Assembly (NCBI GenBank): GCA_949283255.1
Contig: CASDRS010000006.1
Coordinates: forward strand, 1-64,000
DNA: 64,000 bases
DNA from: an uncultured bacterium
Lineage (GTDB): Bacteria > Cyanobacteriota > Vampirovibrionia > Gastranaerophilales > Gastranaerophilaceae
Direction of reading: 5' to 3'
The notes beneath the pieces were generated by a model, which did not search any database, had not been told where the DNA came from, and saw only the letters and a program-made list of their open reading frames with translations. The position numbers and the translations under genes were made by a program. Numbering within the stretch: position 1 is the stretch's first letter; each line of letters starts with the position of its first letter. Positions 1 to 64,000 of this stretch are shown here, in pieces.

Positions 1-386
1 CCGAATTCTTTCTGCTTTAAATCCACCTTATAATATACAGGATTGAAAGATTGTGTACTCTCATTCCACTCAAATTTAGTAACTGTATTATCTCCTGCTA
101 CATCTACTTTTGTCAAAGAATAGGCACTTGGAGACACCACAGTGGAATTTGAACTATCTTCGGAGGAAATGGTGACATTATTTTGGTTTAAATAATCTAA
201 CGTTGGCACATATAATGGTTTTTTACTCATATCAACATCAGACAACTCAGCTGCTTGGGCATTTTGCACACCCAATGTCATACATCCTGCTAATGACGCT
301 AACAGCAACACCTTTAAACTATCCGTTTTTTCTTTTGTATTAGCAGACACAACTTTGTCAGATTTTTGCAAAAACTTACTCGTCAT
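1..386 (-). CDS. Secreted surface protein, N-terminal part only (cut by left edge)
   Basis: The frame reads from an ATG at 386 leftwards off the window, giving 128 codons. The product begins with a charged region of about 24 residues, followed by a hydrophobic segment (VLLLASLAGCMTLGVQ) and an AQAAE site. This is a signal peptide with a long n-region, as in many autotransporters and large exoproteins. Cleavage after AQA, or lipidation at the LAGC cysteine, are both possible. The mature part seen so far is Ser/Thr/Val/Asn-rich with no recognisable domain. A GAGG lies about 8 bases before the ATG. A promoter at 499-526 gives a leader of about 105 nt. Family unknown; it could be an adhesin, possibly a substrate of the TpsB protein at 16571, but nothing here shows that. 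Confidence 0.75.
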   Translation of the reverse strand, partial: MTSKFLQKSDKVVSANTKEKTDSLKVLLLASLAGCMTLGVQNAQAAELSDVDMSKKPLYVPTLDYLNQNNVTISSEDSSNSTVVSPSAYSLTKVDVAGDNTVTKFEWNESTQSFNPVYYKVDLKQKEF

Positions 387-498
387 CTCACAATCCTCGC
401 ATTGTTACTATTCATATCTAAGCACTTGTTTTTTGGGGTTTCAAACTACAGTATATTTTCTAATAATGATATATCTTTTAGATATCTTCTCTACTCAT

Positions 499-526
499 AT
501 TATATACTATTTTCGAAAATTTTCAA
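499..526 (-). promoter_or_regulatory. Promoter for the secreted protein
   Basis: On the minus strand TTGAAA is separated by 16 bp from a perfect TATAAT. It lies about 105 bp upstream of the ATG at 386. Confidence 0.6.
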
Positions 527-596
527 GTATTTTTTACATTTGTTAATATTTTTATTGATAAAATGCAGATAAAACTATTAAATAAATATCCATTAT

Positions 597-624
597 TTGA
601 AAAAAAAATTTGTTTAGCTAAAAT
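597..624 (+). promoter_or_regulatory. Promoter of nth, predicted leaderless
   Basis: TTGAAA, a 16-bp spacer and TAAAAT, followed by only six bases before the ATG of nth. No Shine-Dalgarno sequence lies in those six bases, so transcription should begin at or next to the start codon. Confidence 0.55.
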
Positions 625-630
625 TAAGCT

Positions 631-1260
631 ATGAAGGAAAGTGATATAGACAATATAGTAAAAGCTCTACAGGATGCAAAGCAACAACAAAGCGATTTTG
701 TTAAACTTATGGACAGTTTTAACGACCCTTATCTTGTATTGATTGCCTGCATCCTTAGCCTTAGAACCAACGATAAGACTACATACCCAGCAACTTTAAG
801 AATGCTAAAATTGGGAAAAACTCCTAAAGACTTTGCAAATTGCGATGAAAAAGAACTTGAAAAAGCAATTTATCCCGTTGGATTTTATGCGAATAAAGCA
901 AAACAAATTATTCAATTATCAAAAGAAATTGTACAAATTGGAAGAGTTCCAGACACAATAGAAGAGCTTATTAAATTTAACGGAGTCGGAAGAAAAACTG
1001 CAAACTTAGTTATTGCAAGAGGTTTTAATAAGCCTGCAATATGTGTAGACGTACACGTACACAGAATTTTTAACAGAATCGGATATGTCAAAACAAAAAC
1101 ACCGGAAGAAACAGAATTTGCCCTTAGAGCAAAACTACCACAAAAATATTGGATTGACATAAATACACTCATAGTAACCCATGGGCAAAATGTCTGCAAA
1201 CCGCAAAAACCAATGTGTAATATTTGTCCTATAAATAAATATTGTGATAAATTAATTTAA
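631..1260 (+). CDS. nth: Endonuclease III (DNA glycosylase/AP lyase)
   Basis: Removes oxidised pyrimidines from DNA and cuts at abasic sites in base-excision repair. The 209 residues match the family length (E. coli 211). The helix-hairpin-helix FNGVGRKTAN carries the catalytic lysine (K122), and the catalytic aspartate is D140 in CVDVHVHRI. The C-terminus has the [4Fe-4S] motif C189-x6-C196-x2-C199-x5-C205, exactly as in the family. It appears monocistronic. No ribosome site precedes the ATG, which sits six bases behind a -10 box, so a leaderless mRNA is likely. Confidence 0.95.
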   Translation: MKESDIDNIVKALQDAKQQQSDFVKLMDSFNDPYLVLIACILSLRTNDKTTYPATLRMLKLGKTPKDFANCDEKELEKAIYPVGFYANKAKQIIQLSKEIVQIGRVPDTIEELIKFNGVGRKTANLVIARGFNKPAICVDVHVHRIFNRIGYVKTKTPEETEFALRAKLPQKYWIDINTLIVTHGQNVCKPQKPMCNICPINKYCDKLI

Positions 1261-1261
1261 A

Positions 1262-1294
1262 ATTATTTTAAAATAATAGCAAAAAATATTTTGC
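1262..1294. repeat. Two adjacent AT-rich inverted repeats after nth
   Basis: ATTATTTTAAAATAAT (1262-1277) is a perfect palindrome. GCAAAA-4-TTTTGC (1279-1294) follows it. They may act as a weak terminator or an mRNA end structure; there is no proper U-run after a GC stem. Confidence 0.35.
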
Positions 1295-1337
1295 CCGTGT
1301 TTTATAAGAGCTAAGTAGAAAAAATAAAGGGAAAAAT

Positions 1338-1835
1338 ATGAAAATAGGTAATATTGTAAACAACTTTCGCAATTATAGAGCTCACAAGTCAGCAGTAAAC
1401 GCAGAAAAGAAAATAGAAAAATATTTTCGCATCCACGACACTGATTTAGCAGGAGATTCTTTTAATCAGATTTATAATGCTAGAAGCGGCGTTGCTGAAT
1501 ATGCACGACAAAATAATGTATCTGTTGACGTATTTAATGCAAGCAAATATTACGAAGAAGACTATGACCTTCCAAGAGCTGCTCAAGATACCATTTCAGA
1601 TAAATTGGAAGTTGTTGTAACAAACAGAAAAAACGGGAAAGCAAAAAAAGCTTTAATTGGCGCACAAACAGATGCTCTCTACCCTAAAGAATCTCAACAT
1701 CATTTTGTAGTAAATATAGAAGGCGAAGATACTCAAATCACAAGAACAGGCTATCGCCACATTGAAGACAACTTTTTGAGAAACTTCTATAGATGCATTG
1801 AAGTACTTACCCAAAAAATCACTGGGAAAATTTAA
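1338..1835 (+). CDS. Unknown 165-residue protein
   Basis: I do not recognise the family. The protein is soluble and charged, with no signal peptide or membrane segment. It starts MKIGNIVNNFRNYRAHK, so the N-terminus is basic; the rest mixes helical and polar stretches. An AAAGGG about 8 bases before the ATG supports this start. It lies between nth and the hydrogenase operon, which has its own promoter at 1864, so a functional link to the hydrogenase is not indicated. A short inverted repeat (ACGAAT-3-ATTCGT) lies at the stop codon. Confidence 0.7.
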   Translation: MKIGNIVNNFRNYRAHKSAVNAEKKIEKYFRIHDTDLAGDSFNQIYNARSGVAEYARQNNVSVDVFNASKYYEEDYDLPRAAQDTISDKLEVVVTNRKNGKAKKALIGAQTDALYPKESQHHFVVNIEGEDTQITRTGYRHIEDNFLRNFYRCIEVLTQKITGKI

Positions 1836-1863
1836 CGAATATAATTCGTGAAAAATTTCCCTA

Positions 1864-1892
1864 TTGCTTTTCAAGCATTACTATGCGATAAT
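1864..1892 (+). promoter_or_regulatory. Promoter of the hydrogenase operon
   Basis: TTGCTT, a 17-bp spacer and GATAAT (5 of 6 to consensus). The predicted leader to the hydC ATG is about 58 nt. That ATG is preceded by GGAGTG. Confidence 0.5.
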
Positions 1893-1956
1893 TTAGCCAT
1901 GAGTATCTAGTTAGACTGGAACTCTGGGTTAATGACATATCAAATAGGAGTGCAAG

Positions 1957-2451
1957 ATGAGTAGTACAAATTCTCATAAAATTGACACAACTAAATTAGA
2001 CGAAATAATTAACTCATATGGAGGTAAGAAATCTAATTTAATTGCAATTTTACAAAAAGTTCAGGAAGTGTATCGATACTTGCCTGAAGAAGCAATGATT
2101 TACATCGGGACAAAAATGGAAGGTCTATCCCCAGCAACAGTATATGGTGTTGCTACATTTTACGCCCAATTTTCATTAGAACCAAAAGGAAAATACGAAA
2201 TAAAAGTATGTGACGGAACTGCTTGCCACGTTAGAGGCTCAATGCCTGTACTGAATGCTATTAAGGCAAGACTTGATATAAAAGACGGTCAACTGACTAC
2301 AGATGACGGACTGTTTTCTCTTGAAACCGTAAGTTGTCTTGGAGCTTGTGGTCTGGCTCCTGTCGTTGTTATTAACGGAAAAGTTTATCCGCAAATGACA
2401 TCAGACGCAATAAAAATAGTGTTGGATACCTTGTTGAAAGAGGAAAGATAA
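1957..2451 (+). CDS. hydC: [FeFe]-hydrogenase gamma subunit (NuoE-like, 2Fe-2S)
   Basis: Smallest subunit of a cytoplasmic NAD-linked, probably electron-bifurcating [FeFe]-hydrogenase; it is homologous to NuoE of complex I. At 164 residues it has the family length. The thioredoxin-like fold carries the [2Fe-2S] ligands C85, C90, C127 and C131, in CDGTAC and CLGACGLAP. The gene is first in an operon with hydB (1-bp gap) and hydA. The start is supported by GGAGTG. Electron transfer between the NuoF-like subunit and the catalytic subunit is known for the family. Bifurcation itself is inferred from the three-subunit layout. Confidence 0.93.
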   Translation: MSSTNSHKIDTTKLDEIINSYGGKKSNLIAILQKVQEVYRYLPEEAMIYIGTKMEGLSPATVYGVATFYAQFSLEPKGKYEIKVCDGTACHVRGSMPVLNAIKARLDIKDGQLTTDDGLFSLETVSCLGACGLAPVVVINGKVYPQMTSDAIKIVLDTLLKEER

Positions 2452-2452
2452 T

Positions 2453-4315
2453 ATGGAAAAAGCAGTTTTGAATATCGATATTAAAGCTGAGCAGAAAAAA
2501 GCTCAAGACGAAATAAAAAAGCAAGGCTTAAGAGTTTTGGTTTGTGCCGGTACTGGCTGTGTTGCAAACGGTTCTCTTAAAGTCATTGAAAAATTTAAAG
2601 AATTAGGTGCAGATGTATCTGTACTTACAGATTATGACAAAATGACAGTGGTACCTACAGGCTGCCACGGATTTTGTGAACAGGGTGTACTTGTCGTAAT
2701 TCCTGACAAACACGTTACATATGTAAAAGTAAAAGTATCAGATGTTGAAGAAATTTACGAAAGCCACATCAAAAATAACAAGCCAGTAGAAAGACTGTTA
2801 TATGTTGATCCAAAGACACATGAACGTGTAATGGACGATGAACATATAAATTTTTATGCAAAACAAACAAGAACAGCTCTTGCAAACTGCGGAAATATTA
2901 ATGCTGAATGCATTGATGAAGCAATAGCTGTTAGAGGTTATGAAGCCTTATCAAGAGTATTGGAACAGAATGATCCTGACGCTGTTATTGCAGAAATCGA
3001 AAAATCAGGCCTTAGAGGTCGTGGTGGCGGCGGTTTCCCGACAGGAAGGAAATGGAGATTTACTGCAGCTAACAGAGGCGGAAAATCTTATATAGTATGT
3101 AACGGAGACGAGGGCGACCCTGGAGCATTTATGGACAGATCCGTTATGGAAGGAGACCCTCACAAATTGCTTGAAGGAATGGCAATTGCAGCATTTGCAA
3201 TTGGCGCAGATGAAGGATATATATATGTCCGTGCAGAATATCCTCTTGCAATCAAACGTTTAAGAAAAGCTATCGCGGATGCAGAAGAAAGACATTACCT
3301 AGGTAAAAACATATTAGGCAGTGATTTTTCATTAACAATACACATTAAGGAGGGTGCAGGTGCATTTGTTTGCGGTGAAGAAACCGCTCTTATGGCATCT
3401 ATTGAAGGTGAAAGAGGTATGCCTAGACCAAAACCGCCATTCCCTGCAAACAAAGGTTTATTCGGACGTCCTACATTGATTAACAACGTCGAGACACTTG
3501 CCAATGTTCCTGTAATCATGTTAAAAGGTGCAGATTGGTTTGCATCTTTAGGAACTGAAACTTCTAAGGGAACCAAGACTTTTGCCCTTACAGGCGAAGT
3601 TAACAATACAGGGCTTATCGAAGTTCCTATGGGTACAACTCTTCGTCAAATCGTATTTGATATTGGAGGCGGTATCAGAGGCGGCAAGAAATTTAAAGCT
3701 GTTCAAATCGGTGGACCTTCTGGCGGATGCTTGACCGAAGAACATCTTGATATTCCAATGGATTATGACAGCTTAATAAAAGCAGGAGCTATGGTTGGTT
3801 CAGGCGGCTTGGTTGTTATGGCTGAAGATACTTGTATCGTAGAAGTTGCAAGATTCTTTATGAACTTTACTCAACACGAAAGCTGCGGTAAGTGCGTTCC
3901 TTGCCGTGAAGGTACAAAAAACATGTTGAGAATTCTTGAAAAGATTGTAGCAGGCAAAGGTGAAATGAAAGATTTGGATACCTTGGAAGAACTTGCGAAA
4001 TCAGTTAAAGAAGGTTCTTTATGCGGTCTTGGGAAAACAGCTCCAAACCCAGTTTTATCTACTCTAAAATACTTTAGAGATGAATATATTGCGCACATTA
4101 AAGACAAAAAATGTCCGGCAGGCGTATGTACAGCGATGAAGAAAATCGTTATTGTACCTGAATTATGCAAAGGCTGTACAAAATGTGCAAGAACTTGTCC
4201 GGTTGGTGCAATTGACGGTGTAGTTAAACAACCTCACCACATTAATCAAGAAAAATGTATTAAGTGTGAAGCCTGCTTAACTAATTGTCCGTTCAAGGCT
4301 ATAGTATTAGAGTAA
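2453..4315 (+). CDS. hydB: [FeFe]-hydrogenase beta subunit (NuoF-like, NADH/FMN)
   Basis: Flavoprotein subunit that oxidises or reduces NAD(H) at FMN. The 620 residues run as follows. An N-terminal thioredoxin-like [2Fe-2S] domain has ligands C31, C36, C71 and C75. The NuoF core has the glycine-rich GLRGRGGGGFPTG (186-198) and NGDEGDPGAF (217-226). An SLBB region follows, then a [4Fe-4S] site CGKCVPC (C478, C481, C484) with C524. A C-terminal two-cluster ferredoxin domain has C572-x2-C-x2-C-x3-C582 and C602-x2-C-x2-C-x3-C612. The N-terminal and ferredoxin additions separate hydrogenase HydB from plain NuoF. It is tightly coupled to hydC and followed by hydA. GAGGAAAG precedes the ATG. Confidence 0.95.
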   Translation: MEKAVLNIDIKAEQKKAQDEIKKQGLRVLVCAGTGCVANGSLKVIEKFKELGADVSVLTDYDKMTVVPTGCHGFCEQGVLVVIPDKHVTYVKVKVSDVEEIYESHIKNNKPVERLLYVDPKTHERVMDDEHINFYAKQTRTALANCGNINAECIDEAIAVRGYEALSRVLEQNDPDAVIAEIEKSGLRGRGGGGFPTGRKWRFTAANRGGKSYIVCNGDEGDPGAFMDRSVMEGDPHKLLEGMAIAAFAIGADEGYIYVRAEYPLAIKRLRKAIADAEERHYLGKNILGSDFSLTIHIKEGAGAFVCGEETALMASIEGERGMPRPKPPFPANKGLFGRPTLINNVETLANVPVIMLKGADWFASLGTETSKGTKTFALTGEVNNTGLIEVPMGTTLRQIVFDIGGGIRGGKKFKAVQIGGPSGGCLTEEHLDIPMDYDSLIKAGAMVGSGGLVVMAEDTCIVEVARFFMNFTQHESCGKCVPCREGTKNMLRILEKIVAGKGEMKDLDTLEELAKSVKEGSLCGLGKTAPNPVLSTLKYFRDEYIAHIKDKKCPAGVCTAMKKIVIVPELCKGCTKCARTCPVGAIDGVVKQPHHINQEKCIKCEACLTNCPFKAIVLE

Positions 4316-4345
4316 CCCTAAAACAAACAATAAGGAATTAAAATT

Positions 4346-6097
4346 ATGACAGATAAAAAAACATTATTCATAGACGGCAAAGAGGTTGAATTCACAGACG
4401 AACCTAATTTGCTTGAAGTTATAAGAAAAGCGGGGATGAATGTTCCAACATTTTGCTATAGACCAGATTTAACATCATTCGGTGCTTGCAGAATGTGTGT
4501 AGTAGAAGTGGAAGGCAGAGGTATTCAATCATCTTGTACAATGCCCCCTGAAGCCGGACTAAAAATTCATCTGAATACAGAAAAAACAAGAAGAATCAGA
4601 AGAACCGTGTTAGAGCTTCTTTTAGCAAATCACGACAAAAAATGTTTGACTTGCGAAAAGAATGGAAGCTGTGAATTACAGCAGTACGCTGAAGAATACG
4701 GTATTACAAATATCAGATTTCCTGATAAAGCATTAGAAGACTATTTGCCAGTAGATGACAGCAGCCCTTCTATCGTAAGAGACCCTAATAAATGCATTCT
4801 ATGCGGTGCTTGTGTTAGAGCTTGTACAGAATTTCAAGGACATTCAGTATTAGGATTTGCAAACAGAGGTGCTAAAACTGTTGTTCAACCAATGAATGGA
4901 AGACCTTTAGGTCAAGTTGACTGTGTAAATTGCGGACAGTGTGTTGCAGTTTGTCCAACCGGAGCTTTGACAATTAAAGATGATACTGAAAAAGTATGGG
5001 CAGAAATTACAAATCCTGAAAAAACAGTTGTTGTACAAATGGCTCCTGCAACACGTGTTGCGTTAGGTGAAATGTTTGGGTTAAAACCTGGTATAAACGC
5101 TATCGGATTGATGAATGCAGCATTAAGAAAAATCGGATTTAATCTTGTATTCGACACTAATTTTTCAGCTGACTTAACTATTATGGAAGAAGCTACAGAA
5201 TTTTTGGAAAGATTAAAATCTGGTAAAAACTTACCTTTATTTACTTCTTGCTGCCCAGCCTGGATTAAATATTTGGAAACACAACATCCTGAAATGCTAA
5301 ATCATTTGTCAAGCTGTAAGTCTCCAATGTCAATGATGTCACCAGTTTTGGTAGATCTTGTTCCAAAATACTTCAATGTAAAAAGAGAAAATCTGGTAAT
5401 AGTTGGAGTAATGCCTTGTACTGCTAAAAAGTATGAGTGCAAACGTCCTGAATTAGCAAGAGACGGCAGACCTGATACAGATTATGTAATTACTACAAAA
5501 GAACTTGGCAAAATGATAAGAAGTGCCGGTATTGACTTCAATGCTCTTGAACCAGAAGATCACGATTCACCATTTGGAGAATATTCGGGCGCAGGTACAA
5601 TTTTTGGGGCTTCAGGCGGTGTTGCGGAAGCTGCAGTTAGAACTGCTTATGAATTTGCAACAGGAGAAGTTCTAAATGATGTAGATATCAAACAAATGAG
5701 AGGTACATCAAATCGTTCTAAGACTGTATCTCTTGATATCAAGGGTACAAAGGTTGTAGTAAGAGTTGTATCAACTCTTGTTGAAGCGGAGAAAGCTCTT
5801 CAAGAAATTAAATCAGGCAAAGCTGATTTCCAAATGCTTGAAGTTATGGCTTGTCCTGGAGGTTGTATCAACGGCGGCGGACAACCTACAAGCTGTGATG
5901 ATTCTAAGATTAAACAAGAACGTGCAGAAGGGCTATACAAAGAAGATTCAGAACTTCCTGTAAGAAAATCTCATATGAACCCTTCTATACAAAAATTGTA
6001 CCAAGAATATCTTGAACATCCGGGCTCTCATAAAGCACATGAGCTACTGCATACAGTATATACAGATAAATTTGCAGGATCGTACAAAGACGTATAA
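4346..6097 (+). CDS. hydA: [FeFe]-hydrogenase catalytic alpha subunit
   Basis: Makes or oxidises H2 at the H-cluster. The 583 residues contain a [2Fe-2S] ferredoxin domain (C37, C48, C51, C64), the His-ligated [4Fe-4S] site (H96, C100, C103, C109) and two [4Fe-4S] sites (C150/153/156/160 and C193/196/199/203). The three H-cluster motifs are TSCCPAW (C302, C303; usually TSCCPGW), MPCTAKKYE (C358) and MACPGGCINGGGQP (C503, C507). All ligands are present, so it should be active if matured. The maturases HydE, HydF and HydG are not in this window. The modular layout is that of the trimeric NAD-dependent group. AAGGA precedes the ATG, and a strong terminator follows at 6114. Confidence 0.96.
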   Translation: MTDKKTLFIDGKEVEFTDEPNLLEVIRKAGMNVPTFCYRPDLTSFGACRMCVVEVEGRGIQSSCTMPPEAGLKIHLNTEKTRRIRRTVLELLLANHDKKCLTCEKNGSCELQQYAEEYGITNIRFPDKALEDYLPVDDSSPSIVRDPNKCILCGACVRACTEFQGHSVLGFANRGAKTVVQPMNGRPLGQVDCVNCGQCVAVCPTGALTIKDDTEKVWAEITNPEKTVVVQMAPATRVALGEMFGLKPGINAIGLMNAALRKIGFNLVFDTNFSADLTIMEEATEFLERLKSGKNLPLFTSCCPAWIKYLETQHPEMLNHLSSCKSPMSMMSPVLVDLVPKYFNVKRENLVIVGVMPCTAKKYECKRPELARDGRPDTDYVITTKELGKMIRSAGIDFNALEPEDHDSPFGEYSGAGTIFGASGGVAEAAVRTAYEFATGEVLNDVDIKQMRGTSNRSKTVSLDIKGTKVVVRVVSTLVEAEKALQEIKSGKADFQMLEVMACPGGCINGGGQPTSCDDSKIKQERAEGLYKEDSELPVRKSHMNPSIQKLYQEYLEHPGSHKAHELLHTVYTDKFAGSYKDV

Positions 6098-6113
6098 TAA
6101 AATCAGATTATAC

Positions 6114-6152
6114 AAACAAAAACAGCCCTTCAAAAGAGGGGCTGTTTTGTTT
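6114..6152. terminator. Bidirectional terminator after hydA
   Basis: The stem AACAGCCC (6121-6128) pairs with GGGCTGTT (6139-6146), with an A-rich flank on the left and T-rich on the right. It can end both the hydrogenase operon and the converging minus-strand gene that stops at 6165. Confidence 0.85.
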
Positions 6153-6164
6153 ATGCCAAAACAG

Positions 6165-6842
6165 TTAATTTACTTTATTTACATTACCGTTTTTAAAATT
6201 ACAATGAAAAGTATTCATAATATGTTTAGCAAACCTTACTACATTCTTCTTTGCCTTAACCATTTGCGACTTATTATAAAAAGAAAACAAAGTAAATTTT
6301 GATTGTAACCAAGACATTAAACCTTTTATCTGTGGAGGTTTTTCGCCATGCACAACCTTATGAATTTGATTAGGTGCAAACTTTCTAATAAGATTTGAAT
6401 ACACCAATCCCCCATTCTTTTTTAAGTAATAATCAACAGCAAAACTAAGCTCTGATTCTTTTGTAATTCCTATATTTTTCAACTTTCTAACAAGAGCAGC
6501 AGATTTTCGAATTGCAATATTGTGAAACATCTTATCTAAACCAGATTGTACAAAAAATAAACCCATCTCAACGGCAGCTATATCATACTTTGCTGCAAGA
6601 ATATTAAAAATAAAAGCTTTTGCCAAAAATACGTTACAAATAGGATGCCAAATACGTCCAACCTTATTTCGAAAGAAATCTCTATAACCATCCCTACTCT
6701 GATATGGAAACATACTTATATCATAATTATTTACAATCTGTTTTATGCATTTCTTCTTAGTTTTGCTAATGAGAGGCTTTGAATAAGATGTATTTTTTGA
6801 TGTAAAGATATTGGTTATAATCTTCTTGTTTAACTTTAACAT
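6165..6842 (-). CDS. Unknown basic protein
   Basis: I do not recognise this protein of about 225 residues. It is rich in Lys, Asn and aromatic residues, with weakly hydrophobic stretches (NVFLAKAFIFNILAAKYDIA) and no clear signal peptide. Two starts are possible: a GTG at 6860 without any ribosome site, or an ATG at 6842 with a weak TAGG about 8 bases upstream. I chose the ATG. It is divergent from typA. A hairpin with a following T-run on its strand lies in the region upstream (6892-6918). Confidence 0.6.
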   Translation of the reverse strand: MLKLNKKIITNIFTSKNTSYSKPLISKTKKKCIKQIVNNYDISMFPYQSRDGYRDFFRNKVGRIWHPICNVFLAKAFIFNILAAKYDIAAVEMGLFFVQSGLDKMFHNIAIRKSAALVRKLKNIGITKESELSFAVDYYLKKNGGLVYSNLIRKFAPNQIHKVVHGEKPPQIKGLMSWLQSKFTLFSFYNKSQMVKAKKNVVRFAKHIMNTFHCNFKNGNVNKVN

Positions 6843-6891
6843 TGAAATACCTATTTTCACACAATAATAAAAAGTTTATAAATTTTAAAAA

Positions 6892-6918
6892 TTGCTGTTG
6901 ATAAGGTAATAACAGCAA
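6892..6918 (-). promoter_or_regulatory. Hairpin in the leader of the unknown gene (possible attenuator)
   Basis: TTGCTGTT and AACAGCAA form a perfect 8-bp stem with an 11-nt loop. On the minus strand it is followed by TTTTTAAAATTT, then the start of the 6165-6842 gene about 50-75 nt later. A terminator-like structure placed before a gene may attenuate it. The remaining intergenic DNA to typA holds no other gene. Confidence 0.35.
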
Positions 6919-7022
6919 AAATTAACGTTTCTTAATGTAGAAATAACAAGAGTTTTAGAAAAAGAGATATGTAATAATTCGCAAACAAAACTTGAAAATT
7001 TTTTTTCATGCGATATGCTTTT

Positions 7023-7039
7023 AGTGTAGAAGATACACT
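7023..7039 (+). promoter_or_regulatory. Dyad in the typA leader
   Basis: AGTGTA-GAAGA-TACACT is a perfect 6-bp inverted repeat 19-47 bases before the typA start. A weak promoter (TTGAAA, 16 bp, TATGCT) lies just upstream, so the dyad would sit around the transcription start. Confidence 0.35.
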
Positions 7040-7069
7040 TTTATGGCACAAATATAGATGGCGGTAAAT

Positions 7070-8869
7070 ATGACAAAAAGAAATGAAAATATTAGAAATA
7101 TAGCAATAATAGCACACGTTGACCACGGAAAAACAACTTTGGTAGACTGCTTGTTGAAACAAGCAGGAGCTTTTAGAGAAAATCAACAAGTACAAGAGCG
7201 TGTACTAGATAGCAACGATTTGGAAAAAGAAAGAGGTATTACAATTCTTTCTAAGAATATATCCATTAATTATAAAGGTTGCAAAATCAATGTAGTAGAT
7301 ACTCCGGGACACGCTGATTTTGGCGGCGAAGTTGAACGAGTACTGGGCATGGTAGATGGGGCATTACTTATTGTAGACGCAGCTGAAGGCCCAATGCCTC
7401 AAACCAGATTTGTTTTATCAAAGGCACTTGAGCTTGGTTTAAAAATTATTGTAGTTATAAACAAAATAGACAAACCAGCTGCAGAACCTCTAACAGCTTT
7501 GGATAAAGTATTTGATTTATTTACAGAACTAACGGATAGAGATGATTTAATAGATTTTCCGTTCATATTTTCAAGCAGTCTAAACGGATTTGCAATCAAA
7601 GATCTTGAAGATGAAAGAAAAGATATGGTTCCTCTACTGGATTGCATACTTGAAAATATTCAACCGCCAAGCGGAGATGAAACTAAACCTTTACAGTTCC
7701 AAGCTACAACATTAGACTACAACGAGTATGTTGGAAGAATCGTAATCGGAAGAATCGCTAACGGAAAAGTTAAATCACAAGAACAGGTTTGTGTGGTACA
7801 CGCAGACGGCTCTCAAGAAAGAGGCAAAATCACAAAACTATTTGGGTTCCATGATTTAGGCAGAATAGAAATTGAGGAAGCTTATGCCGGAGATATCGTT
7901 GGGATTGCAGGTTTTTCAGATATACAAATAGGCGAAAGCATTTGTGCTCTTGATAATCCGCAACCGCTACCACTTATACACGTTGATGAACCAACTTTGC
8001 AAATGAATTTTTCAGTAAACGACAGCCCGTTTGCAGGTACTGAAGGAAAGTTTGTAACATCAAGACAACTTAGAAAAAGATTGTATAATGAATTAGAAAA
8101 AAATGTAAGCTTACGTGTTGAAGACACTGATAGCACTGATGTCTTTAGAGTAAGCGGCAGAGGCGAATTACATTTAAGTATACTTATTGAAACTATGCGC
8201 AGAGAAGGTTTCGAATTTCAGGTATCAAAACCGGAAGTTATATATAAAACTATAAACGGGGAAAAATGTGAACCTTATGAAAACCTTATAATAGATGTAC
8301 CTGAAGCCAATGCTGGAAGCTGTATTGAACGCATATCCAACAGAAAAGGCGAAATGAAAGACATGCAAAACAATAAAGGCAGAACACACATGACTTTCCA
8401 TATCCCTGCAAGAGGCCTTATCGGTTTCAGAAGTGAATTTATAAGAATGACAAGAGGTGAAGGTATTATGTACCACACATTCCTCCACTACAGACCATAC
8501 GCAGGCGATATTCCTCGTCAAAGAAATGGTTCTATTATAGCTTTTGAAGAAGGTGAAGCTATTCCATACGCATTAGCACAATTCGAAGACAGAGGAACTT
8601 TCTTTGTTACACCTAAAACAAAAGTATACAGAGGCATGATTATTGGAGAATGCAACAAGCCTCAAGACATTATGGTAAATATCTGTAAAACTAAAAAACT
8701 TACAAATATGAGAAGCGCAACAGCAGATGTAATGGTAACATTACAAGCTCCAAAGATCATGACATTGGAAGAAAGTCTTGAGTATATAGCAGACGATGAA
8801 CTTGTTGAAGTTACACCTGAAAATATTAGAATCAGAAAAGCTGACTTAACAAGAAAAATTTATAACTAA
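7070..8869 (+). CDS. typA: Translational GTPase TypA/BipA
   Basis: Ribosome-binding GTPase of the EF-G family, linked to stress, cold growth and 50S assembly. The motifs are complete: P-loop [14 protein letters not shown] switch region, [10 protein letters not shown] and NKIDKP, followed by EF-Tu domain II, EF-G-like domains III/V and the BipA-specific C-terminal domain. Length is about 600 residues, normal for TypA. I start at the ATG at 7070 because GGCGG lies 5 bases before it. The in-frame ATG at 7058 (four more residues) has no ribosome site. Monocistronic, with a terminator at 8891. Confidence 0.95.
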
Positions 8870-8890
8870 GTAGTTTTTACTAAAACACAC

Positions 8891-8924
8891 AAAAAGCTGA
8901 GAATATTAGTATTCTCAGCTTTTC
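8891..8924 (+). terminator. Terminator of typA
   Basis: The stem AAAGCTGAGAATA with TATTCTCAGCTTT and a TTAG loop, followed by a short T-run. Confidence 0.85.
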
Positions 8925-8951
8925 TGTATTCCAAAATATAACAAATATAAA

Positions 8952-8975
8952 AATCTTTATACGGATATAAAGATT
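8952..8975. promoter_or_regulatory. 24-nt perfect inverted repeat before the HEAT-like gene
   Basis: AATCTTTATA-CGGA-TATAAAGATT has 10-bp arms. It lies about 80 bp before the ATG at 9056 and upstream of a TATAAT at 9010-9015. It has no U-run, so it looks more like an operator or a stable mRNA hairpin than a terminator. Confidence 0.4.
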
Positions 8976-9055
8976 ATGTAAGGAAATTCAAGTTCGTCAA
9001 ATTTTGAATTATAATAATAATATAGGTTATAAAAGAAATAAACGGAGACATAAAA

Positions 9056-9340
9056 ATGGAAAAAGTCACAGAAATTCTTACAGAATTAGAAAATGCAGAT
9101 AACACAACAAAAAATGAATTAGAAAACAAATTAGTAAATTGCGGTTCTTCAATTGTTCCACAATTGGTTGATCAATTACAAGTTGTAAGAGGCGTAAAAA
9201 GAGGTGTTGTTGCTATGACTCTAATCAGAATCGGTGACGCTTCTATTAAATACCTTGAAAAAGCTGCTCACGATAACAAAGATTTTGAATGGGTTGCTGA
9301 ATATCTAATCAGAGAAATCAAAGGCGACATTGCAGCTTAA
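9056..9340 (+). CDS. Small HEAT-repeat-like protein
   Basis: 94 residues, all helical in character. The pattern SSIVPQLVDQLQVVRGVKRGVVAMTLIRIGD followed by SIKYLEKAA resembles one to two HEAT repeats (shown here in pieces: SSIVPQLVDQL, VVAMTLIRIGD, SIKYLEKAA). Such repeats bind other proteins. There is no signal peptide or membrane segment, so it should be cytosolic. GGAG precedes the ATG and a strong terminator follows, so it is a single-gene unit. The partner is unknown. Confidence 0.75.
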   Translation: MEKVTEILTELENADNTTKNELENKLVNCGSSIVPQLVDQLQVVRGVKRGVVAMTLIRIGDASIKYLEKAAHDNKDFEWVAEYLIREIKGDIAA

Positions 9341-9356
9341 TGACAAGTATTTAGAT

Positions 9357-9391
9357 AAAAAAGTCCGACAATAAATTGTCGGACTTTTTTT
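9357..9391 (+). terminator. Terminator of the HEAT-like gene
   Basis: The stem AAGTCCGACAAT with ATTGTCGGACTT is followed by seven T. Confidence 0.9.
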
Positions 9392-9417
9392 GTTTAATAG
9401 GTTATATATTAGTCGAA

Positions 9418-9446
9418 TTGACCAACACATACTTTTCATATATAAT
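9418..9446 (+). promoter_or_regulatory. Promoter of the TPR gene
   Basis: TTGACC, a 17-bp spacer and a perfect TATAAT. The ATG at 9482 has AAAGGAG upstream. Confidence 0.75.
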
Positions 9447-9481
9447 AGAACAAGATTAGGAGATTAAAGGAGTAATTATAT

Positions 9482-10891
9482 ATGAGTTTACAGTCAGCTG
9501 AGCAATTTGAAGAAAACGGACAATATGAAGAAGCTTATGAAGAATACAAAAAGGTATACACACATAACCCAAATGACTTAAGCTTGCTTGCTCAACTGGG
9601 ACATATGGCTGTTATGCTAAAAAAAATAGATGAAGCAGAAGAGTATTATCATAAAATGCTTTCACTTGACGCTACAAACCCAACAGCGTACGAACAGCTT
9701 ATGGACATATATATTGATACAGATAAGTACAAATACTACGTATACAGAGGTAACTTGCATTCAATAGAACAAAAATACGAACACGCACTGCATGATTTTA
9801 AAAAGGCAGTAGCACATGCAGGAGATGACCACGAAGCAATTTCATCTGTAAGATTTATCATTGGTACGCTATATGAACAACTTGGCAACCCGACAAAAGC
9901 TATAGATGAATATTTGAAAGTTTTAGACTATGATCATTCTAATGAAGAAGTTTACGTAAGACTTGCAAATTTATATACATTGGATGATGCCATTGGCAGT
10001 GCTATTGAAACATTAGAAAGAGCGAGAAATGAAGGTTTTGATACGGACAGTATCTGTGAAAGTCTTTCTCAACTCTATTTAAGAAATAACAAGCCTGAAA
10101 AAGCAAAAGAAGTCACTAAAAACGAGTTGACAAAAATTAAATCAATGTTAGCTTTAGGCGAAACAGAAGAGGCTAAAAAAGCACTGGAGCAAGCCGAAGT
10201 AAAATATAAAGATAATGCTCAATTATATGCCTTAAAAGCTGAATATTACTATATAGAAAAAGATTTTGACAAAGCTTTGGAGGCTATCAAAAAATTCTCA
10301 GAATTGTCTCCAAACCATCCGTTGGTATTCCAGATGAGTGCATTGGTTTATGAAGCAAAAAATGATGAATATAACTCGACAGTAAACTGGGGTAAATACA
10401 ACCTTGTAAGAGGTAATAAAGATATTGCAATAAATGAATTTTTGAATGCATACCAATTGAAAAATACAGACCCAAATCTTATTGCAAGCTTGGCAAATCT
10501 ACTTGAAACAAGCGGAGACAAGCATCAGGCTATAGAATTTTACGAAAAACTTGTTAAACTAGAACCGAACAATCGCTCTGCTCTTGAAAAATTAGCAAAA
10601 TATTGGGAAGATATGGGAGATTACAGGGCTGCTGTAGAATATTTGGAGATGTTGCTTGAAGCCGATAAGAGAAACTTTAATGCAATGAAAAAGCTTGCCT
10701 CATTATATGAAAAAATAAAAAATAAACCTCAAGCAGTTGAAATGTATAAAAAATACCTTCAAACAGCTCCACAAAATGATGAGTACAAACAAATTGAAAA
10801 CAAACTTGCAAAATTAGAAAATACCGAACTTAAACCTGAAGAGGAAGAAGAAGGTTTGTTGGACAAAATAATGAGACTGTTTAATAAATAA
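9482..10891 (+). CDS. Tetratricopeptide-repeat protein
   Basis: 469 residues made almost wholly of TPR units. Typical repeats include SAEQFEENGQYEEAYEEYKK, ALKAEYYYIEKDFDKALEAI, and an AIEFYEKLVKLEPNNRSALE unit followed by AAVEYLEMLLEADKRNFNAM; I count roughly ten. There is no signal peptide, so it is a cytosolic scaffold or adaptor. The C-terminus is acidic (EEEEEG), then ends in a short amphipathic helix (LLDKIMRLFNK) that could touch a membrane or partner. The gene abuts the converging patatin gene without a terminator between them. Partners are unknown. Confidence 0.88.
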   Translation: MSLQSAEQFEENGQYEEAYEEYKKVYTHNPNDLSLLAQLGHMAVMLKKIDEAEEYYHKMLSLDATNPTAYEQLMDIYIDTDKYKYYVYRGNLHSIEQKYEHALHDFKKAVAHAGDDHEAISSVRFIIGTLYEQLGNPTKAIDEYLKVLDYDHSNEEVYVRLANLYTLDDAIGSAIETLERARNEGFDTDSICESLSQLYLRNNKPEKAKEVTKNELTKIKSMLALGETEEAKKALEQAEVKYKDNAQLYALKAEYYYIEKDFDKALEAIKKFSELSPNHPLVFQMSALVYEAKNDEYNSTVNWGKYNLVRGNKDIAINEFLNAYQLKNTDPNLIASLANLLETSGDKHQAIEFYEKLVKLEPNNRSALEKLAKYWEDMGDYRAAVEYLEMLLEADKRNFNAMKKLASLYEKIKNKPQAVEMYKKYLQTAPQNDEYKQIENKLAKLENTELKPEEEEEGLLDKIMRLFNK

Positions 10892-12088
10892 TTATTTTTC
10901 AATATAAACTTTAAGCTCAGTAATTTTATCCGCTAATTTAGAAGCACAACGCTCCAGACATGCAAGAACAACTCCCTCATCTTTAAGATGAGTTTTGCCA
11001 AACAGAGCGGGGTATTTTATGTTTTCAATAAATACTGATTTAAACTGATTTACTAATTCATAATCAAAATAATCAATAACCTTTAAATAGTTACACAAAT
11101 ACATATACAAATCACCCAAAGACAATCTTGCTCTTTGAACATGTTTCGATTTTATATATGTTTTAACCTTGAGTAAAAAGTCATATAAATTAGAATAAAC
11201 CTCTAAAAGATTACGTTTTTTATCAACTAAATCAGAGGTGAAATATTTAATAGTTTGCTCATATCCGGTTTGATAAAGCTGTTCTCGTTTTTCATTAGAA
11301 ATATTAAAATCAACAATATTCAAGTCCCCGGTATTAATCACAACATAGTCATATTTATCACACCCGCCATACAACTCTGTAATGAATTGAGTCCCTGTAC
11401 ATGTGGCATAACTATATATTGAGTTTAAATACTCAATAGTATTCTTATCCTTACCTTCAAAATTTCCTTCCAACCTGAACTCCAGAATTCTATCTTTTTT
11501 TGGCTGTAAATTTTTAGATAATTTCCACATCGGGACACTCTTTTGCAAATCGCCGTCAACCAATACTCTGTTGTTATACTCAACAGGTTTCATTAACCCA
11601 GGCATACTACAAGAAATACGAATAGCAGTGGCGACTTCAAAATCAGGTGTCTCAAATTTTGAAAATTCTTTACATTCAAAACTTGAAAGATCAGTCGTTA
11701 TGACAACTAAATCTTTATCTAAATCATTAAATGTAACAGCTTTATGTGTTCCTTTTTTATAAGAATCACCATAATATTTTTTTTCAATTAAATCTCTTAT
11801 CCAATCAAGGAAAACTTCGCCCTTACTCAATGCAAACTGAGGTCCTAATGCAAATTGCAGATCCTTAAACAACTCAAAATTAACCTGCATAATAGCATCA
11901 CTAATTTCATCAGCATTGTACCCAACAGCAAGCAAACCTGCAAAAATCGAACCTACAGAAGAGCCCGCGATAAGATTAAAAGATACGTTTAGCGTTTCTA
12001 GAGCTTTAACGGCACCACAATAAGCAGTCCCCCTTATCGCACCGCCGCCAAACAATATCGCATAATTTAATTTACTATCTTCATTCAT
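10892..12088 (-). CDS. Patatin-like phospholipase
   Basis: Serine acyl hydrolase of the RssA/patatin family, likely acting on lipid acyl esters. The oxyanion motif GGGAIRG and the nucleophile elbow GSSVG are near the N-terminus, and the catalytic Asp is in VDGDL. So the Ser-Asp dyad is intact. The protein has 398 residues; the last 120 or so are helical and not part of the core. A TTG at 12103 is in frame, but the ATG at 12088 is directly preceded by two TATAAT boxes and no Shine-Dalgarno, so I take the ATG and predict a leaderless mRNA. It follows the GT-C-like gene closely on the same strand. Confidence 0.88.
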   Translation of the reverse strand: MNEDSKLNYAILFGGGAIRGTAYCGAVKALETLNVSFNLIAGSSVGSIFAGLLAVGYNADEISDAIMQVNFELFKDLQFALGPQFALSKGEVFLDWIRDLIEKKYYGDSYKKGTHKAVTFNDLDKDLVVITTDLSSFECKEFSKFETPDFEVATAIRISCSMPGLMKPVEYNNRVLVDGDLQKSVPMWKLSKNLQPKKDRILEFRLEGNFEGKDKNTIEYLNSIYSYATCTGTQFITELYGGCDKYDYVVINTGDLNIVDFNISNEKREQLYQTGYEQTIKYFTSDLVDKKRNLLEVYSNLYDFLLKVKTYIKSKHVQRARLSLGDLYMYLCNYLKVIDYFDYELVNQFKSVFIENIKYPALFGKTHLKDEGVVLACLERCASKLADKITELKVYIEK

Positions 12089-12105
12089 ATTATAATTATA
12101 CAAAA
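12089..12105 (-). promoter_or_regulatory. Tandem -10 boxes fused to the patatin start codon
   Basis: TATAATTATAAT sits immediately before the ATG at 12088, and TTG lies just upstream of it. The 20-nt string from that TTG through the start codon also occurs before gmk at 52456. Confidence 0.55.
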
Positions 12106-12106
12106 A

Positions 12107-13591
12107 TTAAAATTTTATGTCTGTATCAAATAGAGTATTTTTATAGTATCTGATATCTTCAGTAGGCTGTTTATAAGATTTTCTTAAATCTTTTTGTCTT
12201 ACAAACACTGCAAAATACTCAGCGTCATAAACATCTACCCAGTCTTTTGTAATCTTTAAAAATTTATAAACAGGATAATACTTTTCAATAATCATAATAT
12301 CAGGCGGATATTTTTTCAAAACATCATCCCAACCCGGTTTTAGCGTATAGAATTTATCTAACAACGGAACAAGGTCATCATTATAAACTTCCTCATACCT
12401 TCCGTCCATATAAATTAAATTTTGCGGATATAATTTATAAGAAACGAAACTACCGAGTCCAAAATTCACAAGAACATTTCCACTTAACTTGTTAACTTTG
12501 ATAAATTCGACTTCTTTATGAGGATACGCAGCAATCCCAAGAGGAATATCATATTTTTTTATCACAAAACTGAATAAGCAAACTCCAAGCAGCAACCAAC
12601 AAACTAACTTATCCGTCCAAACAGGAATTTTGTTACTAACTATTGAGTCAAAATCTTCATAACACAAAGCACTCGCAGCTATCACAAAAAACGGAAGTAA
12701 CTTAACATGCTGAATTGCCAAAAATAATGTTACAAGCAAAACTATATATTTTGCCTTATCTAAGTTCTTAATGCCATCCAGTTTTAACTTCCAAACTTCC
12801 AAAACTACTATAAGCAACATAAAAATTTTAAATGGAATCTGTCTGAACAAATGAAATTTAGAAAACAGCCCCCACCACTCTGCAACATGGGTTCTTTGCA
12901 TAGTATTTGCCATAAGCAAAAACTTTATATACTCCCACCCCCAAGGATTAATAATTAACACCCCAGAGCTGATAATACCTGAAATTACAAAATGCTTAAA
13001 TGGCTTCTTATCCAATATTTGAGCCATAACATACATAAAAATAAGACCTAACCCGGAAACAACACCGCCATGGAGATTATTCCATAATATAGTTAATATC
13101 GGCAAAACATAAAGGAGTTTATATTTGCCTTGTCTTGATAATTCAAGAATATAAAGAAAAATTGTAAAAAACAAAAAACTAAATAAATGGCACCTAATAG
13201 GACTACCTAAATTAGCAGCCAAAGCAATTATCGGGAAAATATAAAAAACAATATTACAAGGAGCCTTAACACCTCTTGCTTTGATAATTTTATATATAAA
13301 GAAAAATATAAAAAAGCTTATAACAGTCTGCAATATAATCAAACTGTAAGGCCCAAAATGCTTAAGAAAAAAATAAAAAACAATACCCGAACCGTATTCA
13401 TGATCCCACCAAGTATGTGTTGGAGTATAAGATAAAAAGTCAGTCTTAAGCACCTGTCCGCCATCTATAACCCCCATCCCAGCAATAAGTCTCGCCCACA
13501 AGTCAAAATCAAACATTGGCACATTTGCAGTAATTATAAATAACAACAAAAAAATTGTTACAAAAAATAATGTCAGTTTTAATGCTCTCAT
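12107..13591 (-). CDS. Polytopic membrane protein, GT-C glycosyltransferase-like
   Basis: 494 residues with an N-terminal hydrophobic anchor, then about ten further membrane segments, and a soluble C-terminal domain of about 120 residues. The first loop has FDFDLWARLIAGMGVIDG and, further on, TPTHTWWDHEYGSG. A D-x-W/H-E pattern of this kind recurs in a large family of uncharacterised membrane proteins that resemble lipid-linked-sugar (GT-C, ArnT/Pmt-type) glycosyltransferases. Sugar transfer to an envelope polymer is therefore plausible but unproven. An extended -10 (TGTTATAAT) ends 7 bases before the ATG with no ribosome site, which suggests a leaderless mRNA. Confidence 0.7.
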   Translation of the reverse strand: MRALKLTLFFVTIFLLLFIITANVPMFDFDLWARLIAGMGVIDGGQVLKTDFLSYTPTHTWWDHEYGSGIVFYFFLKHFGPYSLIILQTVISFFIFFFIYKIIKARGVKAPCNIVFYIFPIIALAANLGSPIRCHLFSFLFFTIFLYILELSRQGKYKLLYVLPILTILWNNLHGGVVSGLGLIFMYVMAQILDKKPFKHFVISGIISSGVLIINPWGWEYIKFLLMANTMQRTHVAEWWGLFSKFHLFRQIPFKIFMLLIVVLEVWKLKLDGIKNLDKAKYIVLLVTLFLAIQHVKLLPFFVIAASALCYEDFDSIVSNKIPVWTDKLVCWLLLGVCLFSFVIKKYDIPLGIAAYPHKEVEFIKVNKLSGNVLVNFGLGSFVSYKLYPQNLIYMDGRYEEVYNDDLVPLLDKFYTLKPGWDDVLKKYPPDIMIIEKYYPVYKFLKITKDWVDVYDAEYFAVFVRQKDLRKSYKQPTEDIRYYKNTLFDTDIKF

Positions 13592-13598
13592 AGAACCG

Positions 13599-13607
13599 AT
13601 TATAACA
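13599..13607 (-). promoter_or_regulatory. Extended -10 of the GT-C-like gene
   Basis: TGTTATAAT on the minus strand, seven bases before the ATG. A weak -35 (ATGTCA, 16 bp) overlaps the end of the upstream zinc-ribbon gene. Confidence 0.5.
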
Positions 13608-13615
13608 TAAACATG

Positions 13616-13936
13616 CTAGCTGACATCTTTTGGTAAGTAATCCTGCCAGTGTTCATCCAGATTTTTTATAAATTTATGAGCATCCAAAACATCATCCGAA
13701 GAAATTGGATCCAGACCGTTTTGTACTTCTAACGGCAACTCATTTGGATCTTTAACCTCAATATTATTAATACCAACAAACGCAACGCCAAAATTTTTAC
13801 CACAATTATGGCAAACCAATTGAACTACAATCAATCCCTCTTCACGCCTTTTAATATAAATAGAATCCTCATCAAATTCTGATCTACATTGTGAACAGCA
13901 TAGATTTGAAAATAAGACTTTCAACTTCTTTTTCAT
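13616..13936 (-). CDS. Small zinc-ribbon-type protein
   Basis: 106 residues. Two cysteine pairs, CCSQC (residues 13-17) and CHNC (about 42-45), separated by about 28 residues of alternating beta-type sequence, look like a zinc ribbon. An acidic helical C-terminus ends in DEHWQDYLPKDVS. There is no signal peptide. GGAGGGAG lies just before the ATG, and TATAAT at 13946-13951 precedes that, so the leader is very short. The family is unknown to me. It may bind nucleic acid or another protein. The next gene has its own promoter inside its 3' end. Confidence 0.7.
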   Translation of the reverse strand: MKKKLKVLFSNLCCSQCRSEFDEDSIYIKRREEGLIVVQLVCHNCGKNFGVAFVGINNIEVKDPNELPLEVQNGLDPISSDDVLDAHKFIKNLDEHWQDYLPKDVS

Positions 13937-14116
13937 ACTCCCTCCATTATACTATCATTAATAAATACACAAAAGAATTCTTAATCTTTCTTAACATAAT
14001 ACACTTTTATTATTAGACAGACAAATTTTCAAGAACAGCCTCTATTCCGCTTCTTGATTACTTTTCTACATATTCAAATAAAAAATCTAATTAATATTTA
14101 TGATTTTTTTAAAAAA

Positions 14117-14147
14117 GTTGTTACATTTTAATAAAAAAATGGTATAA
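14117..14147 (+). promoter_or_regulatory. Promoter of the 31-residue membrane peptide gene
   Basis: A perfect TATAAT at 14142-14147 with a TTGTTA 19 bp upstream. The start codon is at 14198. Confidence 0.55.
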
Positions 14148-14197
14148 TATAAGTGTAATGGTCTTAATTAATACATGAAAAACTTAGGAGGTTTATC

Positions 14198-14293
14198 ATG
14201 GAAGCTATTAACTTAATCTTATTTGGTTTCATTGTTTATGCAGCTCTTATCGTAGTACCGAGCATCTGGGAAGAACTTACTACAGAAAGCTAA
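14198..14293 (+). CDS. 31-residue single-span membrane peptide
   Basis: A short frame, MEAINLILFGFIVYAALIVV and then PSIWEELTTES. It has one membrane helix at about residues 5-22 and an acidic tail. An optimal AGGAGG lies 7 bases before the ATG and a TATAAT promoter lies about 50 bp upstream. These signals are much better than chance for so short a frame, so I believe it is translated. Peptides of this form usually serve as small subunits or regulators of membrane complexes, but its partner is unknown. The flanking DNA (13950-14116 and 14294-14432) holds no other gene I can see. Confidence 0.65.
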   Translation: MEAINLILFGFIVYAALIVVPSIWEELTTES

Positions 14294-14379
14294 TTAGCAA
14301 TTATGCCATAAATTTGAGAGTATATAGTGTGATTGTTTTTATTTAGAAAATCGCCGGATAGGAGAGTTTAAGTTCAATA

Positions 14380-14449
14380 AAGTGTTAATAATACGTTTAA
14401 TGAAATTAAGCGTTAGTTTGGTGTGCAAAATTTTAGCTGTTTAACACTT
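14380..14449. repeat. Nested inverted repeats at the bioA 3' end
   Basis: AAGTGTTAA (14380-14388) pairs perfectly with TTAACACTT (14441-14449). Inside lies ACGTTTAAT-GAA-ATTAAGCGT (14393-14413), which pairs throughout if one G-U is allowed. The outer arm overlaps the last codons of bioA. It may form the end structure of the bioD-bioA mRNA. Confidence 0.4.
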
Positions 14450-15779
14450 CAGTAACACATTCCTTAGCGATATCAGTTACAAAATCTAAAGTATCTCTCT
14501 CAATAATAAGCGGAGGATTGAAGTAAATTACATCACCTAGAGGTCGGAGTATTACGCCTTTTTGCAAAGCTTTTTTGTATATTTGGTAACCAATACGAAG
14601 CTTAGGGTCAAATGGTGTTTTACTAATAGGGTCTTTAACCAGTTCTATTGCATTTATTAGACCAATAGAACGAATTTCGCCTACATTTTTAACACTTGAG
14701 AACTTCTCGTTTAATAAGGCATTAAAATATACCGCATTTTTATTTGCGTTTTCTAAGACTTTACCATCACTTAGGATATCCAAAACTGCATTTGCGGCAG
14801 AACAAGCCAAAGGATTTCCGCTATAAGTATGAGAATGCATAAAAGCTTTACCGGTATTATAATCATCATAAAAAGCATCATATATTTTTTGAGTTGTTAC
14901 AGTAATGGACATTGGCATATATCCGCCAGTAAGCCCCTTCGATAAACACATAATATCAGGAGCAACTCCAGCATGATCAAACGCAAACATTTTTCCGGTT
15001 CTGCCATACCCTGTAGCAATTTCATCCGCTATCAATATAACATCATACTCATCACACAACTTTCGCAACTTTTTAAGATAAAGCGGCGGATAAATCTTCA
15101 TCCCCGCAGAACCCTGCAACAAAGGCTCAACAATCATAGCACAAGCATCATGACCATACTGCTCAAAAGTCTTTTCAGCTTCAGCAAAACACTCGCAACA
15201 ACAATTTCCGCGAGTTTTTCCGTAAGGACAACGATAGCAATCAGGAGCTTGCACTCTTACAACATCCATCAACATCGGCCTGTAAATTTCTGAGTACAAG
15301 TCAACCCCGCCAACGGAAAGAGCTCCGACAGTTTCTCCATGATAAGCATCCGTTAATGTGATAAAGCGCTTTTTATTTGGCTTTCCTGTCTGATAATAAT
15401 ATTGAAAGCTCATTTTTAAAGCACACTCAACAGCTGCAGATCCATTATCCGAAAAATTAAATTTGCATAACCCTTTAGGAACTACATTAATTAATTTTTC
15501 ACACAACTCAATAGCTCTTTTGTTGGAAAAATTGGCAAAAATAACATGCTCCAACTCATCAACCTGTTTTTTTATGGCCGCATTAATTACAGGATTACAA
15601 TGCCCCAAAAGATTACACCACCAAGAGCTGATAACGTCAACGTACCTTTTTCCTTCAGTATCGTATAAATAAACACCTTTTCCATGATCAATAACCATCG
15701 GTGGAAGAGTTTCATAATCTTTCATCTGTGAACACGGGTGCCAAATATACTTCAAATCGCGTTGTGACCAGCTTTCCAT
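14433..15779 (-). CDS. bioA: Adenosylmethionine-8-amino-7-oxononanoate aminotransferase
   Basis: PLP enzyme that makes 7,8-diaminopelargonate in biotin synthesis. 448 residues, normal for the family. It starts with the BioA hallmark KYIWHPCSQM. ISSWWCNLLGHCNP forms the substrate pocket. IADEIATGYGRTG holds the PLP-binding Asp, and LSKGLTGGYMP holds the Schiff-base lysine. An insert with C-x2-C-x6-CCC (CYRCPYGKTRGNCCCEC) occurs in some bacterial BioA proteins. The start codon directly abuts the bioD stop, so the pair is co-translated. bioB and bioF are not in the window. Confidence 0.95.
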   Translation of the reverse strand: MESWSQRDLKYIWHPCSQMKDYETLPPMVIDHGKGVYLYDTEGKRYVDVISSWWCNLLGHCNPVINAAIKKQVDELEHVIFANFSNKRAIELCEKLINVVPKGLCKFNFSDNGSAAVECALKMSFQYYYQTGKPNKKRFITLTDAYHGETVGALSVGGVDLYSEIYRPMLMDVVRVQAPDCYRCPYGKTRGNCCCECFAEAEKTFEQYGHDACAMIVEPLLQGSAGMKIYPPLYLKKLRKLCDEYDVILIADEIATGYGRTGKMFAFDHAGVAPDIMCLSKGLTGGYMPMSITVTTQKIYDAFYDDYNTGKAFMHSHTYSGNPLACSAANAVLDILSDGKVLENANKNAVYFNALLNEKFSSVKNVGEIRSIGLINAIELVKDPISKTPFDPKLRIGYQIYKKALQKGVILRPLGDVIYFNPPLIIERDTLDFVTDIAKECVTEVLNS

Positions 15780-16454
15780 TTATATCTCCTTAAATACGTC
15801 AGGCGAAATACTCAAATCCGTCTGTCCATTCTTAACTGTTGCTATAACCTTAACTCCTGTTAGATTTTCAATTTGCAATAAATTATCTCTTTGCATCAAA
15901 TCTTTTTCATCATAATTATTAAGAATAACACCTCGTACACTAATATTTTGACTGCGAGCATAATCTATGGTCAAAACCGTAGAATTTATTGTACCTAATG
16001 AAGCTGAAGCCACAACTATAATATCAAGCCCAAGAGCTTTTATAACATCAGCTATCATCAACTTATTTTCGCCAAGATTAAACGGGCAAACAATTCCCCC
16101 TGCACCCTCTACAATCATATAGTCATACTTTGAAGAAATATCCTTAAAATCACTTAAAATTTTTGGCAATTCAATAGGCACCCCCTCTAGCTGAGATGCC
16201 AAATGAGGAGATACAGGCTCCTCAAACATATAGGATAAACATTTTTGAGGTTCAAGACTAACCCCTGCAAAATCAAGAACAAACTTACAATCACCCGGTA
16301 CCAACTTATCTCCTACTCTTACAGCACCACTCAAAGCAGGCTTATAATACCCGACATTTAAGCCTAAAGCTAAAAGATGCTTTAAAATTAGCGCTGAAAT
16401 ATAAGTTTTTCCAACATCAGTTCCGGTAGCTGTAATAAAAATTCCTTTTTTCAT
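15780..16454 (-). CDS. bioD: Dethiobiotin synthetase
   Basis: ATP-dependent closure of the ureido ring, the step after BioA. 224 residues, the usual length. The P-loop is TATGTDVGKTYIS (residues 8-20), and VEGAGGIVCPF is the second conserved motif. GAGAGG precedes the ATG. It is first gene of a bioD-bioA pair with no gap to bioA. No BirA-type operator was recognised upstream. Confidence 0.94.
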   Translation of the reverse strand: MKKGIFITATGTDVGKTYISALILKHLLALGLNVGYYKPALSGAVRVGDKLVPGDCKFVLDFAGVSLEPQKCLSYMFEEPVSPHLASQLEGVPIELPKILSDFKDISSKYDYMIVEGAGGIVCPFNLGENKLMIADVIKALGLDIIVVASASLGTINSTVLTIDYARSQNISVRGVILNNYDEKDLMQRDNLLQIENLTGVKVIATVKNGQTDLSISPDVFKEI

Positions 16455-16505
16455 ACTATCCTCTCACTCTTTAAAAGTTTACTTCTAATAAAAAATAATT
16501 TCAAT

Positions 16506-16541
16506 AAAAAACGAGCGGACAATTTGTAATCCGCTCGTTTC
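16506..16541 (-). terminator. Terminator of the TpsB/Omp85 gene
   Basis: ACGAGCGGA (16511-16519) pairs with TCCGCTCGT (16530-16538). On the minus strand a T-run follows the stem. Confidence 0.85.
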
Positions 16542-16570
16542 GATTAATATCTGAAATTTTATTTAGAAGC

Positions 16571-18613
16571 CTACAATGCGCCTCCGCCACCATCATTAAA
16601 GTAATCATAATGACGAATATCATCATAGTTGTTAGTAGGCTCTGGAGGAGGTGGAGCCGGTTGAGGAGTAGGCTCTGGTTTCGCCTTAACCTCTGTATGA
16701 CGGCTTCTCAAAAGCATATCTAAGTTTGGTTCCATCGTTAATTCAAAGTGGAAACGACCAACTTTTCTATCCTGATCGAAGTAAGTACTGTTGATTAAAG
16801 GATAGCCCCAATATAAACGAGCACTTAAATCACCAGGCAACTGAACTCTTAAGCCCATACCAACTGATGCCATGAAGTAAGACCCTGAGTGGCCCGAACC
16901 TCCACCAACACCATATTGATATTCATCAACCTGAGGGAAAATACCACCAACGTCGGCAAATACTGCACCTTTTACGTAACGACCGATAAATGGAATTTTT
17001 TCTCCGCTTCTTGGACTTGTTATCTGTCTAGGTAATAACGGGAACATAAGTTCAGCACTTGTGAAGAAACCGTTTTTACCAATCATAGAACCTTCAGCAT
17101 AACCTCTTACAGTAGCTAAACCACCAGCTTGGAATTGATCGATGTAAGGAATATATTTATTATTAGGAATAACCTGATAGTTACCTCTCAATTGACCGAT
17201 TATACCGTGAGAGAAATCATGCAATCTGACAGCGCCACCGAAAATCTTAAAGTAGTTAGACTCTTTACCAAATAGAGGAGCTGCATAACCAACACCTTGG
17301 TTCAAATACCAAATACCATATTTAGTATCTTTTCTCATATTTAATGCTACATCAATACTTGTAACATCATCAGTACCAAGATCTTGTTTACCTAAGCCTA
17401 AACCAGGGAACAATCCGTCAAGATTCATAGAAGATGTTGCTCGTTTGTAATTCAAAGCAGCATAACTCTTCAATTCAAATCCAGGTTTTCTGATTAAAGG
17501 TTGAGTATAGTACAAAGAATATGTATACGCTCTACTTTTCAAATCTAATGGAGAATAAGGTCCATATTTAATCTTAGCAATAGTAGAACTAAACATAAAA
17601 CCTACACGACCGTCTTTACTGTTAACCGGGAAGTTATAATCAGCAAATGGGCTAACAGAACCACCAGAGAAGTAAGTACCTAAGCTTAATCTGTCTCTGT
17701 GGCCAAATAAACTGTCAGCAGTAATCATAGCACCACCACGGATACGGCCTGTAGTGTAACGACCTGCGTTATCCATCATACCTGTAATATGGAAAGGAAT
17801 TTTTTCATGAGCTTTCAACTCAATATCTGTTGTTCCTTCCTTTTCACCGGCTTTAAGGTTTGCTGTCAAAGCAACACCTTCATTGTAACGGTTAAAGTCC
17901 ATGATATCTTTTTCTAATTCAACGATATCAAATAATTCGCCCTCTTTTTGAGGCATACGGGATGTGATATATCCGGTTTTTGTCCAACGGTTCTGCTCGA
18001 CAGTAACATTACCAACTTTACTTTCAATCAATTCTATACGAACATTACCGTTTTGAACGGTTTGTTCAGGTAAAAATGCACGAGCAGTAACAAACCCACG
18101 TTCCGCATATATATTATTAATTTGTTCAACGACCTTTTTTAAATCAGAGATGAAGACATTTTTTCCGACCAAAGGACTAACAATTTTATTGACTTCTTCT
18201 TTTGTCAAAATTTGAGAAGGTGAAACTTCTATAGAATTAACATAAATACTTTGAGTATCCGCACCTTGAATACCACCCTGCATGTATCCGTTATTCGGTG
18301 AATAATCGCTTACAACATCTTTATTTGCAGGATTGCCTTCTCGTCCATATTCTGAATACTCTTGATATTGTTGATTAGCATCCTGCTGAAATCTATTATT
18401 TTTCAGTGCATCTTCCTCATGGCGATAATTCATACCACCCTGCATCTGCAGAAGCTGTAAGTCTTGCTGACTAGGCATTCCATACTGCACTCCACCAGTT
18501 GCACCTCCAAAATTAGACACATCGGATGCCGATACCGGTATAGCAACAGCTAGGAACGCACATATTCCAAGGACTGCTTTTACCAGTTTCATACTTTTAG
18601 TTTTCTTTTCCAT
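16571..18613 (-). CDS. Outer-membrane TpsB/Omp85-family barrel with POTRA domains
   Basis: 680 residues. A signal peptide (LVKAVLGICAFLAVAIPVSA) is followed by a Gln/Tyr/Asn-rich linker (35-120). A ShlB/FhaC-type POTRA follows (122-200, SIYVNSIEVSPSQILTKEEV), then a second POTRA and a 16-strand-type barrel from about 275 to 640. The barrel holds the loop-6 motif ATVRGYAEG (about 502-510) that Omp85 proteins share. This suggests two-partner secretion or surface-protein insertion. Unusually, the barrel is followed by a 40-residue Pro/Glu-rich tail (PEPTPQPAPPPPEP) ending GGGGAL. No TpsA gene is adjacent. GAAGGTG precedes the ATG, and a terminator follows. Confidence 0.88.
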   Translation of the reverse strand: MEKKTKSMKLVKAVLGICAFLAVAIPVSASDVSNFGGATGGVQYGMPSQQDLQLLQMQGGMNYRHEEDALKNNRFQQDANQQYQEYSEYGREGNPANKDVVSDYSPNNGYMQGGIQGADTQSIYVNSIEVSPSQILTKEEVNKIVSPLVGKNVFISDLKKVVEQINNIYAERGFVTARAFLPEQTVQNGNVRIELIESKVGNVTVEQNRWTKTGYITSRMPQKEGELFDIVELEKDIMDFNRYNEGVALTANLKAGEKEGTTDIELKAHEKIPFHITGMMDNAGRYTTGRIRGGAMITADSLFGHRDRLSLGTYFSGGSVSPFADYNFPVNSKDGRVGFMFSSTIAKIKYGPYSPLDLKSRAYTYSLYYTQPLIRKPGFELKSYAALNYKRATSSMNLDGLFPGLGLGKQDLGTDDVTSIDVALNMRKDTKYGIWYLNQGVGYAAPLFGKESNYFKIFGGAVRLHDFSHGIIGQLRGNYQVIPNNKYIPYIDQFQAGGLATVRGYAEGSMIGKNGFFTSAELMFPLLPRQITSPRSGEKIPFIGRYVKGAVFADVGGIFPQVDEYQYGVGGGSGHSGSYFMASVGMGLRVQLPGDLSARLYWGYPLINSTYFDQDRKVGRFHFELTMEPNLDMLLRSRHTEVKAKPEPTPQPAPPPPEPTNNYDDIRHYDYFNDGGGGAL

Positions 18614-18909
18614 TATACACCTTCAATTTAGTAATTAATCTTAACACCTATCGGTATACCACAATTATCATTGTGAAACTTAGATACAGTTATAAAAACA
18701 GTTTCTAAACTTTTATTGCTTTTTTTTTACAAAAATTTACAAATTAGCAAATTATTGTCTTCACCTGATATTATTATATAGGATTTCACTATCATTGTAA
18801 AGGAACTTATAAAAAGTTCACATTAAAGGATGACAAACTAACCAAAAAATCATACAATAATATTAGGAGCGTTTTGAGTTTGTATTCGAAACAGAGAAGG
18901 AGAGATAAA
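18614..18909. other. Divergent promoter region, TpsB/Skp
   Basis: No gene seen. It holds CACAAT-TATC-ATTGTG (18660-18675) on the TpsB side and GAACTT-5-AAGTTC (18803-18819) on the Skp side. The string TATCATTGT occurs twice (near 18666 and 18790). An in-frame TTG at 18874 for the Skp gene lacks a ribosome site. Control of two envelope genes from one region is suggested by position only. Confidence 0.4.
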
Positions 18910-19377
18910 ATGAATAACAAAATTAAACTTTTAGCAATCGGTATTGCAGCTTTTGCACTTGGCTTAGGTGTAAACAACTTTGCAATGTCAGACGTACCTG
19001 CTAATTTTAAAGTTGCTGTAGTTGATGTACCTCAAGTTGTAGCATCTTCTGCTCAAGTACAAGCTTTAAAGAAAGAACAACAAGCTAAAGCTCAAGATGT
19101 TATCAAATACATCGAAAAAGCTCGTAAAGATGTAGCTGCTACTACAGATGAAAAAAAGAAAAAATCGTTAGAAGAAAAATATAACAAAGAATTAGCTACA
19201 AAAAGAGAAGCTATTGAAAAGGAATATACAACAAAGCTTCAAGCAATAGACAAAAACATTTCTGAAAAAATAAACGAAAAGGCTAAAGCCGGAAGCTATA
19301 ATGTAGTATTAGCTAAAGGTGTAGTTCTATACGGCGGCGATGACATTACTGCTGACATTGTAAAAATGGTAAAATAG
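18910..19377 (+). CDS. Skp/OmpH-like periplasmic chaperone
   Basis: 155 residues. A signal peptide (KIKLLAIGIAAFALGLGVNN) precedes a beta strand FKVAVVDVPQVVASSAQVQA, then a long charged coiled coil (about 55-125) and a short C-terminal beta region KAGSYNVVLAKGVVLYGGDD. This is the full OmpH/Skp layout. The family holds unfolded outer-membrane proteins in the periplasm. Divergence from the Omp85-family gene fits that job. GGAG lies 8 bases before the ATG at 18910. A terminator follows, so it is monocistronic. Confidence 0.88.
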   Translation: MNNKIKLLAIGIAAFALGLGVNNFAMSDVPANFKVAVVDVPQVVASSAQVQALKKEQQAKAQDVIKYIEKARKDVAATTDEKKKKSLEEKYNKELATKREAIEKEYTTKLQAIDKNISEKINEKAKAGSYNVVLAKGVVLYGGDDITADIVKMVK

Positions 19378-19396
19378 AGCTGAACATAGAATAAGA

Positions 19397-19433
19397 TAAA
19401 AAGTTCGACATTTAAATTTGTCGAACTTTTTTA
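19397..19433 (+). terminator. Terminator of the Skp-like gene
   Basis: AAAAGTTCGACA and TGTCGAACTTTT form a stem, followed by a T-rich run. Confidence 0.88.
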
Positions 19434-19467
19434 TTTTAGTTAATTTTTATCACATTTTAACAACAGG

Positions 19468-19498
19468 TTGATAAATTTTTATCTGTTTTTTGTATAAT
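19468..19498 (+). promoter_or_regulatory. Promoter of the nucleoside transporter
   Basis: TTGATA, a 19-bp spacer and TATAAT, the latter preceded by TG. Confidence 0.5.
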
Positions 19499-19531
19499 TA
19501 AAGTCGTATATCAGATAATGCTAGAGGTTAT

Positions 19532-20812
19532 ATGGATAGATTTTTTGGAATTTTTGGGATTATATTTATATTTTTAATAGCTTTTTTAATGTCAAACAAC
19601 AAAAAAGCCATTAATTACAAAACTGTAGGAATGGGATTTTTATTACAAATATTTCTTGCACTTTTTGTATTCAAATTTCCTCTGGGAAGAGCTCTATTTA
19701 TGAATCTTGGTATGTTTATCCAAAAAATATTGGATTTTGCAAAAGAAGGCGGAGCTTTCGTATTCGGACCATTAATTGATAATTTTAAACTTGAAGCTGT
19801 TTTTAGTTCGGGTGCAAACATTTTTGCTCTACAACTTATCTGTTCACTAATATTTATGATGATTCTTGTAAATATCCTTTATTACTACGGAATAATGCAA
19901 AGAGTTGTCCCTCTTTTTGGAAAAGCTATGAATAAACTAATGTCCGTAAGCGGAGCTGAGGCATTATCTAATGTTGCCAGTGCTTTCGTAGGTCAAATAG
20001 CCGCTCAAATTATGATACGTCCATATTTAGCAAAATTAACTCGTTCTGAACTCCTTGCATCTATGGCAGGAAGTATGGCATGTATTTCTGCAGCCACAAT
20101 GCCTATTTATATTGGGATTGGAATTCCTGCTCAATATTTACTGGCTTCATCTATCATGGCAGCCCCAGGAGCATTGGTCATATCAAAGATTATGTATCCA
20201 GAAACTCACACTCCAGAGACAAGTGAAGACTTTAAAATAACATACAGTAAGAGAAAAAAGCCATATATCAATGTATTTGATGCGATTTCAGCCGGAGCTT
20301 CAGAGGGAATGAAGGTTGCCATAAACGTTGTTGCAATGATTCTTGCGCTAGTTGCACTTGTTGCGATGATTGATTGGTTTTTGGGCGGACTTGGAAATTT
20401 TATTGTTAAATACATTCATATCAATTTTGCAAGTTTTGACCTAACTCATTTATCACTAAAAATGATTCTCGGTAAAATTTTTGCAATATTTGCATTTCTA
20501 ATGGGGGTACCTCTACACGAAGCAACTACGGTTGGAAGCCTTATGGGCACAAAACTTGTACTTAACGAAATGGTAGCTTATGTCGATTTGACTAACCTGC
20601 CTACTCAGTTATCAGCAAAAAGTTATCTTATCGCAAGTTTCGCTCTATGCAGTTTTGGTAACTTCGGATCAATCGCTATCCAACTTGGAGGTATCGGCGA
20701 ACTTGCTCCAAACCAAAGAAAAAACTTGGCAAGACTCGGCGTAAGAGCGCTTATCGCAGGTACTCTTACATGCTACATGTCCGCAGCTATTGTTGGAATT
20801 TTATTTAACTAG
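19532..20812 (+). CDS. Concentrative nucleoside transporter (CNT/NupC family)
   Basis: 426 residues with about ten hydrophobic segments. Cation-coupled nucleoside uptake across the inner membrane is the family role. Family marks are the gate motif SAFVGQIAAQIMIRPYL, GTKLVLNEMVAYVDL, and the C-terminal FALCSFGNFGSIAIQLGGIG, which is close to the CNT CGFANFSSI helix. The N-terminal segments match the Nucleos_tra2_N arrangement. GAGG precedes the ATG. Monocistronic, converging with queA. Substrate preference (purine or pyrimidine) cannot be read from the sequence. Confidence 0.9.
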   Translation: MDRFFGIFGIIFIFLIAFLMSNNKKAINYKTVGMGFLLQIFLALFVFKFPLGRALFMNLGMFIQKILDFAKEGGAFVFGPLIDNFKLEAVFSSGANIFALQLICSLIFMMILVNILYYYGIMQRVVPLFGKAMNKLMSVSGAEALSNVASAFVGQIAAQIMIRPYLAKLTRSELLASMAGSMACISAATMPIYIGIGIPAQYLLASSIMAAPGALVISKIMYPETHTPETSEDFKITYSKRKKPYINVFDAISAGASEGMKVAINVVAMILALVALVAMIDWFLGGLGNFIVKYIHINFASFDLTHLSLKMILGKIFAIFAFLMGVPLHEATTVGSLMGTKLVLNEMVAYVDLTNLPTQLSAKSYLIASFALCSFGNFGSIAIQLGGIGELAPNQRKNLARLGVRALIAGTLTCYMSAAIVGILFN

Positions 20813-20839
20813 CAGAAACTAAAAAACTTATTAAGACAG

Positions 20840-21895
20840 TTACTTTATATACATACAATCGCCATAAGAGAAAAATCTATATTGATTCTCTATGGCGTCT
20901 TTGTAAGCTTCAAAAATAAAATCTTTACCTGCAAAAGCACTTACTAGCATCAAAAGAGTAGATTTTGGCAAGTGAAAGTTCGTGATTAATTCATCTACAA
21001 CACCAAATTTATAAGGAGGATAAATAAAAAGTTCAGAACTGTCTCTACATGCCTTTATCTCACCAAATTTCTGATAAGCTGTTTCCAAAGTTCTAACAGA
21101 AGTTGTCCCAACCGCTACAATCTTTTTACCTAAAGATTTAGCCTTATTAATCTTTTCTGCTGCCTCCTCGGAAATCTCGAATGTTTCTGAGTGCATCTTA
21201 TGCTCTAACACATTTTCACACTTTACTGGCCTAAAAGTACCCATCCCGACATTTAAAGTAATATATGCAATGTCAATTCCTTTTGCCTTAATTTTTTCCA
21301 AAATTTCTTGAGTGAAATGTAATCCAGCAGTAGGAGCCGCAACAGAACCCTCATCTTTAGCATAAACCGTCTGGTAACGCTCAATATCAAGCTTTTTCAT
21401 ATCTTCACTAACGAGTTTACGTTCAATATAAGGAGGTAAAGGTACATGACCATACTTGTGTAAAACATCTAAAACATCTGCATCACACAAAAGTTCAACT
21501 ACCCATTCACCATCGTCTTCTTTTTTTTCTAGAACTTTAATACGTAATTCTTCACTTACATCAATAAAAGTTCCAACTCTTACACGCTTAGAAGGTTTTA
21601 TTAAAACATCCCAAACATGTTTATCATTATCTAACGGATTTAATAATAAAACCTCTATCTTAGCACCGGTTTCTGCTTTTAGGCCATATAACCTTGCAGG
21701 AAGAACCTTAGTATTATTTAATACAAGAAGAGAATCCTTATCAATAAAATCGATAATGTCATAAAAATGCTGATGCAAAATCTTATGATTTGCTCTATCT
21801 AAAACCATCATTTTAGAGTTTTCTCTTTTGTCTGCAGGGAACTGAGCTATCAATGACTCAGGCAAATCATAATCATATTCACTTAATAACAACAT
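20840..21895 (-). CDS. queA: S-adenosylmethionine:tRNA ribosyltransferase-isomerase
   Basis: Transfers the ribosyl part of SAM to preQ1 in tRNA to give epoxyqueuosine. 351 residues, the family length. Typical motifs are YDLPESLIAQFPADKRE at the N-terminus, VLNNTKVLPARLYG, TAGLHFT and the C-terminal NFHLPKSTLLMLVSAFAG. Its ATG overlaps the stop of yidC by one base (TAATG), so translation is coupled. QueH, the next enzyme of the path, is in this window at 41108. Confidence 0.96.
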   Translation of the reverse strand: MLLLSEYDYDLPESLIAQFPADKRENSKMMVLDRANHKILHQHFYDIIDFIDKDSLLVLNNTKVLPARLYGLKAETGAKIEVLLLNPLDNDKHVWDVLIKPSKRVRVGTFIDVSEELRIKVLEKKEDDGEWVVELLCDADVLDVLHKYGHVPLPPYIERKLVSEDMKKLDIERYQTVYAKDEGSVAAPTAGLHFTQEILEKIKAKGIDIAYITLNVGMGTFRPVKCENVLEHKMHSETFEISEEAAEKINKAKSLGKKIVAVGTTSVRTLETAYQKFGEIKACRDSSELFIYPPYKFGVVDELITNFHLPKSTLLMLVSAFAGKDFIFEAYKDAIENQYRFFSYGDCMYIK

Positions 21896-22986
21896 TATTT
21901 ATCTTCTTTCGTAACATTTTTAGCATTAGCAAGATCAGCATCTGTAACTCTTGCACTTTTTGCAGCTTCCTCAGCATCCATCTGCTTATTAACAATTACA
22001 GTTTGAAGAACCTGAACAACGTTACTTACAATTAAATATATAAATACACCGGCAGGAATAGGTATCATTATGAATGTTGCTATTATCATAATAGGCATGA
22101 ATGTACCCATAGATTTCTGAATTGCCTGCTGAGTAGGATCCATATCTTTCATGTTCTTATTATTCGTAGCCATTATAAGCTTTTGAGACAAGAACATTGT
22201 CAACGCAAAAATAACAATTAAAGCCAAAACATCCCAATGGAAAGCTTTCTGAATTTCTACAGTAGGAATAGATGCAACAAGCAAACTATCTGCTCTATCA
22301 AAAGTTACATTTTCATTTTCTTTTGTATTTATATCTGTAACATTTATTTCAGCCTTAGTAATCTTATCAAGCTGACTAAATTTTAAATCTAAATGATCCA
22401 AACTCATTTTTAAATCAAGTTTTTCACCGGGAACGATATCTCCCTGAACCTCTAGAGCATTCTTAGGTTTTGTAATCTTAACATTTTCAAGAACCTCATC
22501 ACCCAAATATACTCTGGCAGTTTTTCCAGGAATAAATACATCATATTTTGATGTTCCCATTTTCCCGTCATTTGAAATTCCTGCACTTGCTCTTAGGGTT
22601 GTATCCAATCTGTTAACAAACAAGAACTTTGAATTACCGGCAAGTGAAATGAATTGAGGACTCATTAAAGCTGTATACAATAAGATGAAAATAGGCATCT
22701 GAATTAACAAAGGTAAACATCCGCCCATAGGGTTGAATTTATGTTCTTTATAGAATTCCATAAGTTTTTGTTGCATAACTTGCGGATTACTTTTATATCT
22801 ATCCTGAATAGCCTTCAACTTTGGCTGAAGCATTTGCATAGTACGCATATTTCGCTGCTGCGACACATTTAAAGGCCAAATAGCAGCTCTCATAATCAAA
22901 GTTAAAGCTACAATAGCCATCCCATAACTACCAACATACGCAGCAAGAAGTTTTAATAACTTAATGGTTAAACCTACAAAATCCAA
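21895..22986 (-). CDS. yidC: Membrane protein insertase YidC/OxaI with an internal extracytoplasmic domain
   Basis: Inserts and folds inner-membrane proteins. 363 residues. The first core helix holds the groove arginine (LIMRAAIWPLN, R33), then the cytoplasmic hairpin MQMLQPKLKAIQDRY and LPLLIQMPIFILLYTAL. Between that helix and the next (HWDVLALIVIFALTMFL) lies an extra domain of about 115 residues (130-245), beta-rich, on the outer side. Gram-negative YidC normally has its big domain after the first, N-terminal helix, which is absent here. The start is a TTG: an in-frame TAA lies seven codons upstream, no ATG intervenes, and AGGG precedes it. Co-translated with queA. Confidence 0.9.
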   Translation of the reverse strand: MDFVGLTIKLLKLLAAYVGSYGMAIVALTLIMRAAIWPLNVSQQRNMRTMQMLQPKLKAIQDRYKSNPQVMQQKLMEFYKEHKFNPMGGCLPLLIQMPIFILLYTALMSPQFISLAGNSKFLFVNRLDTTLRASAGISNDGKMGTSKYDVFIPGKTARVYLGDEVLENVKITKPKNALEVQGDIVPGEKLDLKMSLDHLDLKFSQLDKITKAEINVTDINTKENENVTFDRADSLLVASIPTVEIQKAFHWDVLALIVIFALTMFLSQKLIMATNNKNMKDMDPTQQAIQKSMGTFMPIMIIATFIMIPIPAGVFIYLIVSNVVQVLQTVIVNKQMDAEEAAKSARVTDADLANAKNVTKEDK

Positions 22987-23073
22987 TTTCCCTAATCCTC
23001 TTATTTATTCATAAATCTAATACTCTATATAAGTTATTATAAAAACACCCCTAAGTCAAGAAAAGGTAAATAA

Positions 23074-23101
23074 AAAAAGAACCTCATAAGAGGTTCTTTT
23101 T
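23074..23101 (-). terminator. Terminator after tRNA-Pro
   Basis: AAAAAGAACCTC-ATAA-GAGGTTCTTTTT. On the minus strand it directly follows the tRNA and ends in T-rich sequence. Confidence 0.88.
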
Positions 23102-23104
23102 AAA

Positions 23105-23181
23105 TGGTCGGGATGACACGATTTGAACGTGCGACCCCCTCGTCCCAAGCGAGGTGCGCTACCAAGCTGCGCCACATCCCG
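23105..23181 (-). tRNA. tRNA-Pro (anticodon TGG)
   Basis: The 7-bp acceptor stem CGGGATG/CATCCCG, a D arm with GCGCAGCTTGGTAGCGC, the anticodon stem CCTCG/CGAGG with loop CTTGGGA, and a T arm with GTTCAAATC. The 3' CCA is encoded. 77 nt. Confidence 0.97.
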
Positions 23182-23270
23182 ATGGTTTTGTAACGCTATT
23201 CACGCTACTTCCGAGTTATCGGCTACAAGAGTTATTTTATGTTAAACATTTCAGGAAGTCAAGCCCGTTT

Positions 23271-23310
23271 ATAAAAATAGGTTGAGAAAATTTTCTCAAC
23301 CTATTTTTAT
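23271..23310 (-). terminator. 40-nt perfect palindrome, terminator of the GT5 gene
   Basis: Both arms of 20 nt match exactly (ATAAAAATAGGTTGAGAAAA and its complement). A tetraloop and a T-rich end fit an intrinsic terminator for the gene that stops at 23329. In DNA it is a perfect cruciform sequence. Confidence 0.82.
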
Positions 23311-23328
23311 TATAAATATCTCATTGAC

Positions 23329-26300
23329 TTATGCTGCTTGTGATTGTAAAACTTGAGGTTTCAAAACCTTTAAATCAGCAAATACTTTTGCATATTGAGC
23401 CATTGGTCCATCTTGAACTAACCAAGAGAAATCATTTTTAAATGACTTAGTCATCATTTGTCTAAATTGCTCTTTGTTGTTAAATACATCCAAGGCTCTA
23501 CCCATAGCCTCTGCAAAATATTTCTTATTTTCACCAATTACAGCTTCTTTTGAAGGTGTATCCGGCTTAAATTTAGAGAATATAGCGTCAACTCCGTCAG
23601 TTAGACCTGAAGTCAAACCACCTGTCATATTTACGATAGGAATTGCACCACTCCTTACGACAAATTGCTTATGAACTAATCCGCATGGTTCAAACCAACT
23701 TGACATGATTGAATAATCTGACATCAATTTACAAGCATCATATCTGCCTGGTTCTGAGAACAAGTTTGCAAACACAATTCTCTTTGCTGCAGCTTCGCCG
23801 CCTAATTCTGGACTGCTTGCGACTTTACGTTTAATCTCAAGAAGCTTATCTATATATGCTTTAACGCCATCACCCTGAGCATAGAATACAGGATAATTTC
23901 CATCAGGAAATTTACGAGATCTCAACATTTCTTCAATTGATTCTGCAAAGATATCAAGACCTTTTTGGTCAACAATACGACCTGCAGTTGATACAATCAT
24001 TGTGTTCTCGTTAACACCTGTCAAATCCGTCATCTCTTGCATAGACAACTTCATCGGGTTCTTCGGATCTTTAACATCTGCAATAACTCTGTCTAAAATA
24101 ACTTTCTTGTTGTGATTGTGCCATTCAAGAACATCATCACCTTCCTTATAAACTCTCAAAGAATTATCCGGAAGCGCAAGTTGTTTTTCTAACGTACGAG
24201 CTACTTCTGCTGTCAATTCATTGTTTACCCTGTCACATCCGTTTGTAATACCGACGATCGTTTTCTGCCCGTTCAACATTTCAGAATGATCAGATGCCCA
24301 TTTTCTTAACCTAAACAATTCAAAGTTTTCACGACCATATACGCCTTGAGTTGCGATTTCTTCCATATACTTGTCTGATACAGGAATAATAGTATCTGAA
24401 TATGCTGTAGCCATAGTCTGAGGGTTTACACACTCGCCGTGCATCAAGCCGTTCCAACATTTTGCCGGTAAACCTGCCTCATTTGCAGCCTTCATTGCAA
24501 ACTCATCAGCTGCCTTTTCTGCTTCAGTTAATGGTTTATTTGCATTCTTCTTTTCCATTAACAACTTACAGAACACATCAGGATTTTCTTTAACATTTTT
24601 AGATACATAACTTTCAAGTGCACATTTATATACATCAGGCATATAAGCATTTTCTACGATTTCTGCAGCATGCTCGCCGAACAAGATGTTCAATAATTTT
24701 GAATTTGAATGTGCAGTTTGTCCTGACAATCTTGCATTATGTAATATTGTAACAACCGGAGTATTGTAAAGCTTGTCAGCTTCTTTCTTACTCAATTCAC
24801 CTGTTACATCCTTAGCCTTAGTCAACAATCTCATCATTGCAGATATACCGCCTGTGTGCCAATCATTTCCAATAATTAAATCAGCACCAAGTCTTTCATT
24901 TGTATATTCATGACTCTTAGATAAGAATTCATAGAAGAATTTGTCAAAGTATGCAAATCTTTCAGATTCACCTGAATTAATTGTCTTGTTATCATAAATA
25001 GTTTTTGCTTCACCATCAAAACGAGGCCCTTGCATTTCGAATTTTTCATTCTTATAGAATATACCATCAAATGAAACTCTAGCTTTGATATGACCATCAC
25101 CGTCACCTACCAAATCTATCAAACCTTGCTTCCACAAGTTACCGTTTTGAGTTTTGAATTCCGCTTTCTTATCTTCAAGAGGTTTTCTTATAGACTTAAC
25201 CTGTTCTTTTATAGAATTAATTTCTGACGCAATATTTGTTCTTTCTTCTGCAGATATATTTTCAGTTAAACGTTTTTCTTTTTCTGTAATCTGTGCCTCT
25301 AATGGTGCAATATCCGCATTAATTTTATCTCTTAAAGGCGCAGTATCCGCATAGAACTTGCGATATGCTTCTTCATAATTTTGAATACTCTTGTTATATG
25401 CTGCCAAAGTATTTGCATCTAAATAACTTCTCAACAAGTTATAATCAACATCTTGTTTGATACCTTTAGCCATATAAACATCAACATCTTGAACAGTACG
25501 CATCATGTCATCATAAACAGGAATCTTAGCAGAAGCAATTTTCTCTAAATTGCCTACAATAACTTTATCACTTCCGTTCGGACCTGCGAATTTAGAAACC
25601 CAATTATATTTACCGTTACCAAGAGCATTAAGTGCATAATTTGTAGTTGATACACCGTTTTTATCTGACTTATACAATATTTCACCCAGATACATCGGCA
25701 TATCTAAAACCAAACGAACATTTTGTTTATTATTTATAAATGCGCCTAAATTTGCAATAACTTCTCTAGGAACATCTGCCATACCACCGGTCTTAGCAAA
25801 ACCGTTAAATTCTGCGGTTGGAACTCTTATAGTAATATTATCGGAAGGAAGCATATTTGAACGATCAATCAAACCTAACATTCTTCTTGAAGATTCAGTT
25901 CTTAATGCATGCTCTAATTCTCCCGTATATCTGCCATATCCATTTAAGGTATTAGCAAGTCTCATTTTATTACCATTAATAGTAACTTCTTTAGATAAGA
26001 AGTTTGCACCCTTTGCAAGTATTACAGGAGTAGATTTTTCTGAAACTTTACCTTCTACATCTTTAATACTTTTATGGATATCATCTATAATTCCGTCAAA
26101 ATATTTGCCTAAACCTTTCCTATCGGCGACTTCAGTATCAATTCTATTTGACAATCCATTTATAGAAGTTTCTACCTTTTGACCATATATATTCAATTTT
26201 TCTTCAACTTTAGAAGCTATTTGCTGTTCTAATTTATCTAAAGCTTGAGACATGTTCTTTGTCTTGTGGTTTTTCAACCCGCTAACAGCATTAACCCCAA

Positions 26301-26703
26301 GAGAAATCAACGCCAAACCGGCAGCAACATAACCTACAGTCTCTGCTTTAGATGGTTTATTATTCATAGCCGCTACAGGATATGTCTGATATACCGGAGC
26401 CGGCATTGGCTGTTGCATCCCGTTATTCATCGGAGCAACCACTGTAGGCACAACTTGTTGAGGAGTCTGCGCCTGAACCGGTTGAGGCATTACCTGCGGA
26501 ATCGGGGCCTGAGCTACGGGCTGAGATTGAACCGGCTCTGCCATAGGTGCAACACCATTCTGAGATTGTACATTATTATTTTGACTCTGATCTACCGTTG
26601 GTAGAGAAAAACCTTTAGCATTTAATGCAGGCAAACTAAAATTTCGTTGGATAATTGATTGTCCGTTATTTCCAAACGACACCTTCTTAATTGTAAGACT
26701 CAT
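23329..26703 (-). CDS. Giant membrane-anchored glycogen/starch-synthase-like (GT5) protein
   Basis: 1124 residues, over twice the usual GT5 length. Residues 1-115 are Gln/Pro/Val-rich. A membrane segment follows (ETVGYVAAGLALISLGVNAV, 121-140), then a coiled coil (150-225). The GT5 catalytic half starts near 240. KTGGMADV (304-311) equals the ADP-glucose motif KTGGLADV. GNDWHTGG (613-620), VGITNGCD, STAGRIVDQKG (905-915), FEPCGL (1004-1009) and TGGL follow, so the core is intact. A coiled coil is inserted at about 445-515, and the N- and C-terminal halves are both enlarged. AAGGAG precedes the ATG. A glucan polymerase tethered at a membrane is the simplest reading; the substrate is not provable. 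No other glycogen gene is nearby. Confidence 0.8.
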   Translation of the reverse strand: MSLTIKKVSFGNNGQSIIQRNFSLPALNAKGFSLPTVDQSQNNNVQSQNGVAPMAEPVQSQPVAQAPIPQVMPQPVQAQTPQQVVPTVVAPMNNGMQQPMPAPVYQTYPVAAMNNKPSKAETVGYVAAGLALISLGVNAVSGLKNHKTKNMSQALDKLEQQIASKVEEKLNIYGQKVETSINGLSNRIDTEVADRKGLGKYFDGIIDDIHKSIKDVEGKVSEKSTPVILAKGANFLSKEVTINGNKMRLANTLNGYGRYTGELEHALRTESSRRMLGLIDRSNMLPSDNITIRVPTAEFNGFAKTGGMADVPREVIANLGAFINNKQNVRLVLDMPMYLGEILYKSDKNGVSTTNYALNALGNGKYNWVSKFAGPNGSDKVIVGNLEKIASAKIPVYDDMMRTVQDVDVYMAKGIKQDVDYNLLRSYLDANTLAAYNKSIQNYEEAYRKFYADTAPLRDKINADIAPLEAQITEKEKRLTENISAEERTNIASEINSIKEQVKSIRKPLEDKKAEFKTQNGNLWKQGLIDLVGDGDGHIKARVSFDGIFYKNEKFEMQGPRFDGEAKTIYDNKTINSGESERFAYFDKFFYEFLSKSHEYTNERLGADLIIGNDWHTGGISAMMRLLTKAKDVTGELSKKEADKLYNTPVVTILHNARLSGQTAHSNSKLLNILFGEHAAEIVENAYMPDVYKCALESYVSKNVKENPDVFCKLLMEKKNANKPLTEAEKAADEFAMKAANEAGLPAKCWNGLMHGECVNPQTMATAYSDTIIPVSDKYMEEIATQGVYGRENFELFRLRKWASDHSEMLNGQKTIVGITNGCDRVNNELTAEVARTLEKQLALPDNSLRVYKEGDDVLEWHNHNKKVILDRVIADVKDPKNPMKLSMQEMTDLTGVNENTMIVSTAGRIVDQKGLDIFAESIEEMLRSRKFPDGNYPVFYAQGDGVKAYIDKLLEIKRKVASSPELGGEAAAKRIVFANLFSEPGRYDACKLMSDYSIMSSWFEPCGLVHKQFVVRSGAIPIVNMTGGLTSGLTDGVDAIFSKFKPDTPSKEAVIGENKKYFAEAMGRALDVFNNKEQFRQMMTKSFKNDFSWLVQDGPMAQYAKVFADLKVLKPQVLQSQAA

Positions 26704-26872
26704 ATTAAATAGACTCCTTTATGGGCTCAAAACTGATATTAAAACTCCCGTAAAAATTTTTTTTTGCTAAGTTGCAGAAATTAAAACAACAATATTTACA
26801 ATTTGTAATATTATGATAACACAAAAAATAAAATCGCAAGTTTATTAAGAATGTAAAATTTAAACAAATGTG

Positions 26873-26901
26873 TTGACATTAAATTTTGTTCTTGTTAAAT
26901 T
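26873..26901 (+). promoter_or_regulatory. Promoter of tRNA-Lys
   Basis: A perfect TTGACA, a 17-bp spacer and TAAATT, 60 bp before the tRNA. The other DNA between the GT5 gene and the tRNA is AT-rich and shows nothing else. Confidence 0.7.
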
Positions 26902-26961
26902 ATTTCTTGCGGGCTAACCGTTAAGGTAGTACGAAATCATAAATAGCGTGGAACATATCAT

Positions 26962-27034
26962 GCGCTTGTAGCTCAGCAGGTAGAGCACTCCCCTTTTAAG
27001 GGATAGGTCGCGCGTTCGAATCGCGCCAAGCGCA
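26962..27034 (+). tRNA. tRNA-Lys (anticodon TTT)
   Basis: The acceptor stem GCGCTTG/CAAGCGC, a D arm with GCTCAGCAGGTAGAGC, the anticodon loop CTTTTAA and a T arm with GCGCGTTCGAATCGCGC. The 3' CCA is not encoded, unlike tRNA-Pro here. Confidence 0.97.
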
Positions 27035-27072
27035 AAATAAAGGATAAGTAAATACTTGTCCTTTATTTTTTT
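27035..27072. terminator. Terminator of tRNA-Lys
   Basis: AATAAAGGATAAGTA pairs with TACTTGTCCTTTATT (one wobble) and is followed by a T-run. It could also serve the converging HTH gene that ends at 27096. Confidence 0.85.
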
Positions 27073-27095
27073 GCTTACTTTTACTAATCTAATAT

Positions 27096-27371
27096 TTATT
27101 CCAACCTACTAACAGACAGCTTATCTAAGCTTGCAATAAACTGTTCTACATATTTTTTATGTTTGACATCCTTAAGAGCCAAATACGGAATAAATTCCTT
27201 ACAAAACTTTTTGTTTAAAACAATATTCAACTTTTTTTTGTTTCCTAAAAAATTATCATAATACACATATTGTGAAAACTTATAAGAACTTATCCACGTT
27301 CTTAATGTATAAGAAGACACTCCAACCATCTGCGCCAACTCATCAATAGTAACCCTGCGTTCGACCTCCAT
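27096..27371 (-). CDS. Small helix-turn-helix DNA-binding protein
   Basis: 91 residues. VTIDELAQMVGVSSYTLRTW is a MerR/AlpA-style helix-turn-helix at residues 7-26. The rest is basic and helical. I start at the ATG at 27371 because GGGG lies 6 bases before it; a GTG at 27383 would add four residues. With the 66-residue gene upstream it forms a small minus-strand pair. It is probably a local transcription regulator. Excisionase-like proteins look similar, but no integrase is nearby. Confidence 0.65.
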   Translation of the reverse strand: MEVERRVTIDELAQMVGVSSYTLRTWISSYKFSQYVYYDNFLGNKKKLNIVLNKKFCKEFIPYLALKDVKHKKYVEQFIASLDKLSVSRLE

Positions 27372-27423
27372 AGTTATCCCCACTAATTAACTAAATTCTC
27401 TAATTATCACTAACAAAAATAAC

Positions 27424-27624
27424 CTATCCTACGAGTTTTTCGTACAGTTCATTTATTCTAAAAAAAGCTCCTGTTCTTAAGATGGCTAAATCAGCCAAAA
27501 CACAAGAAGGTAGAGCTAAACGTCCCTGATTTACTGTATTATAATATCTTATCATTGCTCGCCTTATCGCTCTCATTTTTAATTTTGCATCTTTTTGTTT
27601 ACTTAACTTTAATAAGTTTTTCAT
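27424..27624 (-). CDS. Unknown 66-residue basic protein
   Basis: Lys/Arg-rich N-terminal half (KNLLKLSKQKDAKLKMRAIR), then a more hydrophobic half. I do not recognise it. GGAG lies about 9 bases before the ATG. It is followed 52 bp later by the HTH gene on the same strand and is divergent from the XRE regulator, so the three may form one regulatory unit. Confidence 0.5.
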   Translation of the reverse strand: MKNLLKLSKQKDAKLKMRAIRRAMIRYYNTVNQGRLALPSCVLADLAILRTGAFFRINELYEKLVG

Positions 27625-27988
27625 ATTTTATACTCCTTCCAAAATCCAGTTATCCCAGCATATACTGCAACTTTTAAAATATTAAAAATTTTGCAACAAA
27701 AAATTATTTAACAATTATTGCTATAGTTGTTAAGTTTCTATTAAACTTGTGTTATGCTTTATTTAACACTTATTAGAGAACAAAAGTAATTACATTTTAT
27801 TCAATAATAAGTAATAAAACAGTATAGACAACGTTTACAGTATATTAAACAATTAACTCTTCCTTCATAATACTTTTAAATAATTTGCTGTATACTTGCT
27901 ACTACTATTTTAATAATAAAAAAGGATATTTGTCAATAAATTATTGACAAAATGTTAGTAAGTAATTAACATCAAAGGGTGTAAGAAC
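27625..27988. promoter_or_regulatory. Divergent regulatory region with several dyads
   Basis: No gene seen in 364 bp. AAGTTT-5-AAACTT (27732-27748) and GTGTTA-9-TAACAC (27749-27769) are adjacent inverted repeats. They overlap a possible plus-strand promoter (TTGTTA, 17 bp, TGTTAT, 27727-27755). The strongest site is the palindrome at 27929-27951, listed on its own. Confidence 0.4.
27929..27951. promoter_or_regulatory. Perfect 23-bp palindrome, likely XRE operator
   Basis: TTTGTCAATAA-A-TTATTGACAAA, 11-bp arms without mismatch. It contains a perfect -35 box TTGACA (27944-27949), spaced 17 bp from TAACAT (27967-27972), just before the XRE gene at 27989. Bound repressor would cover the -35. Autorepression by the gene product is the natural reading. 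Confidence 0.55.
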
Positions 27989-28450
27989 ATGATTTTCAGA
28001 GAGTTACAAGCTCGTTTACAAAACTTAATACCGGACAAAAAAATATCTCAAACAGATATTGCGAATGTATTAAACATGACACGAGCAAACATAAGCTTAA
28101 GGGTTAAAAATAATAGCGAAGTTACAGTTTCAGAATTGCAAAAACTTGAACAACATTTTGGCGTATCTTTATACAAAAGTTCATTAAATGTTGTACTAAC
28201 TCCAAAATACAAGCTAAGCGTACAATATGAACTCGACAACTGGGGCAAAAGATTATTAAAATTACAAGTTGCAGCAAACATTCTGGATGACAAAGTTTTT
28301 GCCAAAATGCTTGGTATCAGCGTAAAGAGACTTGATGCCCTTGTTAGAAAAAATAAATATCCTACAGGTGAAGAAATTTTGGCAATCAAGACACATTTTG
28401 CAGATACTAATATTGATTGGCTGCTTTTTGGAGATCCTGAAGAAGCTTAA
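27989..28450 (+). CDS. XRE-family helix-turn-helix regulator
   Basis: 153 residues. An N-terminal XRE helix-turn-helix (KISQTDIANVLNMTRANISL, residues 18-37) is followed by VTVSELQKLEQHFGV. A second, similar unit lies at the C-terminus: DDKVFAKMLGISVKRLDALV, then IDWLLFGDPEEA. INWLL-type endings are typical of CI-like repressors. So there are two DNA-binding-like domains, without a peptidase domain. AAGGG precedes the ATG. The perfect palindrome upstream is the likely operator. The last four bases overlap the end of gshA. Confidence 0.85.
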   Translation: MIFRELQARLQNLIPDKKISQTDIANVLNMTRANISLRVKNNSEVTVSELQKLEQHFGVSLYKSSLNVVLTPKYKLSVQYELDNWGKRLLKLQVAANILDDKVFAKMLGISVKRLDALVRKNKYPTGEEILAIKTHFADTNIDWLLFGDPEEA

Positions 28451-29769
28451 GATACAAAATCTATTAATTTATTGATATTTTTACGCCAAAGCCCATGCCA
28501 GTTTTTAATAATAATATCTGCAGGAGTAAGCCCGTTAAGAGTATATTCTTTGATAAAATCTAAATACTTTTCGTCACCGCAGTTTAGCTCAATTAAGGAT
28601 TTTTCTGCAATATATAAAATCTCTTTTGCGTAATCCTTCACAAAATGCTTACAAAATTTTGCATTAAGTGCAGATTTCGGAACATTATAACGAAGTTCGT
28701 TAAAATCAGAATATTTTGCACTGCTAAATAACTCTTCAAGATCATTCATGGCACTAGGGTTATGCAAAATTCCTTTATATATTGCCAATACGGCATACGG
28801 TGTCTGACCTTTACCACAGTCATGATTTCTTATCTCGACAAAATTTCTAAGTCTTACATCAGGGAAACAAAGATTTGCCTGCAACAAATAATCATCAAGA
28901 GTTGCATCATACCCTTCAAACCCACTTAACATAAACTCTTTAAAATTGATTTTACCATTGACTCTAATAGGGCCACATTCTCTATTTATAAAAATTACAG
29001 GAGTTTCCAAAACATAATTTATATATTCATCAAACGAAAAATCATCCTGAAGCTTGTTACAAAAACCGCATCTGTCGTTGTCTGTATTTAACCAGCTCAA
29101 AGCTCTGAACGACTTATATCCGGTCTCAACTCCGCCTCTTATCGGTGAATTGGCAAACATCGCCGTTACAAATGGAGACAACATATTTGCAATTTTTAAT
29201 TTTCTAACAGCATCTTCTTCACTTGAAAAATCAAATGCACCCTGAACCCCTGCAGTTTCTCTCATCATAACATCCGACAGAATTCCCCAAAGATACTTTG
29301 CCATAATTTCATATCTTTTTTTAGGTATAAGTTTTATATTTTTATGAGTTGAAAGCGGAGAAACCCCATAATTTAAAAGTTTTATACCCATTTTTGACAG
29401 TACTGGCTGCATCAACTTATTTAAATTAGCAACTTTTTTTTCGAGCTCTTGAATTGTTTTTTGAGGTTCAATACTCAATTCAACCTGACAACCTGGCTCT
29501 AAAGTAATAGTATCATGCCCCTGCTTAAGCCCGATAATATTATAATCATCAGTTATGTAATCCCAATTTTCATATTTTGCAAATGTACGCAAAAAATTAC
29601 AAATACCTAATTCGGAAAAATAATCAACAGCTAAACCTGTCTCTGATGATATAGGCAACCGTTCATACTCTAAACCTATTTTGAAATCAGATTTTTCTTT
29701 ACATCCGCTACTATATAACTCACGAATATCTTGATACTCAAGGCGATGCTCTGTCTGTATGCTATTCAA
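28447..29769 (-). CDS. gshA: Glutamate-cysteine ligase, plant/proteobacterial GCS2 type
   Basis: ATP-dependent joining of glutamate and cysteine, the first step of glutathione or a related thiol. 440 residues. FKIGLEYERLP, TITLEPGCQVELSIEP and ETAGVQGAFDFSSEEDA are the conserved motifs of the plant/alphaproteobacterial group. VRLRNFVEIRNHDCG is the C-terminal active-site strand. The start is a TTG, supported by GGAGG 7 bases before it and by lack of an in-frame ATG. gshB is not in the window. Divergent from rsmA. Confidence 0.85.
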   Translation of the reverse strand: MNSIQTEHRLEYQDIRELYSSGCKEKSDFKIGLEYERLPISSETGLAVDYFSELGICNFLRTFAKYENWDYITDDYNIIGLKQGHDTITLEPGCQVELSIEPQKTIQELEKKVANLNKLMQPVLSKMGIKLLNYGVSPLSTHKNIKLIPKKRYEIMAKYLWGILSDVMMRETAGVQGAFDFSSEEDAVRKLKIANMLSPFVTAMFANSPIRGGVETGYKSFRALSWLNTDNDRCGFCNKLQDDFSFDEYINYVLETPVIFINRECGPIRVNGKINFKEFMLSGFEGYDATLDDYLLQANLCFPDVRLRNFVEIRNHDCGKGQTPYAVLAIYKGILHNPSAMNDLEELFSSAKYSDFNELRYNVPKSALNAKFCKHFVKDYAKEILYIAEKSLIELNCGDEKYLDFIKEYTLNGLTPADIIIKNWHGLWRKNINKLIDFVS

Positions 29770-29849
29770 GGTAAAACCTCCATATAATAATTATAACATC
29801 AATAAAATAGCAAAAAATTTTAATTTAAACATTAGCCTGCTTGTGATAA

Positions 29850-29855
29850 TATAAT
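29850..29855 (+). promoter_or_regulatory. -10 box of rsmA, predicted leaderless
   Basis: A perfect TATAAT, 7 bases before the rsmA ATG and with no Shine-Dalgarno between them. The -35 is unclear. Confidence 0.5.
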
Positions 29856-29862
29856 AGTTAAG

Positions 29863-30702
29863 ATGAACTACTTCGAACGAGCAAAATATTTTAAGACGAA
29901 GAAAAGACTTGGCCAGAACTTTTTGATAAACGGCGAAGTCATTAGAAATATTATTGAATACGCAAATATACAACCTGACGATACAATCATTGAAATCGGC
30001 CCAGGGGTAGGATTTGTAACAGAACAGCTTGTAAAATATGCAAAAAAAGTTATTGCAATAGAGTTGGATGAAGAGGCTATCAAAGAATTAGAAAAAATAA
30101 ACGCCGACAATTTAGAAATCATCCACAAAGATATCCTCAAAACGGATTTATCAACTTTAACCGAAGGTAAAGTAAAAGTTGTCGCAAATATACCATACTA
30201 TATTACAAGTCCTATTATTGCTCATTTGCTTGGTGAAATTGATGACTTAAATAATAAAAACAGAAATAAAATCACCGATATATTATTAATGGTACAAGAA
30301 GAAGTAGCCAGAAGAATGTGTGCAAATGAGAATTCTCCGGCAAAACAATATGGGTTATTGACTATTCTTTCTCAATTCTGGGCTAAGGTCGAAATTAAGG
30401 AACTTGTAGGAAGAAAATCTTTCTATCCCGCCCCTAAGGTTAATTCTGCACTTGTCTATCTTAAAGTAAGAGAGAAGCCACTCTTAGAACTTAGCGACTA
30501 CGGACATTTTAGAAAAACAGTAAAAGCTGCATTTGCACAGAGAAGAAAAACTTTAAAAAACTGTTTGCTAAGCGGAGGTTTTTCTAAAGAAAACATCCAA
30601 AAGGCTCTTACTAAATTAAATCTAGACGAAAACATTCGAGGCGAAAAATTATCAATTGAAATGCTTGGCAAATTATCTGAGGAATTACTATGCGAGAAAT
30701 AA
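29863..30702 (+). CDS. rsmA: 16S rRNA dimethyladenosine transferase
   Basis: Dimethylates two adjacent adenosines near the 3' end of 16S rRNA with SAM. 279 residues. RLGQNFLINGEVIRNI is the start motif, EIGPGVGFVTEQL the SAM site, IELDEEAI motif II, and VANIPYYITSPI the catalytic N-I-P-Y. RRKTLKNCL lies in the C-terminal domain. It overlaps ispE by 13 bp, so the two are one unit. Confidence 0.95.
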   Translation: MNYFERAKYFKTKKRLGQNFLINGEVIRNIIEYANIQPDDTIIEIGPGVGFVTEQLVKYAKKVIAIELDEEAIKELEKINADNLEIIHKDILKTDLSTLTEGKVKVVANIPYYITSPIIAHLLGEIDDLNNKNRNKITDILLMVQEEVARRMCANENSPAKQYGLLTILSQFWAKVEIKELVGRKSFYPAPKVNSALVYLKVREKPLLELSDYGHFRKTVKAAFAQRRKTLKNCLLSGGFSKENIQKALTKLNLDENIRGEKLSIEMLGKLSEELLCEK

Positions 30703-31487
30703 AAATTCAGTGCCCTGCTAAAATAAATTTAACTCTTAAAGTTACCGGGAAAAGGCCTGATGGGTTTCACAGTATAGAGAGTGTAATGCAGACCATTAGC
30801 CTTTATGATTATCTGACAATCAAAATTGAAAATGCAACTGATTTGAAGATTAGTCTTGACGGCAATAGCAAAGATATTCCTTACGATAATAAAAATTTGG
30901 TTTACAAAGCGACAGAATTGTTCTTTGAAAAATTACAGAAAAAATATTCCATAAATATTTATATAGAAAAAAACATTCCAATAGCCGCAGGACTTGCCGG
31001 AGGAAGCACGGATGCTGCCGGAACTTTATTCGGGCTCAATGAGCTTCTTGATAAGCCATTTTCTCGAGAAGAATTGCATAGGCTCTGCACAAAATTAGGT
31101 TCAGACTTGAATTTCTGTCTTGAAGGCGGTCGACAAATGACAAGTGGTAGGGGAGAAATTTTAACACCGCTTGATTTTGAAGAATTTACAGTTTCGCTTA
31201 TCAAGCCACTAGATCTTGGTATCAGTGCAAAAGAGGCTTATACAAAATTTTCAAATAAAATGTCTTCTACAACGAAAGACCGCGATAAATTTGTAAACGA
31301 TTTGGAATGGGGACTTATAGACGACTACGAAGAATTGCAATACATTAAAAATAAATATCCAAAATCAATTATGTCAGGGTCAGGCTCAACATATTATATA
31401 ATAAATAACCAATTTAACACTCCAGATAATGGCTATTGGATAAAAAACAATTTAAAAGCCATTCCAAACGGAATTAAAGTTGTATAA
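30690..31487 (+). CDS. ispE: 4-diphosphocytidyl-2-C-methyl-D-erythritol kinase
   Basis: GHMP kinase of the MEP isoprenoid path. 265 residues. CPAKINLTLKVTGKRPDGFH at the start, the GHMP ATP loop PIAAGLAGGSTDAAGTL, and MSGSGSTYY near the end are all present. The start overlaps the rsmA end. The rsmA-ispE pairing is common in bacteria. A terminator follows directly. Confidence 0.94.
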   Translation: MREIKIQCPAKINLTLKVTGKRPDGFHSIESVMQTISLYDYLTIKIENATDLKISLDGNSKDIPYDNKNLVYKATELFFEKLQKKYSINIYIEKNIPIAAGLAGGSTDAAGTLFGLNELLDKPFSREELHRLCTKLGSDLNFCLEGGRQMTSGRGEILTPLDFEEFTVSLIKPLDLGISAKEAYTKFSNKMSSTTKDRDKFVNDLEWGLIDDYEELQYIKNKYPKSIMSGSGSTYYIINNQFNTPDNGYWIKNNLKAIPNGIKVV

Positions 31488-31521
31488 AAAAAGATCCCCG
31501 ATAAATTCGGAGATCTTTTTG
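31486..31521. terminator. Bidirectional terminator between ispE and the 31540 gene
   Basis: AAAAAGATC..CCGA and TTCGG.GATCTTTTT form a stem with T-runs on both strands. Confidence 0.8.
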
Positions 31522-31539
31522 ATTAAGCCTTACTGATTT

Positions 31540-33099
31540 TTATTTTGCTTGGGTAGTAATCAAATCTATAGTACTTTGAGCTTTTTCTCTAGTATTATAC
31601 TGTCCAGTACCAGGAACTTGTTTACCATCCTCACAGAATACGATAATCCATTTACCGTTTCTTTGAACTTTTGCATATTTTCTGTCTCCAGAACCTCTAA
31701 CGACTACGGCATCTCTAAAGCCTCGTTTTGCCTTTGCATCAGCATCATCCGCAAGTTTTGCAACACCGTTTTCAAGAGGGATTTCTGTCAACAATTCTCT
31801 ATGTCTTCTATCAACAGTTTGTATAGCATACTTACCTGATGATAATTTTTTCTGCAATTCTTTGAATGTTTTAGAGTTAATTATAAACGGCTTACCATTT
31901 TCATCGACATACAACTGAGCATAATGATAAGGACCACCACCAACAATTGTTGAGATTTTAGCAGTTTGAGCAGGAAGCTCTTCCGGTCTCATACATGGCG
32001 GTTCTGGACATTCCTCCTCAGGTTTAACAACCGGTTCTTCCTTCTTAGGTTCAGGTTTAGGTTCTTCTTTTACCTCTACTTTTGGAGCCTCAGGTTGAGG
32101 ACGATTTTCGAATACTTCTTGAGCCTGACCACGAACATTCTTTCCGTCCTTATCTGACACGAATGCTGCTGCAAGTATAGGAGCGACACCGCCAATAATC
32201 TGTCCAACTCTATTTGTTGCTGTAGCTTTTGCATACGCACCGGCATCTGCTCCTGCTGATGCGCTACCTGCAGCAGCTCCGGCACTAGAAGCAGCTCCGG
32301 CGATTGCCGTTGATACTGCACCTCCGAATACAAAAGAACTTACACCGGCACCGATTAGTAAACTACGATATAACCAAGTTCTATCTTTACGATAACCAAG
32401 ACCAGCAGCTTTAACAGCATCCTTTTCTGCATTCTTACTTAAACCACGCTTTTCTGCATGTTCGGCTCTGCCTGCCAATGTCAAACGATAACCGCTTGTA
32501 TCTTTTACCATCTCAGCTTTATACTTTTCAGGATCGAAGATATATTGACCGTTGGCACCTTTTATTAATTCACCTTTTTCATCTGTCATAAAATATGTTT
32601 TTGCATTTTTTGGATCATTTATCATTGCAAGAACTTTTTTATTCTTTATTAATTTTGGAGTGTATAAATCTTCTTTGCCTTCAGCTTTTAACTGATCTTT
32701 AAATTTTTCATAAGCTTCTTTGTCTATAAATGGTATAGTAACTTTTGATTTAGCCTGATCTTTTTCATTTTTTACTTGAGCTTTTGCTAGTTTCTTGGCT
32801 TGATCATAAGTATAAACTCTTTGACCATCTTCATTAGTTTGTTGCAATAAATAGCTTGTCAGCTCTGTACGTCTCGCTTTTTGAGCATCTTTACTGTTTA
32901 AAAACTGATGAATTCTTGTCGCACCTGATTCATCTACAGTAGAAACGTCTCCGGCCTTCATAAAAATTGGCTCTTTAATTCTTGTTTCAGATGGATTTGA
33001 AACCTGAGTAGAGTCATGTTCAGGTTTTACATTTTGAACTTTGACCTGTTGTGAATCTTGCTGTTCTACAGGTTTGTATAAAGTAACCTTAATCCCCAT
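31540..33099 (-). CDS. Unknown 519-residue protein with glycine-zipper segment and Pro/Glu/Lys linker
   Basis: I do not recognise the family. Residues 1-60 are Gln/Val-rich and disordered, 60-235 charged and helical. A hydrophobic Ala/Gly segment lies at about 242-315 (LLIGAGVSSFVFGGAVSTAI, then an Ala/Ser/Gly run), so membrane insertion is likely. An E/P/K-rich linker (335-370) has CPEPPC at its end, and a folded C-terminal domain follows (380-519, beta-rich, WIIVFCEDGKQVPGTGQYNT). There is no cleavable signal. The disordered-N-terminus plus membrane layout resembles that of the GT5 protein. AAAGGAA precedes the ATG. Confidence 0.65.
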   Translation of the reverse strand: MGIKVTLYKPVEQQDSQQVKVQNVKPEHDSTQVSNPSETRIKEPIFMKAGDVSTVDESGATRIHQFLNSKDAQKARRTELTSYLLQQTNEDGQRVYTYDQAKKLAKAQVKNEKDQAKSKVTIPFIDKEAYEKFKDQLKAEGKEDLYTPKLIKNKKVLAMINDPKNAKTYFMTDEKGELIKGANGQYIFDPEKYKAEMVKDTSGYRLTLAGRAEHAEKRGLSKNAEKDAVKAAGLGYRKDRTWLYRSLLIGAGVSSFVFGGAVSTAIAGAASSAGAAAGSASAGADAGAYAKATATNRVGQIIGGVAPILAAAFVSDKDGKNVRGQAQEVFENRPQPEAPKVEVKEEPKPEPKKEEPVVKPEEECPEPPCMRPEELPAQTAKISTIVGGGPYHYAQLYVDENGKPFIINSKTFKELQKKLSSGKYAIQTVDRRHRELLTEIPLENGVAKLADDADAKAKRGFRDAVVVRGSGDRKYAKVQRNGKWIIVFCEDGKQVPGTGQYNTREKAQSTIDLITTQAK

Positions 33100-33203
33100 A
33101 ATTCCTTTCCTTTCCCCGTGAAATTATTAATTTACCCCGTACATTTATAAACGAATATTATTCTTAAAAATTGCTTTTACGGAGGAAGAAAATTTAACAA
33201 ATC

Positions 33204-34244
33204 TTAATATATTCTTTTTAAAGCCTGCGCCAGTCTTAAAACTTTACGTTCCGAAGTCCCAATACCAGTAAGCAACATTGTAGATACAGAATTTGTCTTC
33301 TCATCTTCAATATTAAATTTATCATATAAAATTTCCGACAACTCATAACCGCTGAAATTCGGAACCTTAACCAAAATTTTTAAAATATCATCACCACCGA
33401 ATTGACAATTCGGACAAACAGTATGTAACTTTTTTATTTGGGCAACTAAAGACTCAATTTTACGCCTTCCTCTTTTTGAATTTAGGAAATTAATATTAGC
33501 CTCAATTGAGCCTAACATAGGATAAGAGGGAGATGTAGTCATAATAAGCTTTAATGCACTATCAATGTCTTTATCACAATTACAATGCACAAGAGCTGTA
33601 GGATTAAGCCCCCCTGCAGTTTTGTGGAGAGACTGCACTGTGAAATCCGCAATTCTTACAGCACTTAACGGCAATTCATCAGAAAATGGATACAATGCCC
33701 CATGAGCTTCATCCACTATTAAATAAGCTCCATATTTTTCACAAAGTCGCTTAATCGCAACTATATCAGCGACAAAACCTTCATAAGTTGGAGATGTTAT
33801 CAAAACGGCAGTAATTTTATGTTGAACAAAACTAGGCTCTAAATCTTCAACACCGGCACCCAAAGGAACCCCCCAAGAATCGCTAAATTTTACATCATAA
33901 TAAACCGGCACTCCACCTGCCAATTTAATTGCATTAAGATGACACGGATGAGCATCCCTCCAAACAAGTACATTGTCTCCAGGCTCCACGCAAGCTAAAA
34001 CTGATGCTATAACTCCGCTTGTTGAACCGTTTGTCAAAAATTTTGTTTTCTTAGTTCCATAAATTTCAGAAGCTCTCATTTCTGCAGCCTCTAAAACATC
34101 CTCAGGAGAATAAAAATCCGTTTCGGAAATATCATACTTGTATAAGTTTTTCAACTTATGAAATATAAAATATTCCTGCGAATGAGAAGGGGTCGTAAAA
34201 AACAACTTACGACATTTTTTCCGAAACATATTAGAAAAAAACAC
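33204..34244 (-). CDS. Short fold-type I PLP enzyme, Orn/Lys/Arg decarboxylase-like
   Basis: 346 residues. FLTNGSTSGVIASVLACV holds the PLP phosphate site, VDEAHGALYPF the PLP Asp, and VQSLHKTAGGLNP the Schiff-base lysine. These match the major domain of Orn/Lys/Arg decarboxylases. The usual N-terminal wing and most of the C-terminal domain are missing, as in the short YaaO-like members. Substrate cannot be told; lyase or aminotransferase-type chemistry is possible. The start is probably the GTG at 34244, with TAGG 6 bases before it; the ATG at 34229 has no ribosome site. It follows the PilZ gene with a 7-bp gap. Confidence 0.82.
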   Translation of the reverse strand: MFFSNMFRKKCRKLFFTTPSHSQEYFIFHKLKNLYKYDISETDFYSPEDVLEAAEMRASEIYGTKKTKFLTNGSTSGVIASVLACVEPGDNVLVWRDAHPCHLNAIKLAGGVPVYYDVKFSDSWGVPLGAGVEDLEPSFVQHKITAVLITSPTYEGFVADIVAIKRLCEKYGAYLIVDEAHGALYPFSDELPLSAVRIADFTVQSLHKTAGGLNPTALVHCNCDKDIDSALKLIMTTSPSYPMLGSIEANINFLNSKRGRRKIESLVAQIKKLHTVCPNCQFGGDDILKILVKVPNFSGYELSEILYDKFNIEDEKTNSVSTMLLTGIGTSERKVLRLAQALKRIY

Positions 34245-34251
34245 AATTAAC

Positions 34252-34842
34252 CTACTTATTCTTAATTTCTATGCTTCGTTTTGTACAATACTGAATAAGA
34301 GTCATTCTGTCACGGTTTTCATTAAACTCAAACCTGCCTGAGTGAGTAAAATTACCATCTTCGCCTCTTTCAATACGGATAGGCAAATAATAGCAAGTAA
34401 CACTCATCGTCTCTGTTAACGGTAAAGTAATTTCATACCTGCCTTCTATATCAATATTTTCAGAAGTCTTGAATTTCATACCACCCGCAGATATATCAAG
34501 AGTAGAAATTTTATATGACTTATCACCACATTTAAGATCTAAATCAAACATATATTTAATACGAGTATATTTTCTTCTTTGTAAAAATTTATGTCTTGCA
34601 GGACTTGCTATCTTTAAAGAATTCCCGTTAATCTCTTTTGCATAAGATTCAAAATAAAGAGTTCCGTGCTTTGTATTAGTATAGAATTCGCAATAATTGT
34701 TTTTAAGAATTCCATCAGAATCATAATCCAACTGAAGCGTAAAACCATCCGGGAAAACTTCAGTTACAGTACCCTTATTGGCAAACTTAAAATCCGCCGG
34801 CACCATAGTAATACGTTGATCTTTTTCTATTAATTCTCTCAT
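34252..34842 (-). CDS. PilZ-domain protein (c-di-GMP receptor, YcgR-like)
   Basis: 196 residues. The N-terminal beta domain resembles the YcgR N-domain. The C-terminal PilZ domain has both c-di-GMP motifs: RRKYTRIKY (R-x3-R) and DISAGGMKF (D-x-S-x2-G). It should bind cyclic di-GMP and pass the signal to a partner. I start at the ATG at 34842, which has AGAGGG before it. A promoter -10 overlaps the more upstream ATG. First in a unit with the PLP enzyme. Confidence 0.85.
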   Translation of the reverse strand: MRELIEKDQRITMVPADFKFANKGTVTEVFPDGFTLQLDYDSDGILKNNYCEFYTNTKHGTLYFESYAKEINGNSLKIASPARHKFLQRRKYTRIKYMFDLDLKCGDKSYKISTLDISAGGMKFKTSENIDIEGRYEITLPLTETMSVTCYYLPIRIERGEDGNFTHSGRFEFNENRDRMTLIQYCTKRSIEIKNK

Positions 34843-34876
34843 ACAAAAGCCCTCTTTAATATTATCTGATGGTCTC

Positions 34877-34905
34877 ATTATACATTATTTCTCAGAATTT
34901 GGCAA
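34877..34905 (-). promoter_or_regulatory. Promoter of the PilZ operon
   Basis: TTGCCA, a 17-bp spacer and TATAAT on the minus strand, with TG just before the -10. Confidence 0.7.
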
Positions 34906-34910
34906 TAAAA

Positions 34911-34936
34911 AAAGCTCCTGCCAAAACCGCAGGAGC
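34911..34936 (-). terminator. Terminator upstream of the PilZ promoter
   Basis: GCTCCTGC-7-GCAGGAGC followed on the minus strand by seven T. No protein gene ends just before it; see the candidate RNA at 34937. Confidence 0.85.
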
Positions 34937-35057
34937 AAATACTGAGCAATCAGAAGAGTTGAGGATTTACATATACATACTACCCTTTAGCTCTTCCGAT
35001 ATCATTACCGAAAATATTTATTTTTTTATATAAAACAAATACTAAAGTCCTAGTCAA
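34937..35057 (-). ncRNA. Candidate small RNA between secY and the PilZ gene
   Basis: A stretch of about 120 bp lies between the secY terminator (35057-35095) and a second strong terminator (34911-34936) on the same strand, without a convincing reading frame. TTGACT at 35052-35057 and an A/T-rich -10 region (TATATA, 19 bp away) could start it. GAAGAG and CTCTTC within it can pair. A read-through backup terminator for secY is the main alternative. Confidence 0.3.
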
Positions 35058-35095
35058 AAAAAAACACCCATTCTTATAAAAGAATGAGTGTTTTT
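35057..35095 (-). terminator. Terminator of the rpsE-secY operon
   Basis: AACACTCATTCTT pairs with AAGAATGGGTGTT on the minus strand (one U-G) and is followed by a long T-run. Confidence 0.88.
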
Positions 35096-35113
35096 CAATC
35101 TATTTATTTCAAC

Positions 35114-36448
35114 TTACTCTTTCAAGAAAGATTCATAATTTCTTGCGAGCAAGTGAGTTCTAACCTGATTGATTAAATCCAAAGCAACACCAACCATGAT
35201 TATTAATGACGTTGCACCAATACCCTGCAAAGTTTTTATATTTGTAATATAACTTGCAAAAGATGGAATCAATGCAACGATACCCAATCCCAAAGCTCCA
35301 ATAAAAGTAGTCTTTGACAATATTTTATCCAAAGCTTCGGCAGTCGGCTTACCAGGTTTAATACCAGGGATTGAAGAACCGTATTTTTTCAGATTTGTAG
35401 CAATATCCTTCGGCTGCATATTAGGCATAATAGATGCGTAAAAGAAAGTTAACGCAAATATTAACAAGAAATACAATACATAATATGTAATTCCGTCAGG
35501 ACTCATAAAATGAGTCAACCTAACAACAAGATCCTGAACCGCAGCACTCTTAAAGTTTGCCTGTCCGACAAGACTTAATACAGTAGAAGGGAACAGCAAA
35601 ATTGCAACCGCAAAGATTATCGGCATAACCCCGCCCGGATTAAGCTTGAACGGAATATAAGAATTCATTCCGCCATAAACTTTATTTCCAACCTGTCTCT
35701 TAGGGTTTATGATAATAACCTTTCTTACAGCTTCCTGCATTATTACAATCAAAATCATAGTTAAGAAAAAGATTAACAACAATAGAGCTAATCCCATCTG
35801 CATAGCAGAACTATGAGAAACGATCTGTGCAGTTCTTGAAGCATAAACAGGGATACCTGATAAAATACCGATAAAGATAATCAAAGATCCGCCATTACCG
35901 ATACCTTTTTCCGTAATAAGTTCAGATATCCACATTACTAAAACTGCACCTGCAGTCAAAACCGTAATAGAACTAACGTAAAACATCAAATGTGGTACAT
36001 TAGCTACAATAGCACCAGGCAAATGTCTCAAAAACATCATAAATATTAATGCCTGCATAACAGCAAGGACAACAGTAAATAATCTTGTATACTGCATCAA
36101 TTTCTTTCTACCTGCTTCACCCTCTTCTTTTTGCAATTTTTCCAAAGAAGGAATAACTACAGAAATCAGCTGGATTATAATTGAAGCGGTAATGAAAGGT
36201 CCTATACCTAACGCAAATATAGAAACACTACCTAAAGCGCCACCTGAAAATAAGTCCAAAAAACCAATTATATTGTTTCCTTGCGCAATATTTGAGAACA
36301 CAGTATTGTTTATACCGAACAAAGGCAACTGTGCACCAAATCTAAATGCTGCAATCATTAGAAACGTAAATATGATTTTTTGTTTAAGACCTGAAGCATT
36401 CCACATTGACATCAGATCTTCTGTAGAAGGCATTCTCATTTGTGCCAT
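35114..36448 (-). CDS. secY: Protein translocase subunit SecY
   Basis: Channel of the general secretion machinery, ten membrane spans in 444 residues. GIGPFITASIIIQL is the plug-region motif, and ITEKGIGNGGSLIIF and YGGMNSYIPFKLNPGGVMPIIFA are conserved SecY loops (quoted in parts: ITEKGIGNGGS, SYIPFKLNPGGVMP). PGKPTAEALDKIL is in the cytoplasmic loop that contacts SecA and the ribosome. Its ATG overlaps the rplO stop by one base. Last gene of the operon. Confidence 0.97.
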   Translation of the reverse strand: MAQMRMPSTEDLMSMWNASGLKQKIIFTFLMIAAFRFGAQLPLFGINNTVFSNIAQGNNIIGFLDLFSGGALGSVSIFALGIGPFITASIIIQLISVVIPSLEKLQKEEGEAGRKKLMQYTRLFTVVLAVMQALIFMMFLRHLPGAIVANVPHLMFYVSSITVLTAGAVLVMWISELITEKGIGNGGSLIIFIGILSGIPVYASRTAQIVSHSSAMQMGLALLLLIFFLTMILIVIMQEAVRKVIIINPKRQVGNKVYGGMNSYIPFKLNPGGVMPIIFAVAILLFPSTVLSLVGQANFKSAAVQDLVVRLTHFMSPDGITYYVLYFLLIFALTFFYASIMPNMQPKDIATNLKKYGSSIPGIKPGKPTAEALDKILSKTTFIGALGLGIVALIPSFASYITNIKTLQGIGATSLIIMVGVALDLINQVRTHLLARNYESFLKE

Positions 36449-36900
36449 TATACTAACTCAACCTTTCCTCCTGCAGCTTCAATCTTAGCCTTTGCTGACG
36501 GAGTTACGTAGCTGGCCTTAACAGTAAGCGCAGATTTTACTTCACCGTTACCAAGAATTCTCAAGCCATCAGCTGACGGATGAGCTTTTCTTGCTTCTTT
36601 CAAAGCTTCTAATGAGATTTCCTTCAAGCCTAAAGCTTCAAGTCTGCCTACATTAATAGCTTCATAGTTCAATTTGTTAATAATTTGGAAGCCTTTCAAC
36701 TTAGGAAGTCTTCTGTAAGCTGGCATTTGACCACCTTCAAAACCTCTTTTAGATGCGCTACCTGAACGTTGACCTTCACCGTTATGACCACGGCAAGAAG
36801 TTTTACCACGACCTGATGAACGACCTCTGCCTACTCTTTTTGTTTTGTGAGTAGAACCTTCGGCAGGTCGTAAGTCTTCTAATGTAATTTTGTTTGCCAT
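36448..36900 (-). CDS. rplO: Ribosomal protein uL15
   Basis: 150 residues of the 50S subunit. LRPAEGSTHKTKRVGRGRSS and GKTSCRGHNGEGQRSG are family signatures, and GFEGGQMPAYRRLPKLKGF follows. I start at the ATG at 36900, which has GAGGA 9 bases upstream. An ATG at 36915 would add five residues and overlaps that ribosome site. Confidence 0.96.
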   Translation of the reverse strand: MANKITLEDLRPAEGSTHKTKRVGRGRSSGRGKTSCRGHNGEGQRSGSASKRGFEGGQMPAYRRLPKLKGFQIINKLNYEAINVGRLEALGLKEISLEALKEARKAHPSADGLRILGNGEVKSALTVKASYVTPSAKAKIEAAGGKVELV

Positions 36901-36988
36901 TTTATTTTTCCTCATTTCTATTTTAATTAATATTAATATTTTGTTTATTATCCTATCGGGTAATTATTAACCGTATAAAATAATAAAA

Positions 36989-37183
36989 CTACGCTTCTGT
37001 AACTTCCAACAAGTGTGATACTTTATTTACCATACCCATGATTGTTGGAGAGTTGTAATGTTCAACAACTTGATCTTTTTTGGTTAAACCCAAGCCTCTT
37101 ACGACTCTTCTTTGAGCTTCAGATGCACCGATTAAACCTCTTACAAGTTTAATTTTTATTTGTTTATTATCATTTTTAGCCAT
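36989..37183 (-). CDS. rpmD: Ribosomal protein uL30
   Basis: 64 residues. IKIKLVRGLIGASEAQRRVV and GLGLTKKDQVVEHYNSPTIM match the bacterial L30 pattern. AAGGAA precedes the ATG. Between rpsE and rplO, as in the spc operon. Confidence 0.95.
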   Translation of the reverse strand: MAKNDNKQIKIKLVRGLIGASEAQRRVVRGLGLTKKDQVVEHYNSPTIMGMVNKVSHLLEVTEA

Positions 37184-37229
37184 TTTGTTTATTCCTTATT
37201 ATCTTGTATTATTATCACAAACTAGTTTA

Positions 37230-37880
37230 CTAGTTTAAAAATTCAGCCATGCTTAATCCACGTCTCTTTGCTACATCACTGAACGGAGTTAATTTCTTTA
37301 ACGCATCCAATGTTGCATTAGCAGCATTCAACGGAGATTTTGAACCTAATGACTTTGATAATATGTTACCAATGCCTGCAAGTTCAAGAACTGAACGTAC
37401 TGCACCACCTGCGATAATACCGGTACCTTCTGAAGCTGGTCTCAACATTACTGCACCAGCACCAGACTTTCCTGTAATAGGATGAGGTATTGTTGTCTTG
37501 AAAATAGGTACTGTGATAAGATTTTTTCTTCCGTCTGCTATTGCCTTTTGAATAGCAATGATTACTTCAGATGCCTTAGCACATCCTACACCTACTTGAC
37601 CTTTTTGGTTTCCTACAATTACGATTGCACGGAAACTTAATTTCTTACCGCCCTTAACTACTTTTGTTACACGGCTTATTTGAACTACTCTTTCAGTCCA
37701 TTCTGATTGAGGTTTTTCTTCTGCATTTTCTATTTTTTGTTTTCTGCCTTTGCCTCTTCTTTGACCTCTTGCAGGTTTTTCTTCTGCAGAAGCTTCAGCA
37801 GTTTCTACAACTTCAGCTGTTTCTGTTGCTTTTGCAACTTCTGTTTCAACTGTTAATTCTTCTTTCTTTTCTTCTGTCAT
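37230..37880 (-). CDS. rpsE: Ribosomal protein uS5 with long acidic N-terminal extension
   Basis: 216 residues against about 166 in E. coli. The core begins near residue 60 ([20 protein letters not shown]) and has [20 protein letters not shown] and [20 protein letters not shown]. Residues 1-58 are an extra Glu/Ala/Thr-rich then Arg/Lys-rich tail. It is first gene of this unit. rplR, which normally precedes it, is not upstream; an asparaginase is. Confidence 0.96.
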
Positions 37881-38106
37881 TGTAATTTTTACCTTTCATA
37901 AATTAGTTAATAACTTTTGATCGTTAACTCGTGAAAATTCACTTTTTCTTAATTGAATGAATACGCCAAAAAACACGCTAATTAAAGCTATTTGAAATCG
38001 TATTCGGGTTTTAACTTTTCTGACAGTCTAAAAGTAACACAAATACCCCTAAAAAGCAAGTACAATGTTACAGAACGTAAATTTAATCTTGGGGGTAAAC
38101 TTTATT

Positions 38107-39057
38107 TTATAATGTAGTTACTATTTCACCAACAACTTCGCCGGAATTTGTACGAATTTGGTAATCTAAGTCTATATCTGCCCAATGCATATTTTTTAAA
38201 GCATCAATAGTTACATATTCTCTTGCTCTGCTGTCGCAATCAGATATTTTCACAACAAGGCACTCTTCGTTTTCTATATTTACGACAACGCAAATGCCTC
38301 CCGCACTTACTTTTGCTACCAGATTTTTTGAATTTTGAATAATTTTAGTATCAGTCCTGTCATCCCCGCCAATTATATAAGGGTGATTTAGAAAAGCATC
38401 TCTAATTTTTGAGTACTCATCAGAACAAAACAGATTTAAGTAACCTTTACCGATATTTTCTAAAGGCATTGAATAAACAGGCACACCACAGCCATCTTTT
38501 GAGACTGGATACGCCTTCTTCAACTCACACAAATCATATATTTTTTCTTTGATAAGTTTTTGAAGAGGATGAGACGGTTCGTCATACGTCTTCAAATCCC
38601 AATTATGCATCATACAAAGCCCCAGCATCATGATATGTTTACCGGAACAATTATGATTCAAAACACCGGGCTCTTCATCATCAAGAAGTAATCGTTCTCT
38701 TTCTGCAATAGAAATTGGTTTTCTAGCTACGCATTTCAGATAAGATTCATCCAGACCTATTTTCTCAAGCAAGCCTCGTGCAATTTCAACATGGCATTGT
38801 TCTCCCGTATGAGAAGAACAACAAAACGCAATTTCCTCTTCTGTCATTCCAAAAGCTTCATCCATTCCAAAATCAATCATCAATGATGCTTGCAGGGGCT
38901 TTGCGCATGAACGCAAATAATATGGATAATTTCCGCTCTCTCCGACTCTGTCTACTATATGTACCCTATTCAGTACCACTACATAGCCAAAATGTTGTTC
39001 CTCAACCAATCCGTTACGCATAAACTTTATTAGCGTATCAGGAGAATTAATCATCAT
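38107..39057 (-). CDS. Asparaginase (Asparaginase_II family)
   Basis: 316 residues. YLRSCAKPLQA at the N-terminus, CSSHTGEQCHVEIA, NHNCSGKHIMML and SKDGCGVPVY are conserved blocks of the serine-beta-lactamase-like asparaginase family related to the R. etli type. It hydrolyses asparagine to aspartate and ammonia, presumably in the cytosol, since no signal is seen. The start lies inside the last codons of the upstream MshEN-like gene (11-bp overlap), so the two share an mRNA. The 226 bp between it and rpsE hold no gene. Confidence 0.88.
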   Translation of the reverse strand: MMINSPDTLIKFMRNGLVEEQHFGYVVVLNRVHIVDRVGESGNYPYYLRSCAKPLQASLMIDFGMDEAFGMTEEEIAFCCSSHTGEQCHVEIARGLLEKIGLDESYLKCVARKPISIAERERLLLDDEEPGVLNHNCSGKHIMMLGLCMMHNWDLKTYDEPSHPLQKLIKEKIYDLCELKKAYPVSKDGCGVPVYSMPLENIGKGYLNLFCSDEYSKIRDAFLNHPYIIGGDDRTDTKIIQNSKNLVAKVSAGGICVVVNIENEECLVVKISDCDSRAREYVTIDALKNMHWADIDLDYQIRTNSGEVVGEIVTTL

Positions 39058-39796
39058 ATTTTTTCACCATCTCTATTATTCTTGCCATAGTTTGCTTTAA
39101 GGCATTATTTTCATTTTTCAATGCCTTAACTTCGTCCTCTAAACGCTTAACGTCAGTAATAGATTGTTCGCTATCAGGATATATAGCCGGATCTAAGACA
39201 AAACGCTTGCGAGCATCAGCTTTTAATTTAAATAAAGTTTTTATACTTTCTTGAGTAACAAAACCGAGACGAACAAGAATTTTACCAATAAGCTCTTTTT
39301 CACCACGCTCCTGAACTCTGTGTTGTTCAGCTAATGCAGCATCCAGCTGTTCTAATGTTATAGAACCGTTTTTCAAGAAATAATCTCCAACAGGGAACTT
39401 GCCTGAAATAAATCCTGCCATCGCATATATTTCCTCGGCATGAGGCGCCTCAATATAATTCTGTTCAAGACAAAAGATATACAACTTGGCAACTTCTTCT
39501 ATGGACATAAACATATTTAAAGAAATTTCCAAAATTGTATATTCACTATGCACAAATTTCAGAAAATTATATATATTACTATCCAGTCCGCCTGACTTAT
39601 CCCAAAGCTCATTTTTGCCCTGAAACGTCAATGTCGGAACATGCATTGAAAAGATATTGTCTATATTTTTTACAATATACCTTTCGCAATAATTTTCTTT
39701 CATATTTTGATACAGACGATAATAGACAGCTTGCTTAACCCAAAGGGGATATGCAAGAAGCTTATTTATAAACAGTTTAAAAATATTTCTTTTCAC
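39047..39796 (-). CDS. MshEN/GspE-N-like domain protein with C-terminal coiled coil
   Basis: 249 residues. The middle part, VGDYFLKNGSITLEQLDAAL then LIGKILVRLGFVTQESIKTL, repeats the pattern of the N-domain of GspE/PilB ATPases, which in MshE binds c-di-GMP. No ATPase follows. The C-terminus is a short coiled coil (RLEDEVKALKNENNALKQTM). Start: the GTG at 39796 has GAGG 5 bases upstream. The ATG at 39826 is not usable because the promoter -10 lies just inside it. A role in pilus or c-di-GMP control is possible but unproven. Confidence 0.72.
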   Translation of the reverse strand: MKRNIFKLFINKLLAYPLWVKQAVYYRLYQNMKENYCERYIVKNIDNIFSMHVPTLTFQGKNELWDKSGGLDSNIYNFLKFVHSEYTILEISLNMFMSIEEVAKLYIFCLEQNYIEAPHAEEIYAMAGFISGKFPVGDYFLKNGSITLEQLDAALAEQHRVQERGEKELIGKILVRLGFVTQESIKTLFKLKADARKRFVLDPAIYPDSEQSITDVKRLEDEVKALKNENNALKQTMARIIEMVKKYDD

Positions 39797-39814
39797 AAAT
39801 ACCTCGCAAAGACT

Positions 39815-39843
39815 ATTATATAACATAATTCGATTTATTTCAA
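39815..39843 (-). promoter_or_regulatory. Promoter of the MshEN-like/asparaginase operon
   Basis: TTGAAA, a 17-bp spacer and a perfect TATAAT on the minus strand. Confidence 0.78.
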
Positions 39844-39871
39844 CAGATTAAAAACATAACCCGTTACTCTA

Positions 39872-39900
39872 TTGATTTATTATTTCGTAGAATGTAGAAT
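39872..39900 (+). promoter_or_regulatory. Promoter of the VKOR-DsbA/queH operon
   Basis: TTGATT, a 17-bp spacer and TAGAAT, 27 bp before the ATG at 39928. Back-to-back with the divergent promoter at 39815. Confidence 0.65.
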
Positions 39901-39927
39901 AGAAAAGGAATAAGGAGAAAGACTAAT

Positions 39928-41127
39928 ATGGAAAAGATAAATATTAGAAAAATTGTAGTAGCAATTCTTGCACTTACAGGATTAATACTTTCTGTAAAAC
40001 TTGCAATGATATATTATGATGCAAACTTTAATAAGTATGCACTGCCTAGTTTTTGTTCAATAAACGATTTTATTGACTGTGACGGGGTCGCAAAAACAAC
40101 GGAATCACAATTTTTTGGTATTCCTTTAGCATACTGGGGTATATTCCTATACTCATTTATCTTTTTGCTACTTGGAGCAAACAGACTTAAAAAAATCAAG
40201 CTACTCAAGTTTTTGGAAGTCTTTAAAAATCCGCTTTCATATATCGGAGCTCTTGGTCTAATATCCTTTACAATTTCAATAACTTTACTGTGTATAAGCT
40301 TATTTGGAATTAAAAAACTATGCGTACTTTGCGCCATTACATACTGTATTAACTTATTAATAGGACTTGCTGCAGTAGCTTTTGGCAACGGAGGTTTTAT
40401 TAAAGCTTTCAAAGACAGTTTTGCAGACTTTTTTGATGCAGTTAAACATAAATGCTACCTTATTGCCTTCATAGTTGTAGCACTTCTTGCAGGATGCGGT
40501 TTATATTACACAACCACATCACTTATCTTTGCTCCGCAAGTAAAACAACAAAGGGACTTTGGTGAATTTGTAAATGCAAAAGACAACAAATATGCAGTTG
40601 ACGGAAATGTTCTAGGCGAACCTCTTGCAAAAGTTATTGTTTACACCTATACGGATTTCAACTGCCCTATATGCGAAGCTTACAACATTATGATACACAA
40701 AGCTGCAAAAGAATTGACTAATGTAAAATTTATACATAAAAACCTACCGCTTGACACTGAATGTAACCCGTTCTTAAAAGCTCCGTTCCACGAAGGGTCT
40801 TGCAGAATGGCTCGTTACGCTATAGCGGCAGAAAAACAAGGTAGATTCTGGGCTATTAATTCAAAATTCTTTGAATTACACCCTAATTCAGATGAAGAAA
40901 TCATAAAAATTGCAGAAAAATTGGGTCTTGATACTGAAAAACTTTATAAGGATGCAAACTCACCTGAAGTTAAGGCTCAACTTGCAAAAGAAATTGATCA
41001 GGCATACTCTCAAGGTATTGATGCAACTCCATCTACCAAAATCGGAAACGAGCTATATGTCGGAATGAAACCATACAGTCAATTCCTAAAATTATTGGAG
41101 GACGCAGGTGCTTCAAAACGATACTAA
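39928..41127 (+). CDS. VKOR-DsbA fusion (disulfide-forming enzyme)
   Basis: 399 residues. The N-terminal vitamin K epoxide reductase domain has about five membrane spans. Its loop cysteines are C43 and C51, and its active CVLC is C132/C135. A further membrane span (about 176-196) leads to a periplasmic thioredoxin/DsbA domain with CPIC (C246/C249) and a cis-Pro region DATPSTKIGN. Electrons pass from new disulfides through the thioredoxin domain to quinone. The fusion is well known in cyanobacteria. AAGGAG precedes the ATG, and queH overlaps its end. Confidence 0.9.
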   Translation: MEKINIRKIVVAILALTGLILSVKLAMIYYDANFNKYALPSFCSINDFIDCDGVAKTTESQFFGIPLAYWGIFLYSFIFLLLGANRLKKIKLLKFLEVFKNPLSYIGALGLISFTISITLLCISLFGIKKLCVLCAITYCINLLIGLAAVAFGNGGFIKAFKDSFADFFDAVKHKCYLIAFIVVALLAGCGLYYTTTSLIFAPQVKQQRDFGEFVNAKDNKYAVDGNVLGEPLAKVIVYTYTDFNCPICEAYNIMIHKAAKELTNVKFIHKNLPLDTECNPFLKAPFHEGSCRMARYAIAAEKQGRFWAINSKFFELHPNSDEEIIKIAEKLGLDTEKLYKDANSPEVKAQLAKEIDQAYSQGIDATPSTKIGNELYVGMKPYSQFLKLLEDAGASKRY

Positions 41128-41659
41128 AAAAATAGTGCTTCATGCCTGCTGTGGAATTTGTTCAGGATATCCCGTATCTTATTTGTTAGATGCGGGGTAT
41201 TCTGTTATAGTTTATTTTTACAACCCGAATATATACCCCGAGAGTGAATATAACAAAAGGTTGGAAGCGGAGAGAACTCTTTGCAAACACTTCGGAGTAG
41301 AACTGATTGAGGGTGAATATGAACCTGAAGAATACTACAATTTTGTAAAAGGACTTGAACAGGAACCGGAAAAAGGCCTACGTTGCGACAAGTGTTTTGA
41401 ATTAAGACTTCGTAAGACAGCACAACTGTGCAAAAGACTCGGGATAAATGATTTTACTACATCTATAGTCATAAGTCCGCACAAAAATTTTCAAAAAACT
41501 TCTCAAATAGGGAAAAATATCGCATCAGAATATAATCTGAACTACCTGGATATCGATTTCAAAAAGAAAGACGGATTTTTAAAAACCAACAAAATTTCAA
41601 AAGAACTCGGATTATATAGACAAAATTATTGCGGCTGCAAATTTGCAAAAAGAGATTAA
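41108..41659 (+). CDS. queH: Epoxyqueuosine reductase QueH
   Basis: Reduces epoxyqueuosine to queuosine in tRNA; it replaces the unrelated QueG. 183 residues. The metal ligands are HACCGICSG (C14, C15, C18), CDKC (C93, C96) and YCGCKF (C175, C177). The start is a GTG at 41108 inside the VKOR-DsbA gene, supported by GGAGG 6 bases before it. queA is at 20840 in this window. Confidence 0.93.
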   Translation: MLQNDTKKIVLHACCGICSGYPVSYLLDAGYSVIVYFYNPNIYPESEYNKRLEAERTLCKHFGVELIEGEYEPEEYYNFVKGLEQEPEKGLRCDKCFELRLRKTAQLCKRLGINDFTTSIVISPHKNFQKTSQIGKNIASEYNLNYLDIDFKKKDGFLKTNKISKELGLYRQNYCGCKFAKRD

Positions 41660-41715
41660 AGATATAATACAAATATTTACATTCTCCGCTTATCCTATTC
41701 TCATACTAATCGATT

Positions 41716-41732
41716 TATAGTATCATACTATA
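41716..41732. promoter_or_regulatory. 17-bp perfect palindrome before the M16 protease gene
   Basis: TATAGTAT-C-ATACTATA, ending 24 bp before the ATG. A possible operator; the right arm may double as a -10 box. Confidence 0.45.
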
Positions 41733-41756
41733 GAAGAGAATTGGAGAGAGGATAAG

Positions 41757-44342
41757 ATGAAGAAATTTTTAGTAACTGCATTTTTATTACTTATCGGATG
41801 TTCTGTTATGGCTGCAGAAGACATCCAAAAATTTACGCTTGATAACGGACAAACCGTAATAATCAAAGAAGTCAAATCAAATCCGATAGTTACAGTTGAC
41901 ACTTGGATAAAAACAGGTTCAATAAACGAAAATGACTCAAACAATGGTGTATCCCATTTTTTGGAACACTTATTCTTTAAAGGATCCAAAAACCACGCAC
42001 CTGGGGAATTTGACAAACTTTTAGAAACCAAAGGCGCTATAACCAATGCAGCTACAAGCAAAGATTTCACACACTATTATATCACTATTCCTTCAAAATA
42101 TTTTGACGAAGCACTCTCTCTACACGCAGATATGCTCTTAAACCCTTTAATTCCAAGAAAAGAACTGGAAAAAGAACGCAAGGTAGTATTAGAAGAAATT
42201 GCTAAAGACGAAAACTCTCCTAACAGTGTAGTGTACGATAACTTAATAAATATGTTATACACAACCCACCCATATAAAAGGAAAGTAATAGGAACAAGAA
42301 GAATAATAGGAACAATTCACAGAGATGAAATCCTTGCCTACTACGAGAATTGGTATTCTCCAAGCAATATGGTAACAGTTATTGTCGGAGATATTGATGC
42401 AAATGAAACATTAAATAAGGTAAAACAAAATTTTGCAAGAGAAACGCAAAAAAGTCCGAAATCCGTATATGCAAAGGAACAACCATTATCAAAACAGGCC
42501 AGAAAAACAGAATATTTGAACACAAAAACAGCTTATATGCTTATCGGATTTAGAGGAGCAAATATAAACGATAACGACAGCTACGCCCTTGACGTATTAG
42601 CAACAATACTTGGCGAAGGACGCTCTTCAATTTTTTATAAGAATATAAAAGACAGGCTACAACTGGCAAATTCAATATCAGCCTCAAATTCAGGATTTCG
42701 TGATGACGGAATTTTCTATATATCGGCAACATTTAACCCTGAAAAGCAACAGAGATTAGAAAATGAAATATTTGATGAAATTTCAAGCGTACAAAAAAAC
42801 GGCGTAACTGAAGAACAAGTTAACCTTGCAAAAAACGTGATTGAACGTGACACATACTACGCAAGAGAATCAAATGCAAATATAGCTCAAGAAATCGGCT
42901 ATGTGATGGTAACATCAGGAGACCTTGGAGTTTATGAAAATTACGTGGCTAATATAAAGAAGGTAACTCCGCAAGATGTAAAAAGGGTTGCAAATAAATA
43001 CCTCGGAATAGACAAATCAGCAGTTTCAATTGTCTTACCGGAAAGCTATAAAGAAGTAAAAGTTTCAAATAAAACTCCGATTCAAACGATACCGACCCTT
43101 AAAAGTTCTGCAAACGGAATAGAAGAATATTCGCTTGACAATGGAGCAACACTTTTGCTAAACCAAAACAAAACAAATGAAATAATAGCAATAAGTATAT
43201 TTGCAAAAGGAGGGAACTTCTTAGAAAACAAAAGAGGTACAGCTAATTTAACAGCATCAACAATGATGAAAGGTACTAAAAAATATACATCTCAAGAACT
43301 TGCAGAAATACTTGAAGACAACGGGATAAAAATTGAACCCGGAGTCCGCTCTGATGCTTTTATGATTACCGTACTTACGACAACCCAACAATATGACAAA
43401 ACACTAGAACTACTTTCAGAAATCGTTAATAATGCAACTTTTACGGAATATGAGCTGGAAAAAGTTAAAAACGATAAATTAAATGCTATAAAAAGATCAA
43501 GAGATATTCCTCTTAATGTCGCAATGGAAGAATACAAACACTTGATATTTGAAGGAACTCCATATTCAAATTCTACTCACGAATTAGAAAAAAATATCCC
43601 GATAATATCAAGAGAAGATATTCTTGCATACTATAAAAAAATATTTGACCCTAAGAACATTGTTATCTCAATAAATGGGAATGTTGACACAAACAAAACT
43701 GCACAAGCTTTTGCAACAATGTTCAACTCCACTTCTGACACAACTTTTGACTACCAAAAGTATAAAGATGAAATAACACCTATAACAGATGCCAGAACAT
43801 CCGTGAAAAACATTCCCGATACAAATACTGATTGGATATTTTTGGCTTGGCAAACAGCAGGGTTAAATAACAAAAAAGACTATGCAACCTTACAAGTTAT
43901 AGATTCACTTCTAGGTACCGGAATGAGCTCAAGACTGTTCAAAAACCTTAGAGATCAGGAAGGGCTGGCATACCAACTAGGCTCTGGCTATTCTGCAAAT
44001 ATCTTGAAAGGAGCATTTGTAGTATACATAGGCACAAACCCTGACACATACGATAAAGCTCTTAACGGGTTATGGAACGAAATTAACAAGCTAAAAACCG
44101 AGTTCGTCGGAACAAAAGAACTGCAAGATGCTAAAGACAAATTGACAGGACAATTCCTAATTGCATTGGAAACTAACTTGGATAAAGCATCAACTACAGG
44201 CTGGTTTAAAACATCAATGAATAATTACAATTTCATTAAAGAATATGATGACCTGATTAAATCAGTTACAGAATCCGACATTATGCAAGTGGCTAATAAA
44301 TATTTCAATAACAGATATGTCTTATCCGCAGTAAAAAAATAA
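41757..44342 (+). CDS. M16 zinc metalloprotease, two-repeat, secreted or lipidated
   Basis: 861 residues, the two-repeat length of pitrilysin-like proteases. The N-terminus FLVTAFLLLIGCSVMAAE is a signal sequence; LIGC could be a lipobox, or cleavage may follow VMAA. The zinc site HFLEH (H67, E70, H71) is in the first half, with a downstream Glu in LEEIAKDENSPN. The second half (from about 455) keeps the fold but lacks HxxEH and ends with GLAYQLGSGYS, the C-half substrate motif. So it is one active and one inactive repeat. GGAGAGAGG precedes the ATG. The TPM gene follows after 12 bp. Confidence 0.92.
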   Translation: MKKFLVTAFLLLIGCSVMAAEDIQKFTLDNGQTVIIKEVKSNPIVTVDTWIKTGSINENDSNNGVSHFLEHLFFKGSKNHAPGEFDKLLETKGAITNAATSKDFTHYYITIPSKYFDEALSLHADMLLNPLIPRKELEKERKVVLEEIAKDENSPNSVVYDNLINMLYTTHPYKRKVIGTRRIIGTIHRDEILAYYENWYSPSNMVTVIVGDIDANETLNKVKQNFARETQKSPKSVYAKEQPLSKQARKTEYLNTKTAYMLIGFRGANINDNDSYALDVLATILGEGRSSIFYKNIKDRLQLANSISASNSGFRDDGIFYISATFNPEKQQRLENEIFDEISSVQKNGVTEEQVNLAKNVIERDTYYARESNANIAQEIGYVMVTSGDLGVYENYVANIKKVTPQDVKRVANKYLGIDKSAVSIVLPESYKEVKVSNKTPIQTIPTLKSSANGIEEYSLDNGATLLLNQNKTNEIIAISIFAKGGNFLENKRGTANLTASTMMKGTKKYTSQELAEILEDNGIKIEPGVRSDAFMITVLTTTQQYDKTLELLSEIVNNATFTEYELEKVKNDKLNAIKRSRDIPLNVAMEEYKHLIFEGTPYSNSTHELEKNIPIISREDILAYYKKIFDPKNIVISINGNVDTNKTAQAFATMFNSTSDTTFDYQKYKDEITPITDARTSVKNIPDTNTDWIFLAWQTAGLNNKKDYATLQVIDSLLGTGMSSRLFKNLRDQEGLAYQLGSGYSANILKGAFVVYIGTNPDTYDKALNGLWNEINKLKTEFVGTKELQDAKDKLTGQFLIALETNLDKASTTGWFKTSMNNYNFIKEYDDLIKSVTESDIMQVANKYFNNRYVLSAVKK

Positions 44343-44354
44343 GGAGATAAAAGA

Positions 44355-45029
44355 ATGAAAAAGCTAGTATTAGGAATTGCAGTATTGATATTTAGCATCC
44401 TGCCAGCAATGTCACTTGAAAATTTAAACTTCAAATACGGCTACATTTCAGACAATGCAAAAGTAATTACGCAAGACGACTATGCAGGGATTACAGCTAT
44501 TATCAAGGAACTCCAAGAAAAAACAACTGCTGAAATCGCTGTTGTCACTGTAAAATCACTACAGGGACAATCAATTGAACGAACAGCCACTGAAATAGGC
44601 AGAAAATACAAAGTGGGTGCCGCAGATAAAAATAACGGAGTTGTAATATTAGTTGCACCTAATGAAAGAAAAGCCAGACTTGAAGTTGGTATGGGACTTG
44701 AAAGTGAAATTACAAACCCGAAAGCTGATTCAATAATGAATACGGATATGGTACCGTATTTTGCCAAAGGAGATTACTCCAAAGGAATATACAGAGGAGT
44801 TGCCTCAACAGCAAATTTAATAGCCGGCGCATACGGTATTGAACTAACCAATACGGCAAACGCTCCTGCAAAAACAGCAGGTGCCCCGTCATCTTCCAAG
44901 AAGTCAAATGTACCATTCTGGGCGTGGCCTATAATTATAATTGCCGGATTACTCGGAATAGGTAAAAAAGGCAACTTCGGAGGAGGAGGAGGCTTCTCCG
45001 GCGGCAAAGGTTCAACAGGAAGCTGGTAA
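44355..45029 (+). CDS. TPM-domain membrane protein (YgcG-like)
   Basis: 224 residues. A signal peptide (LVLGIAVLIFSILPAMS) precedes a TPM domain (about 28-165) with LQEKTTAEIAVVTVKSLQGQ and GVVILVAPNERKARLEVGMG. A membrane helix (WAWPIIIIAGLLGIG) and a Gly/Ser-rich tail (GGGGGFSGGKGSTGSW) follow. This is the standard YgcG/TPM_phosphatase layout, used in membrane protein quality control and photosystem II repair in other organisms. Co-transcribed with the M16 protease. AAGGAG precedes the ATG. Confidence 0.9.
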   Translation: MKKLVLGIAVLIFSILPAMSLENLNFKYGYISDNAKVITQDDYAGITAIIKELQEKTTAEIAVVTVKSLQGQSIERTATEIGRKYKVGAADKNNGVVILVAPNERKARLEVGMGLESEITNPKADSIMNTDMVPYFAKGDYSKGIYRGVASTANLIAGAYGIELTNTANAPAKTAGAPSSSKKSNVPFWAWPIIIIAGLLGIGKKGNFGGGGGFSGGKGSTGSW

Positions 45030-45075
45030 AATATTAATTCGCATTATAACATTTAAAAATCAATCTCAATAAGTA

Positions 45076-45104
45076 TTCATTTTTGTAAAGAAAATTTTTA
45101 TAAT
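45076..45104 (+). promoter_or_regulatory. Promoter of the 45162 gene
   Basis: TTCATT, a 17-bp spacer and a perfect TATAAT. GTAAAG (45085-45090) and CTTTAC (45105-45110) form a dyad around the -10 region. Confidence 0.5.
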
Positions 45105-45161
45105 CTTTACATAAAAGCATGTTTATTATTAAAATATGTAGTATAGAGGACGGATTAAAAA

Positions 45162-45806
45162 TTGCTAAATAACTACGAAAGTTTCGATAATTCTGAAACA
45201 TCATCAAGAAAATCTGCTCTTGTTCAAGAAAGAGTCGGACTAGTTTCAGCTCATATGTATAAGCAGTTTCTTGATTACCAGCATGCTACGATTAATTCCA
45301 CTGAAATCTTCACTAAAATGATTGAAGATATTATGGATGTTGTGGAAATTTTAAAAGAAGCGTTTTCATCACGTGGCGTAACTACACAAAATATTTACGT
45401 AGATACCGATCCTCAAAAATCCGTCGTCATAATGAATATTTTGTGGCATAAAATAAGTTTTACAACCAGATGTAATTTCCAGCCTCAGGTATTATACAGA
45501 GAAAATTTAAACCACTTGTTTTCAACAAGAATTATGGCTATTAAAGGAAATTACAACGAAATAATGCAAGGTGTTACGGATCATAAAGAAGAAATGGCCA
45601 GATTGCTTGATGAAGAAATCGCATCACTATTTGTTCCGGCTGAGACTACCCACAATGCAATATTAAAAATCAGGCACCTCGGAGGAAGAGAACTTCCGCT
45701 TTCACAAATTGACGCGCCAAGAGAATTCGTTCTAAAAGTAGTAGAAACAGTTTGTGGCGGTGGGTTCTACCATGAAGAAGGCTCAAGAAAGAGCTTTAAT
45801 ATTTAA
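45162..45806 (+). CDS. Unknown 214-residue cytosolic protein
   Basis: I do not recognise it. The protein has no signal or membrane segment. The N-terminal half is helical (EIFTKMIEDIMDVVEILKEA); then comes a beta-rich part with YVDTDPQKSVVIMNILWHKI. A central region LLDEEIASLFVPAETTHNAI and the C-terminus ETVCGGGFYHEEG follow. The start is a TTG at 45162 with AGAGGA 11 bases upstream; the first in-frame ATG is 32 codons later. It has its own promoter. Confidence 0.65.
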   Translation: MLNNYESFDNSETSSRKSALVQERVGLVSAHMYKQFLDYQHATINSTEIFTKMIEDIMDVVEILKEAFSSRGVTTQNIYVDTDPQKSVVIMNILWHKISFTTRCNFQPQVLYRENLNHLFSTRIMAIKGNYNEIMQGVTDHKEEMARLLDEEIASLFVPAETTHNAILKIRHLGGRELPLSQIDAPREFVLKVVETVCGGGFYHEEGSRKSFNI

Positions 45807-45832
45807 TCCGTCATAAGCCTTTTTCATAAATC

Positions 45833-47062
45833 TTATTCATATCTCAAGGCATCTATCGGATTGAGTAATGAAGCCTTATATGCAGGGTAATACCCGAATA
45901 AAACTCCTATTGCACCTGAAAATCCTAATGCCAAAGCTATTGAAAATCCTGAAATTGAAATACTCATTGAGGAGAACAGTTCGATTGATTTGGCTCCAAC
46001 GATACCTATTATTACGCCAATAACCCCGCCAATAATAGATAACAAGAAGGACTCAATTAAGAATTGTATTCTTATATCACTCGCTTTTGCACCAATCGCC
46101 ATTCTAATACCTATTTCTTTAGTACGCTCAGTAACTGATACCAGCATAATATTCATAATACCGATACCACCAACTAAAAGAGATACAGAAGCAATTGCAC
46201 CTAAAAGAATTGACATTGTTTGCGCCGAAGATTTTATTGTCTCCTGCATTTCCGCAAGGTTTCTAATTTCAAAGTCATCATCCTGTAATTTACCTATATG
46301 ATGGCGATTTCTCAAGAGTTCAGTTATGTCTTCTTGCGTTGTCTCCAATATCTCGGAATCAGTTGCTTTTACGTTAATCATCTTGATACTGCCAGGGAAA
46401 TCCGTACCAAAAACCTTCTTTTGAGCCGTAGTAATCGGGATAAATACCAAATCATCCTGATCCATACCCATTCCGCTCTGGCCTTTAGTCTTCAAAAGCC
46501 CAACAATTTTAAACGGAACATTTCCTATACGCATAGTCTTATTTATCGGGTCAACATCACCAAATAATTCAGTTGCAACAGTGCTACCTATAATCGCAAC
46601 CTTTGCACTGTTTTGAATATCTTCTTGCGCTAAATTTCGTCCGCTTGAAATTTCATAATTTCTTATAAACAAATAAGAACCTGTAGTTCCACCAATAGTA
46701 GTTGACCAGTTTTGATTTCCGTATGTCAACTGCTGAGTACCTGATGAATAAGGTGCAACAGCCAGTATTCCTCTACAATTTTTTAATATTGCCTCAGCAT
46801 CTTTCATTGTTAATGAGGGCTTTGTTCCAAGCCCCATTCTAACACCACCTGAATTAGCTGACGCCGAGCGGACCATAAGCAAATTTGATCCCATAGATTC
46901 CATATCTTTAGCAATTCTCTTACTTGCACCAGAGCCAACTGCAAGCATTATGATTACGGCACTAACACCAATAATTATACCTAAACTTGTTAGCATTGAA
47001 CGCATTCTGTTTATTTTTAAAGATCTAATTGCCATAATTAGAGTAGATTTAAAATCAATCAT
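45833..47062 (-). CDS. macB: MacB-type ABC transporter permease
   Basis: 409 residues. One N-terminal membrane helix (SMLTSLGIIIGVSAVIIMLA), a large periplasmic domain (about 45-285), then three membrane helices with VGGIGIMNIMLVSVTERTKE between them. The MacB/FtsX fold drives export by mechanotransmission, not by passage through the membrane. The ATPase is a separate gene (47086), as in the YknYZ-type, while E. coli MacB is one chain. GGAG precedes the ATG. Last gene of the tolC-macA set. Confidence 0.92.
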   Translation of the reverse strand: MIDFKSTLIMAIRSLKINRMRSMLTSLGIIIGVSAVIIMLAVGSGASKRIAKDMESMGSNLLMVRSASANSGGVRMGLGTKPSLTMKDAEAILKNCRGILAVAPYSSGTQQLTYGNQNWSTTIGGTTGSYLFIRNYEISSGRNLAQEDIQNSAKVAIIGSTVATELFGDVDPINKTMRIGNVPFKIVGLLKTKGQSGMGMDQDDLVFIPITTAQKKVFGTDFPGSIKMINVKATDSEILETTQEDITELLRNRHHIGKLQDDDFEIRNLAEMQETIKSSAQTMSILLGAIASVSLLVGGIGIMNIMLVSVTERTKEIGIRMAIGAKASDIRIQFLIESFLLSIIGGVIGVIIGIVGAKSIELFSSMSISISGFSIALALGFSGAIGVLFGYYPAYKASLLNPIDALRYE

Positions 47063-47085
47063 TTTAATACATTTCTCCGTTATTT

Positions 47086-47790
47086 TTAATATGGAATAGT
47101 TGTGTGAGTATTTAACTCATCTGAAATAATGTTGCCATCCTTAAATCGCACAACACGTTTACAATACTGGGCAATATCAGGCTCGTGCGTAACTAAAACT
47201 ATAGTTTTACCCATTTCTTTGTTTAATTTTACAAAAAACTCCATAACCTCTATACTTGTTTTTGTATCAAGATTACCTGTCGGCTCATCGGCAAGGATTA
47301 ATGGAGGATCGTTAATAATAGCTCTTGCAATAGCCACACGCTGCTGCTGACCGCCTGACATTTGATTTGGCATGTGATCTTCTCTTTTTTCCAGTCCGAC
47401 AATCTTCAAGGCAGCTTTTGCTCTTGCAATTCGCTCATCCTCAGGAATTCCTTTATATATCATAGGAAGTTCAACATTTTCAAGTGCTGTAGTTCTGGAA
47501 ATAAGATTAAACCCCTGAAAGACAAAGCCCATTTTTAAATTTCTTATCTCCGAAAGCTCATTTGGACCAAGAGACAAAACATCAATACCATCAAGATGAT
47601 AACTGCCTGAATTTGGCTTATCCAAAGTCCCGAGCATATTCATAAACGTAGATTTACCTGAACCTGAAGCTCCCATTATGGCAACAAATTCACCCTCATC
47701 TACATTCAACGATACACAGTTTAGGGCATTAAAGCAGTCCTCACCTGTCTGATAGGTCTTTATTGCATCTTTTACCTCAATTAAACTCAT
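47086..47790 (-). CDS. macB: MacB/LolD-type ABC ATPase
   Basis: 234 residues. Walker A is GASGSGKST, the signature is MSGGQQQRVAIARAI, Walker B is LILADEPTGNLD and the switch His is LVTHEPD. The LolD/MacB subgroup is marked by LDKPNSGSYHLDG and RNLKMGFVFQGFNL. It powers the permease at 45833. AGAGG precedes the ATG. Gaps to its neighbours are 14 and 23 bp. Confidence 0.94.
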   Translation of the reverse strand: MSLIEVKDAIKTYQTGEDCFNALNCVSLNVDEGEFVAIMGASGSGKSTFMNMLGTLDKPNSGSYHLDGIDVLSLGPNELSEIRNLKMGFVFQGFNLISRTTALENVELPMIYKGIPEDERIARAKAALKIVGLEKREDHMPNQMSGGQQQRVAIARAIINDPPLILADEPTGNLDTKTSIEVMEFFVKLNKEMGKTIVLVTHEPDIAQYCKRVVRFKDGNIISDELNTHTTIPY

Positions 47791-47804
47791 TTTATCCTCT
47801 CGGT

Positions 47805-48971
47805 TTAAAACATACCCGGACCTCTACGGCGAGTAGTTCCTTTTTCTTTTTTAGCCTTATTACTTGAACCTATGATAACTCTGTCACCGACCTTTATCTC
47901 ATCAGATACTACCTCTATATGACTATCATCACTTGCACCTACTTCAATATTTACACGTTTTGGCTTTTTCTTATCTAAGATCCAAAGTCCTTGAGTTTTA
48001 TATTTTTTACCATCAGTTTCAGGAGTATATTTTAAAGCAATTGCTGGAGCACATAAAACATTTTCACTCTTATCGGTAATAATAGATACATTAGCAGTCA
48101 TACCAGGCTTAAGAGTCAAATCTTTATTATCAACTCCAACGATAACAGAATACGTTACAACATTTGATACAGTTGTCGGAGAAATTCTTACCTGAGTAAC
48201 TTTCCCTGTAAAAACCCTATCAGGATAGCCGTCCAAAGTATAAGTAACCTCTTGACCTTCCTGAACTTTACCTATATCAGCTTCAGAAACACTAACTTCT
48301 ATTTGCATCTTTGTTAAGTCTTGCGCAATAGTAAAAAGTTCCGGAGCCTGAAAGCTTGCAGCAACCGGTTGACCTAAATCTATTTCACGCGAAATTATAG
48401 TTCCGTCAACAGGAGCTATAATCTTCGTATAACCCAAGTTTGTCATTGCAGTTTTATATGTTGCTTGAGCTTGATTTATTTTTGCTTTCGCCGCTCCTAT
48501 TTGCGCCAAATTTGACTTGTAATCACTTTCTGCCTGATCTAACTCACTTTTTGCAATAAAGTTTTTTTGGTACAGGTTTCTGTATCTTACATAAGTTTTT
48601 CTGGACATCTCAGTAACTGCTTCTAATCTTGCCAAATCAGCCTGAGCCGAATTTATTTGAGCCTGATTTTGTTGAACGGTAGCTTCAAAATTAGCAGGGT
48701 CAATTTGAGCTAGCAACTGCCCTTTTTTCACTTGAGAATTGTAATCAACATAAATGGCTTTTATAAGTCCAGATACCGTAGAACCGACACTCACCGTGTT
48801 TACTGGATTTATTGTACCCGAAGCTTCTACAACTTGAGTAATTGTACATTGTTTTATGGATTTGGTCTCATAACGAACTCTGTTTTTAAAACGAGAGAAC
48901 ATAATCAATCCTGCAATTACACATATAAATATTATTGATATAACTACTTGTCTTTTAAGTAATACATTCAT
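47805..48971 (-). CDS. macA: MacA-like membrane fusion protein
   Basis: 388 residues. An N-terminal membrane anchor (QVVISIIFICVIAGLIMF), a barrel-sandwich part with VSVGSTVSGLIKAIYVDYNS, and an alpha hairpin (about 90-170, Ala/Gln-rich). The lipoyl half APVDGTIISREIDLGQPVAA and a C-terminal beta domain follow. It links MacB to TolC across the periplasm. I start at the ATG at 48971, which has GAGG upstream; an in-frame TTG at 48986 lies on that ribosome site. The site overlaps the tolC stop. Confidence 0.93.
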   Translation of the reverse strand: MNVLLKRQVVISIIFICVIAGLIMFSRFKNRVRYETKSIKQCTITQVVEASGTINPVNTVSVGSTVSGLIKAIYVDYNSQVKKGQLLAQIDPANFEATVQQNQAQINSAQADLARLEAVTEMSRKTYVRYRNLYQKNFIAKSELDQAESDYKSNLAQIGAAKAKINQAQATYKTAMTNLGYTKIIAPVDGTIISREIDLGQPVAASFQAPELFTIAQDLTKMQIEVSVSEADIGKVQEGQEVTYTLDGYPDRVFTGKVTQVRISPTTVSNVVTYSVIVGVDNKDLTLKPGMTANVSIITDKSENVLCAPAIALKYTPETDGKKYKTQGLWILDKKKPKRVNIEVGASDDSHIEVVSDEIKVGDRVIIGSSNKAKKEKGTTRRRGPGMF

Positions 48972-48975
48972 GTTT

Positions 48976-50436
48976 TTAATCCTCAACTGTTATCTCAACC
49001 TCCTGCGGAAGTGCTAATAATCTTTCTAAATTTGCTCTTGCAACATTATAATTATACACCGCTTGAACATAAGAATTTTGAGCATTATTATAATTAACCT
49101 TTGCATCTTGAAGTTCAATATAATCGCCTAACCCAACTTCATAACGCCCGTCTGCGAGCTCAAAATTTTCATAAGTCTGCTTAACCTTAACAGCCATAAG
49201 CGGGATTTGTCTTTCTAGCTGTATCATATTTATATATGCATCCTGCACATCAAAATATATATTTTGTTTTGCAAGATTTAAATCATTTTCAGCAAGCTGT
49301 ACTTGTAATTTGCCATTATCTATTTCGTATTTTTTCTTAAGAATATTGACCGAACTTGAAAGTGCAATACTAGCGTTAAAAGAATTTGTATTGTACTGAT
49401 CACGATAACCGTACCCTACAGAACCGGTAATTTCAGGGTAATATTCTCTCTTAACATACAAAAGATACTGTTTCATTGCCTCAATTGTTGCGCTATAAGC
49501 TTTTAATGACGGGCTGTTTTTCTCAGCCAAATCCACACATTCTTCGAATGTATAATCAAAAGGCTTAAATTTGTAATTATCCATTACAGCCATTTGTTCA
49601 ACTTTACTGGTTAATACCGCATTTGATACACCCTCAGGCGGATTACTTATATCGCGTTTTTCAGAAATTTTTTCAAGGTTTACCGGAATTTCATTATGCT
49701 TAAAATTAAAAGTCTCAGTATTAGAAATTTCGTAACTTGGGGCATGGGCAATGTACATCGAATTATTTAACTGAACAAGAGCATTCTGATAAGCTTTTTC
49801 TGAATTTACAAGAGTAATTTTTGAATCAGACAAATAAACCTCTGCGTTAACAAGATCGATTTTAGACCTTATCCCTTCATTAAAATATGCTTTTGTACGC
49901 TGATAATTTCTTTCATTAATCTGAACGTTAGCCCTATTGACTTCCATCGTCGCTTTTGCAGCCAAAACACCATAATAATTAGTTTTAACAGCAAAAATAG
50001 TATCCAATACAGTATTATCAAATGTATACAAAGCCGCTATTTTATAGAATTTTTGCATCCGTATCTGAGAAGTCGTCTTACCGAAATTCCAAATCAACTG
50101 ATTTAAGCTAGTTGTAAGACTATAATAATTATTGCTATTAGTCATACGACGACCGGAAGCACTGGAATCATTAACATAATACCCGGTTCCGACTCCAATT
50201 GTCGGGAAATATGAGGCTTTCGCAATATTAACATCATTTTTAGATATTTTATAATTATACGCAGCTTGTCTTACGTACGGGCTATTATCAAGAGCAACCT
50301 GAATACAATCAGATATTGTTAACTTTGCCCCCTTTTCTATTAGTGCAGTCTTTGACTCAAAAGCAAAAACTCCAGTCCCTGCAGAAAATAGCACTACACA
50401 TAGCAATAAAAATTTTGAAATTTTTTGTTTATGCAT
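48976..50436 (-). CDS. tolC: TolC-family outer-membrane efflux protein
   Basis: 486 residues. Signal peptide FLLLCVVLFSAGTGVFA. Two outer-membrane-efflux repeats of similar build, each opening with an LTISDCIQVALDNSP-like or FEECVDLAEKNSPSL sequence, followed by long helical hairpins and YYPEITGSVGYGYRD beta parts. It forms the trimeric exit duct for the MacA/MacB pair encoded after it. First in the operon. The promoter and an operator-like dyad lie just upstream. Confidence 0.93.
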   Translation of the reverse strand: MHKQKISKFLLLCVVLFSAGTGVFAFESKTALIEKGAKLTISDCIQVALDNSPYVRQAAYNYKISKNDVNIAKASYFPTIGVGTGYYVNDSSASGRRMTNSNNYYSLTTSLNQLIWNFGKTTSQIRMQKFYKIAALYTFDNTVLDTIFAVKTNYYGVLAAKATMEVNRANVQINERNYQRTKAYFNEGIRSKIDLVNAEVYLSDSKITLVNSEKAYQNALVQLNNSMYIAHAPSYEISNTETFNFKHNEIPVNLEKISEKRDISNPPEGVSNAVLTSKVEQMAVMDNYKFKPFDYTFEECVDLAEKNSPSLKAYSATIEAMKQYLLYVKREYYPEITGSVGYGYRDQYNTNSFNASIALSSSVNILKKKYEIDNGKLQVQLAENDLNLAKQNIYFDVQDAYINMIQLERQIPLMAVKVKQTYENFELADGRYEVGLGDYIELQDAKVNYNNAQNSYVQAVYNYNVARANLERLLALPQEVEITVED

Positions 50437-50466
50437 TCAGATTTAAATCCTTAAACAATCACTCTT

Positions 50467-50514
50467 GTTATATAACGATATAACCATATATTTTGTTCAT
50501 TTAAATCATATCAA
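50467..50514 (-). promoter_or_regulatory. tolC-macAB promoter with operator-like dyad
   Basis: TTGATA (50509-50514), 18 bp, TATATG (50485-50490) on the minus strand. GTTATAT-AACG-ATATAAC (50467-50484) follows directly, where transcription would start. This is a usual place for a repressor site. Confidence 0.5.
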
Positions 50515-50550
50515 CAGCTGAAATTTAATATACTACCCAACCTACTAAAG

Positions 50551-50583
50551 AAAAAAGTCCTGCCGAGGGGATAAGCAGGACTT
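50551..50583 (-). terminator. Terminator of the 50634 gene
   Basis: AAGTCCTGC-11-GCAGGACTT, followed by T-run on the minus strand. Confidence 0.88.
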
Positions 50584-50633
50584 CCTACAAATTAAGGAAT
50601 GAGGATTTAATAAGGATTATTTAGAAAATCTAT

Positions 50634-51155
50634 TTATGCGTACTGAGGAACAAAGTTTTGAACATCGTTCTTAACTGCTTCTTTTGTAGCTTTAATTTCT
50701 TCTTCTATCATTGCTAATTCTGTTTCAAGAGATACCTTTTCTTTTGACATTTCTTTTTCTTTTTCGTTAAGTAATTTGGCCTCATATTTTGCAAATTGCT
50801 CTTGTGCTTGCTTATAGAAGCTCTTATACATCATCATCTGATAAGCTTGTTGTAGTTGAGCATTTTGAGATTGAGCCATCATTTGCTGATACATCGGATT
50901 AGATGAAAGTTGATTCATCTGATTTTGAGCAGACATTTGAGCATACTGACTTGATGCCATCATATATTGCATTTGCCTGTTAAACATTGAACCTGGGGCA
51001 GACATCATCTCCGCTAAAGAGAGTTGACCATCAGCTATATTCGTACCATAACTTTTCAGGTCTTCTAACTCCATATTCAATTGCATCAAGCGGTAATTTT
51101 TTCTGTTCTTTTGTTGTATCAGTTGTGTTAACCGCCAAGAGCCTACGAGTAACAT
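50634..51155 (-). CDS. Met/Gln-rich coiled-coil protein
   Basis: 173 residues, no signal peptide. A short helical N-terminus is followed by a middle part very rich in Met, Gln, Ser and Tyr (about 55-110: MYQQMMAQSQNAQLQQ). A charged coiled coil follows (115-165: KEKEMSKEKVSLETELAMIE). I do not recognise the family. It may self-assemble. GTAGGGG lies just before the ATG, a strong ribosome site, and the gene has its own terminator. Confidence 0.7.
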   Translation of the reverse strand: MLLVGSWRLTQLIQQKNRKNYRLMQLNMELEDLKSYGTNIADGQLSLAEMMSAPGSMFNRQMQYMMASSQYAQMSAQNQMNQLSSNPMYQQMMAQSQNAQLQQAYQMMMYKSFYKQAQEQFAKYEAKLLNEKEKEMSKEKVSLETELAMIEEEIKATKEAVKNDVQNFVPQYA

Positions 51156-51295
51156 TTTACCCCTACCTTTTCATAACTAACCTTTTTCATACCTACACTT
51201 ATATAAAAACATTTGTCTTTTGAAAATTGCATGAAAGGAGTTATTTTGTTAACATATCTTAACATTTCAAAAATATACGACCATTTAAGAACTTG

Positions 51296-52456
51296 CTACA
51301 TCTTATATTCAGGCAATTTAAACCAAAACGTACTACCGTAATGTAATCTTGATTTAAAACCGATTTCACCGTTATGAGCATTTACAATCATTTTACAAAG
51401 AGCAAGTCCTACACCCGAACCCTGCTGACGTTTAAACTGATTACGATTAACCTGCGAAAAGAAATTAAAAATCTGAGCATAGTCTTTTTTCCTAATACCA
51501 TCACCAGTATCTTTTATTTCGAACACAAAATTTTTATATTCATCTATATATGAGACAATAGTAATACTTCCACCTGCATTATTAAACTTTATCGCATTAG
51601 AAATAAGATTATATATTAATTGCTTGAATCTTCTGCTATCAGCAGAAATTTCCACATCCATCAAAGTATAAGAAAATTTTATTTTCTTAGCATTTATCTC
51701 CTCATCAAAACTTAATATTATATCTTCAATAATCTCCTTTGGATAAAACCTTGAATAATTAAGCTCCAATTTTCCAAATTCAGCACGTGCCATATCAAGA
51801 ATATCCTGAATTAAGCTCAACAAAAAGCGAGCACTTTTGTTGATATTATCAATATACTTATATTCGCTTGCCCCCTGCATTTTTGTTTTAAGAATATCTG
51901 AAAACCCAATAATAGAATTAAGAGGGGTTTTATATTCGTGAGAAATACTTGCCAGAAACTGAATTTTTTGTTTGTTGGTCTTATCAAGAGCCTCTTCTAA
52001 AGTAATTACATCCAAACGATTATTAAAGTTTTCCATAATAATCTCAATTATAGGTGTATACTTATGATTAAAATCACTACGAGAAGAGATAACCGTCACA
52101 AAACCGACCAAATCTTCTCTTGACATAATAGGCGCAATAATTACATTATCCTTAGACATCTTGTATAAAAAATCAAGAATTTCAGCCATATCATAAGAAT
52201 TAGAAAACAAATCAGCCCCAAGAGCCATAATATGATCCGCCACCGATTTTATATGGGCAGATACCCCGGGAGCAGTTTTTGCACAGTTCAGCAAAACCTT
52301 ATTAGACTCCAAATTAATCATATAAACACTGCAATATTTTACATTCAGATTTCGTAAAATTCCTACAACTAATTCATTCCCCAATTCTTTTCTGGACTTA
52401 ATTGTATTAAGTTTTTTCAAAAATTTGCATAAGAATTTTTCATACAAAATATTCAT
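51296..52456 (-). CDS. Orphan sensor histidine kinase (GAF-like, HisKA, HATPase)
   Basis: 386 residues. The N-terminal 150 residues look like a GAF sensor (VKYCSVYMINLESNKVLL, VIIAPIMSREDLVGFVTVIS). The H-box is SISHEYKTPLNSIIG, the N-box YNLISNAIKFNNAGG, the G1 box IKDTGDGIRKKDY, and G2 GSGVGLALCKMIV. There are no membrane spans, so it is a cytosolic kinase. No response regulator is adjacent. The ATG directly follows TATAAT plus six bases and has no ribosome site. It is divergent from gmk. Confidence 0.9.
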   Translation of the reverse strand: MNILYEKFLCKFLKKLNTIKSRKELGNELVVGILRNLNVKYCSVYMINLESNKVLLNCAKTAPGVSAHIKSVADHIMALGADLFSNSYDMAEILDFLYKMSKDNVIIAPIMSREDLVGFVTVISSRSDFNHKYTPIIEIIMENFNNRLDVITLEEALDKTNKQKIQFLASISHEYKTPLNSIIGFSDILKTKMQGASEYKYIDNINKSARFLLSLIQDILDMARAEFGKLELNYSRFYPKEIIEDIILSFDEEINAKKIKFSYTLMDVEISADSRRFKQLIYNLISNAIKFNNAGGSITIVSYIDEYKNFVFEIKDTGDGIRKKDYAQIFNFFSQVNRNQFKRQQGSGVGLALCKMIVNAHNGEIGFKSRLHYGSTFWFKLPEYKM

Positions 52457-52470
52457 TGTATAATTATAAT
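52456..52470. promoter_or_regulatory. Bidirectional -10 core between the kinase and gmk
   Basis: TATAATTATAAT ends directly at the gmk ATG. Read on the other strand, the same bases hold a TATAAT six bases before the kinase ATG. Neither gene has a Shine-Dalgarno, so both mRNAs would be leaderless and start within a few bases of each other. Confidence 0.55.
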
Positions 52471-53046
52471 ATGAACAAAAATTTAAGTAAAAAATTATTT
52501 GTAATTTCAGGTTCTTCAGGAGTAGGCAAAGGAACAGTATTAAAGGGATTTTTAAAAAAGCATCCCGAATTTATGCTATCAATATCCTGCACAACTAGAA
52601 AACCAAGAGTAGGCGAAGTAGATGGCGTAAATTATTTTTTTATGACAAAAGATGAGTTTCAAACCTGCATAGATAATAACAAATTTTTGGAATGGGCAGA
52701 ATTTGCAGGAAACTTCTACGGAACAAAAAAGAAATATATCCAAAAATGTTTAGAAGAAGGGAAAGACATAATCCTTGAAATCGAAACAAAAGGAGCACTA
52801 CAGGTCAAAAAACAAATGCCTGAATCTGTTTTAATATTTATAGCTCCACCATCAATAGAAGCATTAGAATCAAGACTCCGAGGCCGTCATACAGAAGATG
52901 AGGAGACAATCCAAAGACGACTTCACGAAGTAAAAGAAGAATTAAGACTAGCGCAACAGTATGACTATAAAGTTATTAATGACAATTTGGAAGATGCAAT
53001 AACTCAGTTAGAAAAAATAATTTCCGGAGAACAAGAAAAATGCTAA
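52471..53046 (+). CDS. gmk: Guanylate kinase
   Basis: GMP to GDP. 191 residues. P-loop ISGSSGVGKGTVLKG, GMP-binding SCTTRKPRVGEVDGVNYFF, and LRGRHTEDEETIQRRL in the lid. I start at the ATG at 52471; an in-frame TTG at 52456 is part of the promoter. It overlaps coaBC by 7 bp. gmk-coaBC (with rpoZ) is a common bacterial order; rpoZ is not seen here. Confidence 0.95.
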   Translation: MNKNLSKKLFVISGSSGVGKGTVLKGFLKKHPEFMLSISCTTRKPRVGEVDGVNYFFMTKDEFQTCIDNNKFLEWAEFAGNFYGTKKKYIQKCLEEGKDIILEIETKGALQVKKQMPESVLIFIAPPSIEALESRLRGRHTEDEETIQRRLHEVKEELRLAQQYDYKVINDNLEDAITQLEKIISGEQEKC

Positions 53047-54224
53047 GCGGGAAAAACATTCTAATAGGTATTACAGGTGGCATTGCAGCTTACAAGATTT
53101 GCGAATTAATAAGAATGTACAAGCGTCAGAATGCAAATGTAAGAGTTGTTTGCACTCCTAATGCCCTAAATTTTGTAACAAAGCTTACCCTACAAAACTT
53201 AAGCCAAAATGAAGTAGGCATTGAAGAATTTGAACTTGAAAAATTCAAACCTGAACACATCTCATACGCAGATGAAGCAGATATTATGATAATTGCACCG
53301 GCTACGGCAAATACAATATCAAAACTAGCAAATGGGATATGCGACAATTTGCTCACATCAATCGCCTGTGCTTTTCAAAAGCCAATTATCATAGCTCCGG
53401 CAATGAATTGCGGGATGTGGAATAACAAATTCATTCAAGAAAATATTGAAAAATTAAAAACGGCAAATTATACAATATTAGATCCTGAAGACGGATATCT
53501 CGCTTGCGGATACAACGGAACAGGAAGGCTTTGTTCCTTAGACAAAATATTTAATAAATCTATTGAACTTTTAAACAGAGAGAAAAAACTTACCAATAAA
53601 AAAATTATTATAACAGCAGGCGGAACTATTGAAAAAATAGATACAGTAAGATATATTTCGAACTTTTCGTCAGGCAAAATGGGAATTGCTATCGCTGATA
53701 GTGCTTACAATCAGGGCGCTCAGCCCGTACTAATAACTTCGGTTAAAGTTCAAAAGCCATATAAGGTTATACAGATTGAATCTGCAACAGATATGCAAAA
53801 AGCTGTATTTGATGAGCTTGAGGACTCAGATTGCGTAATTATGGCAGCAGCAGTAGCTGATTATAGAGCAAAGAATATTGCTAATTACAAAATGAAAAAA
53901 ACATCCCCAGATGGAGAAATATCAATAGAACTAACTCAAAATCCAGATATTTTAAAAGAGATTTGCACCAAAAAGACAAACCCAAATCAAATCATAGTAG
54001 GATTTTGTGCAGAAAGCGAAGACTTGATTAAAAATGCAAAAGAAAAAATAGCAAAAAAGGGCTGTGACTACTTAATAGCAAACGATATATCAAGAAAGGA
54101 TATAGGGTTCTCAAGTGATTTTAATGAAGTCACAATATTAAAGAAAAACGGTGAAATGAAGGCCTTATCAAGAGCAACAAAAGCCGAAATTGCTGACAAA
54201 ATTTTAGAGGAAATTTATGGATAA
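53040..54224 (+). CDS. coaBC: Phosphopantothenoylcysteine decarboxylase/synthetase
   Basis: Two steps of coenzyme A synthesis. 394 residues. The CoaC half has ILIGITGGIAAYKICELIRM (GGIAAYK) and the catalytic PAMNCGMW. The CoaB half has ITAGGTIEKIDTVRYISNFS and MGIAIADSA, then NPDILKEI. GGAG within gmk supports the start. It overlaps gmk by 7 bp and nif3 by 8 bp, so the three genes are co-translated. Confidence 0.95.
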   Translation: MLSGKNILIGITGGIAAYKICELIRMYKRQNANVRVVCTPNALNFVTKLTLQNLSQNEVGIEEFELEKFKPEHISYADEADIMIIAPATANTISKLANGICDNLLTSIACAFQKPIIIAPAMNCGMWNNKFIQENIEKLKTANYTILDPEDGYLACGYNGTGRLCSLDKIFNKSIELLNREKKLTNKKIIITAGGTIEKIDTVRYISNFSSGKMGIAIADSAYNQGAQPVLITSVKVQKPYKVIQIESATDMQKAVFDELEDSDCVIMAAAVADYRAKNIANYKMKKTSPDGEISIELTQNPDILKEICTKKTNPNQIIVGFCAESEDLIKNAKEKIAKKGCDYLIANDISRKDIGFSSDFNEVTILKKNGEMKALSRATKAEIADKILEEIYG

Positions 54225-54894
54225 AAAAGAACTTATCCGACGTATTGAAAAATTTGCACCGCTTGAGACAGCAGAAAGCTGGGATGCGTCAGGGTGGCTT
54301 GTTGAGACTGATAAACAAGAAATAGACAGTATTCTTTTGGCACTAACCGTCACAGATGACACCGTAAACCAAGCTAAAGAACAAAAATGTGACATCATAT
54401 TATCACATCACCCTCTATTTTGTGTCCCGATAAAATATAGAAATATAGGTATCTATTCAGCACATACCAATCTGGATATGGCAATTGGCGGAACTACAGA
54501 CACATTAATAGAAAAACTAGGACTTCAGGTAACAGAAATTCAAGGTTTTGTCAGATACGTCGAATTCAACACAAATATAGAAGATTTTATTACAAAACTA
54601 AAATCAATCTCTCCGAATATGCGCTACACAAATCCTAATAACACCAAAAAACTTACTAAAATAGCATTTTGTGCAGGCAGCGGCTCTGAATTTATAGAAG
54701 AAGCAGAAGCTAACGGGGCAGACGGGTTTGTTACAGGAGATTTGAAATTTCATACCGCATTAGACAGTAAAATTCCTGTATTTGACATAGGGCACTTTGA
54801 AAGCGAAATTCAAGTTTTAAAAGTTTTTGAAAACCTTGTAAATAATGATGCCACAGTTATTTATGCAAAAGAAACAAGTCCTTTTCTACATTAA
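54217..54894 (+). CDS. Nif3-like dinuclear metal center protein (short form)
   Basis: 225 residues. Metal ligands lie in LSHHPLFC, YSAHTNLDMA and VFDIGHFESE, with TGDLKFHTALD between. The middle PII-like insert of the long forms is missing. The molecular role of the family (YbgI/DUF34) is still debated; a GTP cyclohydrolase-type label is often applied. GAGG precedes the ATG. Last in the gmk-coaBC unit. Confidence 0.9.
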   Translation: MDKKELIRRIEKFAPLETAESWDASGWLVETDKQEIDSILLALTVTDDTVNQAKEQKCDIILSHHPLFCVPIKYRNIGIYSAHTNLDMAIGGTTDTLIEKLGLQVTEIQGFVRYVEFNTNIEDFITKLKSISPNMRYTNPNNTKKLTKIAFCAGSGSEFIEEAEANGADGFVTGDLKFHTALDSKIPVFDIGHFESEIQVLKVFENLVNNDATVIYAKETSPFLH

Positions 54895-54901
54895 CGGTAA
54901 A

Positions 54902-54953
54902 ATAATAAAATAAAAGGTCAGTTAAATATCGTAAGGAGACAACATAACTGACC
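54902..54953 (-). terminator. Terminator of the AAA+ ATPase gene
   Basis: GGTCAGTT (54916-54923) pairs with AACTGACC (54946-54953). On the minus strand it is followed by TTTTATTTTATTATTTT. The loop is long (22 nt). Confidence 0.65.
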
Positions 54954-54991
54954 CGTTGAGTATTATATATATTTACTGCTTAGATTTTAGA

Positions 54992-56536
54992 CTAGGAGTT
55001 TTTCTTATCATAATGAATAAATCCGATAGGCTTTCTTTGAGTAGTCTTTCTTTCACTCATAAAATCACCAATAGCTCTATCAAAATCAGCATCCGTAATG
55101 ACAAGCTTTTCTACATCCGACGGAATGAAAGTTCCTTCTGCCATTTTTTGATATACACCTGAGCGATCAAATGAGTATTCATTAGCCTTATTTGCAATAT
55201 AAGCTACATCAGCACCAGTAGCTTTTGCATCAAGAAGCTTTTTCGCATGTTTTTCAACATTTAAGTTTTCATCCAATACTCGATTTTTTGTATGAATATT
55301 GAATATATTTACCATATCTTTCAATGTTTCAGGAGCTTTCATCTCAACTTTTCTTCCGAAACGACCTGAACGAGTAATAGCATCATCTAAAGCATCAAGC
55401 TTGTTTGTTGCAGCAACTACATAAATTTCATCGCCATTTTTTTCAACATCACTCATCAAAGATAAAAGCTGGTTTACAACTTTATCGCCATAAACATCTG
55501 CTCCGCCACGTTTTTTTGCAACAGCATCAAATTCATCTATAAAAATAACTGTCGGCTGAAGTTCACGAGCAGTATCAAAAAGTGTACGCCAATTTGCTTC
55601 TGACTCACCTACCCATTTTGATTCCATCTCCAAACCATTTAGCTTGATAAAGTTTGCGCTTGCTTCATTAGCTAAAGCCTCTGCTGTAAGAGTTTTACCC
55701 GTTCCAGGAGGGCCATATAATATGAAACCGTGGTTTAATACAGTATTTTTATACGCTTCAGGATACTTGATAGGGAAAATTATTTCCTTCTTCAACACAT
55801 CAAGTGCCTTATCCTGACCTCCAATATCAGCAAAAGAAGTTTTCTTTGCCGCTACATTTGTTGGCTTAAACATTCTACGTATAGTTTTCGCGTTTTGAGC
55901 ATCGATGGTGCTTTGAACAGCCTCAGAAAAATCAAAGATTTGCGAAAAATAGTTTCTTGACATACTTAAATTTGCAGTTGACATACTTTTTATCGGAATC
56001 TTTAAATCTCCGACAGTTAACTCATCTCCATCTACAACAAAATATTTATCATACTGCATTAGAGGAGCAGATTTTCCGGAAATATTATCTTTTAAAACAA
56101 CAGTTTTTTTAGATAAGTTCATAACCTCTACAGAACCCATTGAATCCTTAAAAAATGCTAAAGGTGATTGCAATTTTGGCTCAGGAACAAATATAAACCT
56201 TTTTATAACCTGCTGAAAGCTCTTAGTACCGGCTTTTAACGCTGCTTCAGCATCCTTTATTGCAGGTGCTGTGATAAGCATATCGCCAAATCTCATCATT
56301 GAAAATATTGATGCGATTTTTTCATCCAAAGGTATCTTATCAATAATAGAAAGCGCAGTCTTTTCTATTCCGGTAAAGCTTGGTTTGGAGGCACTTTTAA
56401 CAAAACAGTCTCCCATCAAGTTCGATTTCACACCAGAATTGACGACATTTGTATTTCTAACAGGGACACTAACACTATTTTTTGCATTACTAGTGTAATT
56501 TGGACAATAATTCCTTAAAATTGGTGCAATTTTCAT
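54992..56536 (-). CDS. AAA+ ATPase, Cdc48/FtsH-type single ring
   Basis: 514 residues. Residues 1-50 are disordered and end in SFTGIEK. A domain of about 170 residues of no known type follows, then one AAA+ module: DIGGQDKALDVLKKE, Walker A GPPGTGKT (275-282), pore KWVGES, Walker B VIFIDEFDA (330-338) and SRH AATNKLDALDDAITRSGRFG with both arginines. There is no protease domain and no membrane helix, so this is an unfoldase with unknown partner. AGG-rich sequence before the ATG. Its N-terminus resembles that of the GT5 protein (SFGNN). Confidence 0.88.
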   Translation of the reverse strand: MKIAPILRNYCPNYTSNAKNSVSVPVRNTNVVNSGVKSNLMGDCFVKSASKPSFTGIEKTALSIIDKIPLDEKIASIFSMMRFGDMLITAPAIKDAEAALKAGTKSFQQVIKRFIFVPEPKLQSPLAFFKDSMGSVEVMNLSKKTVVLKDNISGKSAPLMQYDKYFVVDGDELTVGDLKIPIKSMSTANLSMSRNYFSQIFDFSEAVQSTIDAQNAKTIRRMFKPTNVAAKKTSFADIGGQDKALDVLKKEIIFPIKYPEAYKNTVLNHGFILYGPPGTGKTLTAEALANEASANFIKLNGLEMESKWVGESEANWRTLFDTARELQPTVIFIDEFDAVAKKRGGADVYGDKVVNQLLSLMSDVEKNGDEIYVVAATNKLDALDDAITRSGRFGRKVEMKAPETLKDMVNIFNIHTKNRVLDENLNVEKHAKKLLDAKATGADVAYIANKANEYSFDRSGVYQKMAEGTFIPSDVEKLVITDADFDRAIGDFMSERKTTQRKPIGFIHYDKKNS

Positions 56537-56708
56537 AACGAACCTACCTTCACTTTACTTTTGCTGCATATCAGCCTAACCAAAAAATTTGTATAAATCT
56601 AGTTCTACTACATTTGTAGCAGTTTGTCAACAGGACAATTTACCTATTTCGTGAAAAAGCGTATATAGTACACTTTTACGACTTTTTACAAATCTTCACA
56701 TCTTCCCG

Positions 56709-56717
56709 TGCTATAAT
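56709..56717 (+). promoter_or_regulatory. Extended -10 of mutS2, predicted leaderless
   Basis: TGCTATAAT, seven bases before the ATG, no ribosome site between. Confidence 0.55.
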
Positions 56718-56724
56718 TCAAAAT

Positions 56725-59094
56725 ATGAATATTATATCTAACAGTCAGAAATCTCTTGAATTTGATAAAATCACAGAACAACTCTCAAACTATGCAAGAT
56801 GCCCGCAAAGCAGGAATCTTTGCCTTGAGGTTCAACCTCTTGAGAATATAGATGAAGTTATTCAAGCACAGATATACACACAGGAAGCAAAAAAAATCCT
56901 CGATTTGCCACTAGATATACCGATTGAATTTGTCGCAGATATAGAGCATCTTGAACAAATTGCAGGCTCAAGTTACCTGAATGAAGCGGAACTTGTTGAC
57001 ATTGCAAAAACACTAAGAACATCAAGGCTTGTTAGAAATTTTCTAAACGAAAACACTTCCGTATCTGATAGCTTAAATAATTTGAGCCGAAATCTGACTG
57101 TAGAAAAAGAATTAGAGAGCAGAATATTTCACACATTTGATGAGAACCTTGAGATAAAAAAAGATGCAACACCAGAATTAAAAGGGCTTTTTGCATCCCT
57201 TAGAGAATGTGAAAAATCAATCCGAACAAAGATTGGAGAGCTCCTCAACTCTGTAGATTTTGTTAAACATTTACAGGAAACCATCTATACGACAAGAGAT
57301 GACAGAATTGTATTTCAGGTAAAATCAACAGATAAAAACAAAGTTCGAGGAATAGTACACGACATATCTGCAACAAATAAAACCTTTTATATTGAGCCTG
57401 AAAGTCTGGTTCCATTAAATAACAAATTACGAGAAACTCAAGCTGCAATAAACGCAGAAAAAATTCGAATATTATCTGAACTTACACAAATGGTAAAATT
57501 TCAAATGCCATCACTAAAAAAATCGGAACAGACTTTGGCAGAAATTGATTTTCACTTTGCAAAAGCAAGATATGCCGTAAAAATTCACGCAGTAGAGCCT
57601 GAAATCTTAAAAGACAAGAAAGAAATAATATTGGAAAAAATGAAGCACCCGCTTCTTATAGGAACAGTTGAGGATGTTGTAACAAATGATTTTGAAATAG
57701 GTAAAGACTATAAATCCATAATTATAACAGGTTCAAATACAGGCGGGAAAACCGTAACACTAAAAACCATAGGTCTATATATACTTATGGCAAGAAGCGG
57801 AATGTTCTTGCCTTGCCAGAACGCGAAAATATATCCATTTAAAAAGGTTTTTGCAGACATCGGAGATGCTCAAAGCATTTTGCAGAGTCTTTCAACTTTT
57901 TCATCACACATGAAGAATATTATAGAAATTGTTGACAAGAGTGACGAAAATTCATTTGTACTGCTTGACGAAATTTGTGCGGGAACTGATCCTGTAGAAG
58001 GGGCCGTACTTGCACAAACCATATTGAAAAAGCTAGCGCAAAAACAAGTACTTTCAACAATTACAACTCACTATGGAGAACTTAAGGCTCTCGAATATAC
58101 AGATTCTTATTTTAAAAATGCATCCGTTGAGTTTGATACCCAATCGCTAAAGCCTACCTACAGATTATTAATAGGTATTCCCGGACTTAGCAACGCTATT
58201 GCAATTTCAGCTAATTTAGGATTAGACAAAGATATTATCAAAGAAGCTAAAGAAACTCTTGTGTCCAAAAAAGATCCTTCAATACTGGTTATCGAAAAAT
58301 TACAAACGGCACAGCAAGAATTGAACGACAAGCTGAAAGAAGCAGAAAAGCTAAGGCTAGAGGCCGAAGATTTAAAGAAAGAATACGAAGAAAATCTGGC
58401 CATAGTCAAAAAAGATAAAAAGAAAGCTATAAAAGATATTAAACATAAATTTGACTATGAACTACTTGATGCAAAAGGTGAAATAAAAGAAATCTTAGAC
58501 GAGATAAGAAAAGAAAAGTCCGAAAAAATTGCAAGACGCTCATATTCCCGCCTTGCAAAGCTTGAGCACGATTATAAAGATAAAGTAGCAGGCGTAGAAG
58601 ACAAAGAACAATATGCTGAAATAATATGGGAGAATGTAAAAGTTCACGACAAATTAATACTCAAAGACATTCACCAATCAGTAGAAGTCCTTACTCTTCC
58701 GGATAAAAACGGAAATTTACTTGTTCAAATGGGTAATATAAAAACCAAAATCAAGAAAAATAAACTTGCACCATTTGACCCTGCATTTGAGAAAAAATCA
58801 CCTATATACACTCCTTCAAAATTTGATTCGTTCAACTTACATAAAATTAATATCTCCAACAGACTAGACTTAAGAGGAGTAAGAGTTGAAGAAGCCTTAG
58901 ATGAACTGGAAATCTATCTGGATAAAGCCAGTCTTGCAAATTTAACCCCTGTTACAATAATCCACGGACACGGAACAGGGGCACTAAAGGCTGCAGTAAG
59001 AGATTACCTGTCAACATCACCATACGTTGCAAAATACCGCCCCGGCGAAAATGATGAAGGTGGAGATGGAGTAAGCGTGGTTGATATTAACTAA
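56725..59094 (+). CDS. mutS2: MutS2 (collided-ribosome/recombination ATPase with Smr domain)
   Basis: 789 residues, the normal length. The MutS core domains III and V have ITGSNTGGKTVTLKTIG (Walker A near 334-341), VLLDEICAGTDPVEGA (Walker B) and TTHYGELKA. A long coiled coil (about 510-620) follows. The C-terminal Smr domain (about 705-789) has LDLRGVRVEEALDEL and IIHGHGTGALK. The mismatch domain I of MutS is lacking. MutS2 blocks recombination and in some bacteria splits stalled ribosomes. It is separated from pepA by 39 bp. Confidence 0.95.
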   Translation: MNIISNSQKSLEFDKITEQLSNYARCPQSRNLCLEVQPLENIDEVIQAQIYTQEAKKILDLPLDIPIEFVADIEHLEQIAGSSYLNEAELVDIAKTLRTSRLVRNFLNENTSVSDSLNNLSRNLTVEKELESRIFHTFDENLEIKKDATPELKGLFASLRECEKSIRTKIGELLNSVDFVKHLQETIYTTRDDRIVFQVKSTDKNKVRGIVHDISATNKTFYIEPESLVPLNNKLRETQAAINAEKIRILSELTQMVKFQMPSLKKSEQTLAEIDFHFAKARYAVKIHAVEPEILKDKKEIILEKMKHPLLIGTVEDVVTNDFEIGKDYKSIIITGSNTGGKTVTLKTIGLYILMARSGMFLPCQNAKIYPFKKVFADIGDAQSILQSLSTFSSHMKNIIEIVDKSDENSFVLLDEICAGTDPVEGAVLAQTILKKLAQKQVLSTITTHYGELKALEYTDSYFKNASVEFDTQSLKPTYRLLIGIPGLSNAIAISANLGLDKDIIKEAKETLVSKKDPSILVIEKLQTAQQELNDKLKEAEKLRLEAEDLKKEYEENLAIVKKDKKKAIKDIKHKFDYELLDAKGEIKEILDEIRKEKSEKIARRSYSRLAKLEHDYKDKVAGVEDKEQYAEIIWENVKVHDKLILKDIHQSVEVLTLPDKNGNLLVQMGNIKTKIKKNKLAPFDPAFEKKSPIYTPSKFDSFNLHKINISNRLDLRGVRVEEALDELEIYLDKASLANLTPVTIIHGHGTGALKAAVRDYLSTSPYVAKYRPGENDEGGDGVSVVDIN

Positions 59095-59133
59095 GTAAAG
59101 TGATATAATCTCCTTGAGAGAAGGAGAGAACTT

Positions 59134-60528
59134 ATGGAAATTAAAGTATCAAATGACGTAAAAAATCAGAAGACCGAAGTTCTTGTAATCGGCCAATTTG
59201 AAGGAGAGAAAACTAACAATGAATTGGCTGATAAATATGCCGTTGAAAAAGATCACTTTGAAGGCAAATTCGGTCAGACATACTTATTACAAACATTGGG
59301 TAATGCCCCAGCTGATAAGATTTTAATTATCGGGCTTGGTCAAAAAGACGAGTTCGACGCAAATAAAATGACAGAAATTGCAGCAAAAGCTGTAAAAAAA
59401 CTACAGCAAATACATGCAAAACAAGCTTGCTTTGATTTAGACGTAATGTTCGATTACGGAAAATCTGCAACAATCGGAGCATATATCGCTGATTATGCTT
59501 TTGATAAATACAAAACTGAAAAAGCTACAAGAGTAGATGAAATTACATTTGGAAACGTTTCACAAGAACAAGTAGATGAAGGTAAAATCTTCGGCGAAGC
59601 AATGAAAATGACCAGAGATTTGGCAAACGAGCCTGCAGCTTATGCAACACCTACAAAACTTGCAGAAATTGCAAAAAGCATTGAGGGTATAAAAACCGAA
59701 GTTTACGACAGGGATGAAATAGAAAGAATGGAAATGGGTGCATACCTTGCAGTATCTAAAGGCAGCGCACAACCTCCTAAATTCATCCACATGAAATACA
59801 CAGGTAAAAACCCTAAGAAAAAGGTGGCTATTATCGGTAAAGGATTATGCTTTGACAGTGGCGGTATGGATCTAAAACCAGCTTCATCAATGCTTACAAT
59901 GAGAGATGATATGTCAGGAGCTGCTTGTATATTAGGAGTAATGAGTGCTCTTGCAAAGCTTGAACCTGAAATTGAAGTTCACGGGTTAATTGCAGCTTGT
60001 GAAAACATGCCGGGCCAAAATGCTTATAAACCTGGAGATATCCTAAAAGCTAAAAACGGTAAAACTATAGAAGTCGATAACACAGATGCTGAAGGCAGAT
60101 TGACACTTGCAGATGCTCTATGCTATGCCTGCGAACTTGGTGTTGATGAAGTTATCGATATTGCAACTCTAACTGGAGCTTGTATGGTAGCACTTGGCAC
60201 TGTTGCTTCAGGAATTATGGGCAACGATGAAGATATGATTGCAAGATTAATCCACACAGCTAAAGAAAGTGGTGAAAAATTCTGGGAACTTCCACTTTAT
60301 CCTGAATATATGAGCAGTCTAAAATCAGATATTGCCGATATGAAAAATACAGGGTCAAGAAACGGTGGAGCTTCAGCTGCAGGGGTATTCTTGCAAGAAT
60401 TTGTATCAGGAGTTAAATGGGCTCATATTGATATCGCAGGAACAGCTTTCCTTGAAAAGCCTCAAAAAGAATTTATTTCAGGTTCTACAGGGGTAGGCGT
60501 TAGAACTCTGTTAAATTACCTTAAATAA
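59134..60528 (+). CDS. pepA: Leucyl aminopeptidase (M17)
   Basis: 464 residues. GKGLCFDSGGMDLKPA and NTDAEGRLTLADAL hold the two-metal and catalytic sites, and SGAACILGVMSAL lies between. The N-terminal M17 domain (about 1-150) is present. It releases N-terminal residues from peptides in the cytosol. AGAAGGAGAG precedes the ATG. Confidence 0.96.
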   Translation: MEIKVSNDVKNQKTEVLVIGQFEGEKTNNELADKYAVEKDHFEGKFGQTYLLQTLGNAPADKILIIGLGQKDEFDANKMTEIAAKAVKKLQQIHAKQACFDLDVMFDYGKSATIGAYIADYAFDKYKTEKATRVDEITFGNVSQEQVDEGKIFGEAMKMTRDLANEPAAYATPTKLAEIAKSIEGIKTEVYDRDEIERMEMGAYLAVSKGSAQPPKFIHMKYTGKNPKKKVAIIGKGLCFDSGGMDLKPASSMLTMRDDMSGAACILGVMSALAKLEPEIEVHGLIAACENMPGQNAYKPGDILKAKNGKTIEVDNTDAEGRLTLADALCYACELGVDEVIDIATLTGACMVALGTVASGIMGNDEDMIARLIHTAKESGEKFWELPLYPEYMSSLKSDIADMKNTGSRNGGASAAGVFLQEFVSGVKWAHIDIAGTAFLEKPQKEFISGSTGVGVRTLLNYLK

Positions 60529-60538
60529 GGCATAAAAT

Positions 60539-60578
60539 AAATAAATAAAGAAAGAAAGAAAGAAATAAAGAAAGAAAG
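60539..60578 (+). repeat. Tetranucleotide repeat (AAAT/AAAG)n after pepA
   Basis: Two AAAT, four AAAG, one AAAT, three AAAG, in exact 4-nt register. It lies after the pepA stop. The last unit is part of the terminator stem. Confidence 0.85.
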
Positions 60579-60610
60579 AGGATTTTGTATATTTACAAAG
60601 TCCTCTTTTT
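60575..60610 (+). terminator. Terminator of pepA
   Basis: AAAGAGGA and TCCTCTTT pair around an inner TTTGT/ACAAA stem, then T-run. Confidence 0.82.
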
Positions 60611-60616
60611 ATACAT

Positions 60617-60651
60617 AAAAAACAGGACAAGCTACTTAACAACTTGTCCTG
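60617..60651 (-). terminator. Terminator of clpP
   Basis: CAGGACAAG-11-CTTGTCCTG followed by T-run on the minus strand. Confidence 0.85.
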
Positions 60652-60691
60652 AAATTTTTCTTATCAAATTTGCTTAAAGGTTCAACTTTAT

Positions 60692-61306
60692 TTAGCTTCC
60701 ACTTTTCACAATAACTTTATCAATCAAACCATAATCCTTGGCTTCTTGAGCTGACAAATAATGATCTCTTTCACAGTCTTCTTTAACCTTTTCATAAGGT
60801 TGTCCAGAATTTTCGGCCATAATTGAAATCAGCATTTCTTTCATTCTCAAAATTTCTTTTGCCTCAATTTCAATATCTGTAGCCTGACCTTTAGCACCAC
60901 CTAAAGGTTGGTGAATCATTATTCTAGCCCCAGGCAAAGCCATTCTCTTACCCTTTGTTCCGGCTGACAACAAGAATGCACCCATTGAAGCTGCTTCACC
61001 TAAACAAATTGTACATACATCTGACTTGATTAAATTCATTGTATCATATATAGCCATACCTGCAGTAATAACACCACCCGGACTGTTTATATAAAGCATA
61101 ATATCTTTTTCATTATTCTCACTGTCCAACAACAATAATTGAGCAACAATTGAATTCGCAACATCATCATCAATTTCAGTTCCCAAAAAGATAATTCTCT
61201 CACGCAACAATCTTGAGAAAATATCAAAAGATCTTTCTCCACGAGAAGAATTTTCTATAACTGTTGGGACATAGCCCATAATTTTCATATAAGTTTCTTG
61301 ATCCAT
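60692..61306 (-). CDS. clpP: ATP-dependent Clp protease proteolytic subunit
   Basis: 204 residues. The catalytic Ser is in [11 protein letters not shown], the His in [10 protein letters not shown] and the Asp in [33 protein letters not shown] is conserved. The serine protease ring works with ClpX or ClpA/C, neither of which is in this window. AGGAGAG precedes the ATG, with an extended -10 TGTTATAAT at 61330-61338. Confidence 0.96.
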
Positions 61307-61355
61307 TTTTCTCTCCTAATTACGGACAAATTATAACATAAACTTTTGTAAAAAA

Positions 61356-63149
61356 CTATACTGCAACTTCCTGATGCTTAAATTGTGCATTATATAATGC
61401 CTTATAAGCACCATTTTCAATATTTAGCAGCTCATCGTGAGTACCGATTTCAGCAATCTCTCCCTGATTAATTACAACAATTTTATCTGCATTCTGAATT
61501 GTTGAAAGCCTATGCGCAATAACAAAAACTGTCTTATCCTGCATTAAGTTTTCAATAGCCATCTGCACAATTGCCTCAGACTTATTATCCAAAGCAGAAG
61601 TTGCTTCATCAAGAATAACAATCGGCGCATTCTTCAAAAATGCTCTTGCAATAGCAACACGCTGTTTTTGTCCACCTGACAACAAAATACCGCGTTCACC
61701 AATATATGTATCCCATCCCTGCTCCAGAGTTGCTACAAAATCATCCAAATATGCCATTTTTAAAGCTTTTTTGACATCTTCATCAGTAGCGTTCTCGTTA
61801 CCTAAAAGTATATTTTCTTTTATAGTACCTGAGAACAAGAAATTATCTTGAAATACAACTGCAATATTTTGTCTCAAAGATTTTAACGTCAAATCTCTAA
61901 TATCAATACCATCTATCTTAATTGCACCGCTGGTAACATCATAAAATCTAGGCAACAAGCTTACAATAGTAGTCTTACCGCCGCCTGAATTACCGACAAA
62001 TGCAACCGTTTCACCATGTTTTACCAAAAGATTAATATGTTTTAAAACAGGTACACCTTTTTTGTATTCAAAACAAACATCCTCAAATTTTATTTCCTTA
62101 TATTTAGGATTCATATCAACTGCATTCACACTATCCTTAATTTTCGGCTCAGATTTTAAAATTGCAAAAACCTTTTCTATAGAGAAGAATGAAAATTGAA
62201 CAGCGTTAAAGTTATTACCTAAGTTTTTAATCGGTGTATACAACATAATCAACGCTGTAATAAATGAAACAAAATTACCAGATGTAATCTGCTTTGTCAA
62301 AATCAAATGGCTGCCGTAACCTATAGCAAGACCTATACCTACAGATACAATGACATGCATAAAAGGTGATAACCACGATGTACGCTGAACCATTTTGATA
62401 CTTACACTAAATATATTTCTCAATATTTCATCAAAATGTTTCTTTTGTTGTTCTTCCAAATTATAAGAAGAAATAGTCTTAATACCGCTAAAGGCCTCAT
62501 TATAAGCAGTAATAATCGCAGAATCCGCAACAAGAGTTTTCTTCATAACTTCATCGATACGTTTTCTGATTCTTGCGACAGGTAAAAATGCACATCCCAA
62601 AACCGCAACAGCAATTAATGCCAACTGCCAAGAATTATAAAACAATACGCATACTAAAGAAATTGAAGAGAACAATCTCTGCATAAATATTTTTAAATTA
62701 TCTAAAAGACCTGCACAAGCATTATCAGCCATATTATTAAATGCAAAAATAACATCCCCGGATTTTTTTGTATCAAAATAAGCTGTTTCTAAAGTAAGCA
62801 TCTTCTTAAACAAATCCGCTTTCAGACCATTCGTAATCTTTTTACCAACCCAAGTATTCAAATAAGTAGCCATATAGTTAAGACCACCCTGCATTGACGT
62901 GAACAAGACAATACCCAACGGAATGTACCAAGGCGACTGAATTGACTTCTCAACCATAACCAAATCCATATATGGTTTCAAAGACAATGCAATAATCGCA
63001 TCTAACGAACCTATCGGAATACATATCAAGACCGCCAGCAAAGCCCTAAACCAATATGGTTTTACATAAGGCCACATATTCGTATAATTCACAACAACCT
63101 GAGATTGCTTACATTTTGCAATAATATCATTTAATTTAGCTCTAAACAT
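61356..63149 (-). CDS. MsbA-like ABC exporter (membrane and ATPase domains fused)
   Basis: 597 residues. An ABC_membrane domain with six spans (about 25-320), then an ATPase: Walker A GNSGGGKTT, signature LSGGQKQRVAIARAF, Walker B IVILDEATSALD and switch VIAHRL. This is a homodimeric type IV exporter. Lipid A or another lipid, as for MsbA, is a likely cargo in an outer-membrane organism, but drug or peptide export cannot be excluded. AGGATG precedes the ATG. Confidence 0.92.
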   Translation of the reverse strand: MFRAKLNDIIAKCKQSQVVVNYTNMWPYVKPYWFRALLAVLICIPIGSLDAIIALSLKPYMDLVMVEKSIQSPWYIPLGIVLFTSMQGGLNYMATYLNTWVGKKITNGLKADLFKKMLTLETAYFDTKKSGDVIFAFNNMADNACAGLLDNLKIFMQRLFSSISLVCVLFYNSWQLALIAVAVLGCAFLPVARIRKRIDEVMKKTLVADSAIITAYNEAFSGIKTISSYNLEEQQKKHFDEILRNIFSVSIKMVQRTSWLSPFMHVIVSVGIGLAIGYGSHLILTKQITSGNFVSFITALIMLYTPIKNLGNNFNAVQFSFFSIEKVFAILKSEPKIKDSVNAVDMNPKYKEIKFEDVCFEYKKGVPVLKHINLLVKHGETVAFVGNSGGGKTTIVSLLPRFYDVTSGAIKIDGIDIRDLTLKSLRQNIAVVFQDNFLFSGTIKENILLGNENATDEDVKKALKMAYLDDFVATLEQGWDTYIGERGILLSGGQKQRVAIARAFLKNAPIVILDEATSALDNKSEAIVQMAIENLMQDKTVFVIAHRLSTIQNADKIVVINQGEIAEIGTHDELLNIENGAYKALYNAQFKHQEVAV

Positions 63150-63242
63150 AAATTCATCCTATTTATAATACCGGACAGTAACATTATAACCGCCACAAAC
63201 CATAGAGTACCATAAACAAACGGATTTTATACTTAATATTAC

Positions 63243-63318
63243 AAAATAATACGGAACACTATACAAGTATTCCGTACAAAAAGCCTTCCCTTTTCCGGCG
63301 ATGCAAAAAGCACTCGCC
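63243..63318 (-). terminator. Double hairpin after the EF-hand gene
   Basis: GGCGATGC-AAAAA-GCA.TCGCC (63297-63318) and TACGGAA...TTCCGTA (63250-63276). The second is followed by TTATTTTGT on the minus strand and is the better terminator. Confidence 0.65.
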
Positions 63319-63326
63319 TTATGTTA

Positions 63327-63884
63327 CTAGGAATCTGTTGCATCTTTATATTTGTAACTCAATAGGCTGTATGTGTCAGTAGAAGAATCCTCACTACCGT
63401 AAAATACTGACATATTTGAAGCAGCCTGCATTCTAAATTCATCTTCTTTCTTCTGCTTTGAACAATCTACGCTGTAAGCTGAAATTTCAGCGCTTGTAAT
63501 TCGTCCGTCATGGTTTGTATCCATTTCATCAAAATGATTTAGGATATTTTCCATAGTACTTGTAGAAAGACCGCTCGCTCCTGAAGCATATAATTGAGTC
63601 AATTCTGTTTTTGTTAAACCTTGCGATGACATCTGGTTTGTTAAATTCGTCATCTCTGTAGAACTTATAATTCCATCGCCATCTTTATCTATATTATTAA
63701 AATTATTCTGCAAATATGATGCAAAACTCTGGTTAACCATATTTATCTTTGAAGCATCTGTTCTAACTTCATTTATACTATCCAATGTTACACCCTTCGG
63801 ATTAGTTGCTGCAAGATAAGAATATGTATTGGTTAAACCGGAATATATACCTGCAAGTAATGAACTACCACTTGAATTTGCCAT
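63327..63884 (-). CDS. EF-hand calcium-binding protein
   Basis: 185 residues. Two canonical EF loops: DKDGDGIISSTE (66-77) and DTNHDGRITSAE (122-133), each with all metal positions filled. The spacing leaves a third, degenerate pair region between (about 80-110). No signal peptide, so it is cytosolic or leaves by another route. It begins MANSSGSSLLAGIYSGLTN. A role as a calcium sensor or buffer is inferred. GAGAGGG precedes the ATG. Confidence 0.88.
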   Translation of the reverse strand: MANSSGSSLLAGIYSGLTNTYSYLAATNPKGVTLDSINEVRTDASKINMVNQSFASYLQNNFNNIDKDGDGIISSTEMTNLTNQMSSQGLTKTELTQLYASGASGLSTSTMENILNHFDEMDTNHDGRITSAEISAYSVDCSKQKKEDEFRMQAASNMSVFYGSEDSSTDTYSLLSYKYKDATDS

Positions 63885-63917
63885 AATATAACCCTCTCAT
63901 TAATGTAATCCGTTACT

Positions 63918-63945
63918 ATTTTAACGATTTTTCCAAAAATGTCAA
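63918..63945 (-). promoter_or_regulatory. Promoter of the EF-hand gene
   Basis: Perfect TTGACA, a 16-bp spacer and TAAAAT on the minus strand. The last 55 bases of the window show no supportable gene. Confidence 0.72.
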
Positions 63946-64000
63946 CCCTTTTCGGCAAGAAGCTTACCCATAAAGGATTTTAACCATTCAACAAATTATT

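Follow-up and report, generated by a model that had tools for sequence, protein, structure and literature searches.

Enzymes of family GT5 are regarded as soluble, near-universal synthases of storage polymers. The window analyzed here, a stretch of 64,000 nucleotides, comes from a bacterium of the Gastranaerophilales (Melainabacteria) whose 1.82-Mb genome is assembled into 22 contigs, and encodes a GT5-like protein of 1,124 residues, as against about 480 for GlgA. It raises the question of what such a protein might do in a cell whose genome encodes GlgC and a canonical GlgA of 480 residues elsewhere. The presence of this canonical enzyme excludes, for the window genome, the simplest answer, namely that the large protein stands in for a missing GlgA.

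Catalytic core and putative membrane anchor

The reading frame claimed for the protein in the first-pass annotation of this DNA is real; it is unbroken and lies on the minus strand (Table 1). The assignment of the protein to GT5 in that annotation is likewise borne out, since the starch synthase catalytic domain PF08323 scores 58.2 bits, above the Pfam gathering cut-off of 22.7, and the structural model has a GlgA-like fold. Against the GlgA equivalog TIGR02095 the protein scores 108.9 bits, far below the trusted cut-off of 328.45; existing profiles give such genes at best a weak glycogen synthase label. Relatives with E ≤1e-20 are found in 66 of the 383 genomes of the order Gastranaerophilales, and the intact ones in this order number about 60 or more. 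A lone oddity or an assembly artefact was therefore rejected, and the window protein is one type within a large, order-wide group. Its own type, termed A below, was confined to this bacterial family in a phylum-wide profile search considering matches with E ≤1e-60. Among titles and abstracts, no relevant literature was found on a glycosyltransferase or glycogen synthase of this kind from Gastranaerophilales.

Table 1. Positions of the features discussed (window coordinates, or locus:coordinates for other genomes).
Feature	Residues	Position	Strand	Remarks
Large GT5-like protein, type A	1-1124	23329..26703	(-)	1124 aa; stop at 23329-23331; intact in about 30 A-type relatives
Leader MSLTIKKVSFGN	1-12	26668..26703	(-)	Conserved consensus
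Gln/Pro-rich stretch, predicted disordered	13-121	26341..26667	(-)	pLDDT about 25-32
Putative membrane anchor TVGYVAAGLALISLGVNAVSGL	122-143	26275..26340	(-)	Weak single hydrophobic helix
Long helix (stalk)	149-222	26038..26259	(-)	Model pLDDT 51-60
GT5 N-domain, first part	287-427	25423..25845	(-)	KTGGMADV (K304); extra long beta strands
Helical insert inside N-terminal Rossmann domain	430-520	25144..25416	(-)	PF08323 alignment, model
GT5 N-domain, remainder	539-800	24304..25089	(-)	NDWH (D614), HN (H655/N656)
C-terminal GT-B domain	815-1112	23368..24261	(-)	R909, K914, FEPCGL (E1005), TGGL
tRNA-Lys		26961..27035	(+)	Upstream of the frame; conserved slot boundary in A and C species of the genus
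NupC-like nucleoside transporter		19532..20812	(+)	Slot-adjacent in most genera; three genes away in the window
ARAGORN anticodon-TTA calls; tRNA-Lys of neighboring species is TTT		L112:151-225, L113:18142-18216, L114:4667-4741, L134:7474-7546
Type E slot proteins with SRFAPCEL		L156:7065-9707, L158:9220-12570, L159:8991-12473

The model of the window protein (AlphaFold2 from a 25-sequence input, mean pLDDT 78.8) shows the full GT-B/GT5 fold. E. coli GlgA (PDB 2qzs) superposes on it with 464 of 477 residues at 2.7 Å and a Z-score of 26.8, and Arabidopsis SSIV matches equally well (Z 26.7). The motifs KTGGMADV and FEPCGL, previously described as intact, are both found, together with NDWH, HN, GR..DQKG and TGGL, and the equivalents of H161, R300, K305, E377 and K15 of GlgA are all present. 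Moreover, the GlgA-equivalent residues H655/N656, D614, R909, K914 and E1005 are invariant in 25 relatives. The catalytic geometry, the loss of which had been named as one of two points on which the claim could fail, holds in the model at the level of the fold.

N-terminal of this core lie a leader, a disordered stretch, a weak membrane helix and a long helix, all of them conserved among relatives. The leader consensus, M-x-[IV]-x-K-[IV]-[ST]-F, is common to the window type, to the C types and to the B type of genus g5. For residues 1-121, composition and model agree with the earlier description of a Gln/Pro-rich disordered N-terminus, disorder in the model extending to residue 152. The membrane helix proposed in the first-pass annotation corresponds to residues 122-143, the only hydrophobic segment of the protein, which is directly followed by KNHKTKN and is thus Lys-flanked on its C-terminal side. 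Its Kyte-Doolittle value is 1.71 over 19 residues, compared with maxima of 0.98 for canonical GlgA and 2.37 for YidC, and in the model it is of low confidence. A hydrophobic segment recurs at the same place in the full-length relatives. It is a putative anchor, albeit a weakly hydrophobic one (about 1.4-2.1), by which the window protein is predicted from its sequence to be membrane-tethered.

The two coiled coils of the earlier description fare less well. The model does contain a long helix at residues 149-222 and helices at residues 430-520, but in a simple periodicity test the former peaks at 3.6 rather than at the heptad value of 3.5, and the latter have no clear hydrophobic period, so that a coiled coil is unproven for either. 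Nor does the second region separate the catalytic halves, as had been supposed. PF08323 positions 94-184 map to residues 566-673, C-terminal of the insert, and the model concurs in placing the helices, along with extra beta strands, within the first Rossmann domain. Overall, there is good support for an enzyme of GT5 fold whose catalytic core is complete and whose putative membrane anchor is conserved. It resembles GlgA in its fold and in the equivalents of H161, R300, K305 and E377, and differs from it in the leader, the putative anchor, the long helix and the Rossmann insert.

Unrelated proteins (at L130:4334-5455, L133, L141, L145 and other loci) likewise begin with a leader of the form [IV][ST]F[GKR], after which come disorder and then a hydrophobic segment. 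This arrangement might serve as a signal for sorting or anchoring that is specific to the lineage. An N-terminal SFxG was only 1.8-fold enriched in an unbiased sample of the window genome, and a Pfam search of three other leader-bearing proteins gave no match.

In plants, MFP1, which possesses a transmembrane segment and long coiled coils, decides the sites of SS4 and of starch granules, and SS5 is bound by MRC (PMC10801857). A GT5 core held at a membrane by a transmembrane segment and long helices would be common to SS4 with MFP1 and to the window protein, for which the tether is predicted. The plant anchor and enzyme are separate, however, whereas here they form a single chain, the catalytic part of which is exchanged between species. 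By this parallel, the tethered GT5 might initiate or anchor ordinary α-glucan at the membrane, with soluble GlgA completing the particle. The equal fit of the model to SSIV and to GlgA, the arrangement of MFP1, and the presence of GlgC and GlgA in the genome all argue for such a role. Conversely, a GH13 branching enzyme (TIGR01515) was not found in the window genome despite GlgA and GlgC, and the glycogen system may therefore be incomplete or use another enzyme. Membrane initiation of glycogen is a close rival of the reading favored below, though somewhat less probable.

One enzyme per genome at a single slot

By profile searches and the reading of gene neighborhoods, the large GT5-like proteins fall into five or more types, of which five are termed A to E. 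Types B and C carry their putative anchor at the N-terminus; in types D and E the core comes first and a hydrophobic Ala/Gly-rich segment lies near the C-terminus, so that the parts are reversed relative to A. Type D is nearly invisible to Pfam. Its model has a GT5 fold, with starch synthases as the best match (6gnf, Z 26.0, 494 of 514 residues), and the core is followed by approximately 100 residues of helix and then by the hydrophobic segment, in mirror order to type A. That A and D are built from these three parts in mutually reversed order provides independent support for a tether, and the similar hydrophobic segment at the opposite end of types D and E strengthens the case for membrane tethering of the window protein. 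Further large GT5-like frames lie outside the five types, with 763 residues in G013 and G007 and about 800 residues in genomes of genus g13.

In genera g1 to g12, exactly one of types A to E is present in 67 of the 68 genomes that were searched with all profiles, and two are present in none, several of the B and C assignments in this tally being by profile match and neighborhood only. Complementarity is complete in g1, g6 and g10, with a chance probability of about 2e-6 if genomes are taken as independent, a value that overstates the case because genomes within a genus are related. The one-per-genome rule fails in g13, where several genomes hold type A and one further large GT5-like frame. Genus and type disagree, with A, B and C in g5, C and D in g10, A and D in g6, and A and C in g1.

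Related species carry different types in the same interval, the flanks remaining alignable at about 70-85% and the gene between them being unalignable. In g5, the A locus L118 and the C locus L110 are about 84% identical up to the upstream gene and 69% identical across leader and anchor; there follow 2.5 kb without alignment, and 84% identity resumes just past the stop codon. In the B locus L134 of the same genus, the entire gene is replaced save a stretch of about 110 bp at the start codon and its surroundings. In g10 (C and D) and in g6 (A and D), unchanged flanks enclose the alternative type in reversed orientation; for g6 this applies to the ClpC side and to three of the five A loci that were read. 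In g1, where A and C replace one another, the slot is bounded by tRNA-Lys and NupC, and at 13 of 20 further loci, drawn from g2, g3, g4, g7, g8, g9, g10, g11 and g12, the immediate upstream neighbor of the NupC-like gene is again such a GT5-like protein. The locus is thus fixed, and its alleles are mutually exclusive.

The slot neighborhoods showed neither a conserved operon partner nor an exporter or a glycan cluster, and an operon with a glycan cluster was rejected on these grounds. Also rejected was a TTA "suppressor" tRNA beside the slot in some species, since its loop has the same sequence as the loop of the Lys tRNA and the difference lies solely in the pairing drawn by ARAGORN. Other genomes of the genus also have, close to the slot, the 519-residue protein encoded at 31540-33099 (-) of the window, which has no match in Pfam and contains an Ala/Gly-rich hydrophobic stretch in its interior.

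Replacement of a whole gene at a fixed site with a constant N-module is also what might be observed for a conflict gene, in phage defence or as an effector, that exchanges its catalytic part while leader and anchor stay the same, and the unrelated proteins with similar leader-plus-anchor N-termini would fit such a role. Yet the gene is present in one copy in almost all genomes, at a core locus rather than on a mobile island; it has no partner gene, and the GT4-conflict model gives hits below threshold only. A role in conflict is considered improbable.

The equivalents of GlgA H161/N162, R300 and K305 are invariant over types A to E and canonical GlgA, and that of E377 is retained in A, B, C and D. 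In all three type E sequences read, this position is Ala (SRFAPCEL), which suggests a GT5 with altered or lost catalysis, so that not every type need be a transferase. In addition, the KTGG lysine, equivalent to Lys15 of E. coli GlgA, a donor-binding residue, is present in the window protein and is replaced, mostly by Ser, in 19 of 30 A-type relatives, close relatives from the same genus among them. Both substitutions could be explained by a scaffold at the membrane that binds glucan, its GT-B fold serving chiefly as a lectin. Against this, type A strictly conserves every other catalytic residue, and E377 is also found in B, C and D; like the effector or defence gene, the lectin-like scaffold is improbable and one of the less likely readings. 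An impaired type E could also be a non-catalytic helper in membrane glycogen initiation, with plant SS5 as a possible parallel.

Histories of anchor and catalytic part, and the possible role of the slot

Proteins of one genus have their anchor in common although their catalytic parts are less than 30% identical. Types A and C of g5 are 67% identical in the N-module and 29% in the catalytic part; conversely, the A types of g5 and g6 are 41% and 67% identical in these respective parts, and the C types of g5 and g1 are 28% and 53% identical. Judged by these identities, the anchor tracks the genus and the catalytic part tracks the type, giving two histories in one gene. Chimeric assembly does not account for this, since types A, C, D and E were each found in several independent genomes.

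Serotype glycosyltransferase loci are fixed loci with constant flanks and interchangeable catalytic genes, one per strain. By analogy, the present slot resembles them in its fixed position, constant flanks, interchangeable catalytic genes and single type per genome. It differs in that it consists of a single gene of GT5 fold without a glycan cluster. Exchange of the catalytic part at a constant slot is as expected if the product is selected to vary, as surface glycans are, and if a swap changes the glycan that is made, this would be the likely reason for the exchange of types between related species.

Together, these observations favor, as a tentative reading that stops somewhat short of probable, a single-pass, membrane-tethered GT5 that sets a type-specific glycan and is one of the interchangeable types A to E of a single slot. 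The N-terminal hydrophobic anchor and helical stalk would keep the GT-B domain in the cytosol beside the membrane. There it would act on an acceptor close to the membrane, adding to it a sugar, most likely glucose donated by ADP- or UDP-glucose. A swap of type would then alter the glycan, and the product would be a type-specific envelope glycan. Counting against this reading are the lack of an operon partner, the weakness of the anchor, the Ala of type E and the replacement of the K15 equivalent in many A-type proteins. While same-locus exchange fits an envelope glycan, membrane-sited glycogen initiation would fit the anatomy equally well; on its own, however, it leaves unexplained why five divergent types are exchanged within genera. 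The wider proposition, in which a multi-allelic, one-per-genome locus with at least five divergent tethered GT5 types in two domain orders determines the glycan type of the cell, is possible but more doubtful.

The multi-allelic GT5 slot is new here, and is a larger discovery than the single protein. In this order of gut bacteria, which belongs to a non-photosynthetic sister lineage of the cyanobacteria, GT5 is apparently tethered to the membrane in two opposite orders, and its catalytic part is exchanged at the slot. Should the slot site glycogen, it would be a one-protein bacterial counterpart to granule initiation by SS4 and MFP1 in plants. If instead it sets the glycan type, it would offer an easy way to follow how the surface varies among uncultured Vampirovibrionia of the gut.
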